NCBI GenBank assembly: GCA_010206225.2
Contig: VIQU02000015.1
Span: 1 to 64,000, forward strand
DNA from: Lachnospiraceae bacterium MD308
GTDB lineage: Bacteria; Bacillota; Clostridia; Lachnospirales; Lachnospiraceae
Direction of reading: 5' to 3'
Length of the DNA stretch: 64,000 nt
Shown here: piece after piece, positions 1 through 64,000 of the stretch
Numbering within the stretch: the stretch's first letter is position 1
Layout of the letters: the number at the start of each line of letters is the position of its first letter
Notes under the pieces: generated by a model
Told to the model about the DNA's origin: nothing
Databases searched by the model: none
Seen by the model: the letters and a program-made list of their open reading frames with translations, nothing else
Translations under genes and position numbers: made by a program

Positions 1-107
1 CCATGTTATCTGTATGCCAAGAAGATTGTCCTTACTGGCATTTGGCGAATAATTACATTTTACATTTTCAAGATGGACGTTCACTGCCAAAGCACTGCAA
101 TTAATTG
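1..107 (+). CDS. 3' end of an upstream CDS (partial), ...MLSVCQEDCPYWHLANNYILHFQDGRSLPKHCN*
   Basis: Open reading frame running in from the window edge and ending at taa about 105-107; no recognisable domain. Confidence 0.3.
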
Positions 108-338
108 AGAAACATTACTAATCTAATAAATTTGAGAAAGGAAATGGAAACTATGAATATTTTGCAAAAAAGCTATGATTCTGAAGGTATATTAGGAGCA
201 GGAAATATTGCAGTTGGATGGATTAATTATTTCGACTGCGGAAAGCCGCTTCCGGGAGAATATGTTTTTGAAGTCAAAGCCCGCGGCTGGCAGTCAGTGA
301 ACGTTATTACAGCAGTAAAAACAATCACAATACCTTAG
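105..338 (+). CDS. Hypothetical protein (start may be internal, about 153)
   Basis: ORF track; co-directional with the next ORF; no recognised domain. Confidence 0.4.
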   Translation: MRNITNLINLRKEMETMNILQKSYDSEGILGAGNIAVGWINYFDCGKPLPGEYVFEVKARGWQSVNVITAVKTITIP

Positions 339-352
339 GGGAGGATATCAGT

Positions 353-952
353 ATGACTATTGGCAGTATTACTCTAGGTGGAGCCGGAAGATTCGGCTAT
401 CAGACACAACAATATACGTCGGGGAAAGCGTCAGGAATGTCTCTCAGGAACCGCTATTATTTTGGGCATGCAGGTATTTATTCGGACAGACCAATACATG
501 TATACAAAGATGCCTTATATACCACAGGTGGCGGAGACAACGGGCAGGAGCTGCATCTTAATTATGATGAAAGTTCAACGGAAGAAAACCCCGTGATAAA
601 AGCATGGGGAGTAGATTCAAGAGGGAAGGAATATGAGGAACTGATCTATGTCAATCAGGTAGATCCCCGCAATGCGACGATAGCGGAGATGAAGGCTCTG
701 GAAGCCCACCTGAAGAAGCAGGGAGACAGTGTGCTTACAGCTCAGATTCCACGAGTTGGAGGCGGAAATTTTATCGGGGAAGCTTTGAGTGGATTTGACG
801 TACATGAAAAGATTAATTTTATCCAGCTTTTTAATGAGGTGGCGGATAAGGCGATGGAACCGGACAATGCAGCAGGTCTCCGCCTTGATGCAGACCGGTT
901 TCTGTATCTGTGGATGAATAAAGAGAAGGAATTGATTGAAGGGCTGTCATAG
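353..952 (+). CDS. Hypothetical protein, 199 aa
   Basis: ORF with upstream ggggagg SD-like sequence; protein-like composition; no family recognised. Confidence 0.6.
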   Translation: MTIGSITLGGAGRFGYQTQQYTSGKASGMSLRNRYYFGHAGIYSDRPIHVYKDALYTTGGGDNGQELHLNYDESSTEENPVIKAWGVDSRGKEYEELIYVNQVDPRNATIAEMKALEAHLKKQGDSVLTAQIPRVGGGNFIGEALSGFDVHEKINFIQLFNEVADKAMEPDNAAGLRLDADRFLYLWMNKEKELIEGLS

Positions 953-1008
953 GTTTTTATGATGGGAGCTCTCTGCAAAGCGGTATACTAAAGGTGCTGA
1001 ATAAAGTT

Positions 1009-1395
1009 TTAGGGGGATTGAAGTTTATAAAGCTCGTTCGACAGACTGAATTTCAACCTCTTAGTGTACCGCTTATTGTTTCCGTCGCTTTTTGATGAGG
1101 ATGCAGGACAGCCAACATTTTTGTAAGAGGTTGCCTCGGCTTGTACTTTTTCAATATGATAATATACACGCACTAAACGTTTACCCACTTGTTTTTTATA
1201 ATCGGTAATGTATCCTTTTTCAATGAGTTTATATAAGGCTGGATACATGGAGCCTTCCGGAACAACCAAATAGCCATCAGAGAGAGTTTGGATCAACTGG
1301 GATAATTGATAACCATAGCAATCTGCTTTCTCATTTAAAATGTGAAGCAACAGCATTTCAAGTGCTCCTTTTTTGAAATTGTTTTGTGTGCGCAT
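1009..1395 (-). CDS. PadR-family transcriptional regulator, C-terminus apparently abnormal
   Basis: N-terminal PadR wHTH (KGALEMLLLHILNEKADCYGYQLSQLI...GSMYPALYKLIEKGYI); after YYHIEK the sequence stops looking like PadR. Confidence 0.65.
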   Translation of the reverse strand: MRTQNNFKKGALEMLLLHILNEKADCYGYQLSQLIQTLSDGYLVVPEGSMYPALYKLIEKGYITDYKKQVGKRLVRVYYHIEKVQAEATSYKNVGCPASSSKSDGNNKRYTKRLKFSLSNELYKLQSP

Positions 1396-1614
1396 ATAGA
1401 CCGGTCTCCATTTCTCTTGTTCCTTATTATATACGGGGTGTTTCCATTAACTATATAATTTATTGGAAAACTGGCCTGGTCAGCTTAAGCATGTGAGTGT
1501 ACATAAATTGAAAGTCTGGAAGGAGACATCCCATGTTACCCGCAGAATTTACATAAGATTTAGCATATTGAAACTTCTATGCCAAGGACTGATGTTTTTT
1601 GTCGATGATATATA

Positions 1615-1761
1615 GATATTCCTGTATCCAAAATCAGGAAATGTAGGGTTAGATCTTCCAAATGTACAAATTACTTTGGAAAATATGAAAATAGTGTTTT
1701 ATAAGTGGAATCCAGAGGGAATTTTGAGCAGTGGTTAGAAGAAAATAAGAAAGAACAGTAG
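1615..1761 (+). pseudogene. Frameshifted gene remnant
   Basis: FLYPKSGNVGLDLPNVQITLENMKIVFYKWNPEG in one frame continues as FEQWLEENKKEQ* in another. Confidence 0.3.
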
Positions 1762-1829
1762 AGAATAACAGAAAATTACATAGACGGAATGAAAGGCATA
1801 TGCAGCGGAGCACATGCCTTTTCTTTTGG

Positions 1830-2393
1830 CTAAATATTCAGCAAACCGGCAATATCAGAGAAATTGATGTACAAATCATCATAGATATTAACCTTAATTG
1901 TAGAATCAAAGGAATATTGAACATTGAGCATATTTCTCTCAAAATAGTTAACCGTCACAGTCTTACGGCGTGGATCTACAATCCAATATTCACGGACTTC
2001 AGCATTTTTGTAGTAATAGAGTTTGCGGATATAATCATCTGACGGATTCCCTGGGGAAACAATCTCAATGATGAAGTCTGGGGCACCATTGCAGCGCTTA
2101 CCATCTAGCTTGTCCTTATCACACACAATCATGATGTCAGGCTGGACAATGGTAAGCAGCTCCGTAGAAAGCTTCACATCGAATGGAGCCGGGAATACTT
2201 GGCATCCTCCGCCCTTCTTCCGTATATGATTGCGGATAGAGACAAGCAGTTCTGTGAGAATAGTCTGGTGATCTTGTGATGGACTGGCCATGTAATAAAT
2301 CTGTCCGTCAAAGACTTCTGCTCTTGTATCCTCCGGGAGTGCTTCATATTCTTCCAGAGTGGTAATGATAGGTTGTGGTTGTAATGCTGACAT
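1830..2393 (-). CDS. Uma2-family (DUF820) putative restriction endonuclease-like protein
   Basis: Pattern TLEEYEALPEDTRAEVFDGQIYYMASPS...VQPDIMIVCDKDKLDGKRCNGAPDFIIEIVSPGN typical of Uma2. Confidence 0.85.
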   Translation of the reverse strand: MSALQPQPIITTLEEYEALPEDTRAEVFDGQIYYMASPSQDHQTILTELLVSIRNHIRKKGGGCQVFPAPFDVKLSTELLTIVQPDIMIVCDKDKLDGKRCNGAPDFIIEIVSPGNPSDDYIRKLYYYKNAEVREYWIVDPRRKTVTVNYFERNMLNVQYSFDSTIKVNIYDDLYINFSDIAGLLNI

Positions 2394-2413
2394 GGCAACA
2401 CTTCCTTTCCGAA

Positions 2414-2683
2414 TTACTTTTTGCTTAATTCATCAGCGAGTACTCCACTGATATGCATAATTTCTCCCCTTTCTGAACTAGTGTCAGGTACATGCTCCAT
2501 GATATCACCAGGTTGGCAATTAAAAGCTGTACATATACGGTCTAAGACTTTAGGGGAAATACCTTCCCCTTTACCCATTGCTGCTATTGTTGTAGGAGAT
2601 GCTTTGATTAATATACGGAAATTTTCTTTAGTCATTTTTTTGTCTATTAGTAATTTCCATAGTTTGTCATAAGAAAAAGCCAT
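2414..2683 (-). CDS. XRE/Cro-type helix-turn-helix regulator (89 aa)
   Basis: MAFSYDKLWKLLIDKKMTKENFRILIKASPTTIAAMGKGEGISPKVLDRICTAFNCQPGDIMEHVPD; start trimmed from the longer ORF using the SD gaaaggaag. Confidence 0.8.
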   Translation of the reverse strand: MAFSYDKLWKLLIDKKMTKENFRILIKASPTTIAAMGKGEGISPKVLDRICTAFNCQPGDIMEHVPDTSSERGEIMHISGVLADELSKK

Positions 2684-2943
2684 TTGCTCACTTCCTTTCG
2701 GTAATTGTATTATAGTGGATGCTTCTATATAATGCAATAATAAATCTACAAAAAAATATAGATAATCTATAAAAAGCATACTTATTCTACATAATAATAT
2801 AGAATAAATACATAAAGATAAAGAAAAACGAAACCGGGAAAGCCGAAAGCACTTGAAACTATGAATCATATCACTGTGAGCCGCCCGCGAGCAGGCAATA
2901 GCCAGGAAGATGCTCATGGGGTTGCATGAAAGGAGAACACGTC

Positions 2944-3093
2944 ATGACGGAGAGAATGATTGAGAACAGAGTTAAAAAGCTGCAGACTATTGAAGCGAAA
3001 ATGAAAGAGCTGGAAGCCCAGACGGAGAAATTGAAAGCCGAGATTAAGGCAGATTTAGAGGGAAAAGGAGTCGATGAATCAAACGTGGTGTAA
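2944..3093 (+). CDS. Short coiled-coil-like protein (49 aa), possible mobile-element remnant
   Basis: MTERMIENRVKKLQTIEAKMKELEAQTEKLKAEIKADLEGKGVDESNVV* preceded by aaaggagaac SD. Confidence 0.45.
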   Translation: MTERMIENRVKKLQTIEAKMKELEAQTEKLKAEIKADLEGKGVDESNVV

Positions 3094-3206
3094 AATACCA
3101 GAATGTGATATATGAAAGTCTTGTAAATACTGGAAATATTGGCTGTCTGAGAAAAATATATATTGTTCCATGAGAATAATGTATAATATATTTTAACAGA
3201 GTTATT

Positions 3207-3917
3207 ATGCGAAAAAGGGAGGCGTTTGATTTGCAGAAACTGTTACTTCTTGAAGACGATATTAGTCTGATTGACGGTCTGACATATTCTCTGAAGAAAA
3301 ATGGATTCGATGTAGATGTTGCCAGAACGATAAAGGAGGCAGAAAAACGGATTGCGAAGAGCAGCGATTTTGATATCCTTCTTTTTGATGTGACACTGCC
3401 GGATGGGAATGGATTTACCTTGTGTGAGAAGCTCAGGGAATCTGGAAACCAGGTTCCTATCATTTTCCTGACGGCATCCGATGAGGAAACAAGCGTAATT
3501 CGTGGTCTTGACTGCGGAGGGGATGATTATATTACAAAACCGTTCAGGCTTGGAGAATTGTGTTCCCGTATCCGCGCGCTACTGCGGCGCAGTAATAGGA
3601 AGAATGAGGAAGGGAATATCCTGCGTTCGGGTGATCTGACGGTAAACCTTGCAGAAGGGAAAGTATTCTTAGGAGATAAATTGGCAGAGTTTACAGGGGC
3701 AGAATACAGGCTTCTCTGTCTGCTGCTGCAAAACAGCGGGAGTGTTCTTACCCGTGGGATGATTCTGGACAAACTGTGGGACGGCGCAGGGAACTTTGTG
3801 GATAATAACACACTGTCCGTATATATACGCCGCCTGCGTGAAAAACTGGAGAAGAACCCGTCTCGGCCGGAACATCTGAAAACGGTCCGGGGATTTGGAT
3901 ACCAGTGGGAGGAGTGA
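3207..3917 (+). CDS. OmpR/PhoB-type response regulator (start may be TTG 3231)
   Basis: Receiver motifs LLLEDD, DILLFDVTLPDGNG, PIIFLTA, KPF; C-terminal winged helix ending VRGFGYQWEE. Confidence 0.93.
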   Translation: MRKREAFDLQKLLLLEDDISLIDGLTYSLKKNGFDVDVARTIKEAEKRIAKSSDFDILLFDVTLPDGNGFTLCEKLRESGNQVPIIFLTASDEETSVIRGLDCGGDDYITKPFRLGELCSRIRALLRRSNRKNEEGNILRSGDLTVNLAEGKVFLGDKLAEFTGAEYRLLCLLLQNSGSVLTRGMILDKLWDGAGNFVDNNTLSVYIRRLREKLEKNPSRPEHLKTVRGFGYQWEE

Positions 3918-3922
3918 GAAGT

Positions 3923-5152
3923 TTGAAATTTCTATATGAAAGGCAGACACGAAGGTTTTATCTGTTTCTTGTAGTGATTTGTTTGCTGCAGATCTTCGTT
4001 TTGGGAATCTGCGGCATTTTTCAGGCACAGGATATCAGAAGAATTCTTATAAAACGCGAGCTTGCGGCAGCTTCTTATTTGTTGGAACAGGAAGTTTCAC
4101 CTGCGCTGGTAGTTTCTGCGTGGAATCATGTGGAGGTAACGGAAGAAGGGAAACAACTGTTGGAAACCATCGGACATACAGAACATACGCAGAGTTATTT
4201 ACTGCTGCCCGCAGAACAAACGTCTGTTTGGTGGATTGCAGCGCTGCTTTCTGCAGGTCTGGTGTTTGCGATTATGGTGTTGGGCGGTACGGGATTGTTT
4301 TTGCGAAGAAGAGAGCAGATGTATGAGAGTATAGAAACGGTGATTGCAGAGTATGACCAGAACCGGTTTGAAAACCATCTGCCCGCAGGAGAAACAGGGG
4401 CAATTTTCCAGTTGTTTGGCAGTATTGAACAGCTTGCTATGTCGCTGCAGGCAAAGAGTGAGATGGAACATAAAGCAAAGATGTTTTTAAGAGATATGAT
4501 ATCGAATATTTCACATCAGCTAAAAACGCCTCTTGCAGCTCTAAATATGTATATGGAGATCATAAAGGAGGAGCCGGAGAATGAAGAAACGGTGGAGATT
4601 TTTTCTCGGAAATCCATGAAATCTCTGGAACGGATGGAGCAGTTAATACAGTCTCTTTTAAAAATGGCGCGTCTGGATACTGGGAATATAGTTTTTGAAA
4701 AACGGGAGTGTTTTGCTGCAGAAGTCGCAGGGCAGGCAGTGAACGATCTGCTGGAACGCGCGAAGCAGGAGGGAAAAGAGATTTTGATAGACGGCAGGCC
4801 AGAGGAGAGACTGCTCTGCGATCAGGAGTGGACGAAAGAGGCGGTTGGGAATCTTATAAAAAATGCGCTCGATCATACGGAAACAGGAGATGTTATCCGT
4901 GTATCGTGGAAAAGAACCCCTGCAGTTTTTCGCATGACAGTAGAAGATAACGGGTCAGGCATTGCGCAGGAGGACATCCATCATATTTTTAAACAGTTTT
5001 ATCGGAGCCGGTCTTCCAGTGACCGGCAGGGGACAGGGCTTGGTCTTTCACTGGCGAAGTCAATTGTGGAAGGTCAGGGAGGTAATCTGTCTGTGGAGAG
5101 CAGGCTGGGAGAGGGGAGTGTATTCTGGCTGACCTTTCTTACGAATCTGTAA
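3923..5152 (+). CDS. Sensor histidine kinase
   Basis: Two TM segments, H-box MISNISHQLKTPLAALNMYMEII, N-box NLIKNALDHT, G1/G2 DNGSGIAQEDI, GTGLGLSLAK. Confidence 0.93.
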   Translation: MKFLYERQTRRFYLFLVVICLLQIFVLGICGIFQAQDIRRILIKRELAAASYLLEQEVSPALVVSAWNHVEVTEEGKQLLETIGHTEHTQSYLLLPAEQTSVWWIAALLSAGLVFAIMVLGGTGLFLRRREQMYESIETVIAEYDQNRFENHLPAGETGAIFQLFGSIEQLAMSLQAKSEMEHKAKMFLRDMISNISHQLKTPLAALNMYMEIIKEEPENEETVEIFSRKSMKSLERMEQLIQSLLKMARLDTGNIVFEKRECFAAEVAGQAVNDLLERAKQEGKEILIDGRPEERLLCDQEWTKEAVGNLIKNALDHTETGDVIRVSWKRTPAVFRMTVEDNGSGIAQEDIHHIFKQFYRSRSSSDRQGTGLGLSLAKSIVEGQGGNLSVESRLGEGSVFWLTFLTNL

Positions 5153-5237
5153 GCTTCCATTCACCGGAATGTAAGGTTAAGATGCTATTCTTTTTTGTAC
5201 ATCCAAAAAAGAATAGTTGAGAAAGGCAGGGGATTGT

Positions 5238-5921
5238 ATGGAAATATTAAAAGTAGAAAATCTCTGTAAGGTTTATGGAAGCGGGGAGGCCCGTGTAGAC
5301 GCGTTAAAGAATGTTTCTTTATCCATGCAGAAAGGAGAATTCGGAGCGGTCGTCGGAGCATCCGGTTCTGGGAAAAGCACGCTTCTGAACTGTATTGGCG
5401 GGCTGGATGAGGCAAACTCTGGAAACGTATTTTTAAATGGAAGAAACATATTTGCGATGGGGGAAAATGAACGGACAGTCTTCCGCAGACAGAATATCGG
5501 GTTTATTTTTCAGTCCTTTCATCTGATTCCAGAGCTTGATGTAGAGCAGAACATTATCTTCCCGCTTCTGTTAGATTACAAGAAACCGAATCAGGAACGG
5601 GTGGATGAGATTTTAGAGGTACTGGGGCTTACGAACAGACGGAAGCATTTGCCGGGACAGCTTTCTGGCGGACAGCAGCAGCGGGTGGCCATAGGGCGTG
5701 CTTTGATTACGAGGCCGGCGCTGGTCCTGGCGGACGAGCCGACCGGGAATCTGGATTCCCAGAGCAGTCAGGATGTAATGGATCTTTTGTGCAAGGCGTC
5801 ACGGCATTATCAGCAGACTGTTTTAATGATTACCCATAATATGAACCTGACGTCCCAGGCAGACCGGGTGTTCCAGGTTACGGACGGAGAGCTTAGTGAG
5901 CTGGGAGGTGTGTCGGATTGA
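5238..5921 (+). CDS. ABC transporter ATP-binding protein (BceA/LolD-like)
   Basis: Walker [10 protein letters not shown], signature LSGGQQQR, Walker [14 protein letters not shown]. Confidence 0.94.
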
Positions 5922-8284
5922 AGCATTATCTGGATTTGATACAAATATCGGCGAAACAGCATAAGAAACAGAACCGGATGACCAGGCTCTGCATCGTGCT
6001 GGCAGTGTTTCTGGTCACGGTGATCTTTGGGATGGCGGATATGGAGATTCGTTCCCAGATGATACAGGCGGTTAAGAGCGATGGAAGCTGGCATGCAGGT
6101 TTTTTGGTGGATGAAGAACAGGGAGCGCTTTTGAAAGCACGGCCGGAGGTGGAACATATCGCGCGGTATGGGGTGCTGAATTATCATCTGCGAGACGGTT
6201 ATCGGATTGAGGGAATCGAGACGGCAATCTGTGGGTTTGACAAAGAGCTTTTGGAAATGTTTCCAGCAGCGGAGCTTACAGAGGGAACATTTCCGGAAAA
6301 TACCGAAGAGGCAGTTCTGAATGAGAGTGCAAAGGCCCGGCTGGGCGTGCAGGTGGGAGATACTGTCAGCATGGCAACTCCTCAGGGGGAGATGAAGCAG
6401 TATCATATTACCGGGATTACGAAAGATACGGCATTAGAGGCAGAGCATGACGCGTTTGGTATGTATCTGAATACGGACGGATTTTCTGCATTGCGGCCGG
6501 AAGAAACTAAATCGGCACAGGAAGTGCTTTATTATGTGGAGTTTCGGAAGTTTTGTAATATCCAGAAAGCAATCCGTGAGATCAGCGCGCAGTTTGGCCT
6601 GAAAGAGGAACAGGTGCGTCAGAATGTAAAGGTTCTTATGCTAATGTTTCAGAGCCAAGATACCTACATCCTGCAGCTATATTTTGTGGCGGCAGTTTTG
6701 GCGGCGTTAGTCGTGATTGCAGGAATCTTTATGATTACAGCAAGTATGAACAGTAATATCGCACGGCGGACAGAATTCTTTGGTATGATGAGATGCCTTG
6801 GAGCAACCGGAAAGCAAGTGATCCGATTTGTGCGAAGAGAAGCGCTCAGCTGGTGCAGGACGGCCATTCCAGCGGGCATTATTGCGGGGATTTGTATGGT
6901 ATGGGTTCTTTGTGGAATGCTGCGTTGTCTAAGCCCGGGGCTTTTTGAAGGGTTGCCGGTGTTCGGAGTCAGTTATATAGCGGTCGCAGCCGGAATGATC
7001 GTGGGATTCGTTACTGTACTTCTGGCTGCAAGGTCTCCGGCTAAGCGTGCCGCGAAAGTGTCTCCGTTAACAGCAGTTTCCGGAAATGCAGGAACCGTGC
7101 AGGCAGTGAAAAGGACGGCAAATACACGGATTTTTAAAGTGGATATGGCGTTGGGGGTTCATCATGCTTCTGGAAGTAAGAAGAATTTCCTTTTGGTAAC
7201 AGGTTCTTTTGCATTCAGCATTATTCTGTTCCTTGCATTTAGCACAGCTATTGATTTTATGCATCATGCGCTTACGCCGCTTCGTGCGTCCGCTCCCGAT
7301 CTTTATATTTATAAGGAAGATTATACTAATCAGATTCCGTCAGGGCTTGATGAAGTAATCAGAAAATACCCGGGCGTGAAGCGTGCATTTGGCAGGGGTT
7401 ATGCAGAGTTTATGATTCCAGGGGAAGGGAGTACGCTTATCGTGATTTCTTATGATGACCAGCAATTTCAGTGGGCAAAGGATTCTCTGATTGAGGGAAA
7501 TCTTCAGGATGCGATAGATGGAAAAGGAATGCTTTCCGTACATCGGGAAGGGAATACATTTGCCGCAGGCAGCAATGTCACGGTATCGGCAGGCGGCAGG
7601 GAGCAGGAAGCTTCCATAGTCGGTATCCTTGGAGATGTTCCGTACAGTTATGGAGTAGACGGTAATACAGACAGTATGACAGGAATGGCAGTCTGTTCGG
7701 AAGAATTGTTCCGGAAACTGACAGGGGAAGACGGGTATGCGGTTCTTGATGTACAGCTTAATCGGGATGCAACGGATTCACAGGTGCAGGAAATCCGCAA
7801 GGTAATGGAACAGGAATGTGGCAGTAGTGTCGCATTTTCTGACAAACGGATCGGAAACAAAGAAACGAAAGGGGCGAGCTATTCGATGTCCGTATTTCTC
7901 TATGGTTTTTTGGCAGTGATTGCTCTGATTGGTTTCTTTAATATCATCAATAACATTGCCATGAGCGTGTCGGCGCGGATGAGGGAGTATGGCGCGATGC
8001 GGGCGATTGGAATGACCGTGCGGCAGTTAAACAGGATGGTATTGGGTGAGACAATGACCTATACGGTCTTTGGTGTTTTTTTAGGATGTGTGATTGGGCT
8101 GCCTCTTAATAAGGTTCTGTTCCAAAACCTTGTGACTTCCAGATGGGGAGATGAATGGAGCGTTCCGGGATGGGAGCTTTTGGTGATTGTGTTCATTATG
8201 CTTGGTTCTGTATGTCTGGCAGTTATGGGGCCGGCGAAGCAGATCAAGAAAATGACGGTGGTGGATACAATAAGCAGGGAGTAA
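5918..8284 (+). CDS. ABC transporter permease, FtsX/MacB-like (BceB-type context)
   Basis: Overlaps the ATPase stop (ATGA-type); two FtsX-like TM blocks including AMSVSARMREYGAMRAIGMTVRQL. Confidence 0.92.
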   Translation: MKHYLDLIQISAKQHKKQNRMTRLCIVLAVFLVTVIFGMADMEIRSQMIQAVKSDGSWHAGFLVDEEQGALLKARPEVEHIARYGVLNYHLRDGYRIEGIETAICGFDKELLEMFPAAELTEGTFPENTEEAVLNESAKARLGVQVGDTVSMATPQGEMKQYHITGITKDTALEAEHDAFGMYLNTDGFSALRPEETKSAQEVLYYVEFRKFCNIQKAIREISAQFGLKEEQVRQNVKVLMLMFQSQDTYILQLYFVAAVLAALVVIAGIFMITASMNSNIARRTEFFGMMRCLGATGKQVIRFVRREALSWCRTAIPAGIIAGICMVWVLCGMLRCLSPGLFEGLPVFGVSYIAVAAGMIVGFVTVLLAARSPAKRAAKVSPLTAVSGNAGTVQAVKRTANTRIFKVDMALGVHHASGSKKNFLLVTGSFAFSIILFLAFSTAIDFMHHALTPLRASAPDLYIYKEDYTNQIPSGLDEVIRKYPGVKRAFGRGYAEFMIPGEGSTLIVISYDDQQFQWAKDSLIEGNLQDAIDGKGMLSVHREGNTFAAGSNVTVSAGGREQEASIVGILGDVPYSYGVDGNTDSMTGMAVCSEELFRKLTGEDGYAVLDVQLNRDATDSQVQEIRKVMEQECGSSVAFSDKRIGNKETKGASYSMSVFLYGFLAVIALIGFFNIINNIAMSVSARMREYGAMRAIGMTVRQLNRMVLGETMTYTVFGVFLGCVIGLPLNKVLFQNLVTSRWGDEWSVPGWELLVIVFIMLGSVCLAVMGPAKQIKKMTVVDTISRE

Positions 8285-8363
8285 AAAGACGGTAAGATTT
8301 CGGATATCGGAGGCACTGAAAGCGGGGCTGGTATTTTTTCTTATGCTGCGGTGAAACTCTGCG

Positions 8364-8507
8364 TTGCAAGTGCCTCTGTCAGAGCTGGTATCCACAGGTA
8401 AGAAACTTAGTTCGAAATTATCGGATTTTTATCTGATGGACAGCCTTTCTGTAGAGGAAAATATCATGCTTCCATGGGTATATATTAATAATTGCAGGGT
8501 AAATAAG
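8364..8507 (+). pseudogene. Remnant of a BceA-type ABC ATPase (Q-loop region)
   Basis: KLSDFYLMDSLSVEENIMLPWVYINN resembles the VFQDFxLMDSLTVxENIMLPLxxx segment of BceA-type ATPases; no Walker motifs remain. Confidence 0.5.
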
Positions 8508-8924
8508 ATGACAGTAAGATTGATGGAGAAACAAGATAAGGATTTTGTGATGAGCATTGATAAGCATGTTGATGATACTGGGTATGATAGACGTGTTTAT
8601 ACAAAAACGGGTTATATAATGTGGGAGAACGATATACCGGTCGGGATGATGCATTATAGTGTTTTGTGGGATAATCTTCCTTTTTTGAACTTTATATTTG
8701 TTGATGAAAAATATAGAAATAAGGGCTTTGCTTCGCAGGCACTTGCTTTTTGGGAAAATGAAATGAAACAGCAGAGCTATAAGATGACTCTGATTTCAAC
8801 ACAGGCTGACGAAGAAGCGCAACATTTATATCGAAAGCTCGGGTATATCGATTGCGGCGGACTGGTATTTTCTCATACGCCGTTTGACCAGCCCATGGAA
8901 CTGTTTTTTAGAAAAGTGTTGTAG
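8508..8924 (+). CDS. GNAT-family N-acetyltransferase
   Basis: FLNFIFVDEKYRNKGFASQALAFWENEM (acetyl-CoA loop) and HLYRKLGY. Confidence 0.85.
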   Translation: MTVRLMEKQDKDFVMSIDKHVDDTGYDRRVYTKTGYIMWENDIPVGMMHYSVLWDNLPFLNFIFVDEKYRNKGFASQALAFWENEMKQQSYKMTLISTQADEEAQHLYRKLGYIDCGGLVFSHTPFDQPMELFFRKVL

Positions 8925-8940
8925 TAACAGACTGGAAGTA

Positions 8941-9627
8941 TCATGCTAATCCGCACTTTTTATATGTAATAGAAAACAGTACGGCTGCAATAAGTATATT
9001 CACTATAATAATACAAATATTTTCTGCCTTGAGTTGAAGATTAGTTACTTGACCAAGGCTGATCTGCTCTGTAAAAGTGAATTTGGCTATTTTTGCAATA
9101 GTGGTATTAAATAATGACAGCATGGGCATAAAAGAGAAAAACATCATAACAGGTAGTGTGACTGATGTAGCCATCATTTGCGTATGGCTATATGTGCCTA
9201 TCGTTGTTCCCGCTAATAATGAAGCCAGAATACCTATAGCCATAATGCTCATAAAGGTAATGTTTCCCTGTGGTTTGTAACCGCCGGCTGTACAGATTAC
9301 GACTGCTCCGATCATACATATAACCCAAACATAAATGCCAATTCCCAATAAATATTCATAAGGTCTTACATTTGACATAATCAATACCCTTAGTGTGTTT
9401 TTTTCTTTTTCTTCTGCTATGATAGCTGCTATACTCGTCAATGGAGCCATCCCTATGTACATCGTAGCAAACAGATTTACAAAGAAATTTTCTGGCATTC
9501 CATCTATCGCTATTGTGTGATTCATGATCAAAGTAAGCATGGGAAACATGATGAATTGAATCAGTACAGTCTTATTTTTTAATGTATCTTTCAGTTGTTT
9601 TTTTATGATCGCAATAGTATTATTCAT
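8941..9627 (-). CDS. ABC-2 type transporter permease
   Basis: Multi-TM protein MNNTIAIIKKQLKDTLKNKTVLIQF...; overlaps the ATPase gene. Confidence 0.85.
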   Translation of the reverse strand: MNNTIAIIKKQLKDTLKNKTVLIQFIMFPMLTLIMNHTIAIDGMPENFFVNLFATMYIGMAPLTSIAAIIAEEKEKNTLRVLIMSNVRPYEYLLGIGIYVWVICMIGAVVICTAGGYKPQGNITFMSIMAIGILASLLAGTTIGTYSHTQMMATSVTLPVMMFFSFMPMLSLFNTTIAKIAKFTFTEQISLGQVTNLQLKAENICIIIVNILIAAVLFSITYKKCGLA

Positions 9628-10477
9628 ATCCGTCCAGTCCCTTTCCTGTAAGTTCAATAAAAACGGTTTCAAGTGTTGGTTCTGTGGAGTGTATCGCATC
9701 GATACTCCCGTTTTCTAAATATTCTTTTACTGTATTAGCAGAAGCGCTTCCGTTTTCTAATATGATCGTCTCTCCATTTTTAAGAGTTATCTGAAGTTTA
9801 TTTAAGTGGTTGTATTTCCTGCAAATGTCCGCTGGTTTTCCAGTTTCTATGATATTACCTTTACTTAGCAATGCTATATGGTCGCAGAGATCTTCCGCTT
9901 CAAACATATTGTGTGTTGTGAGAAAGATGGTTGTTCCTTTTTTCTTTTGACTTAACAAAACGTCATGAATTTCTCTTGTTGTGGCGGGATCAAGTCCGGC
10001 AGTCGGCTCATCCAGAAAAAGTATCTTAGCGTTGTTCATCAGCGCTCTTGCTAATGACAATCTGTTTTTCATGCCTTTTGAAAGTTTTGAAACAGCGATA
10101 CCCCGTCCTTCATACAGACCAATATTTTTTAATATCTCGTTTATGGCGCTGCGGGATACATGATAGATGTCTGCGTAAAAAGACAAGTTATCGTATACAG
10201 ACAGACGTTCATACAAGCCAAAGTTATCCATCATTGTACCAATTTGTCTGCGTTCTGTCCCACTGAGCTTTTTTGAATCTTTCCCCAGAAGCTTTGCATA
10301 TCCATCGCTTTGTTGAAGCTGCCCGGTCAAAATCTTTATTAACGTTGTCTTTCCTGCTCCGGACGGACCCAACAATCCAAAGATTTCCCCCTCCTGTACA
10401 TGAAAAGTAATGTGGTTCAAAACTTGCTTTTCGGCGAAGCCGAAAGAGAGATTTTTGATCATGATCGTATCATTCAT
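9620..10477 (-). CDS. ABC transporter ATP-binding protein
   Basis: GPSGAGKTT, LSKGMKNRLSLARAL, ILFLDEPTAGLDP. Confidence 0.93.
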   Translation of the reverse strand: MNDTIMIKNLSFGFAEKQVLNHITFHVQEGEIFGLLGPSGAGKTTLIKILTGQLQQSDGYAKLLGKDSKKLSGTERRQIGTMMDNFGLYERLSVYDNLSFYADIYHVSRSAINEILKNIGLYEGRGIAVSKLSKGMKNRLSLARALMNNAKILFLDEPTAGLDPATTREIHDVLLSQKKKGTTIFLTTHNMFEAEDLCDHIALLSKGNIIETGKPADICRKYNHLNKLQITLKNGETIILENGSASANTVKEYLENGSIDAIHSTEPTLETVFIELTGKGLDGYE

Positions 10478-10955
10478 TCTGTTTTTTCTCCTTTTCTTTC
10501 AAACGCCGCAATGCTTCTTCCATCTGCCTGTTCTCTATTTTTTCTTTTAGCGTCATTATAAGATAACTCCCAAGAAATGAGATTCCAAAACAAATAAAAA
10601 ACATTGCCCAGGGCTGCCACATATCTACAGGAAACCAGTGAAATGCAATGATAAAGGCTGCGATGATGGTAACTACTGAAACCAACATGCAAATTGTTCT
10701 TAACCAGATCGGCATTTTTTTTATCAGCATATCTGTAAAGAATATGACTCTAAGTCCTGTTATCAAAGCAGAAACAAGCAAGAATTGAAAAGCGATTTTT
10801 ACCGGAACGCCTTGATTTCCAAGTTCAAACATACTGGAAAAGCCTTTTGCTGAATTTCCAAAGACAAGACAAAAAATATTCATCACAAGCATTGCAAATC
10901 CAAATACGATCATTACTTGCGCCATATAATTAAAGACAGTTTTCTTTTTATCCAT
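10470..10955 (-). CDS. DUF3021 family membrane protein
   Basis: Four TM segments, position between LytTR regulator and ABC genes as in known LytTR-DUF3021 modules. Confidence 0.75.
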   Translation of the reverse strand: MDKKKTVFNYMAQVMIVFGFAMLVMNIFCLVFGNSAKGFSSMFELGNQGVPVKIAFQFLLVSALITGLRVIFFTDMLIKKMPIWLRTICMLVSVVTIIAAFIIAFHWFPVDMWQPWAMFFICFGISFLGSYLIMTLKEKIENRQMEEALRRLKEKEKKQNE

Positions 10956-10956
10956 A

Positions 10957-11397
10957 CTATATTACTCCTAATCTTTTTTTTAATTCATCGGCATATTGCC
11001 GAGAAGCTATGATCTGCTCCCCATTTGACATTGTAATCCTGATCTTTCGGTTAATATCAGATTTCAAGGATTGAATGTTCTGCAGATGAATCAGGAATGA
11101 TTTGCTCACACGAATGAATCCATATTCTTCAAGCTGTTGTTCCAGCTCATATAGTCGGAAATCCGATTCGTATATTTCATTCGATGTGTAAATAAAGCAT
11201 TTTCTGCCCACGCTCTCTATGTAGATAACCTGAGTTGTATCCAATAAATAAATTTCAGCGTCTTTTTTAGCTGTAAGCTGATGATTCATCATTCGCAAAG
11301 TTGCTAAGATTTTTTCTATGTCGGGTGTCAATTGTCTGCAGGTAACGGATATTTTCAGATCCGTTGCCTTTTCGTCAACAGAAACCTCTATCTTCAC
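10957..11397 (-). CDS. LytTR-domain DNA-binding regulator
   Basis: IYLLDTTQVIYIESVGRKCFIYTSNEIYESDFRLYELEQQLEEYGFIRVSKSFLIHLQNIQSLKSDINRKIRITMSNGEQIIASRQYADELKKRLG. Confidence 0.92.
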   Translation of the reverse strand: MKIEVSVDEKATDLKISVTCRQLTPDIEKILATLRMMNHQLTAKKDAEIYLLDTTQVIYIESVGRKCFIYTSNEIYESDFRLYELEQQLEEYGFIRVSKSFLIHLQNIQSLKSDINRKIRITMSNGEQIIASRQYADELKKRLGVI

Positions 11398-11433
11398 AAT
11401 TCCACCGCCTTCCTGAGTTTTTCAAGCATTTAT

Positions 11434-11462
11434 ATTATACTTCCATTCTGTCCATCTATCAA
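11434..11462 (-). promoter_or_regulatory. Predicted sigma-A promoter for the LytTR operon
   Basis: Minus-strand TTGATA-N17-TATAAT. Confidence 0.6.
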
Positions 11463-11650
11463 TTGACGCAAACGCATGATGCCGCTTTTCCAACATAAGC
11501 TGCCACATTTTTTGCTCCTTGCTTATACCAGAGTCCGTTGCTTCCATCATAAATGTACTTGTCCATTTTAAAATCCTCCAGTATAATTAAGGGATGGTAA
11601 GCGCCTGCAAAATGGCGGATTTACAATCGGGTTTTGATGAGGAGATAATA

Positions 11651-12304
11651 ATGAAAACAAAAGTGATCTCTCCAAGAATTCCATCTCAATTAATGACGGT
11701 GGAAGACTTGCAGGCGATGAAGTGTTCATTAGAGGATGACGCGCGTATAATAGGAGCAATGATCCATGAGGACAACGAGACGGGACAGGATTATTATAAA
11801 CTGGATGCGGAGGCTTCCCTCTTTGAGCGATGCAGATTTATAGACTGTGAATTTGAAAAGGCTTCTTTTATAGATGTGATATTTGATAATTGTGACTTTT
11901 CAAACAGCCATTTTGTGAAAGCATATTTTAATAGATGTGAATTCAAAAATTGCAAATGTCTTGGAACTGTTTTTAATGAAGCTGTAATGAAGCATGTTAA
12001 GATTATGGATAGTACTTTAAAGTACGCGAGCCTGAATAACGCAAAATTTGAATACGTGGAGATGAACCATTGTGATATGACAGAAAGTTCAATCTCAGAG
12101 ACTATCCATAAAAATTGGAATGCCAGCGGATGTTTGTTTATAGGGACGAATTTCTTTCATACTAAATTGAAAAATTTTGATTTTACAAGCTGTGAATTAG
12201 AGAATCTGATTATTTCCGATACGCTTGAAGAAATCCGCGGAGCAAAGATTACAGCAATCCAGTCATTGGAGATGGCCAGATTGCTGGGGATGAAAGTGGT
12301 GTAA
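11651..12304 (+). CDS. Pentapeptide-repeat protein
   Basis: Repeated A(D/N)LXX-like units: CRFIDCEFEKASFIDVIFDNCDFSNSHFVKAYFNRCEFKNCKCLGTVFNEA. Confidence 0.8.
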   Translation: MKTKVISPRIPSQLMTVEDLQAMKCSLEDDARIIGAMIHEDNETGQDYYKLDAEASLFERCRFIDCEFEKASFIDVIFDNCDFSNSHFVKAYFNRCEFKNCKCLGTVFNEAVMKHVKIMDSTLKYASLNNAKFEYVEMNHCDMTESSISETIHKNWNASGCLFIGTNFFHTKLKNFDFTSCELENLIISDTLEEIRGAKITAIQSLEMARLLGMKVV

Positions 12305-12327
12305 GGATATGGTAGATCAACTTGAAG

Positions 12328-12876
12328 TTATTTTAATGATTTCCGATATCTCCAAAACTGAATTGCAAATGTGCGAAACAGGATCAAATAAAAGATACCC
12401 ATAACAGTAAATATTCCTGTGAATATTATGCCGGACAAACGGTTGAGATGATGATACTGAGAAAACATTTGCGGGATGATCACACAGCAAAAAATAAGAA
12501 TCAGAGGGATGATACGATGTTTGAATACTCGTTTCATCATATCTAATCTAGAGTCATCATCGCAAAATATTTCTTCCGTGCCATCCATCTTTGACGCGGG
12601 TTTTCTAAAGTAGCTGTATCCCGCGTAGTCTTGCATATATTCCCAGCCGCAGTCGAGGAACATCTGGATATATTCGGCTTTATGGGCTATGCCTTCAGGA
12701 TTGTAGTCAAGCTGATAAGTCACATCTTCTGGCTCACATTTTTCAAAATGATACAACCCGGGAAATTTCATATTTATAAATCTCCACCCGTTGTTATGCT
12801 GTTTCCGAAGATATTCCTGTTCCTGTGTCCACTCAAGGATGGTAAAAAATCTAAATTCTGTCTTTGTAGTCTTCAT
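12328..12876 (-). CDS. DUF2812 domain membrane protein
   Basis: EFRFFTILEWTQEQEYLRKQHNNGWRFINMKFPGLYHFEKCEPEDVTYQLDYNPE, paired with PadR. Confidence 0.85.
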   Translation of the reverse strand: MKTTKTEFRFFTILEWTQEQEYLRKQHNNGWRFINMKFPGLYHFEKCEPEDVTYQLDYNPEGIAHKAEYIQMFLDCGWEYMQDYAGYSYFRKPASKMDGTEEIFCDDDSRLDMMKRVFKHRIIPLILIFCCVIIPQMFSQYHHLNRLSGIIFTGIFTVMGIFYLILFRTFAIQFWRYRKSLK

Positions 12877-12880
12877 TTTA

Positions 12881-13195
12881 TTATTGTACCTCCTTCATAG
12901 TACGGTATAACCGTTCGATCCGCATTATTTCCAATTCTAAGACCTGATTTCCCAATTCCGTGATTCGATAAAGCTTTCTTTTATCTTCCTCTCGGACAAA
13001 ATGAATTAACCCGTCTTTTTCCATTTTTGATAAACTGCCGTACATCGTTCCCGGGCTGAGCTTTATCTCTCCTTGTGTTATGGCTTCTACTTTTTGTACG
13101 ATCCCGTAACCATGCATGGTATCCCGCAGACAAAGCAAGATGTAAAACCCTGTTTCTGTCATTGGTACATATACTTTTTTGATATGTGCGTTCAT
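12881..13195 (-). CDS. PadR-family transcriptional regulator
   Basis: FYILLCLRDTMHGYGIVQKVEAITQGEIKLSPGTMYGSLSKMEKDGLIHFV. Confidence 0.92.
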   Translation of the reverse strand: MNAHIKKVYVPMTETGFYILLCLRDTMHGYGIVQKVEAITQGEIKLSPGTMYGSLSKMEKDGLIHFVREEDKRKLYRITELGNQVLELEIMRIERLYRTMKEVQ

Positions 13196-13224
13196 TCCGC
13201 CACCTCTTTTCTTACCGCAATATG

Positions 13225-13263
13225 TATCGCACTACGATATATATTATATCGCACCGCGATATA
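13225..13263. promoter_or_regulatory. Tandem palindromic operator, probable PadR binding sites
   Basis: TATCGCACTACGATATA (13225) and TATCGCACCGCGATATA (13247), 22 bp apart, directly upstream of padR. Confidence 0.65.
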
Positions 13264-13363
13264 AATGTCAATAGTTCTAAAAATAGCGCTGTGATTTTTC
13301 AAACAGTCTCATTGCATGTGTCTTAACAATTCTATATAATCTAGGCAGGAGGTGCGTAAAGAT

Positions 13364-13876
13364 ATGGCTAATGAAGATAAGAAGGATTTTAACGCGATGT
13401 TACACAAGGATACCGATATGCCTAAAGTGCAGATCATCACGGATGAGGCTTCGATCAAGAAATACGGCGGAGAAAGAATGTATTTTGCCCCGCCTGTGAC
13501 TTATGACGAAATTATGAAAAAGATTCCCCGCGGACAAGTGATTACTGTTGGTGTAATAAGGAATCATCTGGCGAAAAGGAACAATGCGGACTTTACGGAT
13601 CCGATAACAGCGGGAATTTTTGTGTCTATTGCGGCATGGGCGTCTTATCAGCGTTCTGAGGATGAAACTCCGTATTGGCGGACATTAAAAGCAAATGGAG
13701 AGTTAAACGCAAAATATCCGGGCGGCGTTGAAGCACAGAAAGAAAAACTGGAAGTTGAGGGACATACGATCATTCAGAGAGGCCGCAAAAATATAAGGTA
13801 TTATGTGAAGGATTATGAAAATGTTCTTTTTGATCTGAAGGATGAAAGATCAGAATTTGAGGGAGCGGGCAAATGA
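13364..13876 (+). CDS. MGMT/alkyltransferase-like (ATL) family protein lacking the catalytic Cys
   Basis: RGQVITVGVIRNHLAKR...TPYWRTLKANGELNAKYPGGVEAQKEKLEVEGH aligns with the DNA-binding domain VPCHRVVxxxGxLGGYxxGxxxKxxLLxxEG, with PYWR at PCHR. Confidence 0.75.
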   Translation: MANEDKKDFNAMLHKDTDMPKVQIITDEASIKKYGGERMYFAPPVTYDEIMKKIPRGQVITVGVIRNHLAKRNNADFTDPITAGIFVSIAAWASYQRSEDETPYWRTLKANGELNAKYPGGVEAQKEKLEVEGHTIIQRGRKNIRYYVKDYENVLFDLKDERSEFEGAGK

Positions 13877-13951
13877 GGAAACGTTGGATCAATTTATTGA
13901 AAGAAGAGAGAATATCTGTATGTGGATCATAGTTAAGGAAGGAGAAGAACA

Positions 13952-15256
13952 GTGGAGAAGAAGACATATCAGGTGTGGGCGCTGGCTGTTCCGATTGCCT
14001 TTGAGTCCTTTTTTCAGATGCTTTTTGGGTTTGCTGATACATATGTGCTTGGTCAGTATGCAGACAGGGCTGTAGCCGCGGCAGGGTATGTAAATCAGTT
14101 TCTTAGCATTGTTCTGCTCATGTTCCGGGTAGTGGCGGCAGGAACATCCATTTTACTGGCACAGGCAATCGGGGCGGATGACGATGAAAAACAAGGATCT
14201 ATTTGCGGCGCGGCATTCTGGCTGGCAGCGGTATTTGGACTGACGGCCTTTTTCGTAATATTTTTACTGAAGGATAGTATCATATATATTTTACGGATGG
14301 ATCAGGTTCTTTGGAAACCGGCGGCAGAGTATCTGGGAGTTATGAGCTGCGGGCTGTTTTTTCAGGCTTTATTTGCCATATTTACATCAATATTCAGAAG
14401 TTATGGAAAAGCGGTCTTTACGTCTGCTATTTCCATTGCCGCAAATATATGGAATATCGTTGGAGATATTCTGGTAGTCAAAGGATACCTGCATATATGC
14501 GGGACGGTAAAGGATGTGGCGCTGGTGACTGTGAGCGCGAATGCCGCGGCGGCTGTTGCAGCGTTCGCGATTTTTCTGATGAGGGATCGGGATAAGATTA
14601 TGGGAAGACCCAGACAGGCAGATCTCAGGGAGATTCTGAGATTAGGGGTTCCTGCGGCGGGAGAGTCCTGTTCTTACAAATGCTCTCAGATGGCAGTGAC
14701 GATGATCATTGGAATTTTGGGAACTGAGGCGCTGACAGCCAGGATATATGCGATGAATTTTTCGTATATGATGGTGCTGCTTCCAAATTCAATAGCTACT
14801 GCAGCGGGAATCATAGTCGGAGTGCATATTGGAGCAGACAGACCGAAAGAGGCAGAGCAGACTTCATATGCATGTATTCGAAAGGGTACGGCGGCGGTTG
14901 CGGTTTTGGGAGTTGTGTTAGCGATATTTGGCAGAAGGCTGCTTGGTATCTTTACGGACAATGAGAATATTTTGCGGATGGCATATATCGTACTGTTGAT
15001 GGACATCGTGACTATGTTTGCCAAAAATGTGAACCTTACTTTTGGAAATTCTCTGAGGGCTGTAGGAGATGTGAATTATCCGGTGGTAATTTCAGTGATA
15101 TCCATGTGGGGGATCGGAACGGGACTGGCATGGGTGTTGGGGTGTGCGCTTCAGTTGGGGCTTCCGGGAATCTTTGCGGCGTTTTTGCTGGATGAAGCCC
15201 TGCGGTCATATCTGCTGTGGCATCGGTGGAGTGGGCGGATCATCAGAGTGAGGTGA
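13952..15256 (+). CDS. MATE family efflux transporter
   Basis: 12-TM protein; FADTYVLGQYADRAVAAAGYVNQ...GTSILLAQAIGADD. Confidence 0.92.
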   Translation: MEKKTYQVWALAVPIAFESFFQMLFGFADTYVLGQYADRAVAAAGYVNQFLSIVLLMFRVVAAGTSILLAQAIGADDDEKQGSICGAAFWLAAVFGLTAFFVIFLLKDSIIYILRMDQVLWKPAAEYLGVMSCGLFFQALFAIFTSIFRSYGKAVFTSAISIAANIWNIVGDILVVKGYLHICGTVKDVALVTVSANAAAAVAAFAIFLMRDRDKIMGRPRQADLREILRLGVPAAGESCSYKCSQMAVTMIIGILGTEALTARIYAMNFSYMMVLLPNSIATAAGIIVGVHIGADRPKEAEQTSYACIRKGTAAVAVLGVVLAIFGRRLLGIFTDNENILRMAYIVLLMDIVTMFAKNVNLTFGNSLRAVGDVNYPVVISVISMWGIGTGLAWVLGCALQLGLPGIFAAFLLDEALRSYLLWHRWSGRIIRVR

Positions 15257-15359
15257 TGGATATGTTACAGATTGAAGAACAGAGTACAGAAAATATTACG
15301 ATTTCAATAGCAGCTCTTAAGCGGGCAGGTTCCTAACGACGCAAAAGAAGCTTTATCTA

Positions 15360-15390
15360 TTGACATTCCCCCAGGGTCAGGGTGTATTTT
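15360..15390 (+). promoter_or_regulatory. MerR-type promoter (19-bp spacer) with internal imperfect dyad
   Basis: TTGACA (15360-15365), N19, TATTTT (15385-15390); spacer contains CCCCCAGGGTCAGGG; located just upstream of a merR-like gene. Confidence 0.6.
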
Positions 15391-15428
15391 TAAGCTGTAT
15401 CTGTGAGATATCATGAAATGAGGTGCTT

Positions 15429-16760
15429 ATGAAAATTAACGATGTAGAGAAACTGACTGGACTGACAGCGAAAAGTATCCGTTATTATGAGTCAAAAGGA
15501 TTGATCACTGTGCAGCATAATAAGGAAAATGGGTATCGTATCTATACGGAGGAGGATGTTTTGCATTTAAAACGGATCAAGGTGCTTCGTTATCTGGACT
15601 TTAGCATTGAAGAGATCCGTTGTATTCAGGAACAGGAGCTTCCGGAAATCCAGAGGACATTACAGAGGCAGGCAGAACAGTTTGAATCCCTGAGTGATAC
15701 CTGCGATTTGAAGAAATCTCTTTGCATCTCTTTGAGCAAAGACTATGATATGAAAAACCGGATGGTCAGGGAGTATGATGAAGCTATTGAATTTTTGAAG
15801 GGGAAGGAATTTGAAGAGGTTCAGGAAAGTCTCAGAGAGCTTGCCTGCCCATCCTTGCCGCAGATGATTGTATGTACGCTGGTGCTGGGGGCGCCTGTAC
15901 TTGGATTATTTTTAAATATCCAAATGCATAGCGGAAATAAGGAAATACTTATAATGAATGCGGTATTTGCACTCATCGGGGCTGTATGGATTAGTCTGCA
16001 GTGGAGGGATTATTTTCAAAGACGCAAATATCAAAAAGAGCGGATGAAGGAAAAAGGAAAGCAGGATGTCTGGGTTGTTCTGGCTATCATACCTGTTCTT
16101 ATCGGCATGTTCACTGTGCTTGTCCTGATAGACAGGCTTGTTATCTCTTTGTTTGCGCCCCGGGACTGGCTGTTTTACGAGTTTCAGGGCGGCGGAGATA
16201 TTCTTTTAATCTTGATCACGGAGCTGCCGCTTTTTGGAGCGATCGTGTACCTGATCGAACGGATACGTCATGTATTGAAAGAAAAGTCCAGTGATCTGGC
16301 TGTGTTGTTCGAGATATTATGGAATCATAAGATGATATTTTTCGTGGTCTGGTGTGCGCTGTTTTACTTTGCCGTTGTGAACGTGGCTTTTGTCACGCCG
16401 GAAACGATCGTTTCATATAGTACGCTGCACCCTGCGGGAGTTACGTATGAATATAAGGATATTAGCAGGGTAGATACCTCTTTTGGATGGAAAAATATTG
16501 ATGTCAGAGAATATAAGAAGAAGGGGACATTTTCATACCGGATTTCGATCGGGGAGAAAAAGCTGGTCTTTTCTCAGCCGTCTATTAACGAAAGTATTGA
16601 ACGCTATGTGGAGGATACATATCTGGAGCTTGAGGAATTTGATGTTAGAGTGATGTCCTTGGGAGTGCCTAAAAAAGGGAGCGCAAAGTATTCGGACCGG
16701 TGCGATCTGGATCAGGTGTATGTAAATCGGTTCTTACGGATCATTGAAAATGGAAATTGA
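15429..16760 (+). CDS. MerR-family regulator fused to a C-terminal multi-TM domain
   Basis: MKINDVEKLTGLTAKSIRYYESKGLITVQHNKENGYRIYTEEDVLHLKRIKVLR followed by several hydrophobic segments and a soluble C-terminal tail. Confidence 0.9.
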   Translation: MKINDVEKLTGLTAKSIRYYESKGLITVQHNKENGYRIYTEEDVLHLKRIKVLRYLDFSIEEIRCIQEQELPEIQRTLQRQAEQFESLSDTCDLKKSLCISLSKDYDMKNRMVREYDEAIEFLKGKEFEEVQESLRELACPSLPQMIVCTLVLGAPVLGLFLNIQMHSGNKEILIMNAVFALIGAVWISLQWRDYFQRRKYQKERMKEKGKQDVWVVLAIIPVLIGMFTVLVLIDRLVISLFAPRDWLFYEFQGGGDILLILITELPLFGAIVYLIERIRHVLKEKSSDLAVLFEILWNHKMIFFVVWCALFYFAVVNVAFVTPETIVSYSTLHPAGVTYEYKDISRVDTSFGWKNIDVREYKKKGTFSYRISIGEKKLVFSQPSINESIERYVEDTYLELEEFDVRVMSLGVPKKGSAKYSDRCDLDQVYVNRFLRIIENGN

Positions 16761-16932
16761 AAGATGTCACAAAGATGCCAGCCGTGAATGGTATTCTGGA
16801 ATCGTCTAAAGAAGAACTTTTAAAAATGAAATTCTTAAGGTTTTCTGATTTAAAATTAAAAAACAGAAGTTGTTATGCTGTGCAAGCCGATTTCTGTTAT
16901 AATGGTCATATCAATAAAGGAGATGTCTGCAT

Positions 16933-17655
16933 ATGAAAAAGCGATTCCGGTTTGTCCGATGGCTGTCAGTCAGGCTGCTTATAATAAGCTTTATGCTTAT
17001 TCTACTGACAGGCGGTTTTTACGGCATTAAGGGATATAATATGTACAAAAATGCAATAGATGAAAAATCACTTTCAAAGAGGGTGGAGGAAATCCGTGAT
17101 ATGGAGAATTTCACGTATTATTCTGAACTGCCCCAGTTTTATATTCAGGCTATCATATCTGTGGAGGATAGAAGATTTAAGAGCCACAAAGGTATTGACC
17201 CGTTCGCGATCGCGCGCGCGGCGTGGAGGGATATAAAGGAGGGGGCTTTCGAAGAAGGCGGGAGTACAATAACCCAGCAGCTGGCAAAAAATATGCTGTT
17301 TACCAAGGATAAGAAGATGGAGCGTAAAGCGGCAGAGGTGTTTGCGGTATCGGAGATAGAATCAGAATATACGAAAGAAGAGATTTTTGAGCTGTATGTA
17401 AATATGGCTGACTTCGGCGGGGGATACTATGGTATCTATCAGGCATCGAAAGGATATTTTGGAAAAGAGCCGTCAAAGCTTTGTGATCATGAGTCTGTCC
17501 TGCTTGCCGGAGTGCCTAACGCGCCTTCGGCCTATTCGCCTGATAAAAACATGAAACTGGCTGCAAAACGCGCAGAACAGGTGCTTAAAAGTATGGTGAA
17601 AAATAAGGTCATAACGAAGAAAGAGGCGGATGAGATAAAGAATCAGATTCAGTGA
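16933..17655 (+). CDS. Monofunctional GT51 peptidoglycan glycosyltransferase
   Basis: ISVEDRRFKSHKGIDPFAIARAAWRD...EEGGSTITQQLAKNMLF...LLAGVPNAPSAYSP. Confidence 0.93.
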   Translation: MKKRFRFVRWLSVRLLIISFMLILLTGGFYGIKGYNMYKNAIDEKSLSKRVEEIRDMENFTYYSELPQFYIQAIISVEDRRFKSHKGIDPFAIARAAWRDIKEGAFEEGGSTITQQLAKNMLFTKDKKMERKAAEVFAVSEIESEYTKEEIFELYVNMADFGGGYYGIYQASKGYFGKEPSKLCDHESVLLAGVPNAPSAYSPDKNMKLAAKRAEQVLKSMVKNKVITKKEADEIKNQIQ

Positions 17656-17832
17656 ATTTTTTGCGGAGAGGAAAGAAATAAAAACATGTCTGTTTTTCCA
17701 TAAAAATATTGTAATACAGTCAGCAATTGTGTTATATTATTAAAAGATTGCCATACATTGGAAAACATGGAAGCGGTTTTGGTTGCTGCCATGTTTTTGT
17801 GTGCGATTTTTCGTTGATGATCAAAAGAAAGG

Positions 17833-19866
17833 ATGAAGTGTGAGATGACAGAAAAACAAAAAGACTCCGTTTTTGAAAAAGGGAAAAGGCGGAGTCTGAG
17901 CGGACGAATATTGAAAAACACAATCTTTAATATCCTGATACTGGTAGTTATCTGCTGTGTGATCATGGCGCTGTCTATGCAGTCGTTAGCCAACAGTATC
18001 CTGTTGGACAGCTTGCAGCCTATGGTGCGCCAATCCGCTAAATCCGTTGAGGCTAATATCCATATCCTGGCGGACCGGATGATGACGATTGCCGATGATT
18101 ACCGAATGACAGGAGGAGCGGGAGCTTTAGGTGCAGACACTGCCAAGGCAGTCAGAAAAAGCCGAAGCGATGTTTTGACTGAAGCCGCCGAGATTTATGA
18201 GCTGTACACGATTGCGCTTTATGACCTTGACGGGAATCTTATACAGGGGATTGACGGCGCGCCAAAGGCTCTTGATGACAGTTTTTTGGGGCTTCTTAAG
18301 GAAACAGATAACCTGACTACCGATTCTGCTACGATCTTTCAGGACAGCCTTGGCATTACTATGGGTATGCCGGTGAAGGAAGAAGGAAAGACTTACATGT
18401 ATGTCGTAGGAGTTTACAAATATGATGCCATTGATGATATTATCAGCAGTATCAATCTGGGCAAGAATGGTATGGCTTATATAGCGAACCGGGAAGGGAT
18501 TATCGTTGGTCATCCGGACCAGTCTGCGGTTCTTGAACAGAAGACGCTGACTCAGGTCAGTGACGGCAACGAGGATGCCATAAGCCGGGTGACTACCGGA
18601 GAAACAGGATCCATAGAATTTCCTATCGACGGGAAAAAGATGCTGGTAGCATTTTCACCGATCCGCGGCACGCAGTGGTCGCTTGTCATCCAGGTTCCAA
18701 AAGCGGATTATAATCACCTGATCAACAAGGCGATGCTAGTAGCTGTATTGTGCACTTTTGCGGTGCTTGTGATTTCTATTCTGCTGGTTCTTAAGCTGGC
18801 ACGTTCAATCTCGCGTCCGGTAAAGAGTGTTACGGACCGGATGGTTTCCTTCTCTGACGGAGATCTGCATACAGAAGCAGTGGCCGTACAATCTGGGGAT
18901 GAACTTGGCGTGATGGCGCGGACTCTTAACGATACGGTGGAAAGTGTCAACCAGTACATATCGGATATCCAGCAGGTGCTTAGGCGGATTGCGGACGGCA
19001 ATCTGGGCGTAGAGCCGCAGATGGACTATAAAGGAGACTTTACCCTGATCCGGGACAGCCTGACTTCTATCATCCAGTCAATGAATGATACGATAGCGGG
19101 ATTCCGTTCGGCCGCTGTCAGGCTCGCTGAGATGGCGGAGGAACTTAGCGGTCAGTCAGGCCAGCTCCATCAGGCCTCCCTTGAGCAGAATGAATCTGCG
19201 GAGGCACTGGTAGGTGAGGTGTCTACGGTGAAAGAACGGCTTTTAGACGTTACTAAAAGCAGCAGCCAGACCCGCAGCAAAACAGAGGAGATCACCCAGT
19301 GTATCGAAAAGGCCAATACGCAGATGTCTGCCCTGTCCGGCACTATGAAGGATATCAGCGCCAATGCCCATAAGATCACGAAGATTGCCAAGGCTATTGA
19401 GGATATTTCCTTCCAGACAAATATATTAGCGCTCAATGCATCTGTGGAGGCGGCGCGGGCAGGAAGCGCCGGCAGCGGATTTGCCGTAGTAGCCAATGAG
19501 GTCCAGAATCTGGCGTTTAAGAGCGCTGAAGCGGCTAAAAGTGCCACACAGATGATCGGAGATACTATTGCCATCATCCGCGCCGGTGTAAGTCTGAATG
19601 AAGAGACCGCAAGCTCTTTAGAGGCTATATCCGATGTTTCCGAACAAATCAGCAGCATAACAGACCAGCTTGTGACTGCGGTGGAGGGTCAGGAAAGTGC
19701 TTTGATCTCCATGGAAGAGCGGATCGGAGGAATCACCGCGATTGCTGACCGGAATCTGCAGAATGCAGAAGGAACAGAGGAATCCAGCAGATTGCTGGCA
19801 GACGAGGCGGAAAAGCTTCAGGCACAGGTGAAAAATTTTGTTTTGAAGGGAGAGAGTGACAGATGA
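17833..19866 (+). CDS. Methyl-accepting chemotaxis protein (Cache-like sensor, HAMP)
   Basis: Periplasmic region between TMs, HAMP, hairpin tip [44 protein letters not shown]. Confidence 0.94.
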
Positions 19867-20309
19867 AATGGATAATCCGTAAATTGCTGCCGTTATTTTT
19901 GGCTGTTTGTCTTGTCGGGTGCGGCAAGACAGAAGGATTGCAGGACGGCTACTATACTGCCCAGGCTTCAGATTTTCATTTTGGATGGAAAGAATATGTC
20001 ACGATCATCGTGAAAGGAGGACGCATTGTTTCTGTAGAATATAACGCGGAGAATGCCAGCGGTTTTATCAAGAGTTGGGATAATGCCTATATGCAGACTA
20101 TGCTGCACTCTAACGGAACATACCCGAATGAATATACCCGCTACTACGCCGGACAGCTCTTAGATGGGCAGGGTGAGGAGGAGATCGATGCGTTAAGCGG
20201 GGCGACTTCGTCTTACGGTTCTTTTCAGAAACTTGAAGCGGCCGTGCTTGAGCAGGCGAGAAAGGGAGATTCAAGTATCGCGATCGTAGACAACAGTGAA
20301 GAGGAGTAG
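19863..20309 (+). CDS. FMN-binding domain lipoprotein
   Basis: Lipobox [12 protein letters not shown]_bind pattern DGYYTA...[15 protein letters not shown]...[13 protein letters not shown]. Confidence 0.85.
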
Positions 20310-20346
20310 GCGCGGAGGCAGTGCTTTTTCTCAAACTGTGAAATAG

Positions 20347-20390
20347 ATGAAAAACACGCAGATGAAGACTCTCCTCTGCGTGTTTTTCAT
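20347..20390. terminator. Strong hairpin terminator
   Basis: ATGAAAAACACGCAG...CTGCGTGTTTTTCAT, 15-bp perfect stem including the T-run. Confidence 0.8.
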
Positions 20391-20513
20391 TGCGGGGAAC
20401 CTGAATTTGATCAATTTGCCGTGAAAATCTATATCAGTATTTGACATTTCTTCTCTCTGTATTTATAATGTACGGGAAATATCGTAAATACAGAAATGAA
20501 GGGAAGGTTGATC

Positions 20514-21083
20514 ATGCGTGTGATAGCCGGAAATGCCAGAAGATTACAATTGAAAACTTTAGACGGATTGGACACGAGACCTACGACGGACCGCATCAAG
20601 GAGACTCTTTTTAACATGATCGCCAATGAACTTAATGGCTGTATGTTTTTGGATCTGTTTGCCGGCAGCGGCGGTATCGGGATCGAGGCGTTAAGCCGGG
20701 GAGCGGAGTATGCAGTATTCGTAGAAAAGAATCCAAAGGCTATGTCATATGTGAAGGAAAATCTTGCCCATACGAAACTTTCGGATCGCGCCAAGACATT
20801 GCAGACGGATGCGCTCAGCGCCCTGACCCGACTGGAGGGACAGTATCAGTTTGATCATATTTATATGGATCCGCCTTATGGTAAAGAGCTGGAGAGAAAA
20901 GTTCTCTGTCAGCTGACAGATTCAAGTCTTCTTAAGGAAGATGGTATCATTATCATAGAAGCGTCTTTGGATACAGAGCTTGATTATGTAAAGGAGCTTG
21001 GATATTCTGTTATAAAAAGTAAGATCTATAAGACGAATAAGCATGTCTTTCTTAAGAAAGACGGCATGGAGACGATGACATAG
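20514..21083 (+). CDS. rsmD: 16S rRNA (guanine(966)-N(2))-methyltransferase
   Basis: [56 protein letters not shown]. Confidence 0.95.
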
Positions 21084-21124
21084 CACAGGCGGTGTTACAG
21101 GCTTTTAAAGATGGGAGAGGAATA

Positions 21125-21622
21125 ATGATAAGAGCAATCTATCCGGGCAGTTTTGACCCGGTCACCTACGGGCATCTGGATATCATGAAAAGAGCGGCAG
21201 CCCTTGTGGATGAATTAATTGTCGGAGTATTGAATAATAACGCAAAAACACCGTTGTTTTCCGCAGAAGAACGTGTTAGAATGTTAAAGGATGCTATGAA
21301 GGATATAGAGAATGTAAAGGTTTTGCCTTTTGAGGGTCTTTTAATAGATTTCGCGAAGCAGATGGATGCCTGTATGGTCATAAGAGGATTAAGGGCAATC
21401 ACTGATTTTGAAAATGAGCTGAAGATGGCGCAGACGAACCATAAGCTGTCACCGAAGGTAGAGACTGTATTCCTTACGACCAGTCTGGAACATGCTTATT
21501 TAAGTTCCACGGTTGTAAAGGAGGTGGCGTGTTTCGGAGGGGATATTTCCCAGTTTGTGCCAAAGAGTGTTGAGAAGATGATACAAGAGAAAATGATGGA
21601 AAAGGAGAGTGTACACCAATGA
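21125..21622 (+). CDS. coaD: Phosphopantetheine adenylyltransferase
   Basis: [24 protein letters not shown]...[24 protein letters not shown]. Confidence 0.97.
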
Positions 21623-22251
21623 GCAGCCGTATTGAACAGATTATAGAAGAGATTGAGGAATATATTGACAGTTGCAAGTTCCAGCCTTTATCTACTTCTA
21701 AGATTATCGTAAATAAAGATCAGATTGATGAGCTTTTGCGTGAATTACGCATGAAGACTCCTGATGAGATCAAGAGATACCAAAAGATCATTGCCAACAA
21801 GGATGCCATCTTAGCAGATGCGCAGGCAAAAGCAGACGGCATGATCGAGGAGGCACAGATCCATACTAACGAACTGGTGAGTGAGCATGAGATCATGCAG
21901 CAGGCTTACTCACAGGCTAATGAGATTGTTACAGCAGCTACGGAGCAGGCACAGCAGATCCTTGATAACGCGGCTAATGATGCCAACGATATCCGGATCG
22001 GAGCGATCCAGTATACAGACGATCTTCTTGCTAACGCTGAGAGTATTATCGGACATACTCTCGACAGCTATACTGCAAAATACGACGGTTTGGTGAATTC
22101 CCTTCAGGAATGTTATGATATGGTTCACAATAACCGTACAGAATTAGAAGTTCCGGAGCAGTCTCCGAGAAGCCTTGAGACAGAGTTTAGTGATGAAGGA
22201 CCGGATATGCTCGATCCGTCATTTGATTTTGAGGATGATCCGATGATGTAA
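21619..22251 (+). CDS. Coiled-coil hypothetical protein (ATPase/DivIVA-like annotation common)
   Basis: Long helical, Ala/Gln/Glu-rich; translationally coupled to coaD. Confidence 0.7.
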
Positions 22252-22261
22252 GCAGGAGATG

Positions 22262-23233
22262 TCAGATCAGGTACAGATATAAAAATGCAAGCAAGCTGGT
22301 CACCAGAGCGGTGACCAGTTTTTTTAGTATGTAAGAATACAAAGATATCCCGGTTCCTCCTATCATGGAGGCAGTCTGTGCCGCGGCGCACAATCCACCG
22401 AAGGAGGTGACAGACAGACACAGGATATAGACCACTTCCTTTTCTAAACCTGACTGGCACAGCAATGTGATACCATTTGTAATCTCAAGGTTCGATAAGA
22501 GAAACAGATGTAAAAGGCTGCTGCCAGAAGGGAGCAGTCCTAAAAGTTCTGTAAAGATCGCGAAAATCATAATATAAACTCCTACTTTTGTAATGGATTC
22601 AAGAGCATTGGAAATAGAAAAGTCCAGCGCGTCGGACAGAGAAGAACGTAAGGGAGTGCCTGATATCTGCAAAGAAGCAGAAGTTTTAAAGCATTTTCCG
22701 CTGTGCGGGCGGCAGAAAAAGCTTATGATGACCGGGGACAGTAATAAGATCGCAAGGGTAGGCAGTTTCAGGCTGTCATTGCGCAAATTTTGCATAACAA
22801 GGAAACTTAAGATGAACATGGGGCTTGTGTTATTGCAGAAAGAGAGAAGGTAAGAAGCCTCTTCTTTTGAAATACTGCCCTGACGGTACAGGTCTGCAGT
22901 CACCTTGGCGCCCATTGGGTATCCGCATAAGAATCCTGACAGCACGGCAAAAGAGCCGAAAGGCGACACGCCGAAAAATCTGCAGAACATGGGTTTTGTA
23001 ACATAGAGAAGCATATCAATTGCTTTTGTCTGAACCATCAGATTGCAGATCAGGATAAAGGGAAACAGTGTGGGAAGGACCGTATTGAACCACAAAAGCA
23101 GACCTTCGCTTGCGCCTCTCAGCACCGGGGCAGGGAATAGAAGCATGATAATAAATAAAGCAATTAAAAACAACGGCAGGGAAATCCTCCTGAAAATATG
23201 AATAGGAAATGTCATGGCGGCTCTTTCAGTCAA
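22262..23233 (-). CDS. ylbJ: YlbJ-like nucleoside-recognition-domain membrane protein
   Basis: GLLLWFNTVLPTLFPFILICNLM..GFLCGYPMGAKVTADLYRQGSISKEEASYLLSFCNNTSPMFI; next to rsmD-coaD as in Bacillus ylbH-ylbI-ylbJ. Confidence 0.85.
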   Translation of the reverse strand: MTERAAMTFPIHIFRRISLPLFLIALFIIMLLFPAPVLRGASEGLLLWFNTVLPTLFPFILICNLMVQTKAIDMLLYVTKPMFCRFFGVSPFGSFAVLSGFLCGYPMGAKVTADLYRQGSISKEEASYLLSFCNNTSPMFILSFLVMQNLRNDSLKLPTLAILLLSPVIISFFCRPHSGKCFKTSASLQISGTPLRSSLSDALDFSISNALESITKVGVYIMIFAIFTELLGLLPSGSSLLHLFLLSNLEITNGITLLCQSGLEKEVVYILCLSVTSFGGLCAAAQTASMIGGTGISLYSYILKKLVTALVTSLLAFLYLYLI

Positions 23234-23353
23234 AGTCTTTAAAATAATTTATGGAATGTACCTCTCGTTTATGAAATATATTAGGATTGTGGGAGCACAA
23301 AGAAATGCTTTTCATAATTTGACAAAAAATATACAATTTCAGCAAAATAGCAC

Positions 23354-23388
23354 TTGTGTATTTTGAAAGATTGTGATATTCTTAACAA
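23354..23388 (+). promoter_or_regulatory. Predicted promoter with overlapping Rex-like operator
   Basis: TTGTGT-N17-TATTCT (23354-23382) overlapping the 18-bp dyad TTGTGATATTCTTAACAA (23371-23388). Confidence 0.5.
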
Positions 23389-23462
23389 AGATAAAGTCTT
23401 ATAAAAGATTTTGTTTTTTGACAATGAGTTGTTAAAAAAATAACGAAAAAGGAGAAGAAACC

Positions 23463-24410
23463 ATGAGCAGCAAAATTACAATCATTGGAGCAGGAAGCGT
23501 AGGAGCTACAATTGCCTACACATTGTCCGGACAGGATATCGCATCAGAGCTTGTGCTCATCGATATCAACAAGGCAAAGGTAGAAGGAGAGGTAATGGAC
23601 ATCGAGCAGGGTACCTGCTTTAGAGATCCGATTTCTATCAAGGCAGGAGAATATGAAGACGCAAAAGACTCTGACATCGTAATTATTACATCCGGTATCG
23701 CACGTAAGCCGGGACAGACAAGAATTGAGCTTACGCAGACGAATGTAAATATCTTAAAGGAAATCACCCCAGAGATTGTAAAGGCAGCTCCGAATGCCCT
23801 TTACATCATCGTAAGCAATCCAGTAGACATAATGACATACGTATTTACAAAGATTTCAGGACTTCCAGAGAATCAGATCATCGGTTCCGGTACGATTCTT
23901 GATTCTGCGCGCCTTCGCTGCGGACTTTCTGATCACTTCAAAGTTGCGCAGAGAAATATTCATGCGTATGTATACGGCGAGCACGGGGATACATCATTTA
24001 TCCCATGGTCGGCGGCGCGTATCGCGGGCGTTAATGTAGACGATTACTATGAGATGGCAGAGCACTTTGGAAAGCATTTTGAAAAGCTTGACAAGGAAGA
24101 GATGCTTACTTATGTTCAGAAGTCAGGCGGACAGATCATTTCCAATAAGGGCGCAACCTTCTATGCGGTAACAAGAGGCGTGTGCAAATTATGTGGCTTC
24201 CTCTTATCAGCATCTGAGTCAGTTACGACTGTATCTTCTATGATGCACGGCGAGTACGGCATTGAGGACGTCTGCTTAAGTACCCTGACTTTAGTAGGTC
24301 CGAATGGAATTCAGGGCAAGCTTTCCATGAAGCTTACAGATGAAGAAGTCGCCCTTCTTAAGAAGAGCGCGGACGCTCTGAAAGATGTGATTGCTCAGAT
24401 CGAACTGTAA
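23463..24410 (+). CDS. Malate dehydrogenase of the LDH/MDH family (LDH-like fold, Arg at the specificity position)
   Basis: GAGSVGATIAY Rossmann; GEHGDTSF catalytic His; specificity loop TSGIARKPGQTRIEL. Confidence 0.85.
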   Translation: MSSKITIIGAGSVGATIAYTLSGQDIASELVLIDINKAKVEGEVMDIEQGTCFRDPISIKAGEYEDAKDSDIVIITSGIARKPGQTRIELTQTNVNILKEITPEIVKAAPNALYIIVSNPVDIMTYVFTKISGLPENQIIGSGTILDSARLRCGLSDHFKVAQRNIHAYVYGEHGDTSFIPWSAARIAGVNVDDYYEMAEHFGKHFEKLDKEEMLTYVQKSGGQIISNKGATFYAVTRGVCKLCGFLLSASESVTTVSSMMHGEYGIEDVCLSTLTLVGPNGIQGKLSMKLTDEEVALLKKSADALKDVIAQIEL

Positions 24411-24455
24411 TCAGTAAGATTATTCTAAAAATATAGGAAAGGAAAACGTGAAACT

Positions 24456-25247
24456 ATGAAGTACAGCTATTATCCGGGATGCACTTTGCGGACGAAGGCG
24501 AAAGATCTGGACGACTATGCCAGAGCCAGTGCGAGAGTCTTAGGGTTCGAACTGGAAGAAGTCGAAGACTGGCAGTGCTGCGGCGGCGTATACCCACTCG
24601 GTACGGATGAGATCGCGACAAAGCTTTCGTCTGTACGCGCGCTGAATGCGGCGAAGAAAAAGAATCAGGAGCTGGTAACGATCTGCTCTGCCTGTCATCA
24701 TGTTATCAAGCGCGTGAACGATGATATGAAAAACGTAGAAGATATCTGCACCAGAGCGAACAATTATATGGAGCTTGATACGCCTTACAAGGGCGAGACG
24801 AAGGTTCTTCACTATCTGGAAGTGCTCCGCGACAGAGTGGGATTTGACGAACTGAAAAAGAAAGTGGTGAATCCGCTTAAGGGGAAGAAGATCGGCGCAT
24901 ATTACGGATGTCTTCTTCTTCGTCCGGGAAAACTCCTTGAGTTTGATAATCCGGAGAATCCAAAGATCATGGAAGACTTTATTCGCGCCATCGGCGCAGA
25001 GCCGGTGATTTATCCGTACCGCAACGAGTGCTGCGGCGGGTACATATCTTTGAAGGAAAAGGACATGGCAAAATCAATGTGCGACAAGATCACAGAGAGC
25101 GCAGAAGGCTTTGGGGCAGACATGCTCATCACGGCCTGTCCTCTGTGTATGTATAATCTGAACAAGAGCAGTGCAAGGGAAATTCCTGTATATTACTTTA
25201 CAGAGCTTCTTGCCGAGGCTTTGGGAGTTAAGGAGGTGCAGGCATAA
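24456..25247 (+). CDS. hdrB: Heterodisulfide reductase subunit B-like protein (two CCG domains)
   Basis: YYPGCTL..WQCCGG..CSACHHV and GCLLLRPG..ECCGGY..CPLCMYNL. Confidence 0.93.
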   Translation: MKYSYYPGCTLRTKAKDLDDYARASARVLGFELEEVEDWQCCGGVYPLGTDEIATKLSSVRALNAAKKKNQELVTICSACHHVIKRVNDDMKNVEDICTRANNYMELDTPYKGETKVLHYLEVLRDRVGFDELKKKVVNPLKGKKIGAYYGCLLLRPGKLLEFDNPENPKIMEDFIRAIGAEPVIYPYRNECCGGYISLKEKDMAKSMCDKITESAEGFGADMLITACPLCMYNLNKSSAREIPVYYFTELLAEALGVKEVQA

Positions 25248-25636
25248 TGAGTTCTAAGAAGAAACAGGCGGAACTGATCGAGGAGATCAGCGGCGTGAAC
25301 CCGTTAAAATGTATGAAGTGCGGAAAATGCTCTGCATCCTGCCCATCCTATAATGAGATGGACATCAAGCCTCACCAGTTTGTATCCTATGTGATTAATG
25401 AAGATGTGGAGAGTCTTGTAAACTCAGAGTCTCTCTGGAAATGTCTTTCCTGCTTCGCATGCGTGGAGAGGTGTCCGAGAGACGTGAAACCAGGAAAACT
25501 TATTGACGCTGCAAGGCAGATGGTAGTGCGCCAAAGGAATAATACCTATCTGTCGCCGGATGAAGTTCCGGAATTACTCGACCCGGAAATCCCGCAGCAG
25601 CTTTTAGTCAGTGCATATAGAAGATACAGGAGGTGA
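25247..25636 (+). CDS. hdrC: Heterodisulfide reductase subunit C-like protein
   Basis: Two 4Fe-4S motifs CMKCGKCSASCPSYNEM and CLSCFACVERCPRDVKP. Confidence 0.92.
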   Translation: MSSKKKQAELIEEISGVNPLKCMKCGKCSASCPSYNEMDIKPHQFVSYVINEDVESLVNSESLWKCLSCFACVERCPRDVKPGKLIDAARQMVVRQRNNTYLSPDEVPELLDPEIPQQLLVSAYRRYRR

Positions 25637-25643
25637 CACAAGC

Positions 25644-27632
25644 GTGCAGAGGATTGGAGTATTTGTCTGCCATTGCGGAAGTAATATCGCGGCGACGGTA
25701 GACGTATCAAAAGTGGCAGAGATGGCGCTGATGGAGCCGGGAGTAGTCCATGCGGAAGATTACCAGTATATGTGTTCTGAAGCAGGACAGGCAAAGATCG
25801 CTGACGCCATTCATGAAAAAAAATTAACAGGTATTGTTGTATGTTCCTGCTCTCCGCGTATGCATGAGGCTACATTCAGGAAAGCGGCAGAGCGTGCGGG
25901 CCTGAATCCATATATGGTAGAGATTGCCAATATCCGTGAGCATTGTTCATGGATTCATAAGGATATGGAAGAGGCGACAAAGAAGGCCGTCATCCTGATG
26001 AGAGCGGCAGTTGCCAAAGTAAACTTAAACACACCCCTTCAGCCCGGTGAGAGCCGCGTAACAAAAAGGGCGCTCATTATCGGAGGCGGTATTGCAGGTA
26101 TTCAGACAGCCCTTGATATTGCAGATGCAGGCTATGAGGTGGATATCGTGGAGAAGACGCCGAGTATCGGCGGAAGGATGTCACAGCTTGACAAGACTTT
26201 CCCGACATTGGACTGTTCTGCGTGTATCCTGACACCAAAGATGGTGGAAGCCTCCGCTCATGAGAAGATCAAGATCTATACATACAGTGAAGTAGAGAAT
26301 GTAAGCGGATTTGTAGGCGACTTTACGGTGGATATCCGTAAAAAGGCAAGAAGCGTTGACATGGACAAATGTACAGGCTGCGGCGTCTGTCAGGAGAAAT
26401 GTCCTTCTAAAAAAGCGCCGAGTGAGTTTAACAGAGGCTTAAATAACCGGAGCGCCATCTACACTCCGTTTGCGCAGGCGATCCCGAATGTTCCTGTCAT
26501 TGACAGAGAGGCATGTATCAAGTTTAAGACGGGAAAATGCGGAATCTGCTCTAAGGTATGTCAGGCGGGAGCCATTGACTACGAGCAGAAAGACGAGATC
26601 ATTACAGAAAAGTACGGCGCTATCGTCGTTGCAACCGGTTTTGATACCATTAACCTTGATAAGTATGATGAATACGCATACAGCCAGAGTAAGGATGTTA
26701 TCACGTCTTTAGAGCTTGAGCGTGTGATGAATGCGGCAGGACCGACTCACGGACATTTAGAGCGCCTTTCCGACGGCAAGGCTCCGAAGGAGATGGTATT
26801 TATCCAGTGCGTAGGAAGCCGCTGCTCCGACGACAGAGGGAAGCCTTACTGTTCCAAGATCTGCTGTATGTACACAGCAAAGCATGCAATGCTCATCCGC
26901 GATAAATATCCGGATGTGAACGTAACCGTATTTTACATTGATGTGCGTACGCCGGGTAAGAACTTTGACGAGTTCTACAGAAGAGCCGTAGAGCAGTACG
27001 GAGTCAATTATATTAAAGGTCAGGTTGGAAAAGTCATCCCGCAGCCAAACGGCAAGCTTTTAGTACAGGGCTCAGACCTTCTCGACAACCGTCAGATTTT
27101 AAAAGAGGCGGATATGGTTGTCCTTGCTACGGCGATCGAGCCGAATCCGGATGTAAGAAAGATCGCGACGATGCTGACTGCAAGTATCGATACGAACAAC
27201 TTCTTAACTGAGGCTCACGCAAAGCTTCGTCCGGTAGAGTCGCCGACGGCAGGTATCTTCCTTTCCGGCGTATGTCAGGGACCAAAGGATATTCCTGAGA
27301 CTGTTGCGCAGGCAGGCGCGGCGGCAGTTAAGGCAATCGGACTCCTTGCAAAGGATAAGCTTATGACGAATCCGTGTACCGCTCATTCCGATGAGCTTCT
27401 CTGTAATGGATGTTCAACCTGTGAGAATGTATGTCCTTACGGGGCGATTACATATGAGGATAAAGAGGTTAATGATCACGGTATTCGTGAGGTTCGCCGT
27501 CTTGCAGTTGTTAACAGTGCGCTTTGTCAGGGCTGCGGCGCCTGTACAGTAGCGTGTCCGTCAGGAGCTATGGACCTTCAAGGGTTCTCGAACAGACAGA
27601 TCATAGCGGAGGTGGATGCAATATGTCGATAG
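25644..27632 (+). CDS. hdrA: Heterodisulfide reductase subunit A-like FAD/Fe-S protein
   Basis: GTG start after aggaggtg; ALIIGGGIAGIQTALDIADAGY; CVGSRCSDDRGKPYCSKICC; ferredoxin motifs CTGCGVCQEKCP, CNGCSTCENVCPYG, CQGCGACTVACPSG. Confidence 0.95.
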   Translation: MQRIGVFVCHCGSNIAATVDVSKVAEMALMEPGVVHAEDYQYMCSEAGQAKIADAIHEKKLTGIVVCSCSPRMHEATFRKAAERAGLNPYMVEIANIREHCSWIHKDMEEATKKAVILMRAAVAKVNLNTPLQPGESRVTKRALIIGGGIAGIQTALDIADAGYEVDIVEKTPSIGGRMSQLDKTFPTLDCSACILTPKMVEASAHEKIKIYTYSEVENVSGFVGDFTVDIRKKARSVDMDKCTGCGVCQEKCPSKKAPSEFNRGLNNRSAIYTPFAQAIPNVPVIDREACIKFKTGKCGICSKVCQAGAIDYEQKDEIITEKYGAIVVATGFDTINLDKYDEYAYSQSKDVITSLELERVMNAAGPTHGHLERLSDGKAPKEMVFIQCVGSRCSDDRGKPYCSKICCMYTAKHAMLIRDKYPDVNVTVFYIDVRTPGKNFDEFYRRAVEQYGVNYIKGQVGKVIPQPNGKLLVQGSDLLDNRQILKEADMVVLATAIEPNPDVRKIATMLTASIDTNNFLTEAHAKLRPVESPTAGIFLSGVCQGPKDIPETVAQAGAAAVKAIGLLAKDKLMTNPCTAHSDELLCNGCSTCENVCPYGAITYEDKEVNDHGIREVRRLAVVNSALCQGCGACTVACPSGAMDLQGFSNRQIIAEVDAICR

Positions 27633-28063
27633 AAAAGAAAGAATTCAGACCGAAAATTGTGGCGTTCTGCTGTAACTGGTGCAGTTATGCAGGAGCTGAC
27701 CTTGCAGGCAGCAGCCGTCTTGGTTATCCGGCAGATGTAAAGATCATTCGTGTTCCCTGTTCCTGCCGGGTAAACCCGATGTTTATCTTAAGGGCATTTG
27801 AAAAGGGCGCAGACGGAGTGATCATGTGCGGCTGCCATCCGGGAGACTGCCATTACAGCACAGGTAACTTCTACGCAAGAAGACGTATGACGCTTCTGTT
27901 CTCCATGTTAGATTATATCGGCGTGGAAAACGGACGTACACGGGTAGAGTGGGTATCTGCCGCAGAGGGCGTAAAGTTCTCTGACACCATGAACAGCTTC
28001 GTGGAGAAGATATACTCACTTGGTGAAAATGTAAGATTGGGGGATTTAAGATGCAGGAATTAA
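27623..28063 (+). CDS. MvhD/FlxD-like hydrogenase-delta type iron-sulfur protein
   Basis: KIVAFCCNWCSYAGADLAGSSRLGYPADVKIIRVPCSCRVNP..GVIMCGCHPGDCHY. Confidence 0.93.
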   Translation: MSIEKKEFRPKIVAFCCNWCSYAGADLAGSSRLGYPADVKIIRVPCSCRVNPMFILRAFEKGADGVIMCGCHPGDCHYSTGNFYARRRMTLLFSMLDYIGVENGRTRVEWVSAAEGVKFSDTMNSFVEKIYSLGENVRLGDLRCRN

Positions 28064-29025
28064 TTAATCGTGCGAAGGAACTGCTGGATGACGGAACAGT
28101 AGCGCGAGTTCTCGGCTGGAGAGCCGGAGACCTGCCTTACAATCCGGAGCCGGCTTACTTTGAGAATGCGGAATCGTTGAAGGATTTTGTCTACAACGGA
28201 TTCTGCGGAGCAAATCTAAGTAAATACATGATTGAGGCGTCAAAGTTAGAAGGAAAGACTTTAGTATGCTTAAAGCCATGTGATACATACAGCTTTAACC
28301 AGCTCATAAAAGAGCACCGGGTAGACCGGGAGAAAGCATACGTCATCGGCGTAGGCTGCAAGGGAAAGCTTGATATTGAAAAGATCAGAGCACAGGGGAT
28401 CAAAGGGATCGAGAGCATCGAAGGCGCTGAGATTACCGATGAGGCCGAGACTCTGAAAATCCAGACCATTTACGGGGAGAAGACCTGCGCTTACTCTGAC
28501 GCTATGCTTGAGAGATGCCATGTGTGCAAGGGAAAAGAGCATAAGATCTATGACGAGCAGATTGGCGAATCTAAGGAGACAAAGGACGGAGAGCGTTTTG
28601 ACGAGGTTTCTAGGATAGAGGCTATGGCGCCGGCGGAGAAATTCGCATTTTTTAAGAAGGAGCTTAGCAAATGTATCCGCTGCAATGCCTGCAGAAATGT
28701 CTGTCCTGCATGCAGCTGCCGCAAATGTGTCTTTGACAGCAACAAGTTTGACAGCTCCCAGAAGGCGAATGTGGATTCCTTCGAGGAGAAGATGTTCCAT
28801 ATTATCCGAGCTTTCCACGTAGCAGGAAGATGTACGGACTGCGGCGAGTGCAGCCGCGTGTGCCCGCAGGGAATCCCGCTTCATTTGTTCAACCGGAAGT
28901 TTATCAAGGATATTGACGAGCTGTACGGCGAGTATCAGGCGGGAGACGACACCGATTCAAAAGCACCGCTCACAAACTATACGTTTGAGGATGCGGAACC
29001 AAGTATAGTAGGAAAGAGGGGATAA
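28051..29025 (+). CDS. FlxC-like 4Fe-4S dicluster protein
   Basis: CIRCNACRNVCPACSCRKC and CTDCGECSRVCPQGIPLHLFNRK; position in Hdr-Flx cluster. Confidence 0.82.
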   Translation: MQELINRAKELLDDGTVARVLGWRAGDLPYNPEPAYFENAESLKDFVYNGFCGANLSKYMIEASKLEGKTLVCLKPCDTYSFNQLIKEHRVDREKAYVIGVGCKGKLDIEKIRAQGIKGIESIEGAEITDEAETLKIQTIYGEKTCAYSDAMLERCHVCKGKEHKIYDEQIGESKETKDGERFDEVSRIEAMAPAEKFAFFKKELSKCIRCNACRNVCPACSCRKCVFDSNKFDSSQKANVDSFEEKMFHIIRAFHVAGRCTDCGECSRVCPQGIPLHLFNRKFIKDIDELYGEYQAGDDTDSKAPLTNYTFEDAEPSIVGKRG

Positions 29026-29028
29026 TGT

Positions 29029-30060
29029 ATGTATAAGATCGCAAAAGAAAATCTTTCCGCATTATTCCGGTTAATCGCGGATAGTCAGGAATTGTACCTC
29101 CCGGTAAAGACAGCCGGACAGGTAAACTTTGCCGCATGGAGCGAGGAGGCAGAAGTCGCTCTTGATACGCTCAAATCCGTAAAATCTCCGAAGGATGCAT
29201 TCTTTCCGCAGAGTGAGGGTCTGTACACGGTAAGACGGGAAGGCAGAAAGATGAAGGTAGAGCCAGAGAGCCTTAAGGAGCAGGATTTTGTAGTGTTCGG
29301 CATGAAGGCCTGCGATGTGAAGGGCTTGGAGGTACTGGATAATGTATTTTTATCTGATCCGGTTGATACTTTCTATGCGGCAAGAAGAGAGCATGGAACT
29401 ATCGTTGCTCTTGCTTGCCATGAGCCGGAGGAATCCTGCTTCTGCAAGGTGTTCGGAGTAGACGCGGCAAATCCGGCGGCAGACGTTGCAGCCTGGATGA
29501 TCGAGGATGAGCTTCACTGGAAAGCTCTGACTGAAAAGGGCGAGGCTCTGACTGAGAAGGTGAAAGAGCTTCTTTCAGACGGAGACGAGGCGGCTGTAGA
29601 GACAGAGAAGCAGTCAATCCATAATATCATAGAAAAACTGCCATATATGAACCTTTCTTTAGACGGATGGAATGGCGGCGCCCTTTCGGAAAAATTTGAC
29701 GACAAGCTCTGGGAAGAGTTATATAAGCCATGTCTGGCCTGCGGTACGTGTACTTTCGTGTGCCCGACCTGCCAGTGCTATGACATCAAAGATTATGATA
29801 CAGGAAACAGCGTATCCCGTTACCGTTGCTGGGATTCCTGTATGTATTCAGACTTTACGATGATGGCCCACGGCAACAACCGTACGAGCCAGATGCAGAG
29901 ATTCCGCCAGAGATTCATGCACAAGCTGGTGTATTATCCGGCAAACAATGACGGCATGTACTCCTGCGTAGGGTGCGGCCGCTGTGTGGAAAAATGTCCG
30001 GCATCCCTTAATATCGTAAAGGTTATCAAAGCATTTCAGAAACAGGGAGGTGAAAAATAA
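29029..30060 (+). CDS. FlxB/AsrA-like 4Fe-4S dicluster protein
   Basis: CLACGTCTFVCPTCQCYDI and CVGCGRCVEKCPASLNIVKVI. Confidence 0.82.
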   Translation: MYKIAKENLSALFRLIADSQELYLPVKTAGQVNFAAWSEEAEVALDTLKSVKSPKDAFFPQSEGLYTVRREGRKMKVEPESLKEQDFVVFGMKACDVKGLEVLDNVFLSDPVDTFYAARREHGTIVALACHEPEESCFCKVFGVDAANPAADVAAWMIEDELHWKALTEKGEALTEKVKELLSDGDEAAVETEKQSIHNIIEKLPYMNLSLDGWNGGALSEKFDDKLWEELYKPCLACGTCTFVCPTCQCYDIKDYDTGNSVSRYRCWDSCMYSDFTMMAHGNNRTSQMQRFRQRFMHKLVYYPANNDGMYSCVGCGRCVEKCPASLNIVKVIKAFQKQGGEK

Positions 30061-30914
30061 TGAGTGAATGTACCTGTCATAAAAATTATACATTAGATAC
30101 TCTGATTCCGCAGGTTGGCGTGATCACCGATATCCGCCAGGAGACGCCGGATGTTAAAACCTTCCGCGTCAATGCGCCGGAAGGAGGAAAGCTTTTTGAG
30201 CATATGCCCGGGCAGTGCGCTATGGTATGCGTGCCGGGCGTCAGCGAAGGTATGTTTTCCATTACTTCTTCGCCTACTAATAAAGAGTATCAGGAATTTA
30301 GTATTAAAAAGTGCGGAGTTCTTACTGACTATCTTCACAGCCTTGAGGTGGGCGATGAGATCACGGTAAGGGGACCATATGGCAATTCCTTCCCGGTAGA
30401 GACAGAGCTTAAGGGAAAGAATCTTTTGTTCATCGCCGGAGGTATCGGTCTTGCGCCTTTGCGTTCCGTAATAAACTACGTGATCGACAACAGAGCAAAC
30501 TATGGAACGGTTGATATTGTCTATGGCTCCCGTTCTGCAGATGATCTGGTTCAGCTTAAGGAGATTCAGGATGTATGGATGAAGACAGAGGGGATCAATG
30601 TCCATCTGACCATTGACAGAGAGCAGGAAGGCTGGGACGGCCACGTAGGATTTGTCCCGAATTATGTAAAGGAGCTTGGCTTTGATACAGATAAGACAGC
30701 GCTTGTATGCGGTCCTCCGATCATGATCAAGTTCGTGCTGGCGGGTCTTAAGGAACTTGGATTCACGACAGAGCAGGTGTATACTACATTAGAGCTTCGT
30801 ATGAAGTGCGGTATCGGAAAATGCGGACGCTGCAATATCGGTTCCAAGTACGTGTGCAAAGATGGACCAGTGTTCCGCTTTGATGAGATCGATGAGCTTC
30901 CGAATGAGTATTAG
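30060..30914 (+). CDS. FlxA/AsrB-like FAD/NAD(P)-binding oxidoreductase with 2Fe-2S C-terminus
   Basis: MFSITSSP, LLFIAGGIGLAPLRSVINYVI, VYGSRS, MKCGIGKCGRCNIGSKYVCKDGPVF. Confidence 0.88.
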   Translation: MSECTCHKNYTLDTLIPQVGVITDIRQETPDVKTFRVNAPEGGKLFEHMPGQCAMVCVPGVSEGMFSITSSPTNKEYQEFSIKKCGVLTDYLHSLEVGDEITVRGPYGNSFPVETELKGKNLLFIAGGIGLAPLRSVINYVIDNRANYGTVDIVYGSRSADDLVQLKEIQDVWMKTEGINVHLTIDREQEGWDGHVGFVPNYVKELGFDTDKTALVCGPPIMIKFVLAGLKELGFTTEQVYTTLELRMKCGIGKCGRCNIGSKYVCKDGPVFRFDEIDELPNEY

Positions 30915-30943
30915 TCAAAAATAACGAAAGGATACAAAATAGC

Positions 30944-31618
30944 ATGGAAAATATGGTAAATGTATATTTTAGCGGTAAGAGATACAGCGTTCCGGCAGAC
31001 CTTACGATCATGACCGCCATGGAGTACGCTGGCTATACATGGAAAAGAGGCTGCGGCTGCCGTCACGGTTTCTGCGGAGCCTGTGCAACCGTATACAGAA
31101 TTAAAGGGAAGAACGAGTTAAAAACCTGCCTTGCATGCCAGACTCAGGTAGAAGAGGGCATGTATGTGGCAAGCATTCCGTTTTTCCCGACAGACAAGAG
31201 AACTTACGATATCAAAGATATCAAGCCGACACAGCAGATTATGATGGAGCTTTATCCAGAGATCTATAGCTGTATCGGATGTAATGCCTGTACAAATGCC
31301 TGTACGCAGGATCTGAATGTTATGCAGTATATCGCGTATGCCCAGAGAGGTGAGTTTGAGAAATGCGCGGAGGAGTCCTTTGACTGCATCGGCTGCGGCT
31401 GCTGTACGGTAAGATGTCCGGCCGGTATTTCCCATCCGCACGTAGGTGTTCTGGCAAGAAGACTGACCGGAAAGTATATCGCGCCAGAGACAGAGCATCT
31501 TACGAACCGCGTAGACGAGATCAATAAGGGCGAGTATGACGGATTGATCGAGCAGATTATGCAAAAACCGATCACCGAGATGCAGGAACTTTACAATACA
31601 AGAGAGATTGAGAAATAA
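30944..31618 (+). CDS. Succinate dehydrogenase/fumarate reductase iron-sulfur subunit-like (TfrB/FrdB N-terminal type)
   Basis: CGCRHGFCGACATVYRIKGKNELKTCLAC (2Fe-2S), CIGCNACTNACTQDL, CIGCGCCTVRCPAGI. Confidence 0.85.
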   Translation: MENMVNVYFSGKRYSVPADLTIMTAMEYAGYTWKRGCGCRHGFCGACATVYRIKGKNELKTCLACQTQVEEGMYVASIPFFPTDKRTYDIKDIKPTQQIMMELYPEIYSCIGCNACTNACTQDLNVMQYIAYAQRGEFEKCAEESFDCIGCGCCTVRCPAGISHPHVGVLARRLTGKYIAPETEHLTNRVDEINKGEYDGLIEQIMQKPITEMQELYNTREIEK

Positions 31619-31632
31619 GGGAGGGCGTAATT

Positions 31633-33243
31633 ATGTATACACCATATCCAGAGAATATGATGGAATCCATCAAAAAGGTAGAGGCTACAAGGGCAGAGCG
31701 TATGGCTACGGAACCAAGACGTCTGACTGCTGATGAAAAAGAGGCTCTCCTGAAGGAATTCCATCCAGATTATAATCCGGATGCTTTTGCAGAGATCAAG
31801 GTAGGTCCGAATAAGGGGCAGAAGGCGCCCCTTGAACTGGCAGAGATGCTTCACTCAACAAGCCGGATTCTGAATAAGGATATTGATATTACAAAGATTG
31901 ACTATGACGTAGACGTACTGGTAATCGGAGGAGGCGGCGCCGGTTCTTCCTGCGCCATCGAAGCGCACAACGCAGGCGCTAACGTAATGATCGTAACAAA
32001 GCTTCGTATCGGCGATGCCAATACGATGATGGCCGAGGGCGGTATTCAGGCGGCAGACAAGGAAAATGATTCACCGGTACAGCACTACTTAGATTGCTTT
32101 GGCGGCGGACATTTTGCCGCAAGGCCGGAGCTTGTGAAACGTCTTGTTATGGAAGCCCCGGATGCGATCAAGTGGTTAAATGAACTTGGTGTTATGTTTG
32201 ACAAAGATGCAGACGGACGTATGGTAACGACACACGGCGGCGGTACATCGAGAAAGAGAATGCATGCATGTAAGGATTACTCCGGCGCTGAGATCATGCG
32301 TACCGTAAGAGACGAGGTATTAAACCTTGGCATTCCGGTAATAGAGTTTACCTCTGCCGTAGAGCTTTTGAAGGATGATAAAGGGCAGGCGGCAGGAGCT
32401 GTACTGCTGAATATGGAGACAGGAGATTATTCTGTTGCAAGAGCGAAGACTGTTGTTATCGCAACAGGCGGCGCAGGAAGAATGCACTATCAGGGCTTTC
32501 CGACATCGAATCATTATGGGGCAACGGCAGACGGACTTGTACTGGGATACCGGGCAGGAGTGCCGCTTCTTTATCAGGATTCCATCCAGTACCATCCGAC
32601 AGGCGTGGCTCATCCGGTACAGATTCAGGGCGCTCTTGTTACAGAGAAGGTGCGTTCCGTCGGCGCTCAGCTTGTAAACGCTAACGGCGAAGCCTACATT
32701 CATCCTCTGGAGACACGTGATGTCAATGCTTCCGGCGTTATCCGTGAGTGTGAAGAGGGACGCGGCGTGGAAGCGCCAAGCGGACAAAAGGGAGTATGGC
32801 TTGACACGCCTATGATCGAGATTCTCGGCGGAGAGGGAACCATCGAGAAGAGGATCCCAGCCATGTTCCGCATGTACATGAAATATGGAATTGATATGAG
32901 AAAAGTGCCGATTCTGATCTATCCGACGCTTCATTATCAGAACGGCGGTCTTGAGATCGACGGAGAAGGCTTTACGAAGGCAATTCCAAATCTTTTAGCG
33001 GCAGGAGAGGTCGCAGGCGGAATCCACGGAAGAAACCGTCTGATGGGCAATTCCCTTCTTGACGTGATCGTATTCGGACGCAATGCCGGTAAGAAGGCTG
33101 CTGCAAAAGCGAAAGAAGTAGAACTTGGCACGATGAACCTTGACCATGTGGCAGGCTATGAGAAGGAGTTAACGGATGCTTCGATGGCTACAGGAGAAGT
33201 GTCGCCGAAGCTTCTTCCGAAATATGCCCGTCACGAGAGATAG
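31633..33243 (+). CDS. Fumarate reductase/succinate dehydrogenase flavoprotein subunit (soluble type)
   Basis: VLVIGGGGAGSSCAIEA; catalytic motifs QYHPTGV, LVTEKVR, RDVNASG, HYQNGGLEID, GRNRLMGNSLLD. Confidence 0.93.
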   Translation: MYTPYPENMMESIKKVEATRAERMATEPRRLTADEKEALLKEFHPDYNPDAFAEIKVGPNKGQKAPLELAEMLHSTSRILNKDIDITKIDYDVDVLVIGGGGAGSSCAIEAHNAGANVMIVTKLRIGDANTMMAEGGIQAADKENDSPVQHYLDCFGGGHFAARPELVKRLVMEAPDAIKWLNELGVMFDKDADGRMVTTHGGGTSRKRMHACKDYSGAEIMRTVRDEVLNLGIPVIEFTSAVELLKDDKGQAAGAVLLNMETGDYSVARAKTVVIATGGAGRMHYQGFPTSNHYGATADGLVLGYRAGVPLLYQDSIQYHPTGVAHPVQIQGALVTEKVRSVGAQLVNANGEAYIHPLETRDVNASGVIRECEEGRGVEAPSGQKGVWLDTPMIEILGGEGTIEKRIPAMFRMYMKYGIDMRKVPILIYPTLHYQNGGLEIDGEGFTKAIPNLLAAGEVAGGIHGRNRLMGNSLLDVIVFGRNAGKKAAAKAKEVELGTMNLDHVAGYEKELTDASMATGEVSPKLLPKYARHER

Positions 33244-33274
33244 AAACAGTGAAATTAATAGGAGATTAAAAATT

Positions 33275-34117
33275 ATGCGTGAGATAGAAGTTAGCAAGCT
33301 TACTGATGTAATTGAAAAACTTTGTATCGCAGCAAATGAGCATCTTCCGGAGGATGTAAAGTGTGCAATCAAGAATTGCCGCGCATGTGAGGATGGAGAG
33401 ATTGCGAAAGGAGTTCTCGATAATATTATCGAGAACTTCGAGATTGCTGACAATGAGTGCGTGCCGATCTGTCAGGATACCGGCATGGCGTGTGTGTTCT
33501 TAGAGATCGGACAGGACGTACATCTTACAGGCGGAGACCTTACGGAAGCCGTCAATGAAGGCGTGCGCCGTGGGTATGACAAGGGTTATCTTCGTAAATC
33601 GGTTGTGAAGGATCCGGTTCGCCGCGGAAATACTGGCGACAACACACCGGCAATGCTCTATACGGAAATCGTTCCAGGAGAGCAGATCAAGGTAACGGTA
33701 GGACCAAAAGGCTTCGGAAGCGAGAATATGAGTCAGATCCGTATGTTTAAGCCATCCCACGGCCTTCAGGGGATCAAAGACTTTATCCTTGAAGTTGTAG
33801 AGACGGCGGGGCCGAACCCGTGTCCGCCTATGGTAGTCGGCGTAGGAATCGGCGGAACCTTTGACAAGGCAGCCCTTCTTGCAAAGAAAGCGCTGATGCG
33901 GCCGGTTGATTCTGAGAACCCGGATCCGTTCTATGCAGATCTTGAAAAAGAAATGCTTTCTAAGATCAATGAGCTTGGAATCGGTCCGCAGGGCTTTGGC
34001 GGAAAGACAACGGCGATCGGCCTTAATATCGAGACATTACCGACTCATATCGCAGGTATGCCATGTGCGGTTAATATCAACTGCCATGTGACACGCCACA
34101 AAACGGAGGTGATTTAG
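33275..34117 (+). CDS. Class I fumarate hydratase alpha subunit
   Basis: [27 protein letters not shown]...[20 protein letters not shown]...[14 protein letters not shown]. Confidence 0.93.
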
Positions 34118-34681
34118 ATGGCAGCAAGAAAGATTACATTACCGCTTACCGAAGAGCTTGCAAAGACACTCCATGCAGGAGACAGCGTGCTCGTGACCGG
34201 AACGATCTATACGTCCCGCGATGCTGGACATAAGCGCATGTGCGAGTCATTGGCAAAGGGAGAAAAGATACCGTTTGACCCGAAGGATGCAACCATCTAT
34301 TACGTCGGTCCTACGCCTGCAAAGCCGGGCAAAGTGATCGGCTCCGCAGGCCCTACGACAAGCGGGCGCATGGATGCTTACGCACCGACCATGATGTCTG
34401 TAGGCGCAAGAGGGATGATCGGAAAAGGCGCGCGTCTTCCGGAGGTTGTTGAAGCCATGAAGAAGTATTCCGGCGTTTACTTCGGAGCCATCGGAGGCGC
34501 TGGCGCGCTTCTTGCAAAATGTATCAAGAAGGCAGAGCTGATTGCTTTTGAGGATCTTGGCGCAGAGGCGCTTAGAAAGCTTTATGTGGAGGATATGCCG
34601 TTAGTTGTCATCATCGACAGTGAGGGAAATAATCTGTATGAGAGCGGACGCGCCGCATATCTGGAGCAGAAGAACAAATAG
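34118..34681 (+). CDS. Class I fumarate hydratase beta subunit
   Basis: VLVTGTIYTSRDAGHKRM..YYVGPTPAKPGKVIGSAGPTTSGRMD..GARGMIGKG. Confidence 0.93.
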   Translation: MAARKITLPLTEELAKTLHAGDSVLVTGTIYTSRDAGHKRMCESLAKGEKIPFDPKDATIYYVGPTPAKPGKVIGSAGPTTSGRMDAYAPTMMSVGARGMIGKGARLPEVVEAMKKYSGVYFGAIGGAGALLAKCIKKAELIAFEDLGAEALRKLYVEDMPLVVIIDSEGNNLYESGRAAYLEQKNK

Positions 34682-34690
34682 AGATTATGA

Positions 34691-34728
34691 TTTCCTGCCA
34701 TAGCTTTTTACTTTGCGCTATGGCAGGA
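34691..34728. other. Intercistronic hairpin without U-tract
   Basis: TCCTGCCATAGC...GCTATGGCAGGA, 12-bp perfect stem between fumarase beta and the transporter gene. Confidence 0.6.
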
Positions 34729-34788
34729 ATAGATAATCCATAATCAGTTTTGAAAATTTTACAAAACTTAGAAGGGAGAACGTAAGAC

Positions 34789-36000
34789 ATGGAGTTATTT
34801 GGAGGAATATTAGCAGTCAAATCTGTAGTGTTTCTTACTTTCTCGGTCTTTGCCATTGCGGCGATCGGCTATGCAATCGGCAGAATAACAATTAAAGGAA
34901 TTAATCTGGGAACGGCGGGTGTATTTATTGTTGCCCTTGTGTACGGGTGCTTTTTGTATAGCCGGCTGTCGGGCAATCTTGTAGCGGGAGAGACGGATTT
35001 TGCGTCTGATGCATTGAAGATCGTGGAAAATATGGGACTGATCTTCTTTGTAACTTCTGTGGGATTTATCGCAGGTCCGAATTTTTTCGGCAATCTGAAG
35101 CGGAACTTTAAATCCTATGTCATGCTGGGGGTAGTCATTATCGCTGCTGCTGCGGGAACTTGTATCGCATGTATCCTGATCGGTACGAATTTCACTGATC
35201 TGACGCATGAGGAGTTCCGTGCGATCTTAGTGGGAATCCTGTCGGGAGCCCTCACCAGTACGCCGGCATTTTCAGCATCAAAAGCGGCGGTAGGCGCAGA
35301 CCTTGAGGCGCTGGTATCTGTAGGCTATGGTATCTCTTATCTGTTCGGTGTAGTGGGAGTTGTGCTGTTTGTGCAGATCATTCCAAAGGTTTTGAAGGCG
35401 AACATGAATGAAGAGGTGGAGAAGATCACTGCCAAAGAAGGGGAAGGCCGGAAGAAAAAGAACCTGATCCTCACAGAAGTGGACGAGTTCGGATTCATGG
35501 CGTTTTCACTGGCGGCAATCGTCGGTATCCTGATTGGAAGTATCAGCTATATGAATTTCTCACTGACAACCACAGGCGGGTGTCTTCTGACCGCACTTGT
35601 ATTCGGTCATTACGGCCATATCGGTAAGATATCCATCGTGCCGAAGAATTCTACTTTGAAGATGCTTAGAGAGCTTGGACTTATGCTGTTCCTCATCGGA
35701 GCAGGCGTATCCGGCGGAGCGAAGTTTGTAGAATACTTTGAGCCGGTATACTTCCTGTACGGGGCGATCATGACCATCCTGCCGATGATTATCGGATTTA
35801 TGGTGGCAAAGAACGTATTGAAGCTGCCGCTTCTTAACAATCTCGGTTCTATCACCGGCGGTATGACCAGTACGCCGGCGCTTGGGACGCTGATTAATAT
35901 GGCAGGGACAGAGGATATCGCGTCTGCTTATGCCGCGACCTATCCGATCGCGCTGATTGCAGTCGTGCTGGCATCGCAGCTTATTATTATCTTCTGTTAG
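34789..36000 (+). CDS. AspT/YidE-family (AAE) transporter, probable C4-dicarboxylate (succinate) exporter
   Basis: Two homologous TM halves each carrying the family motif: GILSGALTSTPAFSA and GSITGGMTSTPALGTL. Confidence 0.8.
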   Translation: MELFGGILAVKSVVFLTFSVFAIAAIGYAIGRITIKGINLGTAGVFIVALVYGCFLYSRLSGNLVAGETDFASDALKIVENMGLIFFVTSVGFIAGPNFFGNLKRNFKSYVMLGVVIIAAAAGTCIACILIGTNFTDLTHEEFRAILVGILSGALTSTPAFSASKAAVGADLEALVSVGYGISYLFGVVGVVLFVQIIPKVLKANMNEEVEKITAKEGEGRKKKNLILTEVDEFGFMAFSLAAIVGILIGSISYMNFSLTTTGGCLLTALVFGHYGHIGKISIVPKNSTLKMLRELGLMLFLIGAGVSGGAKFVEYFEPVYFLYGAIMTILPMIIGFMVAKNVLKLPLLNNLGSITGGMTSTPALGTLINMAGTEDIASAYAATYPIALIAVVLASQLIIIFC

Positions 36001-36040
36001 GATATATAAGAATATTTTTGATTGCCAAAGAGAAGATCAA

Positions 36041-36094
36041 AAAAAGAGACATCAGGAATGACGGAGTATTCTGTTTTCTGGATGTCTCTTTTTA
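36041..36094 (+). terminator. Terminator of the fumarate operon
   Basis: AAAAAGAGACATC...GATGTCTCTTTTT stem followed by T-rich tract. Confidence 0.75.
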
Positions 36095-36124
36095 TAAGTA
36101 GAAATCGGAGGTACATAAAACGTG

Positions 36125-36889
36125 ATGCAGATTATCATTTCACCCGCTAAAAAGATGAACACAGATACAGATATCGTCCATTATCGGCAGATCCCCGCTC
36201 TTTTAGGCGAGACAGAAGGGCTCCTTAACTGGATGAGGACGCTCTCTTTTGAAGAGCTTAAGTCTTTGTGGCGCTGCAACGAAAAAATCGCAGAGCTGAA
36301 TTACCGCCGCGTCCGGGAAATGGATCTGCAAAGCAGCCTGACCCCGGCTCTCATATCCTATGAAGGAATCCAGTACCAGTATATGGCGCCGAAAGTATTT
36401 ACCCGGGAAGAGTGGGATTATGCAAAGGAACATCTCTGGATTCTGTCCGGATTTTACGGGGCGTTAAGACCGCTTGACGGAGTAAGACCTTACCGTCTGG
36501 AAATGCAGGCGAAGGTAGCAATAGACGGTGTGAAAAATCTCTACGATTACTGGGGAGACCGTCTCTATCGGAAAGTGAAAGAAAGAGGAAAAGTAATCGT
36601 AAATCTTGCCTCGAAGGAATATTCAAAATGCATCGAGCGATATCTGGAGCCGGAGGTGCAGTTTTTCACATGTGTTTTTGGGGAGCCAAAGGACGGTAGA
36701 ATCATCCAGAAGGGAACACAGGCGAAGATGGCAAGAGGTGAGATGGTGCGGTTTCTGGCGGAACACAGGATTGAAGACCCAAAGGAGCTGAAAGGCTTTG
36801 CGCGTCTGGGGTATCAGTTTTCAGAGAGTGAGTCTTCGGACAGGGAATACGTATTTGTAAAGAATAAATACAAAGATATTGCATTTTGA
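36125..36889 (+). CDS. yaaA: Peroxide stress protein YaaA (DUF328)
   Basis: MQIIISPAKKMNTD...LSGFYGALRPLDGVRPYRLEM...VNLASKEYSK. Confidence 0.94.
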   Translation: MQIIISPAKKMNTDTDIVHYRQIPALLGETEGLLNWMRTLSFEELKSLWRCNEKIAELNYRRVREMDLQSSLTPALISYEGIQYQYMAPKVFTREEWDYAKEHLWILSGFYGALRPLDGVRPYRLEMQAKVAIDGVKNLYDYWGDRLYRKVKERGKVIVNLASKEYSKCIERYLEPEVQFFTCVFGEPKDGRIIQKGTQAKMARGEMVRFLAEHRIEDPKELKGFARLGYQFSESESSDREYVFVKNKYKDIAF

Positions 36890-37023
36890 AATCGGTGCGG
36901 ATAACCAGCTATGAGACATTTTCTTCTGCATATCAATATCCACTTTTACATCCCATTCCGAGCTATGCCTACATCAGAAAAAATGCCGTACAAGGAAACA
37001 TCCCATACGGCGGCGGGTAAAGA

Positions 37024-37314
37024 TCATTTTCCGAACAGATCGCTGTGCGACCCGGTCCGAGACAAGGTCAACACCAGAACATCATCCTCAATGCGGTAGA
37101 TAAGCAGCCAGTCGGGCAGCACATGGCACTCACGGTGTCCGGCCCAGTTCCCGGATAGGGCGTGGTCCCTGTTTTTCTCTGGGAGGGGGATTCCCATGGC
37201 AAGGTCGGCGATCACGCCCTCCAACAGACGAATGTCCAGCCCACGTCTCATTGCCAGCTTGTAATCTTTTTTGAATTGTGTGGTGGGCTTAACGGTATAT
37301 TTTACGTTTTTCAT
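37024..37314 (-). CDS. YafQ-family (RelE/ParE superfamily) mRNA interferase toxin
   Basis: YTVKPTTQFKKDYKLAMRRGLDIRLLEGVIADLAMGIPLPEKNRDHALSGNWAGHRECHVLPDWLLIYRIEDDVLVLTLSRTGSHSDLF. Confidence 0.92.
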   Translation of the reverse strand: MKNVKYTVKPTTQFKKDYKLAMRRGLDIRLLEGVIADLAMGIPLPEKNRDHALSGNWAGHRECHVLPDWLLIYRIEDDVLVLTLSRTGSHSDLFGK

Positions 37315-37589
37315 GCTTTCAGGTCTGCGAACAGTTCGTCCAGATCGGTATACCCTTTCACTGCCGGGTCTTTCGCAATCCTTTCTGCCTCCAGCATGGC
37401 AGCAACCGTTTCGCTGTCTGGCTGGTTGAGGGAAACGTCAAAGGGAATCCGTCCTTCACGTAGAGATTGACGGACAAAAATATTGAACGCCGTTGTCAGG
37501 TTCATGCCGAGTTCCCCGAACAGCCTGTCAGCCTGCGCTTTTAGGTCTGAATCCATGCGGATGCTGATGTTTGTAGTAGAGCCAGCCAT
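37311..37589 (-). CDS. DinJ/RelB-family antitoxin
   Basis: STTNISIRMDSDLKAQADRLFGELGMNLTTAFNIFVRQSLREGRIPFDV; overlaps toxin gene. Confidence 0.92.
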   Translation of the reverse strand: MAGSTTNISIRMDSDLKAQADRLFGELGMNLTTAFNIFVRQSLREGRIPFDVSLNQPDSETVAAMLEAERIAKDPAVKGYTDLDELFADLKA

Positions 37590-37671
37590 ATAATCATCTC
37601 CTTTCATTGTTCCTGCCTATGTTCCTAGGGCATAATAGGATACCCTTGCGGTATTTCCTGCTGGTGATTAC

Positions 37672-37700
37672 AGTATATGCTATCTGCACGAAAAATACAA
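37672..37700 (-). promoter_or_regulatory. Predicted promoter of the dinJ-yafQ pair
   Basis: Minus-strand TTGTAT-N17-TATACT; two direct TGCACGAA repeats (37685, 37706) around the -35. Confidence 0.5.
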
Positions 37701-37978
37701 TATTTTGCACGAAGATTTAACAGTAAATTCATTTCCGGGGAGGTGGAATGGATATCCGATAATACTACCGGAAATACATCCTGAGAAGTATGGACTTCCC
37801 AGCCTTACCTTCCTACAATAATGCCGGTCGGATGTGACGAAAATTAGAAATGGAGGTAGGAGTTATGTATATTGTTTCTGTTTTGGTAGTATCTTATCCG
37901 CCCAATTCTGCAACTTCACCATCTGCCGGAGAATTTTCTGATATACACATGCTGAGTCCGGACTTCGCCTACATAAAC

Positions 37979-38027
37979 AACAAAAGAAACACCGGCATTT
38001 CTGACATGCCCGGTGTTTCTTTTGTTC
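37979..38027. terminator. Bidirectional-looking terminator hairpin
   Basis: CAAAAGAAACACCGG...CCGGTGTTTCTTTTG, at least 15-bp stem with A/T-rich flanks. Confidence 0.7.
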
Positions 38028-38066
38028 TTAGGTACTGACGTTTAAGCAGTATTTAGCTTTAAAAGC

Positions 38067-39323
38067 TTAAATCCTAAAATTAAAATCTGCATAGGCAGAT
38101 GAACCGTGTTCGTGTACGTCAAGTCCGTCTATCTCTTCTTCTCTTGAAACGCGGAGTCCGATGGTCTTATTGATAACCGTAAATACAAGGAATGCCATGA
38201 TTAGTACATAGAGGGCTGTGACGGCTACGCCTAAGAGCTGCGTCGTAAAACTGCAGCCTTCTCCAAAGATTCCTGTAAGGATCGTTCCAACCATGCCGCA
38301 GACTCCGTGCACGCTGATGGCGCCTACCGGGTCGTCGATCTTTGCCTTCTGGTCGAAAAATTCTACAGCAAATACTACCAGAACACCGGCAACAGAGCCG
38401 ATAAGGATCGCTTCCCATTCATTTACCACGTCGCATCCGGCAGTGATTGCTACCAGACCGGCGAGGGAGCCGTTGAAGGTCATGGAGACGTCCGGCTTTC
38501 CGTAGCGCGCCCATGTGACGATCATGGCCATCAGGGTGGCAGCGGCTGCGGCAAGGTTTGTCGTCATGGCGATGTGTCCGAGGCTTGTGGTAGCGGCGGT
38601 GGTGGAGCCGCAGTTGAATCCGAACCAGCAGAACCACAGGATAAATACGCCGAGAGCCGCGATCGGTAGATTATGCCCCGGGATGGCTCTTGCCCGGCCG
38701 TCTTTTCCGTATTTCCCGATACGGGGTCCTAAGATCTTCGCGCCTACCAGCGCGCAGATCCCCCCTACCATATGTACGGCGGCAGAACCGGCAAAATCGT
38801 GGAAGCCAAGCCGGGATAAGAATCCGCCGCCCCAGATCCAGTGTCCGGATACGGGGTAGATGAAGATACTGATCGCCGCGCTGTAGGCCAGATAGGCGGA
38901 GAATTTTGTACGCTCTGCCATAGAGCCGGACACGATGGTCGCGGCAGTCGCGCAGAATACGGTATGAAAGATCATGAAGACGCCGATCGGGAGCCCGTTG
39001 AATAATCCGTCGGCATCCGCCAGAGCGGAAGGCGTCAGAAATCCTTTTATACCGATGATCCCGTTCCAGTCTGTTCCGTGCATGACGGCAAATCCGAACA
39101 GGAAAAAGAACAGGCTTCCCAGAACGAAATCCATCATATTTTTCATCAGAATATTCCCGGTGTTTTTGGCTCTTGTAAATCCGGCCTCGCACATGGCGAA
39201 GCCCGCCTGCATAAAGTACACAAGAAACGCTCCGATCATCGTCCACATAATATTGATCAGCAGTCCGGCGGCATCAACGCTGTCCATGCCGGATGCAGTT
39301 AAACTTGTTAAATCCATAATCAT
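38067..39323 (-). CDS. amtB: Ammonium transporter (Amt)
   Basis: FFLFGFAVMHGTDW..GSMAERTKFSAYL..HWIWGGGFLSRLGFHDFAGSAAVHMVGG..CGMVGTILTGIFG. Confidence 0.96.
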   Translation of the reverse strand: MIMDLTSLTASGMDSVDAAGLLINIMWTMIGAFLVYFMQAGFAMCEAGFTRAKNTGNILMKNMMDFVLGSLFFFLFGFAVMHGTDWNGIIGIKGFLTPSALADADGLFNGLPIGVFMIFHTVFCATAATIVSGSMAERTKFSAYLAYSAAISIFIYPVSGHWIWGGGFLSRLGFHDFAGSAAVHMVGGICALVGAKILGPRIGKYGKDGRARAIPGHNLPIAALGVFILWFCWFGFNCGSTTAATTSLGHIAMTTNLAAAAATLMAMIVTWARYGKPDVSMTFNGSLAGLVAITAGCDVVNEWEAILIGSVAGVLVVFAVEFFDQKAKIDDPVGAISVHGVCGMVGTILTGIFGEGCSFTTQLLGVAVTALYVLIMAFLVFTVINKTIGLRVSREEEIDGLDVHEHGSSAYADFNFRI

Positions 39324-39336
39324 TCCTCCCTAGTTA

Positions 39337-39675
39337 TTAAAGTGCTTCGGTTCCGCGCTCTCCGGTACGGATACGTACAGCGTCTTCCACTTCATATACG
39401 AATATTTTTCCGTCTCCGTATTTTCCGGTGCGTATTTCCGATACGATTTTTTCAATCAGGACTTCGGCGGCATCTGGTTCAATGACTGTCTCAACCTTGA
39501 CCTTCGGCAGAAGATTTACGCTGTATTCCGCGCCTCTGTATACCTTTTTGTGTCCTTTTTGATTACCGTATCCCATTACGTTGCTGATCATCAGCCCGCT
39601 TGCATTGCTCTCATCGAGAATCGATTTGAGATCTTCAAGCTTTTCCGGCTGGATGATGATTTCCAGTTTCTTCAT
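39337..39675 (-). CDS. glnK: P-II family nitrogen regulatory protein (GlnK/GlnB)
   Basis: MKKLEIIIQPEKLEDLKSIL...VYRGAEYSVNLLPKVKVETVI...TGKYGDGKIFVYEVEDAVRIRTGERG. Confidence 0.95.
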   Translation of the reverse strand: MKKLEIIIQPEKLEDLKSILDESNASGLMISNVMGYGNQKGHKKVYRGAEYSVNLLPKVKVETVIEPDAAEVLIEKIVSEIRTGKYGDGKIFVYEVEDAVRIRTGERGTEAL

Positions 39676-40007
39676 AAGAATCTCCTCCTTTACCTGCAGC
39701 TTATGAAACAAAAAGAAGGCGCCTTCCCCAAAAGGAAAACGCCTTTGTTTTTGATGTGTTCCATTATACACAGGAGAGAAGATTTGTAAAGAAGAAATTG
39801 GCAAAAAAATAACATTTTATCATATGTGTACATATTTTTTGAAATAAGAAAGAAAATTTCGTAAAAAATTCATTTCCGGCGCAGAAGGCGTTTTTAGGGT
39901 ATGTCAGGAAAAAGGTTGTGAAAGAGCCTTTTTTGTGATACTGTAATCCATGTAAGTGAAACATGCATGAACCCGGGACTTCATGCTGTGATATAAGGAG
40001 AGGATAT

Positions 40008-40826
40008 ATGCTTTCAGATAAAAAATATTTTTTGTTTGATATAGACGGGACGCTTGCGGTGGATGATACCTTGTATGAGGGAAGCAGAGAGCTGATCGAT
40101 TATATAGAATCTATCGGCGGAAGGGCGTTTTACATTACCAATAATTCTGTAAAAAGCCGGAAGGACTATGTGGAAAAGTTCAGGCGTTGGGGGATTATGA
40201 CAAAGGAGAGCCAGTTTATGACCGCATCCTATGCAACGTGCCGTTATCTAAAAGAGCATTATAAGGACAAAAAGCTTTTCGCTCTCGGCACGCCGTCTTT
40301 TGTGGAGGAATTACGAAGTTTTGGGCTCGCTGTGACAGAACAGTCCGAAAAGGATGCGGACTGCGTGGTAGTAGGATTTGATAGGACGCTTTCTTATGAA
40401 AAGGTAGAGACGGCCTGTGAGTTATTGTTTCGTCCTGCGGTGGATTTTATCGGAACGAACCCGGATCTTAAGTGCCCTACGGCTTTTGGCTTTGTGCCTG
40501 ACTGCGGCGGAATCTGCGCTATGCTTACGGCGGCAGTTGCCCGGACGCCTCTTTATATAGGAAAGCCTTCGGCCGAGATCGTAACCCTGTGTACAAAGCA
40601 GGTGAATGCGAAGCCGGAAGAAGTGCTGGTTGTGGGAGACCGCCTGTATACAGATATTGCCTGTGGAATCAACGCGGGAGTGGAGACGGCGCTGGTCTAC
40701 ACCGGTGAAGCGAAAGAAAAGGATTTGGCAGATACTGTGTTCATGCCGGATTACACATTTGAAAATATTGAAAAGCTTTATCAGGAATTTCGTAAAAGCA
40801 GAGAGGAAGCTTATTATGCATTTTAA
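40008..40826 (+). CDS. HAD-IIA family hydrolase (NagD/p-nitrophenylphosphatase-like)
   Basis: YFLFDIDGTLAVDDTLYEGS, FYITNNSVKSR, IGKPSAEIV, VVGDRLYTDIACGINAG. Confidence 0.92.
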   Translation: MLSDKKYFLFDIDGTLAVDDTLYEGSRELIDYIESIGGRAFYITNNSVKSRKDYVEKFRRWGIMTKESQFMTASYATCRYLKEHYKDKKLFALGTPSFVEELRSFGLAVTEQSEKDADCVVVGFDRTLSYEKVETACELLFRPAVDFIGTNPDLKCPTAFGFVPDCGGICAMLTAAVARTPLYIGKPSAEIVTLCTKQVNAKPEEVLVVGDRLYTDIACGINAGVETALVYTGEAKEKDLADTVFMPDYTFENIEKLYQEFRKSREEAYYAF

Positions 40827-41700
40827 AATGCTACTGACAGCGGCAGCTCTTTCGGCGGCTGCCTTATGCGGAGAAATCTGGAGGGAGCTTCATCATTTCC
40901 GTGTGGTGACATATCGGATCCGGTCGAAGAAGCTTGAGAGGATAGAAAAGGACAGGAAGATTATCTTTTTGAGCGACCTCCATAATCAGTCTTACGGAAA
41001 GGGAAATCGGCGGCTCCTTGAAAAGATCAGGAAGATAAATCCTGCGCTGGTTCTGATCGGAGGAGATATGCTGGTAGGAAGGAGAGGCGCATCCTATCAG
41101 ACGGCTCTTGAGTTTGTGACAGAACTTGCAGGACTTTTTCCGGTCTACTATGCCAGCGGGAACCATGAGCAGAGGATGAAGGAATTCCCGGAGGAGTATG
41201 GGGGAGCTTTTGCAGAATATAAGGAGACGCTTTGTCAGGCGGGAGTACATTTTCTTGAAAATGATTCTCAGGAACTTCTTTGCGGCAGATGCAGGCTTAG
41301 GATAACCGGACTTGAGATTCCGTTGGAGTGCTACAGCCATTTCAAAAGGGTCCCCATGCCGGAAGGGACGATGGAAGAACGGATCGGAAAGGCAAAAAAA
41401 GAAGATTATGAGATTCTTATGGCTCATAATCCGGCATATATGAAAGAATATCTTGCGTGGGGAGCGGATCTTGTGCTGTCAGGGCATCTTCACGGAGGGA
41501 TTGTGCGCTTTCCCGGAGGGGTGGGGGCGATCTCTCCGGCATTTTCGCTGTTTCCCAAGTATTCCGGCGATCATTACCGGGAAGGGAGTAAGGATATTGT
41601 AGTCAGTAAAGGGTTGGGAGTGCATACCATATGCGTCCGCCTGTTTAATCCGGCCGAGGTGGTGGTGCTGGAGCTTGAAGGAAGCAGGTGCAAATTTTAG
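40816..41700 (+). CDS. Metallophosphoesterase
   Basis: KIIFLSDLHNQSYG, LIGGDMLVG, YASGNHEQR, LSGHLHGGIVRFP. Confidence 0.93.
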   Translation: MHFKMLLTAAALSAAALCGEIWRELHHFRVVTYRIRSKKLERIEKDRKIIFLSDLHNQSYGKGNRRLLEKIRKINPALVLIGGDMLVGRRGASYQTALEFVTELAGLFPVYYASGNHEQRMKEFPEEYGGAFAEYKETLCQAGVHFLENDSQELLCGRCRLRITGLEIPLECYSHFKRVPMPEGTMEERIGKAKKEDYEILMAHNPAYMKEYLAWGADLVLSGHLHGGIVRFPGGVGAISPAFSLFPKYSGDHYREGSKDIVVSKGLGVHTICVRLFNPAEVVVLELEGSRCKF

Positions 41701-41810
41701 GTGTTGAGAAAATCTATGAAATCCTGTATAATAGATAGGCTATAACTTTATACCCCGCGGCGGCGCGAGAGGCGACGTTTTCTGAGCGGGGCTGACAGTG
41801 AGGAAGATAG

Positions 41811-42563
41811 ATGGGAATTCCTGTGAAATTACCTGTATTTGAAGGGCCGCTGGACCTTCTTTTACATTTGATCGATAAGAATAAAATAGATATTTACGAT
41901 ATCCCCATCGTGGAGATTACAAACCAGTATATGGAATATATCGAAGCGATGGAAAAAGCGGATCTGAATATTATGAGTGAGTTTCTTGTGATGGCAGCGA
42001 CGCTTCTTGACATTAAGTGCAGGATGCTTCTGCCAAAGGAGGAAGACGGCGAAGGAGAAGAAGAAGATCCGAGACAGGAGCTTGTGGAGCAGCTCTTGGA
42101 ATATAAGATGTATAAATATATGTCTTATGAGCTTAAGGACCGTCAGATCGACGGAGAGCAGACATTCTGCAAGAGTCCTACGATTCCGGAGGAGGTGCTT
42201 GACTATGTGGAGCCGGTGGATCTGGACAAGCTTTTAGAGGATCTGACGCTGGCAAAGTTAGGACATGTGTTCCGGGACGTTATGAAGCGTCAGGCGGATA
42301 AGATAGATCCGGTCAGAAGTAAGTTCGGCAAGCTTGAAAAGGAAGAGGTTACGCTTCCGGATAAGCTTGATTATGTGTCGGAATATGCCAGAGAGCATAA
42401 GAAGTTCAGTTTCAGAGAACTTCTTGCAAGACAGAGTTCCAGAATACAGATTGTAGTGACATTTTTAGCTGTTTTGCAGCTTATGAAAGAGGGCACGATA
42501 TTTATAGAACAAACGCAGCCCTTTGACGATATCATGATTGGCTCTAATGTATTGACAGGCTGA
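41811..42563 (+). CDS. scpA: Segregation and condensation protein A
   Basis: FEGPLDLLLHLIDKNKIDIYDIPIVEITNQYMEYI. Confidence 0.96.
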   Translation: MGIPVKLPVFEGPLDLLLHLIDKNKIDIYDIPIVEITNQYMEYIEAMEKADLNIMSEFLVMAATLLDIKCRMLLPKEEDGEGEEEDPRQELVEQLLEYKMYKYMSYELKDRQIDGEQTFCKSPTIPEEVLDYVEPVDLDKLLEDLTLAKLGHVFRDVMKRQADKIDPVRSKFGKLEKEEVTLPDKLDYVSEYAREHKKFSFRELLARQSSRIQIVVTFLAVLQLMKEGTIFIEQTQPFDDIMIGSNVLTG

Positions 42564-42613
42564 CATCCGGCGCAGCATTGCTTTACAGCTGAGAGAAAGA
42601 AGGGTATGATACA

Positions 42614-43183
42614 GTGGAGATTAATAAGTTGGAAGGCGTGATAGAGGCGATTTTGTTTGCCGTAGGTGATTCGGTGGAGCTTGGCAAGATTGCCGCGGCC
42701 ATAGAACATGACGAGAATACGACGAGAAAGATCATTCACCGGATGATGGACAAATATGCTCTCGAGGAACGCGGTGTGCGGATCATGGAACTTGAGAACT
42801 CTTTCCAGATGTGTACAAAGAAGGAAATGTATGAATATCTTATACGGATCGCGAAGCAGCCGAAAAAATATGTCCTTACGGATGTTCTTCTGGAGACATT
42901 GTCAATCATTGCTTACAAGCAGCCGGTTACAAAGCTTGAAGTCGAGAAGATCCGCGGAGTGAAGTCAGATCACGCGGTAAATAAGCTGGTGGAATATGAT
43001 CTGGTCTGTGAGGTGGGACGGCTGGACGCTCCGGGGAGACCTTTGCTGTTCGGAACAACGGAGGAATTTTTAAGGAGATTCGGTATCCAGTCTGTTGACG
43101 AGCTTCCGATCATGAATCCGGAACAGGTGGAGTCTTTAAAGACCGAAGCAGAGGAAGAAGTGCAGCTTAAGCTGGATATTTAG
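42614..43183 (+). CDS. scpB: Segregation and condensation protein B
   Basis: GVIEAILFAVGDSVELGKIA..ALETLSIIAYKQPVTKLEVEKIRGVKSDHAVNKLVEYDLV. Confidence 0.95.
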   Translation: MEINKLEGVIEAILFAVGDSVELGKIAAAIEHDENTTRKIIHRMMDKYALEERGVRIMELENSFQMCTKKEMYEYLIRIAKQPKKYVLTDVLLETLSIIAYKQPVTKLEVEKIRGVKSDHAVNKLVEYDLVCEVGRLDAPGRPLLFGTTEEFLRRFGIQSVDELPIMNPEQVESLKTEAEEEVQLKLDI

Positions 43184-43250
43184 CGGATACATACATAGCC
43201 GTATCTTTTCCTGCATATATTGCAGTAATGGAATATTTGCGGTGCGGTAC

Positions 43251-44528
43251 ATGAAAAAAAACAGACGATTGCAGTTATATATAATTTTGGCGGTTTTGCT
43301 GACAGTTCAGATACTTGCTATGGTGTCAGGCGGCTTAAGATTTTCAGGAAAGAAGGACAAAGAGTCTTTGGAGCCTGCAAAGGAAGTATCACAGGAGATA
43401 GGCAATGAGCCGAAAGGACTTTACGCCCAGTCGGCGGTGCTTATCGATGCTGACAGCGGGCGTATTTTGTTTGGGAAAGATGAGCACAAGGTGCGTCCTA
43501 TGGCGAGCACCACGAAGATCATGACCTGTATCCTTGCATTAGAGAATATGACAGAGGGACAGAAAGCGAAGGTTTCTGATAAAGCGGCCGGACAGCCTAA
43601 GGTGCGGCTGGGTGTAAGGAGCGGGGAAGAATATTATATTAAAGATCTCCTTCATTCTCTTATGCTTGAGTCACACAATGACAGTGCGGTTGTGATCGCA
43701 GAGACGATCGGGGGTTCTGTGGAGAGCTTTGCAGCGATGATGAATGAGAGGGCGAAGGAGCTTGGATGTACAGATACCCATTTTGTGACGCCCAATGGTC
43801 TCGACAGAGAGGACGACGGTGGCGCTCACTCGACGACGGCGGCAGATCTTGCGCGTATTATGAAATACTGCATCACACAGTCGCCGAAAAAAGAGGAGTT
43901 TCTTTCGATTACGAGGGCGAAGAGCTATGAATTTGCTTCGATAGACGGAAAGCGTCACTTCTCCTGTAACAATCATAATTTGTTTCTGACTATGATGGAA
44001 GGGGCTCTTTCGGGAAAGACCGGATTCACGGCGAAGGCGGGATACTGCTATGTGGGAGCGCTAAAGAGGGATGAGCGCACGTTTATTGTGGCTCTTTTGG
44101 CCTGCGGCTGGCCGAACAATAAAGGGTATAAGTGGAAGGATACGAAAAAGCTTATGGAGTATGCCCTTGAAAATTATGAATATCGGGATGTATGGCAGGA
44201 GCTTCCGGAAGAAGAGATCAAAGTGGACGGCGGAGTAAATCCGGATGATGACTTTGATTTTGAATGCAGGGTGCGCGCCGGTATGAAGCCGGAGGATCAG
44301 GGCGGAGAGTTTCGCGTTCTTCTTCGCAAGGATGAAGAGGTGACGACAGAAAAGAAAGCAGAAAGCTCTGTCGATGCTCCTGTGAAAAAAGGAGAACGTG
44401 TGGGTGAATTTACTTATATGCTAGAGGGAGAGGAGATTAAAAGTCTGGATATCGTCACATTGGAGGCTATAGAAAAGAGAGATAAGGAATGGTGTTTTGA
44501 CAAGATCGCAGAGATGATCTGCCTGTAA
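43251..44528 (+). CDS. D-alanyl-D-alanine carboxypeptidase (peptidase S11)
   Basis: RPMASTTKIMT (SxxK), SHNDSA (SxN), GKTGFT (KTG). Confidence 0.95.
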   Translation: MKKNRRLQLYIILAVLLTVQILAMVSGGLRFSGKKDKESLEPAKEVSQEIGNEPKGLYAQSAVLIDADSGRILFGKDEHKVRPMASTTKIMTCILALENMTEGQKAKVSDKAAGQPKVRLGVRSGEEYYIKDLLHSLMLESHNDSAVVIAETIGGSVESFAAMMNERAKELGCTDTHFVTPNGLDREDDGGAHSTTAADLARIMKYCITQSPKKEEFLSITRAKSYEFASIDGKRHFSCNNHNLFLTMMEGALSGKTGFTAKAGYCYVGALKRDERTFIVALLACGWPNNKGYKWKDTKKLMEYALENYEYRDVWQELPEEEIKVDGGVNPDDDFDFECRVRAGMKPEDQGGEFRVLLRKDEEVTTEKKAESSVDAPVKKGERVGEFTYMLEGEEIKSLDIVTLEAIEKRDKEWCFDKIAEMICL

Positions 44529-44546
44529 ATGTGATAGCGATAGTTT

Positions 44547-44584
44547 AAAAGGTGCATGGATCATAAAAGTTCATGTACCTTTTA
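44547..44584 (+). terminator. Rho-independent terminator
   Basis: AAAAGGTGCATG...CATGTACCTTTT. Confidence 0.65.
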
Positions 44585-44690
44585 TTATGATTTTATTAAA
44601 TCTATTGACAGATTTGCATATCATGTATACAATTAGTGTACTAAGACACTTAATACGCTTAGTTCACTAATGTTTTGAAAGGGGGACGCT

Positions 44691-45062
44691 ATGATTATTA
44701 TTGATTACAATGACAAACGTCCAATTTATGAGCAGATTATCGAACGTTTCCAGACGCTCATTATAAACGGCGTGATGGAAACGGATGAGAAGCTTCCGTC
44801 GGTCCGTACCCTTGCGGTGGAACTGTCGATCAATCCGAATACGATTCAGCGGGCTTATACGGAACTGGAAAAGGACGGATTCATCTACACGGTGAAGGGA
44901 AGGGGGAATTTCGTGAAAAGGGATGAGGAATTCATACGTAAACACAGGGAAAAACTTCTTGCAGGATTGGAGGAACAGGCTCGTACCTGTATGAAGCAGG
45001 GGATCGACAGGCAAGAACTTATTTGCTGCATAGAGAAAGTGACGGAGGAGGTTTTGGCATGA
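44691..45062 (+). CDS. GntR/YtrA-family regulator
   Basis: YEQIIERFQTLIINGVMETDEKLPSVRTLAVELSINPNTIQRAYTELEKDGFIYTVKGRGNFV. Confidence 0.94.
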   Translation: MIIIDYNDKRPIYEQIIERFQTLIINGVMETDEKLPSVRTLAVELSINPNTIQRAYTELEKDGFIYTVKGRGNFVKRDEEFIRKHREKLLAGLEEQARTCMKQGIDRQELICCIEKVTEEVLA

Positions 45063-45958
45063 TAGAGATAAAACAGGTTAGTAAATCCTTTGAAAAAATT
45101 GAAGCTGTTAAAGAGATTGACCTTACGATCCGCTCACAGAATATTTTTGGGATGCTTGGAACGAACGGCGCGGGGAAGAGCACCCTTCTTCGTATGATGG
45201 CAGGGATTCTGAAACCGCAGCAGGGAGAGATCGTGATCGACGGACAGAATGTGTGGGATAATCCGGATGTGAAAAAGCGGTGTTTCTATATTTCGGATGA
45301 TCAGTTTTTCTTTCCCAACGCGACGGCAAAGGATATGGCAACCTTTTACGGTAGATATTACATGCAATTCGATTATACAAGATTTGATGAGATGATGAAT
45401 AAGTTCGGACTGGACGGCGCAAGAAAGATACAGACCTATTCTAAGGGTATGAAAAAGCAGCTTTCGATACTGATCGGTCTTTGCGCTAATGTATCTTACC
45501 TGTTCTGCGACGAGACATTTGACGGGCTGGATCCGGTGATGCGTCAAGGCATTAAAAGTATCTTTGCAAAAGAGATAGACGAACGTGAGCTGACGCCCAT
45601 CATCGCATCGCATAACTTGCGTGAGCTTGAGGATATCTGTGACCATATCGGACTTTTGCACAGAGGCGGCGTGCTGCTATCGAAGGAGCTTGCGGATCTG
45701 AAGTGCAATATGCACAAAGTGCAGTGTGTATTCCCGGAGGATTCAAAGGTTTCGCTGTACAAGCTGTTCCATATCCTGCAGCTGAATCAGAAAGGGCGGC
45801 TTATCACTATGACGGTGAGGGAGAATGAAGAGGACATTGCCGGAAAGATGGAAGGATTAAAACCGGTCTACTATGAAGTCCTGCCATTGTCCTTAGAGGA
45901 AATCTTTATCAGTGAAACGGAGGTGGTCGGATATGACATCAAAAATCTCATTTATTAA
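45059..45958 (+). CDS. ABC transporter ATP-binding protein (YtrB-like)
   Basis: GTNGAGKSTLLRMMAG, YSKGMKKQLSIL, LFCDETFDGLDP. Confidence 0.93.
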   Translation: MIEIKQVSKSFEKIEAVKEIDLTIRSQNIFGMLGTNGAGKSTLLRMMAGILKPQQGEIVIDGQNVWDNPDVKKRCFYISDDQFFFPNATAKDMATFYGRYYMQFDYTRFDEMMNKFGLDGARKIQTYSKGMKKQLSILIGLCANVSYLFCDETFDGLDPVMRQGIKSIFAKEIDERELTPIIASHNLRELEDICDHIGLLHRGGVLLSKELADLKCNMHKVQCVFPEDSKVSLYKLFHILQLNQKGRLITMTVRENEEDIAGKMEGLKPVYYEVLPLSLEEIFISETEVVGYDIKNLIY

Positions 45959-47975
45959 TTTAAGGCGGGAAAATATCAAGCATAGAATCGGCATGATACT
46001 CGTGACATTCTTCTTTTTCTTCCTGTATTTGCTTATATTTCTGATGAATGTACAGAATATATGCGGCGGAGAGGAGAATGCTTCTGAAAAGCTGAAAATG
46101 ATCACAGGACTTTCCGAACCGGAATTCGGAATGGGCATAGTGGCCGTGGGGGCGGCAGTCTTGCTTGCGATCAGCAGCTTTAAGTATCTTCACTCGAAGA
46201 CGGAGATTGATTTTTATCATTCTCTGCCTGTAAGAAGGCGGGAGATGCTGTATCTGATGCTGACGAATGATTTTGTGCTTTTTACAGCGCCTCTTGTTTT
46301 TGTATCGGCGTTCAAATGCATCGTTGCCGCGGCGACAGGGTATGTCAGCGGAGCGTTTCTCATAAATACAGCGTGGTCGATCGTCTGCTGTATTGCGGTA
46401 TTTGCAGTGATATACCTTACTATGTCGTTAGCTATGGTTATGACAGGAAATACTTTTATCGGAATATTGGGCTTTGGCGTGTTTGCCGGGTATTTTCCGG
46501 TTATGCTTTACTGGCTGTATCCGTCTCTGGCGGCGACATTTTTTGCGACTTACTGTGACGGAATGGAAGGAGCAGAGTATTTAAATTATTTTTCACCGGC
46601 GTCTCTTACAAATATGCTGCTGTCATCGTATGGAACATGGGAATGGAAGGATCACATGATTCATCTGGCGGTTATCGCCGTATGGGCGGCAGTGCTTCTG
46701 ATTATCAATTATCTGCTGTTTGAGCGGCGTCCCTCCGAGATGGCAGGAAAAGCGATGGCATTCCCGGCAGCAAATCCGGTTATCCGGTTCCTCTTAGTCG
46801 TTCCGGCAGCTATTTACGTAGGTCTGGCTCTGTATGCCGTATCCTTTACATCCTTCAAGCCGTGGATCGTCGCAGGTGTGATCATAGGAGGATTTTTCTC
46901 CCACGGCGTGATAGAGTGTATCTATCAGTTTGACGTTCGGGGACTGTGGTCGAATAAGCGCCAGATGCTGGCAGGCATGGCAGTATCCTTTGCAATCGTC
47001 GGATTCTTCTGGGCGGATGTAAGCGGCTATGACAGGTATCTTCCGGAGGCAGAAGACCTTGAGTCAATCGGACTTGAAAAGTCTTCAGAAGGATCCTTCT
47101 GGGGCAAGGAGAAGAACGGAGTGAGCGGCGAGACAATGGAAGGAGCGCTTGCGATTCTTGACCGGGTTGTCAGAGAAAATGATAAGAACGCAGACATTTA
47201 TAATAATGGAAGCGTTGATGAATGGAGAGGTTTCGAGCATTATAATGTCAGATATAAGCTGAAGAACGGGGAGGAAGTAAGACGTCAGTATGTGGTTTCG
47301 GCTGAGCTTAAGGATGAGCTGATGGGGCAGGTATTTAACACGATGGAGTATAAAAAGGATACGTATTCTCTGTATACGGCGGACTGGTCTCTGGTGACAG
47401 ACATAAAGGTAAGCTATCCGACACATACAGAGACGCTGGATCTGACGAAGGAACAGAGAGCAGAGCTGTTCCGGTGCTATCTAGAGGACCACTCTACTTT
47501 GGACTACGATACAGTTAAGAATACCCTTCCCTTCGGGCAGATCATGATCATGCATGGGTATGATCCAAAAGCAATGACGGAGAATAATCCATATCAGAAT
47601 TTTGCCATGGAAGACTCGGATGCATATTACCTTTATCCTTCTTTCAAAAAGACGATCAAATATCTGCGGGATGAGCTGAAAGTAGATCTAAGAACTTCCA
47701 TGAAGGAACTTACGATCACACAGCTTGAGGCTTCCAGATACCGGAAGGATTCAGATGTTGCGGAAAGTCTTACGATCTATGATGAGGAATTTATCAATTC
47801 AATCAAAGACAGATTGTGCTATGGAGATGAACTGTGGCTTGACGGAATCGAGTCAATCGATGCAACCATCGACCTGACAGCGACAATACTGACAGATACC
47901 GGAGAAGAGTCTTATGTAGTATATACGGATTCCGAGACACTGAAAAAAATAGAGAAGCAGGGAACTTTTGAGTAA
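45933..47975 (+). CDS. ABC transporter permease-like multi-TM protein with C-terminal extracytoplasmic domain
   Basis: Multi-TM N-terminal half, soluble C-terminal half, overlap with ATPase gene. Confidence 0.8.
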   Translation: MTSKISFINLRRENIKHRIGMILVTFFFFFLYLLIFLMNVQNICGGEENASEKLKMITGLSEPEFGMGIVAVGAAVLLAISSFKYLHSKTEIDFYHSLPVRRREMLYLMLTNDFVLFTAPLVFVSAFKCIVAAATGYVSGAFLINTAWSIVCCIAVFAVIYLTMSLAMVMTGNTFIGILGFGVFAGYFPVMLYWLYPSLAATFFATYCDGMEGAEYLNYFSPASLTNMLLSSYGTWEWKDHMIHLAVIAVWAAVLLIINYLLFERRPSEMAGKAMAFPAANPVIRFLLVVPAAIYVGLALYAVSFTSFKPWIVAGVIIGGFFSHGVIECIYQFDVRGLWSNKRQMLAGMAVSFAIVGFFWADVSGYDRYLPEAEDLESIGLEKSSEGSFWGKEKNGVSGETMEGALAILDRVVRENDKNADIYNNGSVDEWRGFEHYNVRYKLKNGEEVRRQYVVSAELKDELMGQVFNTMEYKKDTYSLYTADWSLVTDIKVSYPTHTETLDLTKEQRAELFRCYLEDHSTLDYDTVKNTLPFGQIMIMHGYDPKAMTENNPYQNFAMEDSDAYYLYPSFKKTIKYLRDELKVDLRTSMKELTITQLEASRYRKDSDVAESLTIYDEEFINSIKDRLCYGDELWLDGIESIDATIDLTATILTDTGEESYVVYTDSETLKKIEKQGTFE

Positions 47976-48120
47976 TATCTGAATAATCGTGCAAATTACT
48001 ATATGTTTTTGATACGGGATATGTTATGATGGAATCAGTCTTTTACGGCTGATTCCAATCTGTGTATTACAGCATTGGAGACGTTTCTCATTATTTTACA
48101 AATATACGAAAGGAAAAAAG

Positions 48121-48417
48121 ATGGAAAAGGAATTGGAATTAGAGGTTGATGTCGTTACTTTGATGACAGATGATGGGGAGGTTGACTGCGGCATTATCAC
48201 AGTGTTTGAGATGAACGGCAGGGAGTATATCGCCATTTCTCCGCTGGATGAGCATGATGAGCTGTCGGAAGAAGTCTGGTTTTATCAGTTTGAGCGTGAT
48301 GTTTCAGGAGGAGACGAGCACGAACTTATCTTTATCGAGGATGAGGATGAATATGAGCAGGTGGCCGACCAGTTTGACGAGTGGCTGGACACGCTGGAGT
48401 TTGAGGAAGAGGGGTAA
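48121..48417 (+). CDS. DUF1292 family protein
   Basis: TLMTDDGEVDCGIITVFEMNGREYIAISPLDE..EVWFYQFERD..IEDEDEYEQVADQFDEWLD. Confidence 0.9.
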   Translation: MEKELELEVDVVTLMTDDGEVDCGIITVFEMNGREYIAISPLDEHDELSEEVWFYQFERDVSGGDEHELIFIEDEDEYEQVADQFDEWLDTLEFEEEG

Positions 48418-48419
48418 TC

Positions 48420-49787
48420 TTATACCCCTGTTCCTAATGTAAGCTTAACGGTAAAGGTTTTTGATGCGTGCGATACAAAAATCTCTCCGTCCAGAAGACG
48501 TATCATCTTACGGACGCTTTTCAAACCGATATTATTATTGTCTTCGGGAGAATGCTCCTGTTTGACAGCGTTTTCTATCGTAATGGTGAACGTATCCTTT
48601 TTCATGTAGAAGGATATGAGAACCTTTTCTTTTTTGTCCCCGTATTTGAAGATATTTGAAAAAAGGTTGCTAAGTATCCTCTTTATCACGGTCTTATCGC
48701 TTTTGAAACCGGCGGGCGAACTGTCAAGGAAAAGCTCTGTCTGAAAACCGGCGAGTCTGATAAAATCTACATTCTCTTGAAGGCATTGCCTGATGAAATC
48801 TGCGGATATACATGTGATCTCCGGCGTCTCATTTTCTTCTGAGACGAGAGCATATTCAAACATCCGGTCGGTCAGCTCTTTGATGTCTTTTGTCTTTTTG
48901 AGGCATCTGTCCACATATTCCTCAAAAAGCTTTGGATTCTTCTTAAACTTGATAACCTCGAGATAGCCATTCAGTATAGTGAGCGGAGTGCGCAGGTCGT
49001 GGGAGAGGGCGGTAATCAAGTCCTGATTGGCCTGACGGCTCTCCTGTTCTTTCTCAATGTTATCATTCAGAGTCATCCGCATGTTGTTAAGCTCCTTTGC
49101 CAGGATGCCAATCTCGTCGCCTCCAAGGTCTGGGACAGGATGGCTTAAGTCGCCGGAGGACATGACGAGCACTTCACGTTCAAGCGCAAGGATTGATCTT
49201 ATCTTCCGGTTGATAAAAAACAGGACGATAAAGAAGAACAAGAGGACCGAGACAATCAGGCATAGGAGCGCAAACGGGTAGACGACGATCGAGCGCCGGT
49301 AGGTGACGACGAAAGCATTCCCCCTTCCGTTGGAAAATTCCAGCGGGAAATAACGAAAGTCCTCCCCCTCGCCGTCGGTCAGGCGGTACCCCAGATAGAA
49401 GAAGGTAGAAAAGATTCCACTTTCCTCCATGATCTTTGCCGGTCGGCTTGCCCGGTATAATCCGTCATCAGCGCCATAAAATGATATCCCCGTATAATCG
49501 TCCGCCAGATCGAAAAGAGGATCAAGGGCCTGAATCCGTTCTTTGTCATCTTCAGATTCGGGAAGTTCATAATTCTTAGCCTGTTCATAGAGAGCATCCG
49601 TAAGCATGATATCTACTCCATTATGAAAATAAAAATCCGCAAGCCCCAGATAATCTAAAACTCTCCATTTATTCGCCCAGAGCATCCAGAAGAGCCAGAA
49701 GGAAAGCAGCATGGCGCACAGAATCAATACCGCGAACTGTGTGCGCAGCTTCCACCCTGAGATTCGTTCAAATAGTTTCTTAATCAC
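48420..49787 (-). CDS. Sensor histidine kinase (HAMP)
   Basis: HAMP plus ITALSHDLRTPLTILNGYLEVI, NLFSNIFKYG; G-box region short and divergent. Confidence 0.9.
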   Translation of the reverse strand: MIKKLFERISGWKLRTQFAVLILCAMLLSFWLFWMLWANKWRVLDYLGLADFYFHNGVDIMLTDALYEQAKNYELPESEDDKERIQALDPLFDLADDYTGISFYGADDGLYRASRPAKIMEESGIFSTFFYLGYRLTDGEGEDFRYFPLEFSNGRGNAFVVTYRRSIVVYPFALLCLIVSVLLFFFIVLFFINRKIRSILALEREVLVMSSGDLSHPVPDLGGDEIGILAKELNNMRMTLNDNIEKEQESRQANQDLITALSHDLRTPLTILNGYLEVIKFKKNPKLFEEYVDRCLKKTKDIKELTDRMFEYALVSEENETPEITCISADFIRQCLQENVDFIRLAGFQTELFLDSSPAGFKSDKTVIKRILSNLFSNIFKYGDKKEKVLISFYMKKDTFTITIENAVKQEHSPEDNNNIGLKSVRKMIRLLDGEIFVSHASKTFTVKLTLGTGV

Positions 49788-50520
49788 ATCGATACCCCCT
49801 TCCCCATATGGTTTTAATCAGAACCGGATTCTTTGCATCTTTTTCGATCTTGCGTCTTAAGTTCCGAATATGCACCATGACTGTGTTATTGGCTCCATAG
49901 TAATATGTCTCGTCCCAGACTGCTTCATAGAGATGCTGCGCAGAGAAGATCTGTCTCCGGTTTTTGATGAGCAAAAGCAGCATGGCGTATTCCGTGGCGG
50001 TCAGGGTAAGCAGCTTTCCTTCTGAGAAAACCTGTTCTTTCTCCTCGTTAATTTCCAGATGGTGATAGGAGATAATTTCGGGAGTGTCCGTATCTGCGTT
50101 CACGTCTTTCCCTGTCTGAGCCGTCTGTGTATCATTCTTTCCCCTGTAGATTTGGTACCTTCGGATCAGTGCTTTGCTCCGGCTGATCAGTTCATTGTAG
50201 GAAAACGGCTTTGCCAGATAGTCATCGCCGCCGCTTGAAAAACCGAGCGTCTTATCGCTGTCTTTTGTGCGTGCGCTTAAGAACAGAATCGGAGCATTGC
50301 TGTTTTTTCGGATTTCGATGCAGGTCTGGTAACCGTTCTTTTCAGGCATCATGATATCAAGGATAATCAGGTCAAAGTCTATACGGCATGCAAGATCAAG
50401 CGCTGTTTTGCCGTCGCTTGCCTCTTCAATTTCAAACCCCTCTCCCTCAAGCAGCACCTGTATGATCTCCCGTATCTCGGGGTTGTCGTCTACAATTAAA
50501 ATGTGTGATTTCTCAGTCAT
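49780..50520 (-). CDS. OmpR-type response regulator
   Basis: HILIVDDNPEIREII, DLIILDIMMPEKNG, LFLSART, KPFSYNELISR, wHTH ending IKTIWGRGYRCD. Confidence 0.95.
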   Translation of the reverse strand: MTEKSHILIVDDNPEIREIIQVLLEGEGFEIEEASDGKTALDLACRIDFDLIILDIMMPEKNGYQTCIEIRKNSNAPILFLSARTKDSDKTLGFSSGGDDYLAKPFSYNELISRSKALIRRYQIYRGKNDTQTAQTGKDVNADTDTPEIISYHHLEINEEKEQVFSEGKLLTLTATEYAMLLLLIKNRRQIFSAQHLYEAVWDETYYYGANNTVMVHIRNLRRKIEKDAKNPVLIKTIWGRGYRCD

Positions 50521-50633
50521 CTTTTGTCACCTCTTTTAAGGATTATTCTATCAAATATTGGAGAAATATTCGTTTGTTCTTAAGAATTTTTAAGAATTAA
50601 TTTTGGCGTTTCTTAAGAACTGGAGATTAGAAT

Positions 50634-53330
50634 ATGCCAATATCGGGAAAATTCATAAGCAGGAGGTACGTAAGAGTGAGCAGAATGAGTATAACGGTTC
50701 CATATTATCTTAGAGAAAGAAATGATCATAGAAAAAAAAGTGCCGGCAGGATGACAGCGTCTGACAAAGCTTATGCTATGCGCCGCGGTATCGAAGCAAA
50801 GCTTATGCTATGCGTATGCGCTTTGCTGATCTGTTGGGTTTTCTGCCTGCGGCATGGGATGTTTGGCTCGAAGGTGGACTGGATCAGTCAGCACAGCGTA
50901 CTGCCGGACTATTTCAGAAGGCAGTTCTATGAGACGGGGAATCTGTTCCCGGAATTCGCCGCCAATATCGGAGGCGGGCAGAATATCTACAACTTCTCTT
51001 ATTATGGGCTTTACAGCCCGGTTATATTGCTGTCTTACTTCTTTCCGTTTGTGAAAATGGCAGATTACTTGATGGCGGCTCAGATCGTGTGCCTTGCGGC
51101 GGCGGGAGTGTTATTATACCAGTGGTTTTTGGGGAGAGGATTTGAGCGGAGGATCAGTTTCCTTACGTCGATTCTGTTTCTGCTGGCCGGACCGATGGTA
51201 TACCAGTCCTACAATCAGATTATGTTTGTTGACTATATGCCCTTTTTGTGCATGGGGTTTCTGGGAGTTGAAAGACATTTTGAAAAGAGGAAGAGCGGAC
51301 TGCTTACAGCCGGTGTATTTCTTATGATCATGACAAGTTTTTATTTCAGTATCGGCGGAATGCTGGCGCTTGGCTTGTATGGACTGCATCGGTATATCGG
51401 AGAGCGCGGGGCAGAGTATGGCGGGGGGTCGGGCAGAAAGGAAAAGAAAGCAGCCGTTTTTGCATTTTTTCAGGAAGGGATTCGGTTCCTTATGCCTTTT
51501 TTCATTGCAGTATGCATGAGCGGCGTGCTGCTGATCCCAACGGCCGCGGCTTTGATGGGAAGGAAGGGAGGCAGTAAGGGAGCGGGGATTACTGCGGCGG
51601 ATCTTTTTCTGCCGGAGTTTTCCGCCGGAAGATTTTTCTATTCCCCCTATGGGATAGGGCTTACGACTTTTGCAGTCACGGCGCTGCTGTCGATGCTGTT
51701 TTTTAAAAGATGGCGGGATCGTGTGCTTGCATGGGGATGCGTGATCGTCCTTACAGTGCCTTTTTTTGCATGGGCGCTCAACGGCGGACTTTATGTGCGG
51801 GATAAGGTGATGATTCCTTTTCTGCCCCTTCTGTGCTATGTGACGGCTTATTATGCAGATCATATGGACGGCATGGGAGAACGGCGGGAGAAAAAAGGGA
51901 ATGTTTTTATGGGAGCGCTTCCTTATGCAGCCGTTTTTGGTATCCTGACGGTTCATTTCATCCGTTCCGGTTTCGGAAGATACGGGAAGCTGCTGCTGGC
52001 GGATGCTGTGATAATGCTGCTTAGCTATGTGCTGTTCTGTATGAGGAAAAATGTACTTTTCCTGCTGATACCGCCGGTGATACTGCTCGCTTTGTTTGGA
52101 AACGCGTACAACATTCAGAAAAACAACTATGTAAGCAGGAAATTTTATGAGGAAGTAACAGACGGAGAGGATGTCTCAGCGATCAGAGAGGCGGTGAAAA
52201 CGGAGAAAGGATTTTACCGGACGGAGCAGCTTGGAACAGAGGATGAGAATGCGGCAAACTTGAACCGGATCTGGGATATGGGGCAGTATGTATCCTCGGT
52301 ATACTCCTCTTTGTATAACGACGATTACCAGCAATTCAGAAAGGCATTCGGCGTGGAACAGCCATACCGCAATTTTCTGATGCAGCCGGCTTTGAAAAAC
52401 CCGGTCTATCAGAGATTTATGGGCGTAAAATATGTGGTGGAAGATGGAAAGCTGCGCGAAAACCGGCTGGCTTCCCCGGTGGCCTATGTGACGGATAAGG
52501 TGATGGAAAAGAAGGAGTATGAACGGATGCATTTCCCGGAAAATCAACTGGCGCTGCTTGATTATGCGGTCGTAAAAGAGGATGGCGCAGCAAAGAAAAA
52601 GAGAGCGGAAAAAAGAGAGGCCGTTCCGGTTCCTGTATCTTTGCCGGCGGAGATTGACTCTGAAAAAAGCCAGACTGTCCGTGTGAATATCCCGGAAAGC
52701 TCTGCTGCTGAAAGCGAGAAAAATAATGGGGCGGAACGAGTGTTGTTTTTGAAGTTCTGCGTAGAAAACCTGCGGCCGTCAAGAGATGTTACGGTCTGGT
52801 TTGAGGGAGAACGCAGTAAGCTGACTGCCGAAGGACATTTTTATTATAATGAAAATACAGTGTTTACTTATGCAGTGCCGGCCGAAGGGAGTAAACGGCA
52901 GGCAGAACTGGTCTTTTCAGCCGGCCATTACCGGATTTCGGATGCGGAATGTTTTATGGGAACCCTTCCGGCGGAAAAAGATGCAAAAGAGCTGTACCAG
53001 TCGGGACTGATCCTCGACAGAGAGCGGACGAAAGGAAATGTGATCGCAGGAAGTGCCGCCGCAAAAAAAGCGGGCTATTTGATCACTACCATTCCTTTTG
53101 ATCAGAACTTTAAAATATTTGTGGATGGAAAAAGCGCTAAGACAGAGAAGGTCAATTCTGCATTTTTGGGGTGCAGGGTGAAAGAAGGGGAGCATGAGAT
53201 TCGGATCGTCTACCATGCGCCGGGAACAGCGGCGGGAAAGGCGGTCTCGGTCATAGGGGTGCTTTTGTTCTGTGCGAACCTCTTTGCTTTTTGCGGTCCG
53301 CAGAACGGATATAAGCAGTGCATCCCGTAA
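50634..53330 (+). CDS. YfhO-family multi-TM membrane protein
   Basis: HSVLPDYFRRQFYETGNLFPEFAANIGGGQNIYNFSYYGLYSPVILLSYFFP plus C-terminal YLITTIPFDQNFKIFVDGKSAKTEKVNSAFLGCRVKEGEHEIRIVYHAPG. Confidence 0.88.
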   Translation: MPISGKFISRRYVRVSRMSITVPYYLRERNDHRKKSAGRMTASDKAYAMRRGIEAKLMLCVCALLICWVFCLRHGMFGSKVDWISQHSVLPDYFRRQFYETGNLFPEFAANIGGGQNIYNFSYYGLYSPVILLSYFFPFVKMADYLMAAQIVCLAAAGVLLYQWFLGRGFERRISFLTSILFLLAGPMVYQSYNQIMFVDYMPFLCMGFLGVERHFEKRKSGLLTAGVFLMIMTSFYFSIGGMLALGLYGLHRYIGERGAEYGGGSGRKEKKAAVFAFFQEGIRFLMPFFIAVCMSGVLLIPTAAALMGRKGGSKGAGITAADLFLPEFSAGRFFYSPYGIGLTTFAVTALLSMLFFKRWRDRVLAWGCVIVLTVPFFAWALNGGLYVRDKVMIPFLPLLCYVTAYYADHMDGMGERREKKGNVFMGALPYAAVFGILTVHFIRSGFGRYGKLLLADAVIMLLSYVLFCMRKNVLFLLIPPVILLALFGNAYNIQKNNYVSRKFYEEVTDGEDVSAIREAVKTEKGFYRTEQLGTEDENAANLNRIWDMGQYVSSVYSSLYNDDYQQFRKAFGVEQPYRNFLMQPALKNPVYQRFMGVKYVVEDGKLRENRLASPVAYVTDKVMEKKEYERMHFPENQLALLDYAVVKEDGAAKKKRAEKREAVPVPVSLPAEIDSEKSQTVRVNIPESSAAESEKNNGAERVLFLKFCVENLRPSRDVTVWFEGERSKLTAEGHFYYNENTVFTYAVPAEGSKRQAELVFSAGHYRISDAECFMGTLPAEKDAKELYQSGLILDRERTKGNVIAGSAAAKKAGYLITTIPFDQNFKIFVDGKSAKTEKVNSAFLGCRVKEGEHEIRIVYHAPGTAAGKAVSVIGVLLFCANLFAFCGPQNGYKQCIP

Positions 53331-53420
53331 GAATATAGTTCATTATTCTTGACAGCCGCGTGAAAATAAAGGTAAGATGTAGGTGAAACAAAACGGTTCA
53401 CAAAAATAAAGGAGAAAAGG

Positions 53421-54590
53421 ATGAGAGTAAAAAAGAGGATTGGATTGCTGGCGGGGACGGCGGTTTTCTTTTTATTGGCAGGACTTCTTACCGGGGAAAC
53501 GGCGCAGGCTGCTGAGAAGAGAGTGGTGAAGGTGGCATTGGGCGATACCCACAGTGCGGCGATTACAGAGGATGGAAGTCTCTGGATGTGGGGGCACGGC
53601 ACGGACGGTGAGATGGGAAATAATAACAGCAGTAATATTTCTAATCCAGTAGAAATCATGAAAGGCGTCTCACAGCTCTCTCTGGGCACCTGGGAAAGCG
53701 CCGTGATCAAGAATGACGGAAGTCTCTGGATGAGCGGGAATAATACTTTTATCTCGTTCAGGGAGAAGACCTGGAAGAAGATCGCGGCGGGAGTAAAGCT
53801 TGTAGAGCTTGGAAGTACCCACGCTGCGATGATCAAGAATGACAAAAGCTTCTATACATGGGGAGGAGGATGGAAAGGCCAGCTTGGAGACGGGAGCGGT
53901 AAAAATATAAAGTCTCCTGTCAGAATCAGGATCGGAGAGACGAATCCGGGCACTACAGGCTCCGGCAGCAAACCGTATATCGGAGGAATCCCGGGACAGA
54001 ATAACGGCAGCAAACTTCCAAAGAAAAACAGTACTTTTAAGTATCAGAATATGACATATAAGGTGACAAAGTCCGATGCGAAAAAGGGGACTGCCGCACT
54101 CGTAAAAGGCGATAGTAAGAAGACGGCGGCTTCCGTCCCGGCAGTTGTGAAAAAGAACGGCTATACATTTAAAGTGACGCAGATATCAGGCAAAGCTTTT
54201 TATAAGTACACGAAGCTCAAGAAAATAACACTCGGTAAAAACATTACCAGTATTGGAGCAAAGGCATTTATGGGATGTACGTCTTTGCAGGCTGTGTCTC
54301 TGGATCAAGGACTTATCACCATCGGCGATGCCGCCTTTGGCGGGTGTAAAAGACTGAAAAAACTGGTTGTTCCGGCGAAAGTAAAGACGATCGGAAAAGA
54401 AGCGTTTGCAAAATGCAGTTCGTTGAAGACGATTCAGATCAAATCGACAGTTCTGAAAAAAGTCGGGAAGAAGGCTTTTAGCGGGATACATAAAAAGGCG
54501 GTTATCAAGGTGCCTTCCAAAAAGCTTAAGGCTTATCAGAAGCTGCTTAAAAAGAAAGGACAGGCTTCTACCGTAAAGATTAAAAGGTAA
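53421..54590 (+). CDS. Secreted RCC1-repeat plus BspA-like LRR_5 protein
   Basis: Signal peptide; HSAAITEDGSLWMWGHGTDGEMG, ESAVIKNDGSLWMSGNN, HAAMIKNDKSFYTWGGGWKGQLGDG; then ITSIGAKAFMGCTSLQAVSL..IGDAAFGGCKRLKKLVVP..IGKEAFAKCSSLKTIQI. Confidence 0.88.
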   Translation: MRVKKRIGLLAGTAVFFLLAGLLTGETAQAAEKRVVKVALGDTHSAAITEDGSLWMWGHGTDGEMGNNNSSNISNPVEIMKGVSQLSLGTWESAVIKNDGSLWMSGNNTFISFREKTWKKIAAGVKLVELGSTHAAMIKNDKSFYTWGGGWKGQLGDGSGKNIKSPVRIRIGETNPGTTGSGSKPYIGGIPGQNNGSKLPKKNSTFKYQNMTYKVTKSDAKKGTAALVKGDSKKTAASVPAVVKKNGYTFKVTQISGKAFYKYTKLKKITLGKNITSIGAKAFMGCTSLQAVSLDQGLITIGDAAFGGCKRLKKLVVPAKVKTIGKEAFAKCSSLKTIQIKSTVLKKVGKKAFSGIHKKAVIKVPSKKLKAYQKLLKKKGQASTVKIKR

Positions 54591-54629
54591 CAGTCCGGCC
54601 AGAAGATATTTTTAGAAGGAACGGAATTT

Positions 54630-55172
54630 ATGAAACAGAAAGTGCAGGAATATTTTATCTATTTTATGTTGTATTCAATGATCGGATGGCTCTATGAGGT
54701 CTTTTTGGAAGTCGCAGTGTACCGGTGGGGATTTTCAAACAGGGGGGTATTGTTTGGGCCTTACTGTGTGATTTATGGGACAGGCGCTTTGATCCTGCTG
54801 TGTTCTCTGGGAAAGCTGATGGAAAAACGGATCTATATAGGGAAGGCGTTGGTGACGCCGGTTCTGGTGTTTTTTGGGATCATCGCGGTCACGACCGCAG
54901 TGGAACTGACCGGGAGCTATATTATGGAGGCTCTGACAGGAGGATGGGCGTGGGATTACCGCAGATTTGCTTTTAATTTTGAAGGGCGGATCGCCCTGAA
55001 TCCAAGTGTAAGGTTTGGAATCGGAGGCATGATCTTTTTGTACGTTTTTCAGCCCTTATTCGTCAAGATGACAAAGCGTATGTCTCCAGCGGTACTTCGC
55101 GCAGTCTCTGGGGTTCTTGCGGCGATTTTGGCGGCGGATGGGGCTGTACTGGTAGTGAAAAGTTTTCTGTGA
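54630..55172 (+). CDS. Putative ABC-transporter-permease-like membrane protein (PF06541-type)
   Basis: FIYFMLYSMIGWLYEVFLEVAVYRWGFSNRGVLFGPYCVIYGTGAL. Confidence 0.82.
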   Translation: MKQKVQEYFIYFMLYSMIGWLYEVFLEVAVYRWGFSNRGVLFGPYCVIYGTGALILLCSLGKLMEKRIYIGKALVTPVLVFFGIIAVTTAVELTGSYIMEALTGGWAWDYRRFAFNFEGRIALNPSVRFGIGGMIFLYVFQPLFVKMTKRMSPAVLRAVSGVLAAILAADGAVLVVKSFL

Positions 55173-55248
55173 CGGATTTTAGTGACGGATTTCAGGCAAG
55201 AAAGTTCTTGCGCTCTGAACAATAGTATGTTATTTTTGATTTATCAAG

Positions 55249-55272
55249 TCTGCCGGCATTCTTGCCGGCAGA
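55249..55272. other. Perfect 10-bp stem hairpin with no U-tract
   Basis: TCTGCCGGCATTCTTGCCGGCAGA. Confidence 0.6.
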
Positions 55273-55459
55273 ATCAATCTTAAGATATGGGCGGCTTAAG
55301 AAGCTGTCTGATCTTCACGCTTTGATCAAAGCATGATTCCGACATACGGAGAAAAAAGGGAAGGAGGCTTGTGGATGATGGCAGAAATGATTTTCATCTG
55401 TTTATGAAATTTTGCTCTTGACAATTAAAAATATTTATAATACTATAATAACCATACGA

Positions 55460-55473
55460 CGAACATTCGTTCG
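55460..55473. promoter_or_regulatory. LexA/SOS box upstream of recA
   Basis: CGAACATTCGTTCG matches the Gram-positive CGAACNNNNGTTCG pattern; 22 bp before the recA start. Confidence 0.85.
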
Positions 55474-55495
55474 GAAGCAAGAAGGAGAATTAATT

Positions 55496-56611
55496 ATGGC
55501 AGGTAATGAAAATAAGCAGAAGGCATTGGAAGCGGCAATTGCAAAGTTAGAGAAAGATTTCGGAAAAGGTACGGTTATGAAACTTGGGGATCCGGCGGCG
55601 CAGGTTGTAGTCGAGACGGTTCCCACAGGGTGTTTGAGTCTTGATATCGCGCTGGGTATGGGCGGAGTGCCCAAAGGGAGAGTAGTGGAAGTCTACGGAC
55701 CGGAATCCAGCGGTAAGACAACGGTGGCTCTCCACATGATCTCGGAGGTACAAAAAAGAGGCGGAATTGCCGGATTTATTGATGCGGAGCATGCGCTTGA
55801 CCCGGTATATGCCGGAAATATCGGCGTTGATATCAATGAATTATACATATCACAGCCGGACAGCGGAGATCAGGCATTAGAGATTGCGGAGACAATGGTT
55901 CGTTCCGGGGCTATGGATATTGTCGTGATTGACTCTGTAGCCGCACTGGTACCCCGTCAGGAGATCGAGGGGGATATGGGAGATTCTCATGTGGGGCTGC
56001 AGGCAAGACTGATGTCTCAGGCGCTTCGGAAATTGACTCCTGTAATCAGTAAGTCTAACTGTATCGTGATTTTTATCAACCAGCTTCGCGAGAAGGTAGG
56101 CGTCATGTTCGGCAATCCGGAGACGACGACGGGAGGCAGGGCGCTTAAGTTCTACGCGTCTGTCCGCATGGATGTAAGAAGGATCGAGACGTTAAAGCAG
56201 GGCGGAGAGATGACTGGAAACCGTACAAGGATCAAGATCGTAAAGAATAAGATCGCACCGCCGTTTAAGGAGGCAGAGTTTGATATCATGTTCGGAAAAG
56301 GAATCTCAAAGGAGGGAGATATTCTTGATCTGGCAGTAGGACTTAATCTTGTGAATAAAAGCGGTGCATGGTTTGCCTACAACGGCGATAAGATCGGCCA
56401 GGGACGAGAGAATGCGAAGACGTATCTGGCGGAGCATCCGGAGATCATGAGCGAGCTTGACAAAAAAATCCGTGAGCATTATCAGTTTGACGGCTCAAAG
56501 GAAGACGGCACTGATATAGAGGATGAAACAAAGGCAAAAGCCATGAAGGCGGCGGAAGGCGTGAAGGAGCCGGCCAAGGCCGCGAGAAAACGGACGGCGA
56601 AAGAAGATTAG
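55496..56611 (+). CDS. recA: Recombinase A
   Basis: [70 protein letters not shown]. Confidence 0.98.
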
Positions 56612-56627
56612 AGATCGGAGAAATCAG

Positions 56628-57251
56628 ATGGTTATCACGAATATAGAAGCTGTGACGAATGCAAAGTATAAAGTCTATATCGAAGGAAAATATGCATTTA
56701 TCCTATATAAAAAGGAACTTTCCCGCTATCATATTTCGGTTGGATGCGAGTTAGAGGAGACTGTTTACTTAAAGATACGTACGGAGATTGTGGGAAAACG
56801 GGCAAAACTTCGCGCCATGCACCTTCTGAATGATATGGGGAGAACGCAGGCGCAGCTTCGTCAGAAGCTTGAGCAGGATGGCTATAAAGAAGATATGATT
56901 GAGGAAGCGCTTTCCTATGTGAAATCCTTTGGTTATGTCGATGATGAGAACTATGCAAGGGTTTTTATGGAAGGCAGAAAGAATAAAAAAAGCAGAAAAG
57001 AGATGTTTGCCGCCCTTGTGCAAAGAGGGGTTGATAAAGAAGTGATCGAGCGAGTCTTTGAGGAATATTATGAAGAAGACGATGCAAGGAGTGCAATTGA
57101 AAATATTTTAAAAAAGAAGCATTATGATCCCGAAAAGAGCGGCAGAAAAGAGAAAGAGAAGATTTTTGGTTATCTGACGCGAAAAGGTTTTCGGTGCGAG
57201 GATATATTTAGCGTTGCTGAAAAGCTTGACATCTTTGAAAAAACAGTATAA
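56628..57251 (+). CDS. recX: Regulatory protein RecX
   Basis: Downstream of recA; ALSYVKSFGYVDDENYARVFMEGRKNKKSRKEMFAALVQRGVDKEVI. Confidence 0.92.
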   Translation: MVITNIEAVTNAKYKVYIEGKYAFILYKKELSRYHISVGCELEETVYLKIRTEIVGKRAKLRAMHLLNDMGRTQAQLRQKLEQDGYKEDMIEEALSYVKSFGYVDDENYARVFMEGRKNKKSRKEMFAALVQRGVDKEVIERVFEEYYEEDDARSAIENILKKKHYDPEKSGRKEKEKIFGYLTRKGFRCEDIFSVAEKLDIFEKTV

Positions 57252-57301
57252 AATTTAACTGTTGTATTTGTACAATGAAAACTAAATAAGGAGGTGCTCC
57301 T

Positions 57302-58858
57302 GTGCTAAGTAATGGGTTCATTATTGCAATTGCAATAGTGCTTATCATAGCAGCGGCAGTAATCAGTCATTTTGTTACCGTATCCCGTCTGAAGAACAAT
57401 GCTGAGTCGAAGATCGGCAATGCGGAGACAAAAGCCCGCGAGATCATAGATGATGCGGTCAAGACGGCTGAGGCGAAGAAGAAGGAGTCTCTCTTGGAAA
57501 TTAAAGAGGAATCTATCAAGAATAAGAATGAGCTTGAAAAAGAGACCAAGGAACGCAGAGCGGAATTGCAGCGCTATGAGAAGCGTGTCCTTTCCAAAGA
57601 AGAGGCTTTAGACAAGAAGTCCGACGCCATTGAGAAGCGTGAGGCAGGATTTGCAGCAAAGGAAGAACAGCTCAAACACCGTGAAGCAAAGGTGGAAGAG
57701 ATGGGCAGGCAAAGAGTACAGGAACTAGAAAGAATCTCAGGACTTACCTCCGAACAGGCAAAAGAATATTTGTTGAAAACTGTTGAAGATGATGTAAAAC
57801 ATGACACCGCAAAACTGGTAAAGGAACTGGAAGCGCAGGCGAAGGAAGAGGCGGAAAAGCGCGCGAAAGAGTGCGTAGTAACTGCGATACAGAGATGTGC
57901 GGCTGATCACGTGGCAGAGACTACGATTTCAGTTGTACAGCTTCCGAGTGACGAGATGAAAGGCCGTATTATCGGAAGAGAGGGCCGTAATATCCGTACA
58001 CTGGAGACGATGACCGGCGTAGAGCTGATTATTGACGATACTCCGGAAGCAGTTGTGTTATCAGGCTTTGATCCGATCCGGCGTGAGGTTGCCAGAATCG
58101 CTCTTGAAAAGCTCATTGTCGATGGGCGTATCCATCCGGCAAGAATTGAGGAGATGGTCGAGAAGGCGCAGAGAGAAGTGGAAGCGATGATCCGTGAGGA
58201 AGGCGAGTCGGCTGCTTTAGAGGCAGGTGTTCATGGAATCCATCCGGAGCTTATTAAGCTTCTCGGAAGAATGAAGTTCCGTACAAGCTATGGGCAGAAT
58301 GCGCTGAAGCATTCTATGGAAGTGTCCCAGCTTGCAGGACTTCTTGCCGGCGAGATTGGGCTTGATGTCAGAATCGCGAAAAGAGCCGGTCTTCTGCATG
58401 ATATCGGGAAATCCATCGATCACGATGTGGAAGGTTCCCATATCCAAATTGGCGTAGATCTTTGCAGAAAATATAAGGAATCTGCGACAGTCATAAATGC
58501 AGTGGAAGCGCATCACGGCGATGTAGAACCGGAAACTTTGATCGCGTGTGTTGTACAGGCGGCAGATACGATTTCTGCGGCAAGACCGGGCGCGAGAAGA
58601 GAGACATTAGAAACATATACAAACAGATTAAAACAATTAGAAGAAATCACCAACCAGTTTAAGGGAGTTGATAAATCTTTTGCAATTCAGGCAGGTAGAG
58701 AGATTCGTGTTATGGTAGTTCCAGAGCAGGTATCTGATGCAGACATGGTATTGATGGCGAGGGATATTGCGAAACAGATTGAGTACGAGTTAGAATATCC
58801 TGGTCAGATTAAAGTCAATGTAATCCGTGAATCGCGGGTGACAGATTTTGCTAAATAG
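57302..58858 (+). CDS. rny: Ribonuclease Y
   Basis: N-terminal TM, coiled coil, KH domain [49 protein letters not shown] domain [12 protein letters not shown]. Confidence 0.97.
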
Positions 58859-58890
58859 CGTAATGTAATAGAAATCTAAGCTTTAAAACC

Positions 58891-58937
58891 AAGGAAAGTC
58901 ATAAAATAGTAATATTTTAGGCTTTCCTTATTTTTAT
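58891..58937 (+). terminator. Rho-independent terminator
   Basis: AAGGAAAGTC...GGCTTTCCTTATTTTTAT. Confidence 0.7.
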
Positions 58938-58957
58938 ATTAACAGGAGGAAAAGAAT

Positions 58958-59500
58958 ATGGGTGAAGAGGTAAAAAGAATCGGAAGAGATCTGGTTCATA
59001 AGGGAGCGATCATTGATGTATATACGGATCATATGGAGTTTTCCAACGGTCATCACGCAGATTGGGATTTTATTCATCATGACGGGGCGGCAGCAGTAGT
59101 GCCGGTTCTTCCTGACGGCAGAATACTGATGGTTCAACAGTTCCGCAATGCGTTAGGAAGAGAAACGCTTGAGATTCCTGCCGGAAAACTGGACGAGCCC
59201 TGCGAGCCGTGGATTGAGTGTGCAAGACGCGAGCTGGAGGAAGAGACAGGCTACAAGTCTGATGAGCTGAACTGGCTGATTACTCTTTGCACGACGGTGG
59301 CATATTGTGATGAAAAGATTGGAATCTATGTTGCAAGAAACTTGAAATCGTCCAAGCAGAATCTTGACGAGGATGAATTTGTGGATGTGAAGGCATATAC
59401 TCTGGATGAATTGAAGGAAAAGATCTATGCCGGCGAGATTCAGGACTCTAAGACGATCGCGGCGCTTCTGGCTTATGAAGTAAAATATCTGCGCTCTTAG
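58958..59500 (+). CDS. NUDIX hydrolase (ADP-ribose pyrophosphatase-like)
   Basis: Nudix box GKLDEPCEPWIECARRELEEETGYKSDE. Confidence 0.94.
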   Translation: MGEEVKRIGRDLVHKGAIIDVYTDHMEFSNGHHADWDFIHHDGAAAVVPVLPDGRILMVQQFRNALGRETLEIPAGKLDEPCEPWIECARRELEEETGYKSDELNWLITLCTTVAYCDEKIGIYVARNLKSSKQNLDEDEFVDVKAYTLDELKEKIYAGEIQDSKTIAALLAYEVKYLRS

Positions 59501-59573
59501 TACAAAAGATTTTAGAATATATTGCTTATGACCGGACATATAATGGAGTATCTTGACCAGGGAGGGAACGTCA

Positions 59574-60113
59574 GTGAGGATACAGGAAAACGGGAAGCAT
59601 TTTGCTCTGTATTATATGTTAGGTTTTTGCGCAGGGATTTTGTATGCGAATTTATTTGCCAAGGATTATATCATCAGCATGGGGATTCTCAGTGAATATT
59701 TTCTGAACCAATACAGTGCAGATGATATTCAGATAGCGGAATACCTCTGGTATGTGGCAAGAATCCGGCTGACTCCGGTGTTTATCTTAGGGGCGCTTGG
59801 ATGTACGAAACTTAAGAAAGGCGCGGCGGCGGCGTTTATCTTGTGGACAGGCTTCTCAAGCGGCCTGCTATTTTCTTCGGCAGTCATTAAGATGGGAGTG
59901 AAGGGTATCATCTTGTGCCTGATCGCGCTCGTTCCCCAGTTTTTGTTCTATATCGCGGGATATCTTGCTTTGCTTTGGTATCTTTACACCTATCCGCAGA
60001 TCCGGTGGAATCTGACGAAGACAGTGATCTTTCTCCTTCTTATGGCGGTGGGGATTCTTCTTGAGTGTTATGTCAATCCGGTTATCATGCAGATGTTTAT
60101 CCGGACGCTTTAA
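59574..60113 (+). CDS. SpoIIM-like multi-TM membrane protein
   Basis: GFCAGILYANLFAK...LWTGFSSGLLFSSAVIKMGVKGIILCLIALVPQFLFYIAGYLALLW; GTG start. Confidence 0.7.
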   Translation: MRIQENGKHFALYYMLGFCAGILYANLFAKDYIISMGILSEYFLNQYSADDIQIAEYLWYVARIRLTPVFILGALGCTKLKKGAAAAFILWTGFSSGLLFSSAVIKMGVKGIILCLIALVPQFLFYIAGYLALLWYLYTYPQIRWNLTKTVIFLLLMAVGILLECYVNPVIMQMFIRTL

Positions 60114-61459
60114 TGATGAGCATTCTGGGAGCGCAGATAGTGGCTTAAGTACAGGATGCACAGTGAGAAGGCGGCGAGCTGGCTGGCCAGCAGTCCCAGC
60201 AGGTATCCTTCGATTCCGAAAGAGGGGATGCAATAAAAGACACTGACGATCCGGATCAGAAGGCTGAAGGTATTGATGAAGAAAGAGAGCGTCGTCTTTC
60301 CGATCCCGTTGATAATGCTGATGAGTGTTGTGTTGGCATATAAAAACGGGCACATCCACGCCAGTGTCACGATGTAATCTCCGGCGGAGCGGCTCTTAAA
60401 GATAAAAAAGCCGATCCATTGTCCGCCAAGAAGCAGAAAAATGCAGCAGAGGCTTCCAAGCAGGACACAGCAGCAGACACTTTTCTGGATGATGTTTTTC
60501 ATCTGCTGTCTGCGGTTCAGAGTCTGGGCTTCCGCCACTGTCGGGAGAAGCATGGTGGAAACGGAGTTTGTGATAGCGGAAGGAAACAGCACACAGGGGA
60601 GAGCCATGCCGGTCAGCACCCCGTAGGTGCTCAGTGACTGGGAAACTGTCATCCCGTGTAACTGGAGCTTTAAAGGGATGGAAACTGCTTCGATACTTTG
60701 GAGCAGATTTAATAGTACCCGGCTTGCAGTCAGCGGGGCGGAGAGCAGAAGGAGTTCTCCGGCATAGGATACATATTCCGGGAGTTTTGTGATTCGTTTT
60801 GTAAGACTCTGGCAATACGGAGTCTTTTTTGTGATCGTTTTCAGGCAGAACATGGAAGAGGCAATCTCTCCGGCGATCAGACCGCCTACAGCGATAGAGA
60901 TACCGAACTTGGTTCCGTTCTTTATCCCGGCAAGATAGAAAAGATATACGGACAGAATTCGGACGAGCTGTTCGATCAATTGGGAGAAGGCCGGGATTTT
61001 CGTTTCCTTCAGCCCCAGATAATAGCCGACGATGCAGCTGTGGATGGAGGCAAAGGGGAAGGAATAGGAAAGTATGATCAGGAAACTGCTGCAGCGCTCC
61101 TCCTGTAAAAACTGTGCGGCGATCAGTTCTGCATAATTCTGCAGCAGCAGCATGACTATGACAGACAGGCTGACAGAAATCGCCATGCCGGTAAAAAGAA
61201 GTGTTCTGGCTTCTTTTTTTTTGCCTACGGAAACACGTTTTGCCACACATCTGGCGAGGGCGGTCTCGATTCCGGCGGAAGTAAGTGAAAAACAAAGCGC
61301 GTAGACAGGGAAAATAAGCTGATACAGTCCGACGCCTTCCTCGCCGAAGGTGTGGCTTAAGAAAATCCGGTAAAAGAATCCCATGAATCTGGTCGCAAAA
61401 CCAGTGATGGTCAAAATAAGTGTTCCTTTTAAAATTGTACGTTTGACAGACATGATCAA
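60110..61459 (-). CDS. SpoVB/MurJ-like polysaccharide-biosynthesis (MOP flippase) membrane protein
   Basis: RTILKGTLILTITGFATRFMGFFYRIFLSHTFGEEGVGLYQLIFPVYALCFSLTSAGIETALARCVAKR. Confidence 0.92.
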   Translation of the reverse strand: MIMSVKRTILKGTLILTITGFATRFMGFFYRIFLSHTFGEEGVGLYQLIFPVYALCFSLTSAGIETALARCVAKRVSVGKKKEARTLLFTGMAISVSLSVIVMLLLQNYAELIAAQFLQEERCSSFLIILSYSFPFASIHSCIVGYYLGLKETKIPAFSQLIEQLVRILSVYLFYLAGIKNGTKFGISIAVGGLIAGEIASSMFCLKTITKKTPYCQSLTKRITKLPEYVSYAGELLLLSAPLTASRVLLNLLQSIEAVSIPLKLQLHGMTVSQSLSTYGVLTGMALPCVLFPSAITNSVSTMLLPTVAEAQTLNRRQQMKNIIQKSVCCCVLLGSLCCIFLLLGGQWIGFFIFKSRSAGDYIVTLAWMCPFLYANTTLISIINGIGKTTLSFFINTFSLLIRIVSVFYCIPSFGIEGYLLGLLASQLAAFSLCILYLSHYLRSQNAHH

Positions 61460-61562
61460 TGCTCCTTGAGCTTATTATTACAGCATATTCCAAGTGGATC
61501 CAAACTATGCGCATGCAAAATACTGTGCGGATAATGTACCTGCACCATTTTTTTAGAAAGGC

Positions 61563-61628
61563 TTGACAGATACACTTGATGGTGGTATTCTACTGATGTA
61601 AATAAATCCGAGTAAATTACTAGGGATT
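61563..61628 (+). promoter_or_regulatory. Promoter plus downstream dyad, probable Rrf2/IscR operator
   Basis: TTGACA-N17-TATTCT (61563-61591) followed by AATCCGAGTAAATTACTAGGGATT (61605-61628). Confidence 0.55.
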
Positions 61629-61644
61629 AAAAGAAGGTGATAGA

Positions 61645-62100
61645 TTGAAGCTTTCGACAAAAGGAAGATATGGACTGAGGGCGATGATCGACCTTGCCAG
61701 ATACAGTGGTCAGGAGCCGGTTACGATCAGCAGCATTGCCGCGCGCCAGAATATCTCGGAGCGTTATCTGGAACAGATCGTGGCGCTCCTTAAGAAAGGC
61801 GGGCTGGTAAAAAGTATCCGGGGCGCTTCGGGAGGTTACGTACTTGCAAAAGAGATGAAGGAAATCTCGGTGGGCGATATTCTACGTGTGCTGGAGGGGA
61901 GTCTTGAGCCGGTAAAATGTGCCGCATTTGATTCGGAGGACGGTTGTATAGCCGCTGGCGGCTGTGTGACGAAATACGTATGGCAGAAGATTAATGAGAG
62001 TATTGCCCGGACAGTCGATGAGATGAATCTGAAGGAACTGGTACAGGAGAGCCAGCGCATTAATCCGGAGGGAGACTATACGAATCATATGTGCGGCTAA
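61645..62100 (+). CDS. Rrf2/IscR-family regulator
   Basis: MKLSTKGRYGLRAMIDLARYSG..ISERYLEQIVALLKKGGLVKSIRGASGGYVLA..; Cys ligand motif CAAFDSEDGCIAAGGC. Confidence 0.95.
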   Translation: MKLSTKGRYGLRAMIDLARYSGQEPVTISSIAARQNISERYLEQIVALLKKGGLVKSIRGASGGYVLAKEMKEISVGDILRVLEGSLEPVKCAAFDSEDGCIAAGGCVTKYVWQKINESIARTVDEMNLKELVQESQRINPEGDYTNHMCG

Positions 62101-62141
62101 AGTGATCTGATTATAAAGACAAAAAGAGCGGAGGTACGAAG

Positions 62142-63326
62142 ATGGACAGATTGATATATCTTGATAATGCGGCGACCACGAAGACGGCGCCGGAGGTTGT
62201 GGAGGCGATGCTTCCATATTTTACAGAGAATTACGGGAATCCTTCCAGCGTGTATGGATTTGCCGCTAGGAATAAAGAGGCGGTTGCGAGGCAGAGGGAA
62301 GCGATCGCAGGGGTCCTTGGCGTGCAGGCGAAAGAGATCTACTTTACAGCAGGAGGTTCTGAGGCGGACAATTGGGCGCTTAAGGCTGCTGCAGAGTGCT
62401 ATGCGTCAAAGGGAAATCATATCATCACCACGAAGATTGAGCACCATGCGATCCTGCATTCTGCACAGTATCTGGAAAAGAGAGGCTTTGAGGTGACTTA
62501 TCTGGATGTGGATGAGAATGGCGTTGTAAAGCTTGATGAGCTTAAGGCGGCAATCCGCCCGACTACGATACTGATCTCCGTTATGTTTGCGAATAATGAG
62601 ATTGGAACGATTCAGCCAATCAGAGAGATCGGGGAGATTGCGAAGGAACATGGGATTTTGTTTCATACGGATGCAGTGCAGGCATTCGGACAGATTCCGA
62701 TTTCTGCGGATGAATGCAACATTGACATGCTAAGCGCCAGCGGCCATAAGCTGAACGGGCCTAAGGGAATCGGATTTTTATATATCCGTACGGGTGTGAA
62801 GATCCGTTCCTTTGTGCATGGCGGCGCACAGGAGAGGAAGCGCCGGGCAGGTACGGAGAATGTATCAGGGATCATAGGAATCGGAACGGCGGCGAAGCGT
62901 GCTGCTGACACGATGCATGAGCGAATCCAAAAGGAAACGAAGCTTCGGGATTACCTGATCGGGCGTGTGCTTGAGGAGATCCCGTATACGAAGCTTAACG
63001 GGCATCCGACAAAGAGACTTCCTAATAATGCTAATTTTAGTTTTCGTTTTGTGGAAGGTGAGTCGCTTCTGATCATGCTCGATATGAAGGGGATCTGCGC
63101 TTCCAGTGGTTCGGCGTGTACGTCAGGCTCGCTGGATCCGTCCCATGTGCTTTTGGCGATCGGACTGCCTCATGAGATCGCCCACGGCTCCTTAAGGCTG
63201 ACGCTCAGTGAGGAGACGACGAAAGAGGAGATTGACTATACGGTAGATTGTTTGAGAGAGATTGTGAAGCATCTCAGGGAGATGTCACCGCTTTATGAAG
63301 ATTTTGTGAAAAAGAATCACGGTTAG
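62142..63326 (+). CDS. nifS: Cysteine desulfurase (NifS/IscS)
   Basis: IYLDNAATTKTAPEVVEAMLPYFTENYGNPSS..DMLSASGHKLNGPKGIGFLYIR..CASSGSACTSGSLDPSHVL. Confidence 0.96.
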   Translation: MDRLIYLDNAATTKTAPEVVEAMLPYFTENYGNPSSVYGFAARNKEAVARQREAIAGVLGVQAKEIYFTAGGSEADNWALKAAAECYASKGNHIITTKIEHHAILHSAQYLEKRGFEVTYLDVDENGVVKLDELKAAIRPTTILISVMFANNEIGTIQPIREIGEIAKEHGILFHTDAVQAFGQIPISADECNIDMLSASGHKLNGPKGIGFLYIRTGVKIRSFVHGGAQERKRRAGTENVSGIIGIGTAAKRAADTMHERIQKETKLRDYLIGRVLEEIPYTKLNGHPTKRLPNNANFSFRFVEGESLLIMLDMKGICASSGSACTSGSLDPSHVLLAIGLPHEIAHGSLRLTLSEETTKEEIDYTVDCLREIVKHLREMSPLYEDFVKKNHG

Positions 63327-63338
63327 GAGGAAGATACG

Positions 63339-63782
63339 ATGTATTCAGAAAAAGTAATGGATCATTTTCAAAATCCAAGAAATGTAGGAGAGATAGAAGA
63401 CGCCAGCGGAGTAGGAACTGTGGGCAATGCAAAATGCGGAGATATTATGCGGATCTATCTTGATATTGATGAAAATAAGATTATCAGGGATGTAAAGTTC
63501 AAGACGTTTGGATGCGGAGCTGCGGTTGCTACAAGCAGCATGGCGACGGAGCTTGTGAAAGGAAAATCCATTGAGGAGGCCATGCAGGTGACGAACCGCG
63601 CGGTGATGGAGGCGCTGGACGGACTGCCGCCGGTAAAGGTACACTGTTCTCTGCTGGCGGAGGAGGCCATCCATGCGGCGCTTTGGGATTATGCCGAAAA
63701 ACATGACATTAAGATAGAAGGCCTTGAGAAACCGAAGTCCGATATCCATGAGGGCGAGGAAGAGGAAGAAGAAGAGTATTAA
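63339..63782 (+). CDS. nifU: Fe-S cluster scaffold protein NifU/IscU
   Basis: YSEKVMDHFQNPRNVGEI..GNAKCGDIMRIYL..FKTFGCGAAVATSSMATELVKGKSIEEA. Confidence 0.95.
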   Translation: MYSEKVMDHFQNPRNVGEIEDASGVGTVGNAKCGDIMRIYLDIDENKIIRDVKFKTFGCGAAVATSSMATELVKGKSIEEAMQVTNRAVMEALDGLPPVKVHCSLLAEEAIHAALWDYAEKHDIKIEGLEKPKSDIHEGEEEEEEEY

Positions 63783-63821
63783 GATGTGGGGATCAATGCT
63801 GCACGGAAACGGTATTTTTAA

Positions 63822-64000
<179 letters not shown>

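Follow-up and report, generated by a model that had tools for sequence, protein, structure and literature searches.

The methanogen thiol:fumarate reductase TfrAB is a soluble enzyme. The quinol:fumarate reductase of Escherichia coli has FAD linked to His44 of FrdA, a C-terminal PF02910 domain, and membrane anchors, and the 8-methylmenaquinol:fumarate reductase SdhABE is quinol-linked and has a CCG-containing anchor, SdhE. Fumarate reductase genes have also been described together with Flx-Hdr modules. The "succinate operon" of Pseudoclostridium thermosuccinogenes, as outlined in PMC7282089, combines a block of seven Flx-Hdr genes with a fumarase, a pair of fumarate reductase genes, and a presumed transporter; its type and an electron-bifurcating function were proposed in a preprint cited there (Koendjbiharie and van Kranenburg 2019), and its RNA rises ~4-fold under CO2 limitation. 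In tubeworm symbionts and Thioflavicoccus, tfrAB genes are interspersed in flxABCD-hdrABC clusters, and direct electron delivery was suggested (PMC6315080). Blautia luti makes succinate and transcribes frdAB strongly, and its extracts reduce fumarate (PMC12773636).

We analyzed a 64,000-nucleotide stretch of DNA from Lachnospiraceae bacterium MD308 (contig VIQU02000015.1, positions 1 to 64,000; hereafter the window). It contains hdrABC, flxABCD, frdAB, and fumarase genes together in a nearly gapless operon on one strand, in the order malate dehydrogenase-hdrBCA-flxDCBA-frdBA-fumarase alpha/beta-transporter (Table 1). This operon type is already known as a proposal, and the window system adds another member. 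Unlike the P. thermosuccinogenes operon, as far as that source describes it, the window operon is headed by a probable malate dehydrogenase gene and has its fumarase in two genes; the likeness is one of gene content. The symbiont and Thioflavicoccus clusters are similar in gene arrangement but belong to reverse TCA cycle clusters of Gammaproteobacteria.

Table 1. Operon genes and FrdA segments in the window
Feature	Position	Strand	Details
Probable malate dehydrogenase, lactate-dehydrogenase type	23463..24410	+	Arg81 at substrate-specificity position
HdrB-like, two CCG motifs	24456..25247	+	PF02754
HdrC-like 4Fe-4S subunit	25247..25636	+	Fer4_8; HdrC models
HdrA, presumed bifurcating flavoprotein	25611..27632	+	HdrA2 model
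FlxD/MvhD-like subunit	27623..28063	+	PF02662; matches HdrA2 641-773
FlxC-like 4Fe-4S protein	28051..29025	+	Fer4 families; operon position
FlxB-like (AsrA/sulfhydrogenase beta type) Fe-S protein	29029..30060	+	PF17179; ShyB, HydB, AsrA models
FlxA-like NAD(P)H:FAD subunit	30060..30914	+	PF00175, PF00970, PF10418; HydG/AsrB models
FrdB, 224 aa	30944..31618	+	PF13510 (N-terminal 2Fe-2S) and Fer4_7
FrdA flavoprotein	31633..33243	+	536 aa
FrdA N-terminal segment, residues 1-90	31633..31902	+	motif HPDY...GPNKG...SR
FrdA C-terminal end past FAD domain, residues 476-536	33058..33240	+	SPxLLPxY tail instead of PF02910
Fumarate hydratase alpha subunit	33275..34117	+	PF05681; NF004885 over cut-off
Fumarate hydratase beta subunit	34118..34681	+	PF05683; NF005310 over cut-off
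AspT/YidE-type transporter, 403 aa	34789..36000	+	PF06826 in two stretches; TIGR01625 over cut-off

The operon is strongly conserved. All seven hdr/flx genes and frdB lie upstream of frdA in every one of the 63 loci that have 8 kb or more of upstream DNA, and these loci also contain fumarase (53), malate dehydrogenase (43), and transporter (40) genes. In the deepest relative (L130), the gene order differs while the hdr/flx/frd/fumarase set is unchanged. Malate and lactate dehydrogenases are separated by Arg versus Gln at the substrate-specificity position. NCBIfam calls the first product of the operon an L-LDH, but its GIARKPGQTR motif has Arg where LDH has Gln and this Arg81 is invariant in 46 relatives; despite its L-LDH score, the protein is probably a malate dehydrogenase. 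HdrA matches residues 1-640 of the HdrA2 model with 807 bits, below the full-length cut-off. The cysteine motifs and length of FrdB are conserved in 109 relatives. Its two CxxCxxCxxxC motifs suggest two 4Fe-4S clusters, versus one 4Fe-4S and one 3Fe-4S cluster in membrane FrdB. The AspT/YidE-type transporter is a candidate succinate or dicarboxylate carrier; at other loci, frdA and the fumarase genes are often separated by a more distant transporter of this type. Elsewhere in the window, a small lipoprotein-like open reading frame (19863-20309) has an SGATSS motif and, by eye, resembles FMN-binding proteins flavinylated by ApbE.

We next consider FrdA itself, which the original prediction had described as a fumarate reductase flavoprotein with intact catalytic residues, Asn in place of the FAD-linking His, about 90 residues ahead of the FAD domain, and no C-terminal domain. 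Each of these features was recovered. The open reading frame and its motifs are present at the positions given; a ribosome-binding site of the GGAGG type lies 8 nt 5' of the ATG, and a Pfam profile search places PF00890 (230 bits) at residues 94-475. Alignment to E. coli FrdA maps Glu49 to Glu135, His232 to His321, Thr244 to Thr337, Glu245 to Glu338, Arg248 to Arg341, Arg287 to Arg362, His355 to His434, and Arg390 to Arg469, while His44 falls on Asn130 (codon at 32020-32022). With its PF00890 domain and the catalytic residues of the capping domain, the protein belongs to the FrdA/SdhA/NadB superfamily, and judged by this alignment it is a fumarate-reductase-type flavoprotein with every E. coli FrdA catalytic residue. 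The best fold match of its AlphaFold2 model is also E. coli FrdA (1kf6, E 2.6e-23). The model comes from a shallow alignment and has a mean pLDDT of 73.6, falling below 50 at residues 129-163 and 195-217 around the active site, so that it is good enough to identify the fold but too weak for judging docking or the FAD pocket.

FrdA and its relatives form a distinct and very uniform family, marked by a private front segment and an absent tail domain. The 112 distinct relatives are ~58-99% identical and 528-555 aa long, and Asn130 is invariant in all of them. The tree recovers the family as a single clade with full support and a long stem; this tree contains no methanogen TfrA, and several outgroup branches are long. 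The protein occurs in 54 of 391 Clostridia genomes (36 genera). The named genomes closest to the host are mouse-gut-type Lachnospiraceae isolates (L001, L002). One frdA, from Sporofaciens musculi WCA-9-b2 (L022, 9917-11611), is divided into two reading frames, reflecting a broken gene or a sequencing error. Among the sequences compared, other soluble superfamily members have Asn, Asp, or Ser at the His position; loss of the His alone thus appears common in the superfamily and not unusual. What is peculiar is its combination with the N-terminal segment and the constancy of that combination. Asn also takes the place of the His in two TfrA-like proteins with a full-length C-terminus (L139, 5238-6974; L148, 4421-6085, minus strand), both of which have Tyr as the equivalent of His321 (QFYPHAL).

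PF02910 has no match in FrdA or anywhere in the 97%-complete host genome, whereas the same model finds matches in 11 of 14 control genomes. The tail that stands in its place, closing with a conserved SPxLLPxY motif, has a mean column identity of 70% among the 112 distinct relatives, versus 89% for the core. The relatives end at the same place, which rules out truncation through a frameshift or an assembly error. The host's own L-aspartate oxidase likewise lacks the C-terminal domain.

The original prediction further took these features to point to non-covalent FAD and different docking, as expected for a soluble complex. This reading is partly supported. Non-covalent FAD and a soluble complex are well-supported inferences: an invariant Asn stands where the linking His would be, the host genome has no match to the Sdh5/SdhE flavinylation factor, to an SdhC-type cytochrome b (Sdh_cyt, PF01127), or to a UbiA prenyltransferase (PF01040), and the operon has no membrane anchor gene, with frdA directly after frdB. 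The missing His and solubility do not correspond one-to-one, however, and merely occur together. Non-covalent relatives reduce fumarate but cannot oxidize succinate, and the potential of non-covalent FAD is lower (PMC9557727), properties that would fit a one-way electron sink. Because the Asn is invariant, succinate oxidation by this FrdA is unlikely, and the pathway should run in one direction.

The N-terminal segment has no Pfam match and no PDB sequence match at E ≤ 10, ruling out a known domain at this position; it is a new part without precedent in these libraries. AlphaFold2 predicts helices at residues 7-25, 33-43, and 67-73, with pLDDT values of ~70-93 per 10-residue block. Mean column identity over residues 1-90 is 74% in the 112 distinct relatives, and dN/dS between the window and five relatives is 0.02-0.11. 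This conservation and purifying selection rule out a wrongly assigned start codon. The window contains no second copy of the segment. Used as the sole query against 391 Clostridia genomes, it matches in exactly the 54 that carry this FrdA and on no other protein. This perfect co-occurrence with the Flx-Hdr operon suggests a docking role: through the segment, FrdA could plausibly bind the Hdr module or FrdB, with the segment partly substituting for the missing C-terminal domain.

From the gene content, the conserved residues, and the genome absences, we infer that FrdA is probably the fumarate-reducing subunit of a cytoplasmic Flx-HdrABC-FrdAB complex that would be fed by NADH and bifurcate to ferredoxin, with non-covalent FAD and N-terminal docking. 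HdrA in such modules usually performs flavin-based bifurcation (PMC5861303). NADH is the likely donor, since FlxA has FAD- and NAD-binding domains. After reduction of FlxA, electrons would move via FlxBCD to HdrA, whose FAD would split them. One branch would lead to ferredoxin; the other would run by way of HdrC, HdrB, and FrdB to FrdA, which would reduce fumarate to succinate at its non-covalently bound FAD. The fumarate would be supplied by the operon's malate dehydrogenase, which would give malate, and by its fumarase. The overall reaction would be 2 NADH + fumarate + oxidized ferredoxin → 2 NAD+ + succinate + reduced ferredoxin, and the reduced ferredoxin would feed Rnf, whose RnfC subunit is present in the host genome. 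Published potentials of +33 mV for fumarate/succinate and −320 mV for NADH (PMC5861303) and of −400 to −500 mV for ferredoxin (PMC12773636) give a standard free-energy change of approximately −33 kJ/mol, or an even more negative one, when two NADH reduce one fumarate and one two-electron ferredoxin, which is clearly favorable. No biochemistry on a purified family member was found in the literature searched. A stronger version of this proposal, which we advance tentatively and hold at slightly less than even chances, is that residues 1-90 are an undescribed domain that replaces the complex II C-terminal domain and holds FrdA firmly within one Flx-Hdr-Frd supercomplex. In that case, an electron-bifurcating NADH oxidase would have fumarate as its built-in high-potential acceptor, and fumarate reduction would be a means of energy conservation for gut Clostridia that have no quinones.

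The best NCBIfam matches of the operon's HdrB fall below cut-off: the methylmenaquinol:fumarate reductase anchor SdhE scores 147 bits and the HdrB model 131 bits. The better of these is a fumarate reductase's CCG anchor, in support of the proposed complex. Both CCG motifs are kept in 72 relatives, however, as in a true disulfide reductase, and FrdAB may not be the direct partner of HdrB. Flx-HdrABC could instead reduce a small or protein disulfide, with the dithiol feeding FrdAB through HdrB or FrdB as in the methanogen thiol:fumarate reductase and FrdAB receiving nothing directly from HdrA. Flx-Hdr has been called an NADH dehydrogenase/heterodisulfide reductase, and according to PMC7282089 its electrons go to ferredoxin and thiols. 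Among NCBIfam models, TfrA also fits FrdA best, although below threshold, and it matches all 45 relatives scanned; the window system shares with TfrAB an FrdB-like part and a CCG protein. FrdA nonetheless scores 332 bits where the NF004900 cut-off is 718, and the match covers profile positions 6-426 of 546. Neither subunit has the make-up of TfrA or TfrB: HdrB is a separate gene and the only CCG protein seen beside FrdB, FrdB has no fused HdrB/CCG domain, unlike TfrB, which oxidizes CoM/CoB thiols, and FrdA has the extra N-terminal segment. The operon contains no gene for a dithiol carrier, and DsrC is rejected as the intermediate, having no match in the 97%-complete genome. We consider this disulfide-dependent route unlikely.

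A plain NADH:fumarate reductase, in which Flx-Hdr hands electrons to FrdAB with no coupled reduction of ferredoxin, is comparably improbable. The published energy balance of B. luti assumed an NADH-dependent fumarate reductase without bifurcation (PMC12773636). Against this, a full HdrA and its FlxD/MvhD partner are retained in every complete locus, Rnf is present as a user of ferredoxin, and simple NADH oxidation should need no seven-gene Hdr-Flx module. A quinol-linked membrane enzyme is unlikely in this host, because the genome has no PF02910, Sdh_cyt, or UbiA match, the anchor having been sought as the Sdh_cyt family. The hallmarks of a membrane complex II (Sdh or quinol Frd), namely, the His for FAD linkage, PF02910, an anchor of the Sdh_cyt family, and quinone synthesis as represented by UbiA, are all missing, and we reject this assignment; the resemblance of HdrB to the SdhABE anchor is set against the same lack of UbiA. 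Finally, a truncated L-aspartate-oxidase-like identity for FrdA, suggested by several such models scoring 147-262 bits and by the shortened C-terminus of the host's own enzyme, is rejected as highly improbable, because all of these scores are far below cut-off, a separate NadB elsewhere in the genome exceeds it, the tree sets the FrdA clade apart from NadB, and frdA is everywhere paired with frdB after hdr/flx, with fumarase adjacent in most loci.

The bifurcating Flx-HdrABC-FrdAB complex that we favor bears on a cultured gut bacterium. B. luti MSK.16.34 (L013) carries the operon, with an FrdA 90% identical to that of the window, and the fumarate reductase activity measured in B. luti is likely due to it. 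B. luti has two other flavoproteins, both with a PF02910 match, one of them beside sulfate-assimilation-type genes. The other (L174, 2782-4338, minus strand) is a solitary second FrdA-like flavoprotein with Ser at the His position. It could contribute to the measured activity, which for this reason is not strictly assigned to the operon.

If the complex is bifurcating, succinate formation would yield reduced ferredoxin for Rnf and alter ATP and hydrogen balances; the energy balance of B. luti was published with a simply NADH-dependent fumarate reductase (PMC12773636). The reductase occurs in ~1 in 7 of the sampled Clostridia genomes and also in sequenced gut Blautia strains.
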